Shown here piece by piece: positions 1 through 42,131 of a stretch of DNA of 42,131 bases (positions within the stretch are counted from its first letter, which is position 1; each line of letters starts with the position of its first letter). This DNA is from Actinomycetota bacterium (lineage in GTDB: Bacteria > Actinomycetota > Acidimicrobiia > Acidimicrobiales > JAJPHD01), in assembly GCA_021325455.1 (NCBI GenBank), contig JAJPHD010000019.1, positions 1 through 42,131 on the forward strand. The letters are read 5' to 3'. The notes below the pieces were generated by a model. It saw only the letters and a list, made by a program, of their open reading frames with translations, was not told the origin of the DNA and did no database searches. Both the position numbers and the translations under genes were made by a program.

Positions 1-575
<575 letters not shown>

Positions 576-914
576 GATCTTGGGACCGGGACGGACCCGG
601 CCCTTCGACCTGGAGAGCCGGCCTCGGGGGCACTGACCCCCTTGGCCGACTGGCACCTCGGACGGACGTTGTCCGTCTTTCCAGTGCTCTAAACGAGGTG
701 AACGACCCCGTCCGCCCGCCCTGCTCGGCAGGCCGGCCGGCTGGGATCGCCCGCACTGGCTTTTGGCATCTCTGTTCCGTTTTCAAGGAGCGACGCTGGC
801 ACACACTCCGGATGAGCGTCGGTGCCCTGCTGCGGGGTGCGACCTTAGCAGGTCGGTGGCCCCGCTCCTGCCCGCCGAGGCGGGCTCTCCAAGGTGCTCA
901 AGCGCCTCGGAGCG
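576..914 (-). other. 16S rRNA leader (no gene)
   Basis: This is the untranslated stretch between the predicted rRNA promoter and the mature 16S 5' end. It holds a boxA-like element at 778-792, a short hairpin (CGACCT/AGGTCG arms, 4-base loop) at 840-855 and a GC stem with GGGGG/CCCCC arms near 628-645. Open frames crossing it also run through the 16S gene or the glycosylase gene and have no family resemblance. I see no coding gene here. Confidence 0.7.
772..792 (-). promoter_or_regulatory. boxA-like antitermination element in the rRNA leader
   Basis: The minus strand reads CTCCTTGAAAACGGAACAG here. This resembles the CTTTGAAAACTGAACA element seen in rRNA leaders of Gram-positive bacteria, which acts as a Nus-factor boxA or as part of the pre-16S processing stem. 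It lies about 200 nt upstream of the mature 16S end, as expected. The exact boundaries and role are inferred. Confidence 0.5.
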
Positions 915-915
915 A

Positions 916-950
916 GCCAATAGCTTACCAACCCCGTCGTCCGGGGTCAA
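916..950 (-). promoter_or_regulatory. rRNA operon promoter (-35 TTGACC, 17-bp spacer, -10 TAAGCT)
   Basis: On the minus strand TTGACC (950-945) is followed by exactly 17 bases and TAAGCT (927-922). This fits the primary sigma factor consensus, with the TAnnnT -10 form common in Actinobacteria. Transcription would begin near 915 and give a leader of about 340 nt before the 16S. The site lies just past the stop codon of the upstream glycosylase gene (997). Assignment rests on motif match and position only. Confidence 0.75.
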
Positions 951-996
951 CGTGGCTACCGGGCCGGCCCCCAACGGGGGTGCGGCATGCTCCAGT

Positions 997-1641
997 CTAT
1001 GGCTTGCCCGGCCACTTCCTGCCCGCCCCCCCGCTGGCCGGCCGGGACACGTTGGGGTCGCCGGGCACCCACCAGCGCCAGGGCCGGTCCTGGGCCGTGC
1101 TGATGCCCACCCTGGAGCCGTTGCCGGGCTGGGGCGGGGAGGCCGTCCCGTCGGTCATGATGCGTACCCCCCGGTCCCCCGTGACCAGGTCGGCCCCGTC
1201 ATGGCGCCGGTCGATGCCCAGGGCCTGGCAGAGCTTCCCCGGGCCGCTCCCCAGGTCCCGGAGGCGGCGGGCGGCGGGGCGAGCGGCCCACATCTCCTCC
1301 ACTCCCGCCACGGGCGAGATGGCCCGCAGCAGGACGGCCATGGCCACCCCATCCTCCCCGCACACGGCATTGGCGCACCAGTGGTTGCCGTAGCTGAAGT
1401 ACACGTAGAGGTGCCCGGGGGGCCCGAACATGGTGGCGTTGCGCCGGCTCCTGCCCCGGTAGGCGTGGGAGGCGGGGTCCTCAGCGCCCCGGTAGGCCTC
1501 GACCTCCACGATCCGGCCCACCCGTTGGCCCGCCACCACCAAGGCGTTGAGCAGCTCGGGGGCCACCTCCAGGGAGTCCCGGGCGTAGAAGCTGCGCGCC
1601 AGGCAGTGAAGGCCCCGGGCGGGCGCCTCAGGGGCCGCCAT
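997..1641 (-). CDS. mpg: DNA-3-methyladenine glycosylase (AAG/MPG family)
   Basis: The 214-residue product has the hallmarks of the Aag/Mpg family. There is an EVEAYRG segment near residue 47 holding the catalytic glutamate, then DPASHAYRG, RNATMFGPPGHLYVYFSYG and NHWCANAVC. This monofunctional base-excision enzyme flips out and removes alkylated purines such as 3-methyladenine. Length is typical (about 200). The ATG at 1641 lies 9 bases after the argH stop, so the gene is probably read with argH; an argH-mpg neighbourhood is common in Actinobacteria. In many relatives tyrS comes next, whereas here the rRNA promoter follows directly. Confidence 0.93.
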   Translation of the reverse strand: MAAPEAPARGLHCLARSFYARDSLEVAPELLNALVVAGQRVGRIVEVEAYRGAEDPASHAYRGRSRRNATMFGPPGHLYVYFSYGNHWCANAVCGEDGVAMAVLLRAISPVAGVEEMWAARPAARRLRDLGSGPGKLCQALGIDRRHDGADLVTGDRGVRIMTDGTASPPQPGNGSRVGISTAQDRPWRWWVPGDPNVSRPASGGAGRKWPGKP

Positions 1642-1650
1642 GGCCGGGCT

Positions 1651-3057
1651 TCACCTCCCGCCGGCCCCCGCCCGCTCTCCCGAGCGCACCCGGTCCGCCT
1701 CCAGGTCCAGGCGCTTGCGGAACCTGGCCAGCTGCTCGGCCACCGGGCCCGGCCCCGCCCCCCCCGGCGTGGACCGCCTTGTCACGGCCACGCCCGGCTC
1801 CAGCAGGGGCAGGGCCTCGGAGCCCAGGGCGGGGTGGGCCTCCACCAGCTCCGCCAGCGGGACGTGGCGCTGAAGCGAGTCCCGCACCAGGGCGGCCACC
1901 GTCGAGTGGGCCTGACGGAAGGGCATCCCCCTCTCCACCAGCCACTCGGCCAGGTCAACAGCGGCCGCGGCCTGGCCGTCCGCCGCCTCCTGCATGCGGG
2001 GCAGGTCGAAGGTGGCGGTTGAGATCAGCCCCGTGAGCGCCACGAGGACCCGGCGCACCTGGCTCACGGCGTCGAAGAGAGGTTCGGTGCACTCCTGCAG
2101 GTCCCGGTTGTAGGAGAGCGGAAGGCCCTTCAGCACGGTCAGCACGGCCCCGGTATGGCCGATGAGGCGCCCCGCCTTCCCCCGGGCCAGCTCGGCCACG
2201 TCGGGGTTCTTCTTCTGCGGGAGCATCGAGCTGCCCGTGGCCCAGGCGTCGTCCAGGTGGAGGAAGCCGAACTCCTCGCTGGACCACAGGGCCACCTCCT
2301 CGCCCACCCGGGACAGGTGCACGCCCAGCAGGCTCAGGGCGAAGACCGCCTCGGCCACGAAGTCCCGATCGCTCACGGCATCCAGGGAGTTTTCGAAGCG
2401 CGAGGCGAACCCCAGCTCGGCGGCCACCCACTCGGGGTCGAGGGGCAGTGAGGAGCCCGCCAGGGCCCCCGCTCCCAGAGGGCAGACGTCGGCCCGGGCC
2501 ACGGCGTCGAGCAGCCGCTCCACGTCCCGGGCCAGCGCCCATCCGTGGGCGAGGAGGTGGTGGGCGAGCAGGACCGGCTGAGCCCGCTGCAGGTGGGTGT
2601 AGCCGGGCAGGTAGGCGTCCTCCGCCCCCTCGGCCCTCTCCAGCAGCGCCTGCTGCAGCTGCAGGACCAGCCGGGCCACGCCGACCAGCTCGCGCTTGCA
2701 CCACAGGCGCAGGTCGGTGGCCACCTGGTCGTTGCGGCTCCGGCCGGTGTGGAGCTTGGCCCCTGCCTCACCGGCGATCTCGGTCACGCGGCGCTCGATG
2801 GCGGTGTGGATGTCCTCGTCCGTGGGGCGAAAGAGGAACTGGTCGCCCGCCAGCTCCTCCCCCACGTGCTCGAGGGCGGCCAGGAGGATGGCCGCTTCCT
2901 GCCCGTCCAGCATGCCGGCCCGCTCCAGCCCTCGCACATGGGCCCGGGACCCGGCCAGGTCGTCCATGGCCAGGCGGCGGTCGAAGGAGACGCTCTCGCT
3001 GATCGCCATCAGCTCGGGCGCCGGGCCCTCGCCCAACCGTCCCTGCCAGAGGGTCAT
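1651..3057 (-). CDS. argH: argininosuccinate lyase
   Basis: This 468-residue enzyme of the fumarase/aspartase superfamily splits argininosuccinate into arginine and fumarate, the last step of arginine synthesis. The superfamily signature GSSMLPQKKNPD is at residues 275-286 and supplies the mobile catalytic loop. HTGRSRNDQVATD (about 103-115) and the YTHLQRAQPV segment with the catalytic-region histidine are also intact. I place the start at the ATG at 3057 because it overlaps the argG stop as ATGA. An in-frame start 15 codons upstream lies inside argG and gives an unconserved N-terminus. It is co-transcribed with argF-argR-argG. Confidence 0.97.
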   Translation of the reverse strand: MTLWQGRLGEGPAPELMAISESVSFDRRLAMDDLAGSRAHVRGLERAGMLDGQEAAILLAALEHVGEELAGDQFLFRPTDEDIHTAIERRVTEIAGEAGAKLHTGRSRNDQVATDLRLWCKRELVGVARLVLQLQQALLERAEGAEDAYLPGYTHLQRAQPVLLAHHLLAHGWALARDVERLLDAVARADVCPLGAGALAGSSLPLDPEWVAAELGFASRFENSLDAVSDRDFVAEAVFALSLLGVHLSRVGEEVALWSSEEFGFLHLDDAWATGSSMLPQKKNPDVAELARGKAGRLIGHTGAVLTVLKGLPLSYNRDLQECTEPLFDAVSQVRRVLVALTGLISTATFDLPRMQEAADGQAAAAVDLAEWLVERGMPFRQAHSTVAALVRDSLQRHVPLAELVEAHPALGSEALPLLEPGVAVTRRSTPGGAGPGPVAEQLARFRKRLDLEADRVRSGERAGAGGR

Positions 3058-4253
3058 TCCGCCTCCTGGCGAGCGGCCCACGTCTGGACCCCCAGCCCCC
3101 ACAGGCGCACGAAGCCCTCGGACAGGCTCTGGTCGAAGGCGTCGCCCGCCTCATAGGTGGCGAGCTGGTAGTCATAGAGGGCCACCGGGCTGCGCCTCCC
3201 GGCGACGAAGCACCGTCCGGGCACCTCGCAGCGCAGCCTCACGTCGCCCGTGACGTGGCGCTGGCTCTCCGCCATGAAGGCATCCAGTGCCAGCTTGAGG
3301 GGCGAGTACCAGAGGCCGTCGTAGACCAGCTCGGCCCATCGGGGCTCCAGGCGGGCCTTCTCGTGGGACAGGTCGCGCTCCAAGGTGAGGTCCTCCAGGT
3401 CGGCGTGGGCCATGAGCAGGGCCAGGGCGCCAGGGCACTCGTAGACCTCCCTGCTCTTGATGCCCACCCGCCGGTTCTCCACCATGTCGATCCTTCCCCA
3501 GCCGAAGGAGCCGACGGTGGCCGTGACCTCCTCGATCAGGCGGCGGAGGGGCAGGGGACGGCCGTCCAGGGCCACCGGCAGGCCTCGCTCGAAGGAGACG
3601 ACCATCTCCTTGGCCTCCGTGGCCACCGGGGTAGTCAGGCAGAAGACCTCCTCGGGAGGCTGGCACCAGGGGTCCTCCAGCACCCCGCACTCCACGGTCC
3701 GCCCCCACAGGTTCTGGTCGACCGAGTACGGGCTGTCCTTGGTGACCGGGACGGGGATGCCGAAGCGCCGGGCGTAGTCGATGGACTGCTCCCGGGTGAG
3801 GCCCCAGCCCCGCACCGGGGCCAGGACCTGCAGGTCGGGGGCGAGGGCCCCGGCCGAGACCTCGAAGCGAACCTGGTCGTTCCCCTTGCCGGTGCACCCG
3901 TGGGCGATGGCGCCGGCCCCGTGCTGGCGGGCCGCCTCCACCAGGTGCCGGACGATCAGGGGGCGGGAGAGGGCCGACACGAGGGGGTACTTACCCTCGT
4001 AGCGTGCGTTGGCCACGATGGCCGGCCCCACGAAGTCGCGGGCGAACTCGTCCACGGCGTCCACCACCACCACCTCGACCGCCCCCGCGGCCAGGGCCCG
4101 CTCCCGGGTGGCAGCCCAGTCACCCCCCTGCCCGATGTCGGCGACCAGGGCGATGACCTCCATCCCCTGCTCGTGGGTGAGCCACCTCACTGCCACCGAG
4201 GTGTCCAGGCCCCCGCTGTAGGCGAGCACCACCCGCTTGTCCTTTGTCGTCAT
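3054..4253 (-). CDS. argG: argininosuccinate synthase
   Basis: This 399-residue cytosolic enzyme joins citrulline and aspartate at the cost of ATP. The N-type ATP pyrophosphatase motif LAYSGGLDTSV is at residues 10-20. Other family blocks are HGCTGKGNDQVRFE, SPYSVDQNLWGR and the GRIDMVENRRVGIKSREVYE segment. Length matches the family (about 400). The ATG at 4253 is preceded by a strong GAGGAGGGAG ribosome binding site and lies 23 bases after argR. Its stop overlaps the argH start by 4 bp. Confidence 0.97.
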   Translation of the reverse strand: MTTKDKRVVLAYSGGLDTSVAVRWLTHEQGMEVIALVADIGQGGDWAATRERALAAGAVEVVVVDAVDEFARDFVGPAIVANARYEGKYPLVSALSRPLIVRHLVEAARQHGAGAIAHGCTGKGNDQVRFEVSAGALAPDLQVLAPVRGWGLTREQSIDYARRFGIPVPVTKDSPYSVDQNLWGRTVECGVLEDPWCQPPEEVFCLTTPVATEAKEMVVSFERGLPVALDGRPLPLRRLIEEVTATVGSFGWGRIDMVENRRVGIKSREVYECPGALALLMAHADLEDLTLERDLSHEKARLEPRWAELVYDGLWYSPLKLALDAFMAESQRHVTGDVRLRCEVPGRCFVAGRRSPVALYDYQLATYEAGDAFDQSLSEGFVRLWGLGVQTWAARQEAE

Positions 4254-4276
4254 CTCCCTCCTCGTCCCGGACGAAC

Positions 4277-4762
4277 CTACTCCTGCCCGAGGCCGGCCAA
4301 GCGCGCCAGTCGCTTGGCCAGGCCGGCCCCGCCCCGCTCCTCGGAGGTCACCACCAGCACGGTGTCGTCACCCGCCACGGTGCCCAGGATGCCGGGCAGC
4401 CCGGAGCGGTCCAGGGCCGAGGCCACGACGTGGGCCGACCCGGGCGGGGTGTGGAGGACCACCAGGTTGGCGGAATGGCCCACCTCCACCACCCAGTCCC
4501 CCATCACCCTGCGGAGGCGGTCCTCGGTGGCGAGCTGCTCCCGGGGCAGCTCGGGCACGGCATACACCGGCTCCCCCCCTGGGACCCTCACCTTTATGGC
4601 ACCCATCTCCTCGAGGTCCCGGGAGACCGTCGCTTGAGTGGCGAGGACCCCCTCGGAGGCGAGGAGGTCGACGAGCTGGGACTGGCTGGTCACGCGGTGG
4701 CTCTGGAGTAGGGCGGCGATGCGGTGCTGGCGCTGGTGGCGGCCGAGCCGCGTGGTCGTCAC
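4277..4762 (-). CDS. argR: arginine repressor
   Basis: The 161-residue product is an ArgR/AhrC-type regulator. The N-terminal winged helix-turn-helix (about residues 8-75) contains the recognition segment [17 protein letters not shown]. The C-terminal hexamerisation and arginine-binding domain includes [12 protein letters not shown]. With arginine bound it represses arginine genes, so it probably regulates its own cluster. The start is the GTG at 4762, whose GTGA overlaps the argF stop. An ATG 22 codons upstream lies within argF and would add an unconserved stretch. I could not identify a convincing ARG box in the window. Confidence 0.95.
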
Positions 4763-5688
4763 GCGCTCTCCACCAGCCAGGCGAGGAGGCCCCGCATGGT
4801 GTGCATGCGGTTGGCGGCCTGGCGCCACACCACGGAGCGGGGGCCGTCGATCACGCCCGGGCTCACCTCCTCGCCCCGGTGGGCCGGCAGGCAGTGGAGG
4901 ACGACGGCGTGGGGAGCGGCCAGGCGGAGGAGGCTCTCGTCCACGGTGTAGCCCTCAAAGGCCCGGCGGCGCTCGGCGGCCTCGGCCTCCTGGCCCATGG
5001 AGGTCCAGACGTCGGTATAGATGGCATCGGCGCCGGCCACGGCGGCCCGGGGGTCCTCCGTGAGCTCAACCTGGGGCACGGCACCATCACGGGCGGCGAC
5101 CGCCACCCGGTCCAGGTCGGCTGGCGTCAGGCCGAACCCGGGGGGAGAGGCCACCTTGACACGCAGGCCGGCCATGGCCCCGGCGATGGCCAGCGAGCGG
5201 CAGACGTTGTTCCCGTCGCCCACCCAGGCCACGGTGCGCCCCTCCAGGCCGTCCAGGCACTGGCGCAGGGTGAGCAGGTCGGCCAGGGCCTGGCAGGGGT
5301 GACCCTCGTCGGACAGCAGGTTCACGACGGGCACGGGCATGCCGGCTTGGTCCAGGGCCGCCACCATGCGCACGAGGGTGCTCTGGGCGAACACCCTGGC
5401 ACCGATGACCGTGTGGTAGCACCCGAGGGTCCGGGCCACGTCCTCCACCGTCTCCCGGGAGTCCAGGCCCAACTCCTCGGCCCGGATGGTCACCGGGTGG
5501 CCGCCCAGCTGCACGATGGCCATCTCGCTCGAGTTGCGCGTGCGGTTGGATGGCTTCTCCATGACCAGGGCCACCCCCCGGCCGGCGAGGGGCTGGCCCA
5601 GGCGCCCCGGAGGGGCCTCCGAGCGGTCCAGGACCGAGGCCAGCTCGGCCGGCGAGAGGTCGTCTACCTCGAGGAAGTGGCGGGTCAC
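4759..5688 (-). CDS. argF: ornithine carbamoyltransferase
   Basis: This 309-residue enzyme makes citrulline from ornithine and carbamoyl phosphate. Landmarks are the carbamoyl-phosphate motif at residues 47-51, HPCQALAD at 130-137, DVWTSMGQE at 226-234 and the catalytic [11 protein letters not shown] at 265-275. The carbamoyl-phosphate loop reads [10 protein letters not shown] instead of the usual STRTRVSFE; the arginine residues are kept. The start is the GTG at 5688 with GGAG a few bases upstream. It is the first gene of the argF-argR-argG-argH-mpg run. The upstream side is a repeat-bearing gap instead of the argCJBD genes that precede argF in many Actinobacteria. Confidence 0.95.
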
Positions 5689-5776
5689 CGAGAGCTCCGA
5701 TCTTCGAAGGAGGGCAGGGCCAAGCCCGGGCGGGGGCGCCTCACCCGGCCTTCCTCATCCCTCACCATGAGCGCCT

Positions 5777-5870
5777 GGCGCCACCCTTCCGGGGACGCCT
5801 TTGCGGGGGGCTGAGGGTCCGGGGAGGCCTTGTGGGGGCGCCACCCTTCCGGGGACGCCTTCCGGGGGGC
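5777..5870. repeat. 30-bp tandem repeat, three units, in a 60-bp A-B-A pattern
   Basis: Units begin at 5781, 5811 and 5841. Units 1 and 3 share a 25-bp block that is identical at 5777-5801 and 5837-5861, exactly 60 bp apart, while the middle unit is diverged but keeps CCGGGGAGGCCTT in phase. The start of a fourth unit is visible after 5871 (tgaggc). Read on the minus strand in one frame it would encode a repeated KASPEGWRP-like decapeptide. It falls in the likely 5' leader of argF. Confidence 0.85.
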
Positions 5871-5978
5871 TGAGGCGTAGTTGGTACCGTGACGTGCCAA
5901 AAAGGACCGTGAGGGTACCATCTACGTGGGCAAGGTCCCTCCGCCTCACCTGCCTCTCTCCTCCCAAGGGTCCCGAAG

Positions 5979-6012
5979 GGCATAACTATACGTGCTCATA
6001 AGTGAGTATGCC
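5979..6012. repeat. inverted repeat in the AT-rich patch upstream of the gene at 6050
   Basis: GGCATA at 5979-5984 and TATGCC at 6007-6012 are perfect inverted arms, with further partial pairing inside (ACT...AGT). The element lies about 40 bases before the start codon of the small plus-strand gene and about 290 bases before argF. It may be an operator or a hairpin; no regulator can be named from it. Confidence 0.5.
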
Positions 6013-6049
6013 ATCGCTACCGCAAGTACTGTGAGTTTCATGATGTTCT

Positions 6050-6463
6050 ATGCTCAATAACATGACCGCCGGCGCGGAACGGGCCGCCCTGCACCGGGTC
6101 CTCGCCGCCGTGCCTGAGCTCGAGGGAGCCCTGGCCCCCCACCTCGAAGCCTTCGGGGACGACCTGGGAGCGGCCCTGGTGCTGGAGGAGCTGGCCCGCC
6201 TCGTGGCTCCGCTGCTGGCTGATCCTTGGGACCACGAGGACCTGCTCCGGAGGTGCTTCCGGGTGGTGGAGGAGCTGGTGGCCACGGGGGATGAGGACCT
6301 GCACACCGCGGTCGGCTTCGGCTTCCTGGACGGCCTGGGGGCCGATGGACTGGTACTGGCCGATCCGTGGCTGGGCTCGGGCACGGCCGGCCTGCTGGAA
6401 GCCCTGGAGGCGGGAGAGCTGGACCCCGACTCGGCGCTGGGACCTGGCGGCGAGGAGGACTGA
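6050..6463 (+). CDS. small acidic protein, DUF7674-like (uncharacterised)
   Basis: The 137-residue product is acidic, has no signal peptide or membrane segment and is predicted to be mostly helical. The stretch around residues 60-95 (EDLLRRCFRVVEELVATG then DEDLHTAVGFGFLDGL) recalls small DUF7674-type proteins, some of which lie beside toxins as immunity factors. That link is from memory and weak. The start may be 6050 or the ATG at 6062. The gene is alone on the plus strand, between argF (divergent) and pheT (convergent), in the gap where argCJBD would be expected. No toxin gene is visible nearby. Confidence 0.65.
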   Translation: MLNNMTAGAERAALHRVLAAVPELEGALAPHLEAFGDDLGAALVLEELARLVAPLLADPWDHEDLLRRCFRVVEELVATGDEDLHTAVGFGFLDGLGADGLVLADPWLGSGTAGLLEALEAGELDPDSALGPGGEED

Positions 6464-6608
6464 AGCCCCAGGCTGGTTGTAGTGCGGATGGAGCTGGGGG
6501 AAGGCTGCCTGGAGTGCCTCGGTCCCCTTCTGCGTGGATGACGGGCGCGACGGGGTGTGAGGACGGACCGGGGTATGGCGCTCGGGAGCGAAGGCCTGCT
6601 CGCCCTGC

Positions 6609-9101
6609 TCACGCCCTCAGCTGCCCGCCGTGGGCCACCTCCACCGCCTCCACGCAGGCGGCCCGCAACCGGCCCAGGTCCTCGGCGCTCAGCGTCCGGT
6701 CCAGCGCCGCCAGGCGGAGCCGGTAGGCGAGGCTGCGCCGGCCGGGGGCGATCCCCTCTCCCCGGTACACGTCGAACAGCCTGACCGTCTCCAGCAGGTC
6801 GCCGGCCACCTGCCTGAGGGTGGCCTCCACCGCCGAGGCCGGCACGGCGTCATCAACCACGAAGGCCAGGTCGAACTCGGCCGAGGGGAACCTGCTCACC
6901 GGCCTGGCCTCCTCGGGGAGGCGGGGGGAGGCCAGCAAGGAGGCCAGGTCGAGCTCCAACCATCCCACCCGCCGGCCCCCCAGGCCGGCCCCCTCCAGGA
7001 CGGAGGGATCCACCTCACCGACCACGCCGAGCTCCACCCCGCCGGCGACCAGGCGGGCGCTCCTGGTCGGGTGCAGCCCGGGAGGGGAGGCGGCCACCAG
7101 CTCGGGCTCGGCCAGGCGGAGGGTACCGGCCAGGGCCCGCCATGCCGCCACCGCCTGGCGGGCGTCGTCGCCGTCCCGGGCCAGGGCCAGAGCCACCACC
7201 TCCCTCTCGTCGACCAGCTCCTCGGAGCGCAGGGCGGCGCCGGCCCCCCCGGGCGGAGCGACCCCGCCGGCTCGGGGGGCGAAGACGTGGCCCACCTCGA
7301 ACAGGGCGACCTCGGGGTCCTGGTGGGCGGTGTTGGCCACCACCGCAGCCAGCAACCCCGGGAGCAGGCTCCGGCGCAGCACCGACTCCTCCCTGGCCAT
7401 GGGGTTCTCCACCTCGAGCACCGGCCCCGCCAAGCCGGCCCGTTCGTGGTCGAGGGGGCCCAGCAGGGAGGAGGTCCAGGCCTCCGAGGCGCCAATGCCC
7501 ACCAATGTCGCCCTCACCTTGCGGCGGTCCCGCTGGTAGCCGCTGAGAGCACCGACCCGGGGAGACCGGGGGCGGGTCCTCGGGATCTTCGAGTAGCCGT
7601 GGTGCCTGGCCACCTCCTCGATCAGGTCGATCTCCCGCTCGACATCGGGCCGCCAGCCGGGCACCTCCACCTCGGCCAGGCCGGGGCCGACCGGGGTGCA
7701 GGCGAACCCGAGCGGGGCCAGATAGGACACCACCTGCTGGTCGTCCAGAGCGGTGCCGAGGATGGCGTTGACCCGGGCCGTGCGCAGGGGGACAGGGGGC
7801 CGGGGCGGCACGGCGCCCACCTCGAGCAGCCCCGGGACCACCACCGCTCCTGTCCCCGTCGGACCGGGAGAGCCGCCGGTGACCTCCCCCGCCCCGCTCC
7901 CCTCGCCCGCCAGCAGCTGGCAGATACGGTCCAGGGCCCGCTCGATGCCCGAGGGATCGCAACCCCGCTCGAAGCGGACCGAAGCCTCTGTCCTCAAGGC
8001 GAGGCGCCGGGAGGTGCGGGCCACCGCCATGGGCGCGAACCAGGCCGCCTCCAGCATCACCCGCCGGGTGGCAGGACCGATCTCGCTGGATCGGCCCCCC
8101 ATGATCCCCCCGATCCCGACCGGACGACCCCCGGCATCGCAGATGAGGCAGTCGTCCACCGGGTCCCCTGTCCGGGGATGGGACCCGAGGACCCGCTCCA
8201 CCCGGTCCAGCGTTACCAGGCGCTCCCCGGGCTCGGCTCGCCGGACCAGCAGCCCCTGACCCTCCAAGCGGTCGAGGTCGTAGGGATGGGTGGGCTGGCC
8301 CAGCTCCAGCATCACGTAGTTGCTCGTGTCCACCACCGGCCCAATGGGGCGCATGCCGGCGAGGGTCAGCCGGCGGGCCATCCATGCAGGCGTGGGGGCC
8401 ACGGCGCCCACGTCCAGGACCCGGGCGAGGAAGCGGGGGCACAGGTCGGTGGCCACCACCTCCAGGCTGGCCGGCAGCGAGCCGGCCACCGGAGCGCCCG
8501 GTGGCTCCGGCAAGCGGAACGGCAGCCGCAGCCGGGCCGCCAGGTCCCGTGCCACCCCGGCTACGCAGAGGGCATCGGGCCGGTTGGTCTCGATGGCCAG
8601 GTCGTAGACCACGTCCAGGTCCAGGCCCAGCGCCTCCACCAGCGGGGTCCCCGGCTCCACGCCCTGACCGCCCAGAACCAGGATCCCCTCGGCGTCGTCC
8701 GAGAGCCGCAGCTCCTGGCCCGAGCACAGCATCCCGTTGGAGGTGACGCCCTTCATCCTGCGCCGGGAGATGCTGAACCCCCCCGGGAGGACGGCCCCCA
8801 CGGGAGCCAGCGGGACGAGATCCCCCTCCCCGAAGTTCCATGCCCCGCAGACCACCTCCACCTGCTCCCCGGCCCCCCGGTCAACCACCACCCGCCGGAT
8901 GCGGTCGGCTCCCGGGATGGGGCCGACCTCGAGGACCCTGGCCACAACCACGTCCCCAAGGCCCTCTCCCGCCACCTCGATGCCCTCCACCACCATGCCC
9001 AGGTCGTCCATGACCTGGCCCAGTGCGGTCACCGACGGGCGGTCGCCGGGACGGGCGGGAAAGGGGGCGAACTCGAGGAGCCAGGTGAGGGGGACGCGCA
9101 C
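6609..9101 (-). CDS. pheT: phenylalanyl-tRNA synthetase beta subunit
   Basis: The product of about 830 residues is the large subunit of the alpha2-beta2 enzyme that charges tRNA-Phe. It shows an N-terminal domain, the EMAP-like tRNA-binding fold (GDVVVARVLEVGPIPGADRI... to SNGMLCSGQEL), the B3/B4 editing region with YVMLELGQPTHPYD, the B5 region with the RFERGCDP segment, a synthetase-like core, and a C-terminal anticodon-binding FDX-ACB domain (RFPSAEFDLAFVVDD...). The start is the GTG at 9101, with AGGAGG just upstream, 8 bases after the pheS stop. Longer open frames upstream lie over pheS and are not conserved. Confidence 0.96.
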   Translation of the reverse strand: MRVPLTWLLEFAPFPARPGDRPSVTALGQVMDDLGMVVEGIEVAGEGLGDVVVARVLEVGPIPGADRIRRVVVDRGAGEQVEVVCGAWNFGEGDLVPLAPVGAVLPGGFSISRRRMKGVTSNGMLCSGQELRLSDDAEGILVLGGQGVEPGTPLVEALGLDLDVVYDLAIETNRPDALCVAGVARDLAARLRLPFRLPEPPGAPVAGSLPASLEVVATDLCPRFLARVLDVGAVAPTPAWMARRLTLAGMRPIGPVVDTSNYVMLELGQPTHPYDLDRLEGQGLLVRRAEPGERLVTLDRVERVLGSHPRTGDPVDDCLICDAGGRPVGIGGIMGGRSSEIGPATRRVMLEAAWFAPMAVARTSRRLALRTEASVRFERGCDPSGIERALDRICQLLAGEGSGAGEVTGGSPGPTGTGAVVVPGLLEVGAVPPRPPVPLRTARVNAILGTALDDQQVVSYLAPLGFACTPVGPGLAEVEVPGWRPDVEREIDLIEEVARHHGYSKIPRTRPRSPRVGALSGYQRDRRKVRATLVGIGASEAWTSSLLGPLDHERAGLAGPVLEVENPMAREESVLRRSLLPGLLAAVVANTAHQDPEVALFEVGHVFAPRAGGVAPPGGAGAALRSEELVDEREVVALALARDGDDARQAVAAWRALAGTLRLAEPELVAASPPGLHPTRSARLVAGGVELGVVGEVDPSVLEGAGLGGRRVGWLELDLASLLASPRLPEEARPVSRFPSAEFDLAFVVDDAVPASAVEATLRQVAGDLLETVRLFDVYRGEGIAPGRRSLAYRLRLAALDRTLSAEDLGRLRAACVEAVEVAHGGQLRA

Positions 9102-9109
9102 TGGTCCTC

Positions 9110-10144
9110 CTAGAACTGACGGAGGAAGCGGATGTCGTTCTCCTGCAGGACCCGCATGTCGGAAAGGCCGTGGCGCACCTGGACCAGGCGGTCGATCCCG
9201 AACCCGAAGGCGAACCCCGACCACTCCTCGGCATCGATGCCCACGTTCCCGAACACGGCGGGGTCGACCATGCCACAGCCGCCCAGCTCTATCCAACCCG
9301 TGCCCGAGCAGGTGCGACACCCCCGGCCGCGGCAGATGGTGCAGGTCACCTCGTACTCCCCCGAGGGCTCGGTGAAGGGGAAGGACCCAGGGCGCAGCCT
9401 CGACGCGATGCCGGGACCGAAGTAGGCCTCCGTGAACTCCTCGATGGTGCCGGCCAGGTCGGCGAAGGTTATCCCCCGGTCCACCACCAGGGCCTCGATC
9501 TGGTGGAAGGCAGGACGGTGCCTGGCGTCGGCCGTCTCCCGCCGGTAGCAGCGGCCGGGCATGACCGCATAGATGGGCAGCTCCGAGGTCAAGAGAAGGC
9601 GGACCTGCATGGGGGAGGTGTGGGTGCGGAGGAGGACCTGCTCGGGCTCCCCCACCTTCAGGTAGAAGCTGTCCTGGGCAGCCCGGGCGGGGTGGGCCGG
9701 CGGGTAGTTGAGGGCCTCGAAGTTGTACCAGTCCGTCTCCACCTCGGGCCCCTCGGCCACGGCGAAGCCCATGCCCACGAAGACGTCCTCGAGCTCGTCC
9801 CGGGTCTGGGTGACCAGATGGAGGTGGCCCGGCCCCCAGGTGGCCAGCACCTCGGTGAGGTCCAGGCGGTCGGCCTCGAGCCGGGCCGCCCGCTCTGCCT
9901 CCTCCAGAGCCCGCCTCTTCCCCTCGATGGCCTCCTGTATCTCGGACCGGACCTGGTTGATCCGGGCGCCGGCGTCCCGGCGCTCGTCTAGGGGAAGGGA
10001 CCCCAGGGAGCGGTGGGCCAGGGTGAGCGGCGACCGCCTCCCCAGCACCTCCTGCTCCACCCGGCGGAGATCCTCCAGGCCGGGGGCCTGCTCCACCTCC
10101 TGCAGGGCCTTGGCCCGCAGCTCCTCCAGGGGCACGCCCGCCAT
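9110..10144 (-). CDS. pheS: phenylalanyl-tRNA synthetase alpha subunit
   Basis: The 344-residue catalytic subunit has an N-terminal coiled-coil arm (about residues 1-95) and a class II synthetase core. Motif 2 lies around GRCYRRETADARHRPAFHQIE (197-217) and motif 3 is FGFGIDRLVQVRHG (313-326). A CxxC-x4-CxxC cluster (C268, C271, C276, C279) forms a zinc knuckle found in some bacterial PheS lineages. The ATG at 10144 overlaps the kinase stop by one base (TGATG). The pheS-pheT order is standard. Confidence 0.96.
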   Translation of the reverse strand: MAGVPLEELRAKALQEVEQAPGLEDLRRVEQEVLGRRSPLTLAHRSLGSLPLDERRDAGARINQVRSEIQEAIEGKRRALEEAERAARLEADRLDLTEVLATWGPGHLHLVTQTRDELEDVFVGMGFAVAEGPEVETDWYNFEALNYPPAHPARAAQDSFYLKVGEPEQVLLRTHTSPMQVRLLLTSELPIYAVMPGRCYRRETADARHRPAFHQIEALVVDRGITFADLAGTIEEFTEAYFGPGIASRLRPGSFPFTEPSGEYEVTCTICRGRGCRTCSGTGWIELGGCGMVDPAVFGNVGIDAEEWSGFAFGFGIDRLVQVRHGLSDMRVLQENDIRFLRQF

Positions 10145-11229
10145 CACGCCACCACCGGGGGGGACTCGGCCTCGCCCTGCCCCCCGCGGTCCAGGTCCAG
10201 GTCCACGGCAGGCAGGGTGAAGCGGAACTCGGCCCCCTTGCCCTCCCGGTTCCTGGCCGTGAGCTGGCCGCCGTGGGCCTCCACCAGGCCCCGGCTGATC
10301 CACAGCCCGAGGCCCGAGCCGGTGGGCTTGCCCCCGCCCCGGCGGTAGAACTTGCTGAACACCTGGTCCAGGTCCTCCTCGGCCAGCCCCGGGCCCCGGT
10401 CCCGAACCGCCACGGCCACCTGGGAGCCGCTCGCCTCGCCAGCAACCTCCAGGCCGGTGAGCGACCCGTACTTGCAGGCGTTCTCCACCAGGTTGGTCAG
10501 GACCTGCACGACCTTGTCGGGGTCGGCCCAGGCCCGAGGGAGGCCCGGCGGGAACGACAAGGCGGCCTCCAGGCCGGGGTGGGCCAGCCTCACCTTCTCC
10601 ACCACCGCCGCGGCCACCTGGGCCAGCTCCACGGGCTGGCGCCGCAGGACCAGCCGGCCTGTCTGGAGCCGGCTGATGTCCAAGAGCTCGGTGACCAGAC
10701 GCGTCACCCGGTCGGCGTCCAGGTTCACCTGCTCCAGCATCATGCGCCGGTCCTCGGCCGAGAGCCTCTCCCAGCGGTGCAGCAGCAGGCTCGTATAGCC
10801 CTTCACCGAGGTGAGGGGGGAGCGCAGCTCGTGGCTCACGGTGGAGACCATCTCCACTCCTGTGGCCATCTGGGTGGCCCTCCTCCTGGCGTCCCGGAGG
10901 TCCACCACCGCCCCCGTGACCCGCCCGGCCCGGTCCCGCCGGTAGGCACCCGTGACCAGGGCGTGCGCCTCGGTCCCGTCCCGCCGGCGCAGCACGACCT
11001 CCTGCTCGGGCATCAGGCGGACCGACCGCAGGTGGGCCGAGCGGTCCCAGCCCCCGGCCCACAGCTCCTTGCCGTCCGGCCCCCGGGGAGCCAGGGTCTC
11101 CGCCACCCTCCGGCCCACCAGCTCCTCCCGGCGGAACCCGGTGAGGGCCTCGGCAGCCCGGTTGGCCTCCACCACCGAGAGGCCGGCATCCAGGACGATG
11201 ACGGCATCGGGAAGCTCGTCCAGACCCAC
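10144..11229 (-). CDS. soluble PAS-domain sensor histidine kinase
   Basis: The 361-residue product has a PAS sensor domain (about 1-110), a HisKA dimerisation domain with the phospho-acceptor histidine H133 in STVSHELRSPLTSVKGY, and a HATPase_c domain with the N box NLVENACKYG (about 247-256), DRGPGL and GSGLGLWISRGLVEAHGG. There is no transmembrane segment or signal peptide, so it probably senses a cytosolic cue. No response regulator is adjacent. The GTG at 11229 lies 2 bases after the methyltransferase stop, and its own stop overlaps the pheS start, so it is embedded in the translation operon. The signal and partner are unknown. Confidence 0.9.
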   Translation of the reverse strand: MGLDELPDAVIVLDAGLSVVEANRAAEALTGFRREELVGRRVAETLAPRGPDGKELWAGGWDRSAHLRSVRLMPEQEVVLRRRDGTEAHALVTGAYRRDRAGRVTGAVVDLRDARRRATQMATGVEMVSTVSHELRSPLTSVKGYTSLLLHRWERLSAEDRRMMLEQVNLDADRVTRLVTELLDISRLQTGRLVLRRQPVELAQVAAAVVEKVRLAHPGLEAALSFPPGLPRAWADPDKVVQVLTNLVENACKYGSLTGLEVAGEASGSQVAVAVRDRGPGLAEEDLDQVFSKFYRRGGGKPTGSGLGLWISRGLVEAHGGQLTARNREGKGAEFRFTLPAVDLDLDRGGQGEAESPPVVA

Positions 11230-11231
11230 CC

Positions 11232-12047
11232 TTACACCCCCAGGGCCAGGGCCCGGCGCTGGCGGGCGGCCTCGAAGCAGAGCAGGGCGGCAGCCACGCC
11301 GGCATTGAGGGACTCCCCGCGCCCGAGCATGGGTATGGTCACCCCGCCATCCACCCTGGCCCCCACCTCCGGGTCCAGGCCCTGGGCCTCGTTGCCGATC
11401 ACCAGCGCCACGGGCCCCGCCAGGTCCGTGGCTGTGTACTCGGAGCCGCCACGGGGTACGGCGGCCAGCCGGCGCATCCCCCAGCCCGCCAGCTCCTCAA
11501 GCACCCAAACCGCCTCCGCTCCCGACGCTACCGGCACCAGGAACAGGGCCCCCGCCGACGCTCTCACGGTCTTGGGGTTGTACAGGTCCACCGACCCCCG
11601 GCACATCACCACGCCCCCGGCCCCGGCCGCCTCGGCACTGCGGATCACGGTGCCAGCGTTGCCCGGGTCCCGCACCCCGGCACAGACCACCAGCGGCGCC
11701 GCCCCCCGCAGCTCCGGGAGCGCCACGTCGACGAAGGGGGCAACGGCCATGAGGGGCTGGGGGGTGACGGTGTCGGCCACCCGCTCCATGACCCCTTCAG
11801 CCAGGCCGTACACCCGCGTCCCGGCGAAATGAGCCCGTTCCACGAGGGCCTCTTCCTCCACCTGCCTGGCACCGCTCGCGGCCACGTACAGCGCCTCGAG
11901 GGGGACCCCGGCCTCCAGCGCCACCGATATCGCCTTGGCCCCCTCCACCACGAAGGCCCGCTCGGCCTGGCGGAGGCTGCGCCTCCTCACCAGCCGGCGG
12001 AGACGCTGCACCCGGCTGTGGCGCCAGCCGAGAGGGGAGGCGGTCAG
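11232..12047 (-). CDS. SpoU/TrmH-family rRNA 2'-O-methyltransferase
   Basis: This SPOUT-class methyltransferase has an N-terminal substrate-binding domain ([16 protein letters not shown]) and the three SpoU motifs: [33 protein letters not shown] and [23 protein letters not shown]. It probably methylates a ribose in 23S rRNA using SAM, as TsnR-type neighbours of rplT and pheS do; the exact target nucleotide cannot be read. The first standard in-frame start is a GTG at 12011. The conserved helix before FVVEG begins earlier, and reading on in frame leads to a CTG at 12047 that overlaps the rplT stop as CTGA, which I prefer. The two readings differ by 12 residues. Confidence 0.9.
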
Positions 12048-12478
12048 GATCCGCCCTCCCCGGCCTTCCCACCGCCCCCGCCCGTGCCTCCGGCGGCCTC
12101 CCCCACCCGGCGGTTGGCCGGGTCCCCTCCGCCCCCCCGGGCCAGGCGCACCAGGGAGGCGAATGCCTCGGGCTCGCTCACCGCCAGGTCGGCCAGGATC
12201 TTGCGGTCCACCTCCACCTCCGCCTCCCGGAGGCCGGCAATGAAGCGGCTGTAGCTCATGCCGTTCATGCGGGCGGCAGCGTTGATGCGCTGGATCCAGA
12301 GCTGGCGGAAGTCCCCCTTGCGGGCCCGACGGTCGCGGTAGGCATACTGCAGCGAGCGCATGACCTGCTCGTTGGCGGCGCGGAAGCTGCGGCTCTTGTT
12401 GCCGTAGTAGCCCTGGGCCCGCTCCAGGACGGCCCGGCGGTGCTTCTTGCTGTGGACGGCGCGCTTGACCCTGGCCAT
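12044..12478 (-). CDS. rplT: 50S ribosomal protein L20
   Basis: The 144-residue product starts with the canonical L20 sequence ([29 protein letters not shown]) and keeps the [15 protein letters not shown] block. L20 binds 23S rRNA early in large-subunit assembly. The family is usually about 117-130 residues; the extra length is a glycine-rich C-terminal tail after residue about 115. The start ATG has AAGGAG 6 bases upstream. It is in the usual infC-rpmI-rplT order, with the methyltransferase gene overlapping its stop. Confidence 0.98.
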
Positions 12479-12517
12479 GAAGGGCTCCTTTTGCTCGAGG
12501 GGGGACGGTGGGTGGGG

Positions 12518-12712
12518 TTAGATGCCGAGGAGGCGGCGGACCTGGCGGGCGTCGCCGCCGGTCACCTCCACGGGGCGCGCCAACCGCCGGGTGCGGCGGC
12601 TCGGCTTCTTCTCGAACAGGTGGTTGCGGTAGGCCCGGCGCCGGCGGATGCGCCCGGTCCCCGTGATCTTGAAGCGCTTGGCGGCGCCCCGATCGGTCTT
12701 CATCTTCGGCAT
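12518..12712 (-). CDS. rpmI: 50S ribosomal protein L35
   Basis: The 64-residue basic protein is a full-length L35: MPKMKTDRGAAKRFKITGTG, then RRRRAYRNHLFEKK and the C-terminal RLLGI. It lies 13 bases after infC and 39 before rplT, the standard operon. A GAAGGG ribosome binding site precedes the ATG. Confidence 0.98.
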   Translation of the reverse strand: MPKMKTDRGAAKRFKITGTGRIRRRRAYRNHLFEKKPSRRTRRLARPVEVTGGDARQVRRLLGI

Positions 12713-12725
12713 GGCTAGACCCTTC

Positions 12726-13340
12726 TCAGGAAACTTCGGGCCCGGCCCCCTCGGGCGAGGGGTCCGGGACGGGATGTCTGTCAGTCTGGGCCCTGGCTGT
12801 TGCAGCCTGCCTGGCCCTCCGGTCGGGAGCGAGGACCATCGTCATGTTGCGGCCGTCCAGCCGGGGAGCGGCCTCGACCTTGGCCGCCCCGTCCATCTGG
12901 TCGGCGATGCGGTCCAAGATGGCCTTGCCCAGCTCCGGGTGGTACACCTCCCGCCCCCGGAACATGATCGTGATCTTCACCTTGTGGCCATCGGCCAGGA
13001 ACCGGGAGACCTGGCGGGTCTTGGTCTCGAAGTCGCCGGGCCCGATCTTGGGCCGGTACTTCATCTCCTTGATCCCGACGTTGGTCGCCTTGCGCCGGGA
13101 CTCCTTGGCCCGCTGGGCGGCGTCGAACTTGAACTTGCCGTAATCCATTATCCGGCACACAGGAGGGACGGCTTGGGGGGCCACCTCGACCAGGTCCAGG
13201 TCCATGTCCCGGGCCACGCTCAGGGCCTCGGGCAGGGGCCTGATCCCCAGCTGCCTTCCTTCCGGGTCGACCAGGCGAACCTCGCGGGCCCTTATGCGGT
13301 CATTGATCCTGGGCTCGTTGGCGGTGGGTGCAGCACCTAT
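12726..13340 (-). CDS. infC: translation initiation factor IF-3, probable ATA start
   Basis: IF-3 binds the 30S subunit and checks the start codon. The C-terminal domain (KITIMFRGREVYHPELG to DGRNMTMVLAP) and N-terminal domain (PRINDRIRAREVRLVDPEGRQLG, LDLVEVAPQAVPPVCRIMDYGK) are complete. The first ATG in frame is at 13217, inside the N-terminal domain, and would remove about 40 conserved-type residues. Reading upstream, the frame stays open to a TGA at about 13349-13347 without any ATG, GTG or TTG before the INDR block. An AGGAG at 13354-13350 sits 9 bases before an in-frame ATA at 13340, giving 204 residues. Rare AUU/AUC-type starts are known for infC, where IF-3 represses its own synthesis. 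Confidence 0.9.
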   Translation of the reverse strand: MGAAPTANEPRINDRIRAREVRLVDPEGRQLGIRPLPEALSVARDMDLDLVEVAPQAVPPVCRIMDYGKFKFDAAQRAKESRRKATNVGIKEMKYRPKIGPGDFETKTRQVSRFLADGHKVKITIMFRGREVYHPELGKAILDRIADQMDGAAKVEAAPRLDGRNMTMVLAPDRRARQAATARAQTDRHPVPDPSPEGAGPEVS

Positions 13341-13349
13341 GCGGCATCA

Positions 13350-13354
13350 CTCCT
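13350..13354 (-). promoter_or_regulatory. ribosome binding site that places the infC start at ATA
   Basis: AGGAG on the minus strand, 9 bases before the ATA at 13340. An out-of-frame ATG at 13347 is only 2 bases away from it, too near for initiation, and opens just a 15-codon frame. The spacing therefore supports the noncanonical infC start. Confidence 0.6.
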
Positions 13355-13388
13355 GTCGGGCACGGGCCCCCTGCCCCTGAAGGCAAGA

Positions 13389-13415
13389 GGCGGACGTCGG
13401 AAAGCGACGCCCGCC
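13389..13415 (-). promoter_or_regulatory. stem-loop in the infC-rpmI-rplT leader
   Basis: The arms GGCGGGCGTCG and CGACGTCCGCC pair over 11 positions (one G-U) around a 5-base loop. It lies about 50 nt upstream of the infC start. There is no following T-run, so it is not a typical intrinsic terminator. A role in autoregulation of the operon, as in the L20 or IF-3 leaders of other bacteria, is an inference. Confidence 0.55.
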
Positions 13416-13520
13416 ACTAGAGCGACCTACTGCCTACCCGGCGCACGCCATCAACACCAGTGGCCGGGTGGGAGTCCCACAGGGGCCCCGCTTCCCATCC
13501 TTGTTGTGTTTTGCTCGCCC

Positions 13521-13526
13521 TAGGCT
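13521..13526 (+). promoter_or_regulatory. possible -10 element (TAGGCT) of a near-leaderless transcript
   Basis: TAGGCT has the TAnnnT form and ends 8 bases before the GTG start at 13535, so transcription would start at or almost at the start codon. Leaderless mRNAs are frequent in Actinobacteria. No good -35 at standard spacing is seen (TTGTTG at 13501 is only 14 bases away), and no Shine-Dalgarno precedes the GTG. Confidence 0.35.
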
Positions 13527-13534
13527 AGCAGGAC

Positions 13535-13948
13535 GTGAGCAGCCTGTGGACCCCCAGCGGCGAGCACCGGGTCCCCCGGCCCGGGGAGCAGCCCACCCGA
13601 GAGGCCCCCACCCCTCCCACCGGCCAGGGACCGCCCCCATCTGCCGGCGAGCCCACCGAGCCCACCGAGGTCGACGCTGAGCTGGCCGAGCAGCTCACCA
13701 AGCTGCAGGAGGAGCTGCTTGCCGCCCCGGCAGCCACCATCGTGGCCAACCACGCCTACCACCTGTTCGAGCTGGCCCGCCTGCACCTGTCACAGCCGTC
13801 CCCCCGACTGGACCAAGCCAAGGTGGCCATCGACGCCTTCGGCGCCCTGGTGGACGGAATGGCCGGCCGCCTGGGTGAGGACGAGCCCCACCTGCGCGAC
13901 GCCCTCTCGGCCATCCGGCTGCTTTTCGTCCAGGTCAGCGGGGGGTAA
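13535..13948 (+). CDS. DUF1844-family protein
   Basis: The 137-residue product begins with MSSLWTPSGEHRVP, a proline-rich linker follows to about residue 45, and the C-terminal part (ELAEQLTKLQEELLAAPAATIVANHAYHLFELARLHL, then LDQAKVAIDAFGALVDGM) is the helical DUF1844 domain. Function is unknown; relatives commonly lie near infC or ribosomal genes in Actinobacteria. No signal peptide or membrane segment is seen. It is transcribed away from infC and converges with the cold-shock-like gene, overlapping it by 14 bases at the stop codons. The start is GTG without a ribosome binding site. Confidence 0.85.
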   Translation: MSSLWTPSGEHRVPRPGEQPTREAPTPPTGQGPPPSAGEPTEPTEVDAELAEQLTKLQEELLAAPAATIVANHAYHLFELARLHLSQPSPRLDQAKVAIDAFGALVDGMAGRLGEDEPHLRDALSAIRLLFVQVSGG

Positions 13949-14138
13949 CGGAGGCGGACCACCAGCGCCCAGCGGGACCAGGGACGATCTCGAAGACCAC
14001 CTCGGTCCCAGGATCGATGGTGCGGGTGCCGCCGGCGATGGCCGTGCAGTGGAAGGGCAGCTCGCAGCCATCGTCGGTGGTTACTGTGCCGAGCCCCTCC
14101 TCCCGGTCGAAGGCCGTCACCCGGCCCTGGTGGATCAC
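13935..14138 (-). CDS. small cold-shock-domain-like protein
   Basis: The 67-residue product (GRVTAFDREEGLGTVTTDDG, then ELPFHCTAIAGGTRTIDPGTEVVFEIVPG) looks like a compact OB-fold of the cold-shock type. The RNP1 aromatic motif KGFGFI is not conserved; EGLGTVT stands in its place, so nucleic-acid binding is uncertain. The GTG at 14138 overlaps the ribH stop as GTGA, which ties it to the riboflavin operon as the last gene. Confidence 0.8.
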   Translation of the reverse strand: MIHQGRVTAFDREEGLGTVTTDDGCELPFHCTAIAGGTRTIDPGTEVVFEIVPGPAGRWWSASVTPR

Positions 14139-14641
14139 GCCAGGGTGCCCGGGGCGCTAGGCGCCGCCTGGGGAAGCTGGCGGAACAGGTTCACCATCTC
14201 CAGGGCGGCGACGGCGGCCTCGGCCCCCTTGTTGCCGTCCTTGGCGCCGGCCCGGTCCACGGCCTGCTGCACGGTGTCGGTGGTGAGGACCCCGAAGGCC
14301 ACGGGGACCCCGGTGTCCAGCTGCACCCGCTGGATGCCGGCGGCGCACTGGCCGGCCACGTGCTCGTAGTGGCCGGTCTCGCCCCTGATCACGGCCCCCA
14401 GGCAGACCACGGCATCAAAGCTCCCCGACAGGGCCAGGCGCTGGGCCAGGGCCGGCAGCTCGAAGGCTCCCGGCGCCCAGGCCACCGCCACCGAGCCGGG
14501 GTCGACACCGTGGCGCTCCAGTGCGTCCCGGGCCCCTTCCAGCAGCCCTTCGGTGACGAAGCGGTTGAACCGCGAGCAGGCCAGGGCCACCCGGACCCCC
14601 TCACCGCTCACCATCCCTTCGTAATCGGGCCGGCCCGTCAT
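14135..14641 (-). CDS. ribH: 6,7-dimethyl-8-ribityllumazine synthase
   Basis: The 168-residue enzyme condenses the RibA/D-derived pyrimidine with dihydroxybutanone phosphate to form lumazine and normally assembles as pentamers or icosahedral shells. Motifs are [45 protein letters not shown] with the catalytic-site histidine, and [16 protein letters not shown]. The ATG at 14641 overlaps the ribBA stop (ATGA). A longer frame upstream lies over ribBA and is not part of the protein. It precedes the cold-shock-like gene, with overlap. Confidence 0.97.
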
Positions 14642-15870
14642 GGCCTGGCCACCGGCGGCTCGGGGAGCCCGTCCAGGTAGTGGCCCAGCCGGTCCCGCTT
14701 GGTGCGGAGGTACCTGAGGTTGTCGGGGTTCACCTTGGGGGGCAGGGGGACCCGCTCCACGATGTCCAGGCCGAACCCCTCCAGACCCCCGTACTTGGCG
14801 GGGTTGTTGGTGAGCACCCGCATGGTGGTGACCCCCAGGTCCACGAGGATCTGGGCCCCGATGCCGTACTGGCGGCTGTCCACGGGAAGACCCAGCTCGG
14901 TATTGGCGTCCACCGTGTCCAGGCCCTTCTCCTGGAGGTTGTAGGCCCGCAGCTTGTGGGCCAGGCCTATGCCGCGGCCCTCGTGTCCCCGCAGGTAGAC
15001 CAGGACGCCGCAGCCCTCGGCGGCGATCATGGCCAGGCCGGCCTGCAGCTGCGGCCCGCAGTCGCAACGCCGGGAGCCGAGGGCGTCTCCGGTGAGGCAC
15101 TCGGAGTGCACCCTCACCAGCACGTTCTCCCGCCCCGCCACCTCGCCCTTCACCAGGGCCACGTGCTGCTCGCCGTCGAGGACCGACTCGTAGACCACGC
15201 AGGTGAAGTCCCCGTACTCGGTCGGGATCCGGGCCGTGGCCTCGGGCACCCGGCGCACCAGCTTGTCCCGGCGGCGCCGGTAGCGCACCAGGTCGGCGAT
15301 GGAGATGAGCGGGAGGCCGTGGCGCCTGGCCAGCTCCTCCAGCTCGGGCAGCCGGGCCATGCCGGTCTTGTCGGCATTGGTCACCTCGCAGAGGACCCCG
15401 GCGGGATACAGACCGGCGGCACGGGCCAGGTCCACCGCCGCCTCGGTGTGGCCGGCACGGCGCAGAACGCCGCCCGTGGCGTAGCGAAGGGGGAAGATGT
15501 GGCCGGGGCGAGCCAGGTCCGCCGGCCTGGTGGCGGGGTCGATGAGGGCCTTGATGGTGGCGGCCCGGTCAGCGGCGGAGATCCCCGTGGTGGTGCCGTG
15601 GCGATAATCGACGCTCACCGTGAAGGCGGTGCGCTGGGACTCGGTGTTGTTGGGCCACATCTGGGGCAGGTTGAGCTCCTCCAGACGGTCCGCCACCATG
15701 GGGACGCAGATGACGCCCGAGGTGTGGCTGAGGAAGAAGGCAATCCTCTCGGGCGTGGCGAACTCGGCGGCCATGATGAGGTCGCCCTCGTTCTCCCGGT
15801 CCTCGTCATCGACCACGATGACGATCCGGCCCGAGCCGATGGCGGCTATGGCGTCTTCCACCCGGTCCAT
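14638..15870 (-). CDS. ribBA: bifunctional DHBP synthase / GTP cyclohydrolase II
   Basis: The 410-residue fusion supplies both precursors of riboflavin. The N-terminal RibB domain (1 to about 200) has the acidic metal-binding loop [16 protein letters not shown] and [10 protein letters not shown]; it makes 3,4-dihydroxy-2-butanone 4-phosphate from ribulose 5-phosphate. The C-terminal RibA domain has [23 protein letters not shown], with the three zinc cysteines, and [10 protein letters not shown]; it opens GTP. The ATG at 15870 is 2 bases after the ribE stop, and the stop overlaps ribH. Confidence 0.97.
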
Positions 15871-15872
15871 GG

Positions 15873-16538
15873 TCAGCGCTCCGGAGGGCCAGGCGTGGGG
15901 GCTGGCGCCGGGCCGGCAGTGGGCGGCACTGGGGCCGCGGTGGCCGGCGCCGGCCCGGTGTTGGCCGGCCCGCGCCCGCCCAGGAGCTTCTCCACGTACT
16001 TGGCCAGCAGGTCCACCTCCAGGTTCACTCGCTCACCGGCAGTCCGCCTGCCGAGGGTAGTGACCTCCATCGTGTGAGGGATCACCGCCACGCGGAAGTA
16101 GTCCTCTCCCACCTCAGCCACGGTCAGGCTCACACCGTCCAGCGCCACCGAGCCCTTCTCCACCACGTAACGGGACAGGTGCAAGGGGAGCCCCACCACC
16201 AGCTCCGGCGCCGGGGCGAGCACGGGCACGGCGGCATCCACGTGGCCCTGCACCATGTGGCCCCCCAGGCGATCCAAAGGTCGCACGGGCCGCTCCAGGT
16301 TGACCGGGCTGCCTGGAGCCAGCTCCCCCAGGTTGGTGCGCGCCAGCGTCTCGGACACCGCCTGAGCCTCCCACCAGCCGTCCCCGAGGCCCACCACGGT
16401 CAGGCAGCACCCGTTCACGGCCACCGAGTCCCCGAGGGCGAGCTCCCCGGCCAGGGCGGCGCGCACCACGAGCCGGCCCCCGTCCCGGCTGACCCGGTTG
16501 AGCACCTCCCCCCTCTCCTCGACGATGCCGGTGAACAT
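15873..16538 (-). CDS. ribE: riboflavin synthase (alpha subunit type)
   Basis: The 221-residue protein opens with [12 protein letters not shown] and shows the two internally similar lumazine-binding barrels, with VNGCCLTVV and [11 protein letters not shown] in the first-to-second transition and LDGVSLTV in the second. It dismutates two lumazines into riboflavin. After about residue 195 there is an alanine/proline-rich tail of about 25 residues, not typical of the core family. AAAGGAG lies about 6 bases before the ATG. A 134-bp gap separates it from ribD. Confidence 0.96.
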
Positions 16539-16672
16539 GGGTGGCTCCTTTCTGCTGCGACGCTACCGGCCCCGGACGCACCGAGGGAGGCCCGCCCCGC
16601 CCCAAGCGTTGACGGGGCCCCTGGCGCTGCCGGGAAGGCCTGGCCCCCCTCCCGAGCCCTCACCCGGCCCTG

Positions 16673-17692
16673 TCAGGGCCTCGGCGCCAGCTCCACCCGC
16701 AGGTCCTCACCCAGCCGGCGCACCGACACCAGCCGCCCTCGCCACACCTCGGCCATGCTCTGGGCCCCGGGGCCGGCGAAGAGGGGCGTGCCGTCATCCC
16801 CGCCCATGAGCGCCGGCGCCAGGTACAGCACATAGCGGTCCACCAGGCCCGCAGCGTGGAACTCGTGGGCCACCCGGGCCCCGCCCTCCACCAGCACCTG
16901 CAGGACCCCCCGAGCCCCCAGCTGCTCCAGCACCTCCCCAGGGGCGCCCCCGAGCTCCAGGGCCGGATGGACCCTGGCCCCAGCGGGCGCCCGGCCCAGG
17001 ACCACCCGGAGGGGCTGGCGACCCCCGTCGCCGGCCAGGCGGACCGTCAGCCTCGGGTCGTCCGCCCGCACCGTGCCCGCCCCCACCAGCACGGCATCGC
17101 TCTCCGCCCGCAGCCTGTGGGCATCGGCCCGGGCCTCGGGCCCGGTGATCCAGCGGCTGGTCCCGTCCGGGGCGGCCAGGCGGCCGTCCAGCGTGGCGGC
17201 CAGCTTCAGGACCACCCAGGGCCTGCCCGTGGCCCGGTGCTTCAGATAGGGAGCCAGCTGCTCCGCCACCCGCTCTGCCTGCAGGCCCACCTCCACCTGG
17301 ATCCCGGCCTGGCGCAGGCGGGCCAGGCCCCGGCCCCGTACCCGGGGGTCGGGGTCCTCCATGGCCACGACCACCCGGGCCACCCCCGCCTCCACTATGG
17401 CCTGGGCGCAGGGCCCGGTGCGCCCGGTGTGGGCGCAGGGCTCCAGGGTCACGTACAGAGTCGCACCGCGGGCACGCGGCCCGGCGCCGGCCAGCGCCAC
17501 CGCCTCGGCATGGGGACCCCCGGGGGGAGCGGTGGCACCCTCGAAGACCTCGCCCCCGGCCACCACCACGCACCCCACCCAGGGATTGGGCGAGGTCGTC
17601 CCCCGCACCCCGGCTGCCAGCTCGACAGCCCGGTCCATGGCCTCCAGGTCCCGAGCCCGGTCCACGGCTCCCCGGTCGGGGGCCCGGTGCAT
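16673..17692 (-). CDS. ribD: bifunctional riboflavin deaminase/reductase RibD
   Basis: The N-terminal cytidine-deaminase-like domain has the zinc site HAEAVAL and PCAHTGRTGPC, and the C-terminal reductase has VVLKLAATLDGRLA, SRWITG and DAVLVGAGTVRADDPRLTVR. The enzyme deaminates and then reduces the pyrimidine intermediate of riboflavin synthesis. The conserved part begins at DLEAMDRAVELA. I chose the ATG at 17692 (339 residues); a GTG at 17734 with GAGAGGGGG before it and an ATG at 17638 are the alternatives. It is the first gene of the rib operon and diverges from htrA across roughly 75-115 bases, depending on the start. Confidence 0.93.
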   Translation of the reverse strand: MHRAPDRGAVDRARDLEAMDRAVELAAGVRGTTSPNPWVGCVVVAGGEVFEGATAPPGGPHAEAVALAGAGPRARGATLYVTLEPCAHTGRTGPCAQAIVEAGVARVVVAMEDPDPRVRGRGLARLRQAGIQVEVGLQAERVAEQLAPYLKHRATGRPWVVLKLAATLDGRLAAPDGTSRWITGPEARADAHRLRAESDAVLVGAGTVRADDPRLTVRLAGDGGRQPLRVVLGRAPAGARVHPALELGGAPGEVLEQLGARGVLQVLVEGGARVAHEFHAAGLVDRYVLYLAPALMGGDDGTPLFAGPGAQSMAEVWRGRLVSVRRLGEDLRVELAPRP

Positions 17693-17808
17693 GGCGCCGT
17701 ACGCTACCTCTAGGAAGGTCCCGATCCTGCCCACAGCCCCCTCTCAGGCGGCACCGGCAGGCTGGCCGGTGACAGCACGGGTCCAGGCGAGACCAGCAAG
17801 GAGAGACC

Positions 17809-19323
17809 GTGGGCGAGGATCACATCCAACCAGGCGAGCCACCGGAGACAATCGGTGGCCATGCGCCGGCCGAGGGTGGCCACACCAGCCCGGCCGGGCC
17901 GGGAAGCGGGGGCGGGCCAGGCGACGCCAGCCCGCCGGGGCAGCAGTGGGGGGCGGGAGGAGAGGGCGGGGCTGCCGAGCCCGCTGCGACCGGTGAGACG
18001 GCTGCGACCGGTGAGACGGCTGGGGCTGGCGGGAGCGCGTCCGGGTCGGTTCCCCCCGGAGGGCCCGGGCCCGAGGGCGGCTCGGGATGGCACCAAGTGC
18101 CCCCGACCTCTCCCATGGCTCCCATGCGCCATAGCCGCCGGCCGACCCGCCGGCGCCGGCGCCGGGCGGCCATGGTGGCCGGTGCCGTCGCCATCGCTGT
18201 GACCGCAGGCGGCCTGGGCAGCGGGATAAGCCTGGCCCTGGAGGGCGGGGGCTCCTCCGGCTCCTCCGGCTCGTCGCCGTCCCGCACGGTCCCGGCCGGC
18301 AGCGTGAGCATGAAGCACCTCAGCGTGTCCGCCATCGCCAACCGGGTCGATCCGGCCGTGGTGGACATCTCCACCGTGCTCGGCTACGAGCAGGGCCGCG
18401 CCGCGGGGACCGGGATGATCCTCACCTCCGGGGGCCAGATTCTGACCAACAACCACGTGGTCGAGGGGGCGACCTCGATCAGGGTCAAGATCGCGGGCCA
18501 CCCCCGTGCCTACCGCGCCACGGTCCTCGGCACCGACCCCACCGCCGACGTGGCCCTGCTCCAGGTGCACGGCATCTCGGGCCTGCCGACCGTCACCCTC
18601 GGGAACTCCTCCACGGTGAGCGTCGGGGAGTCCGTGGTGGCCATAGGGAACGCCCTCGACTTCCAGGGCCCCCCGACGGTGACCCAGGGGATCGTCTCCG
18701 CTCTCCACCGCAGCATCACCGCCGGCGATTCCGCCACCGGCTCCAGCGAGCACCTCACCGGCCTCATCCAGACCGACGCACCCATCAGCCCCGGGAACTC
18801 CGGCGGCCCCCTCGTTGACCCGACCGGGCAGGTCATCGGCATGAACACGGCGGCGGCGACCGGGGCCCAGGGTCAGCAGGCCAACAACATCGCCTTCGCC
18901 ATCCCCATCAACACCGCCCGCAGCGTCGTCAACCAGATCCGCCATGGCCAGGCTTCCAGCCAGGTCCATGTAGGCCAGCGAGGGATACTCGGGGTCCAGG
19001 TCACCACGGTCCGCGAGGCTCGCCAGGCCGTCGGCCAGCCCTTCCCCTTCGGGCCCGGCTCCTCCAGCCCCACCAGCATCGCCCCCGTCAGCTCGGGGGC
19101 AGCCGTCATGGCCGTGGTGCCGGGGAGCCCGGCCGCCTCGGCCGGCATCCGGCCGGGGGACGTGATCGTGTCCCTCGACGGGAGCACCATCAGCTCGCCG
19201 AATGCCTTGAGCTCGGCCCTGGCCGGGGATCACCCTGGCCATTCGGTCACGGTGGGATGGGTGGACCAGGCCGGCAACCACCACCACGCCACCCTGCGCC
19301 TGGCCCCCGGCCCTCCCGCCTAG
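17809..19323 (+). CDS. membrane-anchored HtrA/DegP-type serine protease with PDZ domain
   Basis: The 504-residue product has a long Gly/Pro/Ala-rich cytosolic N-terminus, an arginine-rich run and one transmembrane helix at about 121-144, then an extracytoplasmic trypsin-like protease. The triad is complete: H216 in TNNHVV, D247 in TADVALLQV and S331 in GNSGGPLV. A C-terminal PDZ domain (about 405-500) carries GSPAASAGIRPGDVIVSLDG. It probably does quality control of exported proteins, like actinobacterial PepD/HtrA. The GTG at 17809 has AAGGAG 4-5 bases upstream. It is a single-gene unit diverging from ribD and converging with mog. Confidence 0.95.
   Translation: MGEDHIQPGEPPETIGGHAPAEGGHTSPAGPGSGGGPGDASPPGQQWGAGGEGGAAEPAATGETAATGETAGAGGSASGSVPPGGPGPEGGSGWHQVPPTSPMAPMRHSRRPTRRRRRRAAMVAGAVAIAVTAGGLGSGISLALEGGGSSGSSGSSPSRTVPAGSVSMKHLSVSAIANRVDPAVVDISTVLGYEQGRAAGTGMILTSGGQILTNNHVVEGATSIRVKIAGHPRAYRATVLGTDPTADVALLQVHGISGLPTVTLGNSSTVSVGESVVAIGNALDFQGPPTVTQGIVSALHRSITAGDSATGSSEHLTGLIQTDAPISPGNSGGPLVDPTGQVIGMNTAAATGAQGQQANNIAFAIPINTARSVVNQIRHGQASSQVHVGQRGILGVQVTTVREARQAVGQPFPFGPGSSSPTSIAPVSSGAAVMAVVPGSPAASAGIRPGDVIVSLDGSTISSPNALSSALAGDHPGHSVTVGWVDQAGNHHHATLRLAPGPPA
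17983..18018 (+). repeat. perfect 18-bp tandem duplication within the htrA-like gene
   Basis: GCTGCGACCGGTGAGACG occurs twice head to tail and adds a second AATGET block to the low-complexity cytosolic N-terminus. It keeps the frame. The exact identity points to a recent slippage event. Confidence 0.9.
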
Positions 19324-19389
19324 GGGGCGTTGCCGCCTCCCCGGGAAACCCGCCGCCGAAGGAGCCCGACGGAAGGCAGGACGCCCGGC

Positions 19390-19902
19390 CTACGAGCCGG
19401 TGCCGGGGTGCGCCCCGCCCCGGCCGGCCAGCAGGTCCAGGGCATGGGGCAGGACGTCCAGCACCGCCTCCAGGCACTCGACGGCCCCGCGGGGAGAGCC
19501 CGGGGTGTTGAGGACGATGGCGGACCCCAGCGTCCCGGCCACCGCCCGCGACAGGCGGCCCAGGGGGCTCACCAGCCGCATGGCCTCGGCCAGACCGGGG
19601 GCCTGGCGGTCGAGCACCGCCAGGGTCGCCTCGGGGGTGAGGTCCCGGGGGCCGAACCCCGTTCCCCCGGTGGTGACGACCAGGCCCGTGAACCCCCGAG
19701 CCAGGCGGCGCAGGCTGTCCGAGACGGGCGCCACGCCGTCGCCGACCGTGACCCGCTCCACCACCTCGTAGCCGGCCGCCGAGAGCCGTTCGGCCAGCGC
19801 AGCCCCCGAGCGGTCCTCCCGGGTCCCGGCCACCACCCCGTCCGAGACCGTGAGCACCTTGGCCTCCCAGCGGGGGGCCGGCGGCGAGTGCCCTTCGCTC
19901 AC
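19390..19902 (-). CDS. MogA/MoaB-family molybdopterin adenylyltransferase-like protein
   Basis: The 170-residue product has the MoCF-binding fold: LTVSDGVVAGTREDRSG, VVTTGGTGFGPRDLTPEAT with the TGGTG motif, and LNTPGSPRGAVECLEAVL. Such proteins adenylylate molybdopterin or bind it during cofactor synthesis. No other moa or moe genes are in the window. The GTG at 19902 overlaps the rpe stop as GTGA. Some actinobacterial copies in this rsmB-rpe setting are of unproven function, so the exact role (Mog or MoaB) is left open. Confidence 0.9.
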   Translation of the reverse strand: MSEGHSPPAPRWEAKVLTVSDGVVAGTREDRSGAALAERLSAAGYEVVERVTVGDGVAPVSDSLRRLARGFTGLVVTTGGTGFGPRDLTPEATLAVLDRQAPGLAEAMRLVSPLGRLSRAVAGTLGSAIVLNTPGSPRGAVECLEAVLDVLPHALDLLAGRGGAHPGTGS

Positions 19903-20609
19903 TCCTCACCCCCCGGCGCCGGCCCGCCGCTCGCCCCCGCAGGGGAGCCCGTCGACGAGACCGCTTCCCGCAGCCTCCTCGCCGCCTCGGCGGGACGCTC
20001 CCGGCCGAAGACCGCCGTGCCGGCCACGAACACGTCAGCGCCGGCCTCGGCCGCGGTGGGCCCCGTGTGCTCGTCGATCCCCCCGTCCACCTGTACCGCC
20101 ACCCGAAGGCCTCGCCTCTCCAGCTCGGCCCGGGTCCGGCGCAGCTTGGGCATCACGTCGGCCATGAACTCCTGGCCTCCGAAGCCGGGATGCACCGTCA
20201 TGAGCAGCACCAGGTCCAACCGGTCCAGGTAGGGGGCGAAGGCCTCGAAGGGCGTCTCGGGGTTGACGGCCAGCCCCCGGTCCAGGCCCAGGGCCGCCAT
20301 CTCCTCGATGAGGGCGGCGGTGTCGCCCACCTCCACGTGCACCGAGCACCCGTCGGCCCCGGCCTGCCGGAAGGCCTCCAGGTAGTCCCCCGGGTTCGTC
20401 ATCATGAGATGGCAGTCGAAATAGAGGTCGGTGCGCTTGCGCAGGGCTTCCACCACCGGCGGCCCGATGGTGAGGTTGGGGACGAAATGCCCGTCCATGA
20501 CGTCCACGTGCAGCCAGTCGGCCTCGCGGCCCAGCGAGGCCACCGACCGGGCCAGCTCCGCGTAGTCAGCAGCCAGGATGGAAGGGGCGATCACCGGCAC
20601 CACGATCAC
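19899..20609 (-). CDS. rpe: ribulose-phosphate 3-epimerase
   Basis: The 236-residue TIM barrel interconverts ribulose 5-phosphate and xylulose 5-phosphate in the pentose phosphate pathway. It shows APSILAADYAELA, HVDVMDGHFVPNLTIGP with metal-binding histidine and aspartate, HLMMTNP, VHPGFGGQEF and VQVDGGI. The start is the GTG at 20609, one base after the rsmB stop; two further GTG codons follow within three residues, and AGGAGG lies about 18 bases upstream, a bit far. The C-terminal 20 residues are a low-complexity tail. Its product supplies ribulose 5-phosphate, also a substrate of RibBA. Confidence 0.96.
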   Translation of the reverse strand: MIVVPVIAPSILAADYAELARSVASLGREADWLHVDVMDGHFVPNLTIGPPVVEALRKRTDLYFDCHLMMTNPGDYLEAFRQAGADGCSVHVEVGDTAALIEEMAALGLDRGLAVNPETPFEAFAPYLDRLDLVLLMTVHPGFGGQEFMADVMPKLRRTRAELERRGLRVAVQVDGGIDEHTGPTAAEAGADVFVAGTAVFGRERPAEAARRLREAVSSTGSPAGASGGPAPGGEE

Positions 20610-20610
20610 G

Positions 20611-21852
20611 CTATCCGGGTGACCCCCGCCTCCTGAGCCTGAGCAGGTACATGCCGTCAGTTCCCGTGGCCTGGGGCAGGAGGAGACCGCCCCGCCCCCA
20701 GGGTGCCCAGGGTTCACCGGGCGGGTCGAGGGGGACCAGGTCGGGGCGGCAGGAGGCGAGCCACTCGTCCACCTCGACCGTCTCGGCCCGGGTCAGGGTG
20801 CAGACGCTGTAGGCGAGGACGCCTCCCGGCCGCACCAGCCCGGCCGCCCCCAGCAGCAGCTGGCGCTGCAGCCCGACCAGGCGGTCCACGTCGTCGGGGC
20901 GCACCCGCCACCTCGCGTCAGGGCGACGGGCCAGGGACCCGAGCCCCGAGCAAGGAGCGTCCACCAGCACCCGGTCCAGGGTGGCCCCAGCCACGGGCGG
21001 GTGCCTGCCATCGGCCACCACGACCGCCAGCCTGTCCCGGCCCAGGCGTCGGGCATTGCGGGCCAGCAGCCGGGCCCGCCGGGGCCGAAGGTCGCACGCC
21101 ACCACCAGGGCCGGCCCCTCTGCCCCCCCCGGCCCGGCCAGGGCGGTGGCCTTGCCTCCGGGCGCGGCGCAGAGGTCGGCCACCCGCTCCCCCGGCTGCG
21201 CCCCCACCAGCTCCGCCACCCACCGGGAGGCACGGTCCTGCACGTAACCGTCGGCCCGCACCACGGGGGCAATGGGCCGGTTCATGGCCGCCAGGGCCGC
21301 CCCCGCCCGCTCGGGGCCCAGGTCGGCCTCCAGCTTCGCCACCACCCAGTCCGGGTAGCTGAGCTCCGTGGCCCGGTCGGGCCAGGTCGGGGGCAGGTCG
21401 CCGGCGACCCGGCGCAGAACGGCGTTGACCAGCCCACGGGCCCGCTCGGGGGCCAGGCCCACGGAGCTCGAGACGGCGGCATGGGGTGGGACCCGGGTGA
21501 AGGCGAGCTGGTAGGCACCCAGGCGCAGGGCCGAGCAGACCGCGGGGTCGAGGACCTGGCTGCGCAGGTGCCGGCCCACCAGCCAGTCGCAGGCCCGGCG
21601 CATCCGGGTCGTCCCGTACACCAGCTCCGTCGCCAAGCGGCGCTCCCGGGGCGGCAGCCCGGAGCGGGCCAGCTCGCCGGGCAGGGCCAGGTTGGCATAG
21701 GCGCCCCCCTCGATGCGGACCAGCACCCGGAGAGCGAGGCGGCGGGCACCGTCCCCGGCCCCCCGGCGGGGCCGGCCCGGGGAGGGCTGGCCCTGGACGC
21801 TTCCCCCGGGCCGAGCCTGCCCCTGAGGCCGTCGGGACCCCGGCCCACTCAC
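20611..21852 (-). CDS. rsmB: 16S rRNA (cytosine-967-C5)-methyltransferase
   Basis: The 413-residue protein has an N-terminal NusB-like RNA-binding domain (about 35-155) and a SAM-dependent Rossmann domain from about 216 (VADLCAAPGGKATALA). The two cysteines of m5C chemistry are C301 in DAPCSGLGSL and C351 in YSVCTLTRAE, the latter with V for the usual T before it. The first 33 residues are a low-complexity extension. The GTG at 21852 overlaps the fmt stop (GTGA). The fmt-rsmB-rpe order is conserved in Actinobacteria. Confidence 0.95.
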   Translation of the reverse strand: MSGPGSRRPQGQARPGGSVQGQPSPGRPRRGAGDGARRLALRVLVRIEGGAYANLALPGELARSGLPPRERRLATELVYGTTRMRRACDWLVGRHLRSQVLDPAVCSALRLGAYQLAFTRVPPHAAVSSSVGLAPERARGLVNAVLRRVAGDLPPTWPDRATELSYPDWVVAKLEADLGPERAGAALAAMNRPIAPVVRADGYVQDRASRWVAELVGAQPGERVADLCAAPGGKATALAGPGGAEGPALVVACDLRPRRARLLARNARRLGRDRLAVVVADGRHPPVAGATLDRVLVDAPCSGLGSLARRPDARWRVRPDDVDRLVGLQRQLLLGAAGLVRPGGVLAYSVCTLTRAETVEVDEWLASCRPDLVPLDPPGEPWAPWGRGGLLLPQATGTDGMYLLRLRRRGSPG

Positions 21853-22742
21853 CGGCCCAGTGCCTCTCCGGCAGCCGGCCTGGCTCCCCTCACCCAGTCC
21901 GCCCCGGACATGGCCGCCCGTCCCGCGGGCTGGACCACCACCAGCTCGAGCAGGCCGGAGCCGGTAAGCACCTGGTTGCCCACCAGGCTCCCCGGCGTCA
22001 GGAGGTCCATCGTGTCCGAGAGCGGGGGGGCCGAGGAAGCCCGGGCCTCGAGCACCAGGAGGCGCCTTCCCCGGAAGGTGGTCCAGGCCCGCCCGACCCT
22101 CACGACCCGGGCCAGCCGGCAGGCCGGCCGGGCCCAGTCGAGGCGCAGCTCCTCCACGGCCAGCTTGGGGGCATAGGTGGGCTCACCCTGCTGGGGTACC
22201 GGGCTGCCCAGGCTGGCGGGGAGGTCAGCCAGCCGCTCGACCAGCAGGCTGGCCCCCATGGTGGCCAGCCTCCTCCTCAGCTGGGCCGCCGTCTCCTGGT
22301 CACCGATCTCCACCCGCCGGCAGGCGTACACCGGTCCGGTGTCGAGACCCTCCTCGACCTTCATGAGGCACACCCCGGTCTCCCGGTCGCCGGCCAGGAT
22401 GGCCCGCTCCACCGGAGCCGCCCCCCGCCAGCGGGGAAGGAGCGAGAAGTGCAGGTTCACCATGGGCAGGCGGGCCAGGAGCTCTGGCTCGAGGAGCCTG
22501 CCGTAGGCCACCACGACGCCGATCCCGGCTCCGGCCCGGCCTGCCTCGGCCGGCTCCTCGGCCACCCTCAGCCCCAGCTCCAGGGCGGCGGCCTTCACCG
22601 GGCTGGGACCAGGGCCCTGGCCCCTTCCCCGGCGGCGGTCCGGCCGTGTCACCACGACCGCCACGTCGTGGCCGGCGCCCACCAGGGCCCGCAGGGCCGT
22701 GACGGCTGGCTCAGGGGTGCCGAGGAAGGCCAGGCGGGCCAC
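21849..22742 (-). CDS. fmt: methionyl-tRNA formyltransferase
   Basis: The 297-residue enzyme formylates initiator Met-tRNA with 10-formyl-THF. The N-terminal part has FLGTPEPAVTALRAL and PDRRRGRGQ. The catalytic trio is N96, H98 and D134 in NLHFSLLPRWRGAAPVERAI and EEGLDTGPVY. The C-terminal OB-fold follows. The GTG at 22742 shares its first base with the TAG stop of the transporter gene (TAGTG). Longer upstream frames lie over that gene. Slightly short for the family (about 310). Confidence 0.96.
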   Translation of the reverse strand: MARLAFLGTPEPAVTALRALVGAGHDVAVVVTRPDRRRGRGQGPGPSPVKAAALELGLRVAEEPAEAGRAGAGIGVVVAYGRLLEPELLARLPMVNLHFSLLPRWRGAAPVERAILAGDRETGVCLMKVEEGLDTGPVYACRRVEIGDQETAAQLRRRLATMGASLLVERLADLPASLGSPVPQQGEPTYAPKLAVEELRLDWARPACRLARVVRVGRAWTTFRGRRLLVLEARASSAPPLSDTMDLLTPGSLVGNQVLTGSGLLELVVVQPAGRAAMSGADWVRGARPAAGEALGR

Positions 22743-23587
22743 TAGCCCCCCAGGACGATCAGGACTATGGCCACCGCGGCCAGACCCAGGCCCGCCTGCT
22801 GGCCCCGCCCCATCCTCTCCCCCAGCACGGCCCGGGCCAGCAGGACCGTGACACCCGGGTAGAGGGAGGCCAGCACGGCCACCACGGCCAGGAGGCCGTG
22901 GGCGGTGGAGAGGAAATAGCAGATGACAGCGACGGCGGCCAGCAGGCCCGAGGCTGCGCTCCCCGCCACCACGCTCCGCCCCGGAAGGCCGCCAGACCCG
23001 CCGGCCAGGCTGGCGGCCGCCAGCAGGACCAGGGCCACCACCTGACCCGCAGCCACCGGCCAGAGGCCGTGGCCGGTACCCGCTCGCTCCAGGCCGATGA
23101 AGAGCAGCCCGAACCCCGCTCCCGCCACCAGCCCGTCGACCACCCCGCGAGGCGCCGGCGCCGAGGGGGCGTGGGCCGCGCCCCCCGACCTCGCCACCAG
23201 CCACACGGCCGGAATGGCACAGCCCACCCCGGCCAGCGCCAAGGCGGCCGGCCGCTCCCCCAGGACCAGACCCACCAGCACCGGCAGAGCGGCCGCACCC
23301 ACCGCGCTCAAGGGCGCCACCACGCCGATGCGGGCCCGGCCGAACCCCCGGTACAACGCCAGCGTGCCCACCGCCCCGCCGATCCCGCTGGCCCCTCCCC
23401 AAGCCAGCGACCGCAAGGGCGCCAGCCCATGGGTGGTAGCCCCCACCGCGACCAGGACCACCACCGCCGCCGAGGCCTGGGTGAGGAGGCTCACCCTGAC
23501 AAAGCTGGCCCGGCGCGAGCAAACGCCGGCCGTGAAGTCCGACACGCCGTAGGCGACCGCCGATGCTAGGGCCAGGAGTACCGTCAC
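22742..23587 (-). CDS. EamA-family (DMT superfamily) membrane transporter
   Basis: The 281-residue protein has ten hydrophobic segments in two similar halves, with the EamA pattern (ASAVAYGVSDFTAG at the start, LVLGERPAALALAGVGCA, AVLGERMGRGQQAGLGLA at the end). It is an integral membrane exporter or permease of unknown substrate. The GTG at 23587 is preceded by GAGG and opens directly into the first helix. An ATG some 107 codons upstream would add a long unconserved stretch running back over the HNH gene. It overlaps fmt by one base and may share its mRNA. Confidence 0.88.
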   Translation of the reverse strand: MTVLLALASAVAYGVSDFTAGVCSRRASFVRVSLLTQASAAVVVLVAVGATTHGLAPLRSLAWGGASGIGGAVGTLALYRGFGRARIGVVAPLSAVGAAALPVLVGLVLGERPAALALAGVGCAIPAVWLVARSGGAAHAPSAPAPRGVVDGLVAGAGFGLLFIGLERAGTGHGLWPVAAGQVVALVLLAAASLAGGSGGLPGRSVVAGSAASGLLAAVAVICYFLSTAHGLLAVVAVLASLYPGVTVLLARAVLGERMGRGQQAGLGLAAVAIVLIVLGG

Positions 23588-23669
23588 CTCTACCTCATGG
23601 GGGCCGGCGGGGGCCGGGGCGCCCAACCCGCAGAGCGACCACGTTACCCTCGGCCCGGCCACGGGCGGC

Positions 23670-24891
23670 TCAGGGTGCAGGTCCACCTTCGCCGCCGCTC
23701 CGTCGGCTCGGGTGGCGGGGATCGGAGGGAGGGACGAAGGGCCGCTTGCCCCTCCCCTCCACCAGGGCCCAGCCCTTTGTGGTCTTGAGGCCATGGTGAT
23801 GGGCACAGAGAAGATCCAAGAGGTCGTACATGGTGTAGTGGCACTTGGCCCATTCCAAGCGGTGGTCGACCTCAAGTTGCCCTTGGGCCGGGCAACCCGC
23901 GGCGGCACAGAAGGGGTACAGCCACTCGAGAGCGCTCTGCTGGGAGGCGCTGGGCCGCCGGCCCAGGTGAGCTACCCCGGTGAGGGCCTTGGCCCTGGTC
24001 AATATGGCGGCCACGAAGGGGCTCCCCAGGGCCAAGAGGTCACGCACCGCCGACATGGCGATGGGTCCATATCCCACCAGCTCACACGTCTCTCCGTCTC
24101 GGGCGCTCCCCTGAGGAAGGCGTCGAGGTCCACTCTGAGGAGCAGCTTCACCGGGGACCCCCTCTGGGCCTTCTGCCCATGAGGGCCCGGTCCGGTCGAG
24201 GACCGGGCCAGGTCCACCAGGGCGTCAAAGCTATGAGCAGACAGTGGCTCTTGTGTTCCCTGGGCTCTGCCTTCTCGGTGGCGGCGGTCAGCGAGGGGAG
24301 CCAGAGCCGCCATCGCCTGGGCCCCGTCCTCGGGGTTCCCCTCCGCTCTCAGGTGCCAGACACCCTCGGTGTCGGTCCGGTGCCGGAGGGAGCGCCTGGC
24401 CTGAATGGCCCGCCGGCGGGCCTCCAGATCCCGGTGGGAGGCGGCCTTCGCCTCCCGGCAGGCCTCGGCCAGGCAGGCCAAGGAGGCCGACCGGGCCAGG
24501 TCCAGCAGGCGGCCCCCGGATGAAGGGTCGGACCCGGTGGCCTCGGAGACCATCTGGGTCTGGGCCGGGGAGAGCCGGCCAGAGCTGGCCGCCTCTCTCA
24601 CCTCGGGCTGGGAGCAAAGGCGCCTGCCGGTCTCGAGCGTCGACCGGGCCGCCTGGGTGAACATGCCGACCCTGCGGGCCAGTGCCTCGGCGGCCGAGCG
24701 GTGCCCCTCCTCCCGCCACGCCCCTCGGCGGAGCGGGCCGCAGCCAGTGCCTTGATGGTGGCGGCGGTGGCCTCGATGGCAGCCGCCTGCTCCACCACCG
24801 AAGAAGCGTCAGCCAGGCTCACCAGCGCCGGGTCGAAGCGCTCTGCCCAGTGGGCCAAGGCCTTCCTAAGCACCGACAGGCGCTCGCACAT
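23670..24891 (-). pseudogene. DUF222 / HNH-endonuclease gene (13E12-like) broken by two frameshifts
   Basis: Three reading frames in succession spell one DUF222-HNH protein. Frame one (from ATG 24891) gives LAHWAERFDPALVSLADASSVVEQ. A one-base loss in the C run at 24721-24724 moves the match to a second frame, WREEGHRSAAEALARRVG and on through GRLSPAQTQMVSEA and VDLDAF. Near 24085-24093 another one-base loss moves it to a third frame, CELVGYGPIAMSAVRDLLALGSPFV and the HNH core EVDHRLEWAKCHYTMYDLLDLLCAHHHGLKTTKGW. The Asn of the usual NLxxLC is not kept. Both slips go the same way, so no restored frame exists. Either a decaying gene or local sequence errors. A LexA box lies upstream. Confidence 0.85.
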
Positions 24892-24961
24892 GGACGGTCC
24901 CGCCTTCGGGTGGTCCTCCGGATGGGCCGGCCCCAGCCGGCGATGCGTTCCTCCCAGGTGA

Positions 24962-24977
24962 GGGAACGTATGTTCCC
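24962..24977 (-). promoter_or_regulatory. LexA (SOS) box upstream of the DUF222-HNH gene
   Basis: GGGAACGTATGTTCCC has perfect 6-bp arms around a 4-base centre and contains GAAC-N4-GTTC, the LexA box core of Gram-positive and actinobacterial type. It ends about 70 bases before the ATG at 24891, a promoter-proximal position. SOS boxes ahead of 13E12 (DUF222-HNH) genes are known from mycobacteria. Confidence 0.8.
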
Positions 24978-25020
24978 CATCCTACGGGCGGCCTGTGACC
25001 ATGAGAGGACACCGGACAAA

Positions 25021-25082
25021 GGGGACTCAGTGAGAGGGGGCCCCGGCCGACGGGGACCCAGTGAGAGGGGGCCCCGGGCGAG
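25021..25082. repeat. 31-bp direct repeat, two adjacent copies
   Basis: Units at 25021-25051 and 25052-25082 differ at only a few positions; the shared core is CAGTGAGAGGGGGCCCCGG. Just after it CCGGCCCAGAGGG also appears twice. Non-coding, function unknown. Confidence 0.8.
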
Positions 25083-25210
25083 GCGGTCCCGGCCCAGAGG
25101 GCCCCGGCCCAGAGGGCGCCCTCAGGAGGGGGGTGGCCCCGGGACACGGCGGCTGGCCCGGTCCCGACCCGCTCCCGGAGCCAAGGGGCACGCCGGCCAT
25201 GCAGGGCCGG

Positions 25211-25873
25211 CTAACCCCACCCGGGCTTCCTGCTGCCCAGACGGGCCCTCGCCGCCAGCTCTATCAGGTCCGTGCAGGTTTCGAGCTCCAAGACGGTGGA
25301 GTCGAGGATCAGGTGGTACAGCCGGGGGTCGTCCTGGCGGGCTCCGTAAAGGGACTTCACGTAGGCGTCCCGGGCGCGGTCGGTCTGGGCCTGGCGCTCG
25401 CGGGCGGTGGCCTCGTCTATGCCCTCCAGGGCCATGACCCGGGCGATGCGCCCGGCCACCGGACCGTCCAGCCGCACGCTCAGCACGTCGGGCCGGCCGC
25501 GCAGGACCAGCATCCCAGCCCGCCCCAGGACCACGCCACCAGTCGTATCAGCCACCCGGCGCAGCACCGCCTCGGTCTGCTCCTTGTAGGTCTCGGCCGA
25601 GTACCCAACGTCGTGGACCACCGGGTCCGGCCCCAGGGGAACGGCCAGGCGGGCCATCGTCGTGAGGAAGCGCTCCATGCCGGTCTCGGCCTTCTCGTCG
25701 TGAGCCAGCACCGTCTCCAGAGAGACGGCCATGCGTTGGGCCACCTCGACGGGGATGGCCCGGTCGAAGAACGGCAACCCCAGCCGCTCGGCCAGCATCC
25801 GGCCCACCGGCCCCCCGCCGGCGCCGTAGGAGGCGGAGAGGGTGACCACCCCGCGCACAGCCCGGTCGCTCAT
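25211..25873 (-). CDS. cytidylate-kinase-like protein (PF13189 type)
   Basis: The 220-residue product begins with a P-loop-like segment, VVTLSASYGAGGGPVGRMLAERLGLPFFDR (loop about residues 14-24), followed by GVVLGRAGMLVLRG and the LID-like arginine region TARERQAQTDRARDAYVKSLYG. This is the cytidylate kinase-like family, related to nucleotide kinases but of undefined substrate. It is not the housekeeping Cmk. The ATG at 25873 is 50 bases after the merR stop, so it may be the third gene of the MFS-merR unit. A longer frame upstream crosses merR and is not conserved. Confidence 0.85.
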   Translation of the reverse strand: MSDRAVRGVVTLSASYGAGGGPVGRMLAERLGLPFFDRAIPVEVAQRMAVSLETVLAHDEKAETGMERFLTTMARLAVPLGPDPVVHDVGYSAETYKEQTEAVLRRVADTTGGVVLGRAGMLVLRGRPDVLSVRLDGPVAGRIARVMALEGIDEATARERQAQTDRARDAYVKSLYGARQDDPRLYHLILDSTVLELETCTDLIELAARARLGSRKPGWG

Positions 25874-25923
25874 GGCGCCATTGTGGCCCGCGACCACCCC
25901 GGCCAGGGTGGACCCCCCAGGGT

Positions 25924-26394
25924 TCAGCCAGCTGACTCCGTCAGCTGCTGGTGGACCTCCCGGTAGTGGGCGGCCTTGGCCTCGATCCGCTCCAGGATGG
26001 CCGCCAGCCGCTCGAACTTGGCCCGGACCCGGGCTTGCTGAGCCTCGAGCATCTCGATGGCCTCCTCCAGGAGGCGGGCCTGCTCGCCCGGGCCCTGACC
26101 GCGGCGGTACGCGGCGCGGATGGCCTCGAAACGGTCCTCCACCGCCAGTATGGCGTGGATCTCCTCCAGGCTGTAACCCATGACCTCCTGGAGATCGCGG
26201 ATGAGTGACAGCCTGGCCACGTCGGCCTCCGTGTACCGCCGGCAGTGCCCGGGCGTGTGATCCGCGGGGGTGACCAGACCTATCTCCTCGTAGTAGCGCA
26301 GCGTGCGCTCCGACACGCCCAGCTGCTCGGCGACCCGGCCGATGGGGAGGAGCCCCTCTCGGGCGGGGGCGGCCGGGGCCGGGGCGGGGCTCAC
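25924..26394 (-). CDS. MerR-family transcriptional regulator
   Basis: The 156-residue protein has an N-terminal winged helix-turn-helix (about 15-85: [57 protein letters not shown]) and a long C-terminal coiled coil for dimerisation. No cysteine pair for metal or redox sensing is seen, so an organic ligand is more likely. The GTG at 26394 overlaps the exporter stop as GTGA, so regulator and transporter are co-expressed and the exporter is its probable target. Confidence 0.92.
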
Positions 26395-28331
26395 CGGCCC
26401 CCTCCCCCGGCGCTGGCCCGCCGCCCGCCCGGCCAGGCAGGGACGCCCTCGGTGCCGTGTCCCCCGCGGCCATCGCTGCCCCGGGCCCCGTCTCGCTCCC
26501 CGCTACCCGGCTGCCCACCGGCGCGGGCTCCATCGCCGGGCGGCGGGCCGGCCACCGGCCCGGTGGACGACGGGACCCCCACCGGCACCTCGTCCTCCCC
26601 AGGGACCTGCTCCTCCTCGCTGTAGACGTACTTGCCGCCCCTCAGCCACGATGCGCCGGCGGCTATCAGGCAGGCGATGATGGCAAAGTCGAAGGCCTCA
26701 TGGAGGCCGGTGGCAAAGGGTGGCGAGATCAGCTTGGGGAAGAACTCCCGGCCGACCAGGTACGAGGCCTGGGCATGGGGAAGGTGGGCCAGGATCCCGG
26801 TCGGGCCCAGCAGGCTCTTGATGGGGTTGTAGCCGAGGAAGGCGGCGAACAGGCTTCCCACAGGGGGCAAGGCGGCCACGCGGTGGGCGGCGGAGGCCGG
26901 CACGCCGTGGGCCGTGAGCCCGTGGTAGAGCGTCTGGGGCAGCGTGGCCGAGAGGCCCACGATGATGAGGGTGAAGAAGATGCCGATGGAGAGCACCATC
27001 GAGGCGTTCTGGAAGGTGACCATCATGCCGGCCCCCGCCCCCCTCTTGTCCGGGGGCAGGCTGTTCATCACCCCGGTGCGGTTCGGGGCGGAGAACAGCC
27101 CCATGGACAGCCCGAGGAACAGCAGGATCAGCGCGAACCAGGCGTAGGAGAAGTCCATGGGGAGCAGCTCGAGCAGCCCGAAGCCGATGGCAGCTCCCAC
27201 CATTCCCCCCGTGGCGAACGGCCGCGCCCCGTAGCGGTCCGAGAGGAACCCGGACACAGGCCCGGCGGCGAGGAAGCCAGCCGTGAGCGGCAGCATGTAG
27301 ATCCCCGCCCACAGGGGGGTGGCCACGAAGGTGAACCCGTGGCGGGGCAGCCAGATCCCCTGGAGCCAGATGATGAGGATGAACATGAGCCCGCCTCGGC
27401 CCAGGGATGAGAGCAGCTGGGCCAGGTTTCCGGCGGTGAAGGCCCGGATGCGGAACAGCGGCAGGCGGAACATCGGCTCGGCCACCTTGGTCTCCACCCA
27501 GGTGAACAGCACGAGCAGAAGGGCGCCGCCTACCAGCTCGCCCAGCACCTTCGGATTGGTCCAGCCCATGGTGTGCCCGCCGTAGGGCAGGATCCCGTAG
27601 GTGATGCCGACCAGGATCGAGATGAGGCCGGCGGCGAACAGGAGGTTGCCCCACCAGTCGATGCGGGCCTGCCGGCGCACGCCGGTGTCGTGCAGCTTGA
27701 GATAGGCCCACACCGTCCCGAACAGGCCCACCGGCACCGAGACCACGAAGACCAACCTCCAGTCGACCGGGCCCAGCACGCCGCCCAGGACGAGGCCGAT
27801 GAAGGAGCCGGCGATGGCGGCCACGGCATTGACCCCCAGGGCCAGGCCCCGCTGGTCCTCGGGGAAGGCATCGGTGATGATGGCGCTGGAGTTGGCGAAG
27901 AGCATGGCCCCGCCGACCCCCTGGAGCACCCGCATGATGATGAGGTAGAGGGCCGCTCCCCGCCCCTGCATCCAGCTGAGGGACAAAAGGATCGAGAACA
28001 GGGTGAACACGGCGAAGCCGAGGTTGTACATCTTGACCCGCCCGTACATGTCACCGATGCGCCCGAAGCTCACCACCAGGACGGCGGTGACCACGAGGTA
28101 GCCCATCAGGATCCAGAGGAAGTACAAGGTGTTGCTGGGCAGCAGCGGGTCGAGGTGGATGCCGTTGAAGATGTTGGGGAGGGCGATCAGGATGATGGAG
28201 GAGTTGATGGTGGCCATCAGGATCCCGATCGTGGTGTTGGAGAGGGCCACCCACTTGTACCTGGGCCCCAGATCCCCGGGGGCCTTCGCCCGTGATCTGC
28301 GTTGCGTTCCGCTCAGCGCCGGCACGCGCAC
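26391..28331 (-). CDS. MFS exporter, DHA2 (14-helix) family
   Basis: The 646-residue membrane protein has about 14 hydrophobic segments between residues 25 and 575, motif A ([13 protein letters not shown]) at 90-102 and a motif C-like [13 protein letters not shown] in helix 5. These fit drug:H+ antiporters of the EmrB/QacA type. The last 70 residues are a cytosolic, glycine-rich and charged tail with no known domain. The GTG at 28331 follows GAGGAGG with 7-base spacing. It heads an MFS-merR unit; the substrate cannot be read from sequence. Confidence 0.9.
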
Positions 28332-28361
28332 GTGCTTCCTCCTCAGCTAGTTCCCAGGGCC

Positions 28362-28382
28362 AAACTGACGTTGACGTAAACT
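28362..28382 (-). promoter_or_regulatory. candidate MerR operator upstream of the MFS exporter
   Basis: The 79-bp gap between priA and the exporter is more AT-rich than its surroundings and contains ACGT-TG-ACGT at 28368-28377. On the minus strand this reads TTTACGTCAACGTCAG. The ACGT half-sites are perfect, the outer flanks only partly symmetric. TTTACGTnnACGTAAA-like sites are bound by some MerR regulators (LiuR group). Binding by the adjacent MerR is inferred. Confidence 0.5.
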
Positions 28383-28410
28383 GTAGCGGCTCAGGGCCGC
28401 CCGTCGTGCA

Positions 28411-30420
28411 TTACGCCCGCCAGGGGTCCACCTCGATCCGCAGGCCCTGGCGGGGCCGGGGCAGGCTGGCCAGGGGGTCGCACAGAGCCCGGTGATCGGG
28501 CGCCCGCACCAGCCACCTGCCCTCGCTCGGCCCCAGCACCTCCAGCCCGGCACTGCCCGCGGCCTCCCGGAGGGCGGCCACCCAGGCCTCCGCTGCCGCC
28601 CCCGACACCACGGCCAAGGCTGTCTCCGGAGGCAGGCGCAAAGCCTTGCGTCCCTTGGCCTCGACCTCCGCCAGGAGGCTGGGGTCAGCATGGAGGGCAG
28701 CCTGCACCACCTCATGGTGGGGCAACCGGGTCTGCACCAGCACGCGCCCCCCGCCATCCCGGCCACCCACCAGACGGGCAGCCCGGGCCAGGCGGGCCAG
28801 CGCCTCCTCGCCGGCCCGGAACCGCGGCCCCAGCAGCTCCTGGTCGAAGTCCAAGAACGCCACGGCGCTCGCCCGGCCCAGGCGGTGGAGCACGGCCTCG
28901 GTCCCGATGACCAGCCGGTGGCCCGTGCCCCACCCGGGCGGGGATCCCCTGGTGACCTCGGCCACCGGCACCTGGGCCAGCGCCTCCAGGTCCTCCCGCA
29001 GCCGGGACACGCCCATCCTCAGCACCTTGAGGCGTGTCGAGCCACAGCTGGCGCAAAGAGCGGGGCGGCCGGAGCCACAGCGCCGGCACACCAGCCCGGA
29101 CGGCACCCGGATGGGCCTGGAGGGTAGGGACGGTCCCGGCCCGCACCGCCCGCTCTCGGGTGGCACAGGATCCCCGGGCCGACCGTCCCCAGCCGCGCCC
29201 TCTGGTGACACGCCATCCCCGGCCCCGCCCCCGCCGGCCCCTCCTGCGGCCACGGTCGGCGAACTGGGGGGGAGGATAGGCGCCTCGGCCATGGCCCCTC
29301 CGCACGTCTCACAGCGGGCCAGCTCCCCACAGCCGGTGCAGGCGAGGAGACGGGCCCTCCCGGTCCGGTTGAGGACGCAGACCAGTGGGGGGCCGCCCTC
29401 CCCGTCCGCCGCCCTCCGCACCAGCCGCACCAGGGGCTCGGTGAACAGGCCCGCCCGGGGGTCCTCCTTGCGCCGGTCCACCACATCCAGCACCGCCCAC
29501 CCGCGGCGCTCCGAGGACCGGGAGACCCGCACCAGCCTCCCCCAGGCGTGCAGCTCCACCGTGGGGCAGGGCGAGGTCACCACGCAGGGGGCCCCGGCCC
29601 GGCGGGCCCGCTCGGCGGCCACCACCCATCCGACCCAGGTGGGGGCCGCCTCCCCCTGCCAGGCCTGGTCATGGGCATCGAGGACCACCACGCCGGCCAA
29701 CCCCGGGGCCGGCCCCCACGCCCCGGCCCGGGAGCCCACCACCACCCTCCCCCCCGCCGCCGCCGCCGCCCACCCCCCGGGCAGGAGGGCGACCGGCCAC
29801 CCCGCTCCCGACAGCCGTCCGGCCAGGTGGGCGGCGCCGGGGACGGAGGGGCTCAGCACGAGCACGGACCGACCGGGGCGCAGGCAGGCCTCCAGCACAC
29901 CCTCGACCAGGGGAAGCAGGTCTGCCGCCGGCGGCAGCTGCACCACGGCCCGGCCCGCTCCCACCGCCTCGGCGGCGAGCGGGGACGAGGCACGGGCTCC
30001 CGACGCTCTCCCAGGTGGCAAGGCCCCGAAGCGCCCTTCGGCCCGGTCCGGCTGCCGTCGGCCCTCGCCGGGAGCGGGTAGCTCTCGCACCACCGTCTCG
30101 GGCGAGGCGGTGGCGAGGAAGTGCGCCGGCCGGCCGGCCCAGCGCCAGGCCGCCCAGCGGGCCAGGGACACGATCTCCGGCGACGGGCCGTGGCCTCTCC
30201 AGGCCAGCAGAGGGCGCAGCTCCACGCCCGGCGGCGGGGTGGCCCCTTCCTCCACCACCCAGCCCGCCACCCGCCGGGGCCCCAGCGCCACCCGCACCCG
30301 GGTCCCCACCCCCACGGGGTGCGACCAGCCGGGAGGGACGGAGTAGTCGAATGTCTTCCCTACTGCCGGCAGGTCCGCCAGCACCCGCACCACGCGCACC
30401 CCCGAGCGGTCGGGGGGCAC
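28411..30420 (-). CDS. priA: primosomal protein N' (PriA) of helicase-degenerate actinobacterial type
   Basis: The product of about 669 residues has the PriA N-terminal DNA-binding domain (VLADLPAVGKTFDYSVPPG), a degenerate helicase core, the zinc region and the C-terminal domain (LPHHEVVQAAL, LRLPPETALAVVSG). The Walker A GxTGSGKT is missing (VVQLPPAADLLPL in its place) and DEEH is replaced by LDAHDQAW, so ATPase activity is not expected. The zinc cysteines (CTGCGELARCETC; CRRCGSGRPALCASC) remain but are parted by about 60 low-complexity residues. Start is uncertain: GTG at 30420, 30399 or 30393. It lies directly after metK. Confidence 0.9.
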   Translation of the reverse strand: MPPDRSGVRVVRVLADLPAVGKTFDYSVPPGWSHPVGVGTRVRVALGPRRVAGWVVEEGATPPPGVELRPLLAWRGHGPSPEIVSLARWAAWRWAGRPAHFLATASPETVVRELPAPGEGRRQPDRAEGRFGALPPGRASGARASSPLAAEAVGAGRAVVQLPPAADLLPLVEGVLEACLRPGRSVLVLSPSVPGAAHLAGRLSGAGWPVALLPGGWAAAAAGGRVVVGSRAGAWGPAPGLAGVVVLDAHDQAWQGEAAPTWVGWVVAAERARRAGAPCVVTSPCPTVELHAWGRLVRVSRSSERRGWAVLDVVDRRKEDPRAGLFTEPLVRLVRRAADGEGGPPLVCVLNRTGRARLLACTGCGELARCETCGGAMAEAPILPPSSPTVAAGGAGGGGAGDGVSPEGAAGDGRPGDPVPPESGRCGPGPSLPSRPIRVPSGLVCRRCGSGRPALCASCGSTRLKVLRMGVSRLREDLEALAQVPVAEVTRGSPPGWGTGHRLVIGTEAVLHRLGRASAVAFLDFDQELLGPRFRAGEEALARLARAARLVGGRDGGGRVLVQTRLPHHEVVQAALHADPSLLAEVEAKGRKALRLPPETALAVVSGAAAEAWVAALREAAGSAGLEVLGPSEGRWLVRAPDHRALCDPLASLPRPRQGLRIEVDPWRA

Positions 30421-30446
30421 CTGGGGATCGCTGGTGGGAGGAGGAG

Positions 30447-31643
30447 CTAGAGGCTCAGGGCCCGCTTGAGGTCCTCCAGGCGGGGGGTCGCCTCCCACGT
30501 GAACTCCTTGTCCGGCCGCCCGAAGTGCCCGTAGGCGGCCGTGCGCCGGTAGATGGGCCGGCGCAGGTCCAGGTCCCGGATGATGGCGGCCGGGCGCAGG
30601 TCGAAGATCTCCCTGATCCCGGCGGTGATCCGGACCGGGTCCACCGTCTCGGTGCCGAAGGTCTCCACCATGATCGAGATCGGATGGGCCACCCCGATGG
30701 CGTATGCGACCTGGATCTCGCAGCGGCGGGCGGCGCCGGCGGCCACCACGTGCTTGGCCACCCACCTGGCGGCGTAGGCGGCCGAACGGTCCACCTTCGA
30801 GGGGTCCTTCCCCGAGAAGGCACCCCCTCCATGGCGGGCCATGCCCCCGTAGGTGTCCACGATGATCTTGCGGCCGGTGAGGCCGGTGTCGGCATGGGGC
30901 CCACCCAGCTCGAAGCGCCCCGTGGGGTTGGCCAGGACCCGCATGCCCGAGGTGTCCAGGTCCGAGGGAAGGAGAGGCTGGATGACCTGCTCGGTGAGGT
31001 CGGGAAGGAGCACCGACTGGAGGTCTATGCCAGGAGCGTGCTGGGTGGAGACCAGCACGGTGCTTATGGCCACCGGGCGGGTGCCCTCGTACTCCACCGA
31101 CACCTGGGTCTTGCCGTCAGGCCGGAGGTAGGGGAGCACGCTGGAGCGGCGCACCTCGGCCAGGCGCTCGGCCAGGCGGTGGGCCAGCCAGATGGGCAGC
31201 GGCATGAGGTCGGGCGTCTCGTCGCAGGCGTAGCCGAACATCATCCCCTGGTCGCCCGCACCCTGGGCGTTCAATATGTCCTCCCCGCCCGACCCCGAGC
31301 GCAGCTCCCAGGCCGCCGTCACGCCCTGGCTTATGTCGGGTGACTGCTCGTCGAGGGACACCGTCACCCCGCAGGTGTTGCCGTCGAAGCCGTAGGACTC
31401 CCGGTCGTAGCCGATCTCGCAGATGGTCTGGCGGACCAGGCGGGGGATGTCCACGTAGCTCTCGGTCGTGATCTCGCCCGCCACCACGACCAGGCCCGTC
31501 GTGAGGAGGGTCTCGCAGGCCACCCGGCCGTAGGGGTCGTTGGTCAAGATGGCGTCCAGCACGGCGTCGGAGATCTGGTCGGCCATCTTGTCCGGGTGGC
31601 CCTCGGTGACCGACTCGGACGTGAAGGTGTAGCGGGGCGTCAT
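30447..31643 (-). CDS. metK: S-adenosylmethionine synthetase
   Basis: The 398-residue enzyme makes SAM from methionine and ATP. Motifs are [33 protein letters not shown] (the signature hexapeptide) and [20 protein letters not shown] prefer the ATG at 31643 because [12 protein letters not shown] matches the family N-terminus and AAGGTG lies 9 bases upstream. A GTG at 31655, overlapping the coaBC stop as GTGA, would add four residues and is also possible. The coaBC-metK-priA order is standard for Actinobacteria. Confidence 0.97.
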
Positions 31644-31651
31644 AGGAGGTA

Positions 31652-32833
31652 TCACCTTGCCAGTCTGCGGGCCGCCGCGTCCAGAACCGCCCCCGCCACC
31701 ACCGTCTTCGATGCCAGGGGGACCTCCACCACCTCGCCGTCAGCGGCCACGATGGTCACGGCGTTGGTGTCGTGCCCGAAGCCTACCCCCGGGGCCCCCA
31801 CGTCATTGGCCACGATCAGGTCCAGGCCCTTCGCCGCCAGCTTGGCCCGGGCCCGCTCCACCAGCTCGGCTCCCCCGGCCGTCTCGGCGGCGAAACCCAC
31901 CAGGACCTGGCCCGGCCGGCGGGCCGCCCCCACCTCGGCCGAGATGTCGGGGACCGGCTCCAGGTCCAGCTCCGGGGGACCGTCCAGCCGTCTGATCTTG
32001 GTGGCAGAAGGGGACCGGGGACGAAAGTCCGCCACGGCGGCAGCAAGCACCACGATCTGGCACCCCGGGCTCCGGGCCAGGACGGCGGCTTGCATGTCGG
32101 CTGCCCTTTCGACCTGGACCCTGGTCACGGAGGCCGGCGCGGGCCGGTCGGTGGTGGTGACCAGGGTCACGGCTGCGCCCCGGGAGGCGGCCACCTCGGC
32201 GATGGCGTGCCCCTGCTTGCCGGAGGAGCGGTTGCCTATGAAGCGCACCGGGTCCAGGGGCTCACGGGTGCCGCCCGCGCTCACCAGCACCCCGATCCCC
32301 TCGAGGTCCCCCCCGGTGCGGAGCACCTCTGCCGCGGCAGCCAGGATCTCCTCCGGCTCGGCCATCCGCCCGAAGCCCTCGTCCCCGCCGGCCAGCTGCC
32401 CCTGGGCCGGGCCCACGGTGCGGACCCCGCGCTGGCGAAGGAGGGCCAGGTTGGCCTGGGTGGCCGGGTGCTCCCACATCTCGGCGTGCATGGCCGGGGC
32501 CACGAGCACCGGCGCCCTGGTGGCGAGGAGGACGGCGCCCAGGAGGTCGGGGGCCAGGCCCGCCGCGTAGCGGGCCAGCAGGTTGGCCGTGGCCGGCGCC
32601 ACCACCACCAGGTCGGCCTCCTGCCCCAGGCGGGTGTGGGGGATGGGGTCGGGGTCCTCGAACAGTGACGTGCGGGCCCGCTCGCTGGCCAGGGCGGAGA
32701 AGGTGAGGGGAGCCACGAAGCGGGTCGCCTCCTCGGTGAGGACCGGCGACACCAGGGCCCCGGCGTCGACCAGGCGCCGGCACAGCTCAACGGCCTTGTA
32801 GGCGGCGATCCCCCCCGATATGCCCAGGACCAC
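31652..32833 (-). CDS. coaBC: phosphopantothenoylcysteine decarboxylase / synthetase (CoaBC)
   Basis: The bifunctional coenzyme A enzyme has an N-terminal flavin-dependent CoaC domain ([50 protein letters not shown] with the actinobacterial H in place of N) and a C-terminal CTP-dependent CoaB domain ([41 protein letters not shown]). The first standard start is the GTG at 32833, giving 393 residues. The frame stays open 17 codons further to a CTG at 32884, which overlaps the rpoZ stop as CTGA and would add a short leader ending in LRGRR. No Shine-Dalgarno distinguishes the two. Confidence 0.95.
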
Positions 32834-32880
32834 GCGGCGGCCCCGCAGGTGGTGGGCCCCCCCGCCGCTGGAGGGTGCGG

Positions 32881-33219
32881 TCAGGAAGCCTCCCCGCCCG
32901 GACCTTCGTCGTCGTCGGGCACGGGCTCGAGGCCCGGCTCGCCTCCCACGGCCTCGGCCTCGGCCCCCTCCTCGCTGGGACGGGTGAAGCTGATCTTGCC
33001 CGCAGCCACCTCCTCCAGGGCGATGGAGAGGGGCTTGCGGGCCACCGAGGCCACCTGGGGAGGGACGATGGCCCCCAGGCCCTCGCCCAGCTGGTTGAAG
33101 TAGGAGTTGATCTGCCGGCCGCGCTTGGCGGCCAGGGTGACCAGGGTGAACTTGGAATCGACCCGGTCCAGCAGGTCCTCGATGGAGGGGTCCATCATCG
33201 TGTTGCGGCGGTCGGCCAT
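32881..33219 (-). CDS. rpoZ: RNA polymerase omega subunit
   Basis: The 112-residue product carries the omega core (MMDPSIEDLLDRVDSKFTLVTLAAKRGRQINSYF, then KPLSIALEEVAAGKI). It helps assemble and stabilise RNA polymerase. The last 35 residues are a very acidic tail. GAAGGGA lies just before the ATG at 33219; a start at the internal MM is possible. It is in the usual gmk-rpoZ-coaBC order. Confidence 0.96.
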   Translation of the reverse strand: MADRRNTMMDPSIEDLLDRVDSKFTLVTLAAKRGRQINSYFNQLGEGLGAIVPPQVASVARKPLSIALEEVAAGKISFTRPSEEGAEAEAVGGEPGLEPVPDDDEGPGGEAS

Positions 33220-33281
33220 GGTGTCCCTTCGTCTGCTCTGCCCTGCCCGAGCTTGCCCGATCCCCGAGGCCGGCGGGCCCC

Positions 33282-33866
33282 TCAGGGCGCCTGGCGGTGC
33301 GCGGCGACTATAGCGGTCAGCTCGGCGGAGGCCCGCTCCACGTCGTCGTTCACCACCACGTGGTGGGCCAGCTCCCTGGCCCGGCGCTCCTCCTCCTCCG
33401 CCACGGCCAGGCGCATGGCCACATGGGCGTCGTCGTCACCCCGGGCCCGGAGCCGGCGCTCCTGGGAGGCCCGGTCGGGGGGCACGATCAGGATCACGAC
33501 CGCCCGGGGGCAGCGCTCCACCACCTGGCGAGCGCCCTGCACATCGATCTCCAGGACCACGTCGCAACCGGCGGGCGCCTCCAACCGGGGCGTGCCGTAC
33601 AGATGGCCGAGGAAGCTGGCCCATTCTAGGAAGCCACCGGCATCCCGGCGCCGGCGGAAGGTCTCCTCGTCCACGAACACGTAGGCGTCGGCAGGCTCGC
33701 CCGGCCGGCGGGGACGCGTGGTCCAGGACCGGCTCAGCCACAGGCCGGGGACGGCAGCCACCAGCCGGGAGACCAGGGTCCCCTTGCCGGCGCCGCCGGC
33801 GCCGAGGATGATGAATACCCGGGGACGGGGCTCGGGTTCCGCCGTCCGCTCGTCGGGGAACGTCAG
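33282..33866 (-). CDS. gmk: guanylate kinase with probable CTG start
   Basis: This enzyme phosphorylates GMP to GDP. It has a P-loop (GAGGAGKGT, about residues 22-30 of the CTG-started form), SRSWTTRPRRPGE, the GMP-binding EWASFLGHLYGTP segment and DVVLEIDVQGARQV. Between the in-frame TGA at about 33902 and the P-loop there is no ATG, GTG or TTG; the only NTG codon is the CTG at 33866, which overlaps the mihF stop as CTGA. The first standard start, a GTG at 33761, would delete the P-loop and kill the enzyme. I therefore annotate 194 residues from CTG. The P-loop lacks the usual GPSG start. Confidence 0.9.
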   Translation of the reverse strand: MTFPDERTAEPEPRPRVFIILGAGGAGKGTLVSRLVAAVPGLWLSRSWTTRPRRPGEPADAYVFVDEETFRRRRDAGGFLEWASFLGHLYGTPRLEAPAGCDVVLEIDVQGARQVVERCPRAVVILIVPPDRASQERRLRARGDDDAHVAMRLAVAEEEERRARELAHHVVVNDDVERASAELTAIVAAHRQAP

Positions 33867-34189
33867 CTGGACGAACCGGGGGCCCGCCGCAGGAGCGCTT
33901 CACGCTGGTTGCTGCCGAGCCCTTGCATCCGGCGGGTCTCGCTGATGCCCACCTCCTCCATGAGGTGGCGGGCCTTCACCTTGCCCACGCCGGGCAGTGA
34001 CTCGAGAACAGCCAGCACCTTCATCTTGCCGACCGTCTCGTCCTGGTTGGCCCGGTCGAGCACCTCCGAGAAGCTGACCGAGCCCATCTTGAGCTTCTCT
34101 TTGAGCTCGGCGCGCTGGCGCCTGGCCCGGGCAGCCTTCTCGAGGGCGGCCTGACGCTGGTCCGGAGAAAGGGTGGGAGGCAGCGGCAT
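33863..34189 (-). CDS. mihF: integration host factor of actinobacterial type (mIHF)
   Basis: The 108-residue protein aligns by eye with mycobacterial mIHF along its length: LPPTLSPDQRQAALEKAARARRQRAELK, then GKMKVLAVLESLPGVGKVKARHLMEEVGI with a helix-hairpin-helix-like segment and TRRMQGLGSNQREALL. It is a DNA-bending nucleoid protein, unrelated to HU-type IHF. The ATG at 34189 fits relatives; an ATG-type start 17 codons upstream lies back over pyrF. The stop is CTGA-overlapped by gmk. Confidence 0.95.
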   Translation of the reverse strand: MPLPPTLSPDQRQAALEKAARARRQRAELKEKLKMGSVSFSEVLDRANQDETVGKMKVLAVLESLPGVGKVKARHLMEEVGISETRRMQGLGSNQREALLRRAPGSSS

Positions 34190-34223
34190 GGCTGGCACCC
34201 TAGCCCACCCGAGGCTGCCCCCG

Positions 34224-34949
34224 CTACGGCCTCTGCCCACCCGCCCCCGCCCCGAGGGTCCCGGCCAGGCCGGCGCTCAGCGACCGGGCCGCGGCCTGGG
34301 GATCGGCGGCGCCGGTGACGGCGCGCCCGATGACCAGGAGGTCGGCGCCCATGGCCAGGGCTTCCGCCGGCGTGGCCACCCGGCCCTGGTCGTGACGCTG
34401 GGTGCCGGCGGGGCGGATACCGGGTACCACCTTCACCAGCCCCGGGGCGGCCTGGCCCACCTCGGCCAGGTCCGGGGCGGCACAGACCACCCCCCCACAG
34501 CCCGAGACCCGGGCCAGCGACGCCCTCCGGGCCAGCTCGCCCGGAGGGGCCTCGGCCTCGCTGGTGAGGACGGTCACGCCCAGGGCCATGGGCGGGGGCA
34601 GCCCGGCGGCTGCCGCGCCCTCGGCCAAGCCCGAGACGCCCGCCTCCAGCATGGGGCGCCCCCCCAGGCCATGGAGGGTCAGGTAGGAGATGCCGAGCCC
34701 CCCGAGCACCCTGGCCGCCCGCTCCACGGTGGTGGGTATGTCGTGGAGCTTCAGGTCCAAGAAGACCTTCCAGCCCTCGTCCACCAGAGCGCTCACCACC
34801 TCCGGGCCGGCCGCGCTGAACAGCTCCAGGCCCACCTTGGCCACCCCGAACCAGGGCCGTAGCCTCCGGGCCAGCCGCAGGGCCGCGATCAGGTCGTCCA
34901 CGTCCAGGGCCAGGGCCAGGCGGTCCCGTACCTTCTCTCCGTCACCCAT
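34224..34949 (-). CDS. pyrF: orotidine 5'-phosphate decarboxylase
   Basis: The 241-residue barrel makes UMP from OMP. The catalytic Asp-Lys-Asp array is seen in VFLDLKLHDIPTTVERAARVL, with KVGLELF before and VVPGIRPAG near the end. The ATG at 34949 overlaps the end of pyrD by 8 bases (ATGGGTGA). It is of the PyrF type seen in E. coli and Bacillus and not the longer mycobacterial form. Last gene of the pyr operon before mihF. Confidence 0.96.
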   Translation of the reverse strand: MGDGEKVRDRLALALDVDDLIAALRLARRLRPWFGVAKVGLELFSAAGPEVVSALVDEGWKVFLDLKLHDIPTTVERAARVLGGLGISYLTLHGLGGRPMLEAGVSGLAEGAAAAGLPPPMALGVTVLTSEAEAPPGELARRASLARVSGCGGVVCAAPDLAEVGQAAPGLVKVVPGIRPAGTQRHDQGRVATPAEALAMGADLLVIGRAVTGAADPQAAARSLSAGLAGTLGAGAGGQRP

Positions 34950-35939
34950 GGGCTGCCCCCACCAGGTCGCCGACCTTGCGCACCCCGTGGCGCCGGCACC
35001 ACCGGCGCAGCTCGCCAAGCACCCGGGCCGGCGCCCGGGGGTCGGCCAGCGTGGCCGTCCCCACCTGGACGGCGCTGGCCCCTGCCATGAGCAGTTCCAC
35101 CGCCCCCTCACCGGTCCCCACCCCGCCGACACCCACGATGGGGGCAGCGGGAAAGGCGGCCCGGCACTCGTACACGGCCCGCACCGCCACCGGGTGAAGG
35201 GGTGGTCCCGACAGCCCGCCCCCACCGGCACCCAGGGCCGGGCGCCGGGCCTCGATGTCGATGGCCATGGCGGCCATGGTGTTCACCAGCGTCAGGCCCT
35301 CCGCCCCCGCCCGCAGCGCAGCGTCGGCGACCCCTTGGAGGTCGGCGGCCTGGGGGCTTAGCTTGGCCCACACCGGCCGGCCGGTCCGGGCGGCAACCAC
35401 GGCGCCGATGGCGTCGGAGGTGGCCGTTGCCGAGTGGGAGAACATGTGCCTGCCGTCCTCCAGGTTGGGGCAGCTCAGGTTGACCTCCACCGCCACCAGC
35501 TGGGGTGGCGCCCCGGCCAGGAGCGAGGCGGCGGCGCCGTAGTCCTCCACGGTGCGGCCCCAGATGCTCACCACCACCCTGGCCCCCGCCGCCACGAGCG
35601 CCGGAAGATCGGCCTCCAGCCAGGCCTGCACGCCCGGGCCCTGGAGCCCGACGCTGTTGAGCATGCCGCCCGGCCCTCCCGAGGCGGCCAGGCGGGGAGC
35701 CTCGTTGCCTGCCCAGGGCCAGGGAGCCAGCGACTTCACGACCACCGCCCCCAGGGCGGAGAGATCGAGGTAGGGAGCCAGCTCGGCCCCATGGCCGGAC
35801 GTGCCCGAGGCGGTCATGACCGGGTTGGGCAGCGTGAGGGAGCCCACCCGGGTGACCAGCTCCGGGCCTCGTGCCAAGGACCACCCCCACTCGGCGAGCC
35901 CCTGCCAGGGCGGCTGCCGGCGGGGCACCAGCCACTGCC

Positions 35940-35943
<4 letters not shown>
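34942..35943 (-). CDS. pyrD: dihydroorotate dehydrogenase, class 1B-like
   Basis: The 333-residue FMN barrel oxidises dihydroorotate to orotate. It shows [29 protein letters not shown], the class 1 active-site [12 protein letters not shown] with cysteine as base, [17 protein letters not shown] and [30 protein letters not shown]. There is no membrane-targeting N-terminus, unlike class 2. Class 1B enzymes normally pair with the PyrK iron-sulfur flavoprotein, but no pyrK lies beside it. The ATG at 35943 overlaps the carB stop (ATGA). The first 30 residues are a short unconserved leader. Confidence 0.94.
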
Positions 35944-39398
<3,455 letters not shown>

Positions 39399-39403
39399 GC
39401 TGG

Positions 39404-40549
39404 CTAGGGCCGCCCGTCCTCGACCAGGCGGCGGAACCTCTCGAACAGGCCCGTGGCGTCGTGGGGACCCGGACCGGCCTCCGGGTGGTACTGCACGCTG
39501 AAGGCCGGCACCCCGGGGTCGGTGCTCCTCAACCCCTCCACCACGCCGTCATTGAGGTTCACGTGCGTTACGGCCACCCGGCGGGGGTCCAGGCCGGCAG
39601 GGTCCACGGCGTAGTTGTGGTTCTGGCTGGTGATCTGCACCGGCCCGCCCTCCAGGTCGCGTACGGGATGGTTGCCCCCGTGGTGGCCGAAGGGCAGCTT
39701 GTAGGTGCTCCCCCCGAGGGCCGTGGCCAGGACCTGGTGGCCCAGGCATATGCCCATGACCGGGACCTCCCCGAGCAGGGCCTTCACCGTGTCCACCACC
39801 CACGGCAGGGCGGCGGGGTCGCCGGGGCCGTTGGACAGGAAGACGCCGTCCGGCCTCCGGCCCAGGACCTCCCCGGCGTCGGTGCCGGCCGGGACCACCT
39901 CCACGGTGGCCCAGGCGGTGAGGTAGCGCAGCTGGCTCACCTTGAGGCCGAGGTCGTAGGCCACGACGCGGTACGGCCCGTCCCCCACCGTGTAGGCAGC
40001 GGGGGTGGTCACCCCCGACACCATGTCGGCCCCGGTCGTGCCCGGCTCGCCAGCGGCGGCGTCCGCCAGGTCCTCGGGGCTGAAGGCCCCCGGCCCCTCG
40101 ATCGCCCCCAGGGCGCAGGGCAGGGCCCCGTGGGACCGGAGGTGGCGGGTCAGCCGGCGGGTGTCGACGCCCGTGATGCCGGGGACGCCGTGGCGGCGGA
40201 GAAAGCTGTCGAGGTCCTCGCTGGCCCGCCAGCTGCTCGGACGGCGGGCCAGCTCTCTCACCACCACCCCCCGGCACCGGGGCCGGGGGCTCTCGTCGTC
40301 CTCGGAGCTGGTCCCGTAGTTCCCGATGTGGGGGTAGGTGAAGGCGACCACCTGGCCGGCATAGGAGGGGTCGGTGAGGACCTCCTGGTAGCCGGTCATG
40401 GCGGTGTTGAACACCAGCTCCCCCGTCGCGGGACGGCCGGGGCGCTCGCCGGTGACAGGGCGGCCGGCGCCCAGGGCCCCCATGGCCTCTCCCTCGAAGG
40501 TGGTCCCGTCGGCGAGCACGAGGAGGGCGGCGACCTCGGCCCCGGTCAC
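39404..40549 (-). CDS. carA: carbamoyl-phosphate synthase small (glutaminase) subunit
   Basis: The 381-residue subunit has an N-terminal CPSase domain ([46 protein letters not shown]) and a class I glutamine amidotransferase domain with the nucleophile cysteine in [10 protein letters not shown] and [11 protein letters not shown] at the end. It releases ammonia from glutamine for CarB. The GTG at 40549 overlaps the pyrC stop (GTGA); longer upstream frames lie over pyrC. Confidence 0.97.
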
Positions 40550-41910
40550 CGCTGCGCCTCGGCGTCGACCACCACGGCCTCCCCTCCCAGGACGGTGTGG
40601 CGCACCCGGCCCTTCAGCCGGCACCCGGCGAAGGGGGTGTTGGCGCTCCTGCTGGCCAGCCGGGCCGGGTCCACCACCCACTCGGCGGTCGGGTCGATGA
40701 CGCACAGGTTGGCCTTGGCCCCGGGGGCGACGGGACCGCCGTGGCGGTTCGAGACCCCCGCAATGGCGGCCGGCTTCCAGGAGAGGAGGCCCAGCAGCCT
40801 CTCGAAGGGAAGGGCCGCCCCGCCCCCGCCCTGCCGGCCCTCGGGCCGGTGGGGCCTGCCACCGGCCACCTCCAGCTCCTCGCCTTCGGTCAGGCACGTG
40901 AGCGCCACGGCCAGGGCTGTCTCCAGGCCGACCATGCCCGGCGGCGCCTGGTCGAAGGGAGCCTCCTTGGCCTCCTGGGGGTGCGGGGCATGGTCCGTGG
41001 CGATGGCATCGATGGTCCCGTCGGCCAGGCCCGCCCGCACCGCCTCAAGGTCCTCATCGGAGCGGAGGGGAGGGTTCACCTTGAACACCGGGTCCCAGGT
41101 GCCCACGGCGGCATCGGTCAGGGTCAGGTGGTGGGGCGTGACCTCGGCCGTCACCGGGAGCCCGTGGGCCTTGGCCGACCTCACCAGGTCCACGGACCCG
41201 GCGGTGGAGAGGTGGAGGAAGTGGAGCCGGCCCCCGGTCTGGCGGGCCAGCCCCAGGTCCCGGGCCAACATGACCTCCTCGGCCGCCGCCGGCACCCCCG
41301 GCACGCCGAGCCGGCTGGACCACTCCCCCTCGTGCATGTGCCCATCGGCGGAGAGGCAGGCGTCCTCGCAGTGCTGGGCCAAGGTGACCCCGAGGGCCGA
41401 GGCGTACTCGAGGGCCCGCCGCATGAGGCGGGCGTCCTGTACCCCGGCCCCGTCGTCGGTGAAGAGCCGTACCCCGAGCTCCGCCATCTCGGCCAGCGGG
41501 GCGAGCTGCTCACCCCGGCGCCCCACGGTGATGGCCCCGGCCACCAGCACCTCGGCGGCAGCCCCGACCGCCAGCTCCCGCACCTGGCGCACCACGGCGG
41601 CGCAGTCCATCGGGGGGTCGGTGTTGGGCATGGCGACCAGTGCCGTGTAGCCGCCCAGAGCCGCGGCCCGGGCCCCCGTCTCCACGCGCTCGGCCTCCTC
41701 GGCCCCGGGCTCGCGCAGGTGGGCGTGCAGGTCCACCAGCCCGGGAGCCACGAAGCACCCCCCGGCGTCCAAGACGGTGGCTCCCCGCGGCACGTCGATG
41801 CCAGGGTCCACGCCGAGCACGACCCCCTCTCCCACGGCCACGTCCGCCCGGCGGGTGCCCGTGGCGTCGACCACCGTGCCACCCCTCACCACCAGCTGGA
41901 CCCGGGTCAC
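40546..41910 (-). CDS. pyrC: dihydroorotase
   Basis: This 454-residue class I dihydroorotase cyclises carbamoyl aspartate. The metal-binding [30 protein letters not shown] and ATDHAPHP motifs are all present, so this is an active enzyme. A Gly-rich insert of about 20 residues (near [13 protein letters not shown]) lies in the C-terminal part. The GTG at 41910 overlaps the pyrB stop as GTGA. Confidence 0.97.
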
Positions 41911-42131
41911 TGCCCGCTCCCGAGGAGGAGGAAGAGCACGGCCATGCGCACCGCCACGCCGTTCCTCACCTGGCGGGTGACCACCGAGCAGGGGAGGTCG
42001 GCCACCTCGGCGGCGATCTCCACACCCCGGTTCATGGGGCCGGGGTGCATGACCAGGCTTCCCTCGCTGAGCCGGGCGGCACGGCTCCGGGTGAGCCCGT
42101 AGCGGGCCGTGTACTCACGGAGTGAGGGGAG
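41907..42131 (-). CDS. pyrB: aspartate carbamoyltransferase catalytic subunit (C-terminal part)
   Basis: The last 74 residues are in the window: [18 protein letters not shown], then [14 protein letters not shown] and [20 protein letters not shown]. This is the ATCase C-terminus, including the HPGPMNRG active-site loop. The start lies beyond the right edge. It leads the pyrB-pyrC-carA-carB-pyrD-pyrF operon here; pyrR, which often precedes it, cannot be seen. Confidence 0.95.

Follow-up and report, generated by a model that had tools for sequence, protein, structure and literature searches.

The DUF222-HNH proteins form a common multicopy family of actinobacteria, and to our knowledge no function has been established for them. 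In the SOS response, DNA damage leads to activation of RecA, self-cleavage of LexA, and expression of the genes that LexA controls; members of the actinobacterial LexA/SOS regulon in other species include lexA, ruvC, imuB, dnaE2, and Rv2578c-like genes. The closest described counterparts of the gene reported here are the 13E12 genes of Mycobacterium tuberculosis, which have been placed in the LexA regulon in the relevant passages of two reports (PMC5005354 and PMC4181829). In the corresponding passage of a third, five putative HNH endonucleases of the same species were RecA dependent after exposure to mitomycin C (PMC8151990). A role in mismatch repair (PMC4181829) and a mobile-element character (PMC5005354) have been suggested for the M. 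tuberculosis members.

As far as the published descriptions of the M. tuberculosis REP13E12 genes (such as Rv0515, Rv1702c, Rv3074, and Rv3776) go, they resemble the present gene in being of the DUF222-HNH type, multicopy, and preceded by a LexA box. Unlike the M. tuberculosis genes, the copy in the window (the whole stretch of DNA that was analyzed, 42,131 nucleotides) falls below the DUF222 cutoff, has the asparagine of the H-N-H motif replaced, and contains two frame steps. LexA control of 13E12 genes is of an already known kind; what is added here is the apparent breadth of that link and a broken member of a divergent branch. Taken as a whole, the locus is probably a recently broken DUF222-HNH (13E12) member with its LexA switch intact, belonging to a group of SOS-timed accessory genes for predicted nucleases.

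The split gene and its relatives

One divergent DUF222-HNH (13E12-like) protein was found spread over three frames of the minus strand, from 24891 to 23670. The features of the locus, in the direction of the gene, are as follows.

24979 to 24984, minus strand: possible -10 element, TAGGAT, immediately before the box (weak, identified by eye)
24962 to 24977, minus strand: LexA (SOS) box GGGAACGTATGTTCCC, reading GGGAACATACGTTCCC on the gene strand, with the core 12-mer at 24964 to 24975
24719 to 24891, minus strand: N-terminal piece, frame 1, starting at the ATG at 24891
24718 to 24724, minus strand: first frame step, within a four-base run or at its end
24092 to 24718, minus strand: middle piece, frame 2, with most of the DUF222-like region
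24092 to 24095, minus strand: second frame step, in the same direction as the first, outside any long run
23670 to 24092, minus strand: C-terminal piece, frame 3, with the HNH-like region (DH...HH and Cys pairs), through the stop codon

Each of the three pieces (24891 to 24719, 24718 to 24092, and 24092 to 23670) was open, with coding-like G+C content by codon position and no in-frame stop, and the joined pieces aligned unbroken with intact single-frame homologues of 396 to 473 amino acids. The preliminary description was right that the protein runs through all three frames; its interval of 24085 to 24977 was too short, as the HNH part extends to 23670. In the present sequence, the frame 1 open reading frame (ORF) reaches a stop at 24598 after 97 amino acids, and mechanical ORF calling yields three overlapping ORFs with start codons, of 97, 221, and 135 amino acids.

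Frame switches were called at 24720 and 24092 by a homology-free codon-usage HMM, which was trained on the same DNA that it scanned. Coding margins were 28.0 nats after and 19.3 nats before the first switch and 18.7 nats after and 29.0 nats before the second. The HMM and the alignment agree with the earlier claim of two same-direction frameshifts. The first step had been assigned to the C run at 24721 to 24724, and it does lie at that run, at about 24718 to 24721; the second, described as near 24085 to 24093, exists but is placed at 24092 to 24095, at the upper edge of that interval.

Three intact, single-frame relatives, each from a different genome (L004, L005, and L006), were 45 to 47% identical to the read-through when aligned with it (47 to 48% in the initial search). 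Two others, both passing the Pfam PF02720 (DUF222) cutoff, matched it at 39% identity, over 16 to 395 (L007; E = 2.2e-66) and 18 to 388 (L008; E = 3.4e-60), and the 13E12 kinship claimed earlier is borne out through them. The window protein aligns almost full-length with members that pass PF02720 and itself remains below: the best of its pieces, the C-terminal one, scored 11.3 bits against a cutoff of 24.4 bits, and a PF02720 search of the whole genome that contains it gave no matches. L004, L005, and L006 were also below this cutoff. The score is lowered because the protein is split over three frames and is divergent. As all window pieces fall short of the Pfam cutoff, the DUF222 name depends on homology through intermediates, and the window copy is regarded as a divergent branch.

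The C-terminal region has paired Cys residues and the DH and HH expected in an HNH fold, with the middle N replaced by L; the closest relatives also lack the N of H-N-H. The window pieces obtained no score with Pfam HNH, and none of the three matched NCBIfam. The PADLOC defense models matched no family among five proteins (two window pieces, L004, L005, and L051, the second DUF222-HNH copy of the genome). A profile search of solved structures returned one chance-level match, and a protein search of the contig collection returned 40 pattern matches, with no confirmed relatives among them.

The LexA box and its counterparts in the genome

Within the window, GGGAACGTATGTTCCC was the only GAACN4GTTC site. 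It had been called a perfect LexA palindrome; a LexA-type box is indeed present at 24962 to 24977, but its symmetry is near perfect, with matches at all six outer pairs and at one of the two inner pairs. The spacing of about 70 bases between box and gene was accurate, with exactly 70 bases separating the box from the ATG at 24891. A stricter TCGAAC...GTTCGA pattern did not match the box even when two mismatches were allowed. With the possible -10 element immediately before the box, bound LexA would cover the start of transcription.

The genome (2.95 Mb; G+C content of 0.72) contained 18 GAACN4GTTC sites, compared with 11 for the backwards pattern. Three of them precede lexA, one being GGGAACGTCTGTTCCC, and one each precedes ruvC, a Y-family polymerase gene that is ImuB-like by our reading of its sequence, a DnaE2-like polymerase gene, and an Rv2578c-like radical SAM gene. 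The names lexA and ruvC passed NCBIfam cutoffs; the ImuB-like, DnaE2-like, and Rv2578c-like genes matched below cutoff, and the DnaE2-like gene is cut off by the end of the examined stretch. Further sites possibly precede pcrA/uvrD-like and dnaB genes, two precede the DUF222-HNH genes, and seven have no gene assigned to them. The box core is thus common to lexA, ruvC, and the ImuB-like, DnaE2-like, and Rv2578c-like genes, a set like that of the actinobacterial LexA/SOS regulon. An absence of the box from other SOS genes had been put forward as an outcome that would speak against SOS control; the same box was instead found at lexA, ruvC, and the ImuB-like and DnaE2-like genes. At the window gene, the box lies close to the start and has the same core as that before lexA, as would be expected of a LexA regulon member.

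The family is multicopy and dispersed in this genome, with two copies on different contigs, each preceded by one box. The search for an intact DUF222-HNH copy that the preliminary description proposed was successful: the copy on contig C19 is open over 487 amino acids and has the core GGGAACACCAGTTCCC 97 nt ahead of its start. Contig C19 is small and has a second GAACN4GTTC site at its edge, at position 62.

Box frequency in the order and across the phylum

Relatives of the DUF222-HNH gene were sought in 59 genomes of the order, the window's own included and the others all from other families than its own. They were found in 34 genomes, with up to 12 matches per genome, some of which were pieces of one gene. 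After removal of short fragments (C-terminal or at contig ends) and of additional pieces of a gene already counted, 105 gene places remained; 18 of these were ineligible (match beginning past residue 100 or less than 150 nt of upstream sequence), and 87 were tested. An exact box within -200 to +40 of the predicted start was present at 32 of the 87 genes, against an expectation of 0.28 calculated from the density of sites in each respective genome. The backwards pattern gave none, and the remaining 240 kb of the same stretches contained five boxes. Boxed genes were present in 16 of 30 genomes; the other 14 had no boxed gene.

The exact box was absent from the remaining 55 eligible genes, several of which have a one-mismatch box, some by chance. 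It was absent from all three closest relatives by score, of which L005 has a one-mismatch box, L006 has none, and L004 has only 40 nt upstream. Upstream of lexA in nine other genomes, the exact core was present in eight and absent from one (G055). In G035, LexA was not found by family search, and the box was absent from its three genes.

Across the phylum, DUF222 matches were found in 56 of 149 genomes, with as many as 18 in a single genome; Corynebacterium glutamicum was the single control genome with a match. Together with the high G+C content and the gene families, this match points to Actinomycetota as the phylum. One locus, the best place, was taken from each of 30 of these 56 genomes, a sample that leans to strong DUF222 scores, and an exact box lay within -260 to +20 of the model start at 16 of these 30 loci (a wider rule raises this to 19 of 30). 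Elsewhere in 96.7 kb of the sample there was one box, and the control pattern gave none. Because the box stands at the start of many members (32 of 87 in the order and 16 of 30 in the phylum sample), the family is tied to the DNA damage response. These wider counts suggest that the LexA link holds across the phylum. We lean toward the broader reading that DUF222-HNH genes are an ancient, recurrent, phylum-wide LexA target in Actinomycetota rather than a peculiarity of a mycobacterial repeat. The family would then be built for the SOS response, with box and gene remaining linked while copies dispersed and decayed, and with the box in the window outlasting its gene. No publication stating a phylum-wide link between DUF222-HNH genes and LexA was found in a literature search whose coverage excluded most subscription journals.

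Two other broken family members that keep the box were observed: L065 (G025:C301), with two matched pieces in different frames, and L016 (G028:C17), with an internal stop. In G014, all 10 tested DUF222-like genes (L025, L086, L090, L095, L096, L098, L105, L109, L114, and L120) have a one-mismatch box, nine of them with GTACG for GTTCG in the second half-site. The exact 16-mer TCGAACNNNNGTACGA occurs only 10 times in G014, where the box has perhaps merged with a -10 element.

Origin of the frame steps and proposed role of the gene

When 442,131 bases of the same genome were scanned with the codon HMM, the first rule let eight switches through. The switch at window 23734 marks where the split gene normally ends, and that at window 15956 resembles an ordinary boundary between genes. 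Only four of the eight had margins exceeding 15 nats both before and after the switch, and two of the four are in this gene; the other two well-supported candidates are in other genes, at L131:8376 (C17) and L136:4118 (C14). Outside this gene, the background in the ~441 kb examined is two frame steps with comparable support, and by rough arithmetic at this rate, two such steps in a 1.2-kb gene would be expected in far fewer than 1 in 1,000 genes.

Because so few other frame steps were found in the genome, true loss is favored over a generally poor assembly, and the frame steps are read as a recent, real loss rather than an assembly error, a reading that is favored and not proven. The alternatives posed at the outset, a gene being lost or an assembly wrong at two spots, both survive, and a local assembly fault at the split gene is possible. 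An organism with an intact gene, from which the assembly dropped a base at two spots, is the less likely case and one to be taken seriously. The two steps share a direction, one of them is at a four-base run, and the three pieces keep their coding-like composition and freedom from stops, all of which would fit such a fault. The conserved columns are likewise not eroded. Of 72 columns that do not vary among five relatives, the read-through retains 65, on a par with intact homologues examined likewise (65/70, 65/84, 65/82, 67/93, and 70/93), and an old pseudogene would look worse. A uniform error rate, however, would not be expected to give two steps in one 1.2-kb gene, and the second site is outside a long run. 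Because the conserved residues are not eroded, the loss, if real, would be very recent.

Other readings of the locus are far less probable. Programmed frameshifting at both sites could yield the full protein, as in some insertion sequences, and the shared direction of the steps and the short run at the first would suit it, but RNA structure at the two sites was ordinary (z-scores of +0.65 and +0.79), the second site has no run to slip on, and close homologues are single frame. It was rejected as very improbable on account of the missing RNA structure signal and the missing run. Three separate, overlapping genes, which the start codons of the 97-, 221-, and 135-amino-acid ORFs might suggest, are the least credible reading of all and were rejected because the pieces match single proteins end to end. 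There is also a slight chance that the box is a fortuitous palindrome or belongs to a different regulator, as its outermost bases, GG..CC, are unlike the more common TCGAAC..GTTCGA. Against this, the GGGAAC..GTTCCC form recurs at one of the genome's own three lexA boxes and at the box of the C19 paralogue, and exact boxes are enriched about a hundredfold at family members (32 versus 0.28).

In the favored reading, that of a recently broken member with an intact switch, LexA would have sat on the transcript start of the intact gene and kept it off. Upon DNA damage, active RecA would prompt LexA to cleave itself, and the predicted HNH nuclease would be made as part of the SOS response. The products of intact members are most likely HNH nucleases. 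Their presence is patchy and their copies are many, so a dispersed accessory nuclease, possibly selfish, that times its activity to DNA damage fits better than a fixed repair enzyme and is the most likely role. If induced, the window copy would produce only a fragment of ~97 residues from a switch that is still intact; it would in itself be an ordinary decaying member. The link to DNA damage makes the function of the family testable in ordinary actinobacteria.

Upstream of the box, four G+C-rich direct repeats with ~31-bp spacing lie at 25004 to 25132, between the box and a neighboring gene (25211 to 25873) that is cytidylate-kinase-like by a reading of its sequence. This kinase-like neighbor is rare, occurring in 4 of the 59 genomes of the order at an E value of 1e-20, the window's own included.
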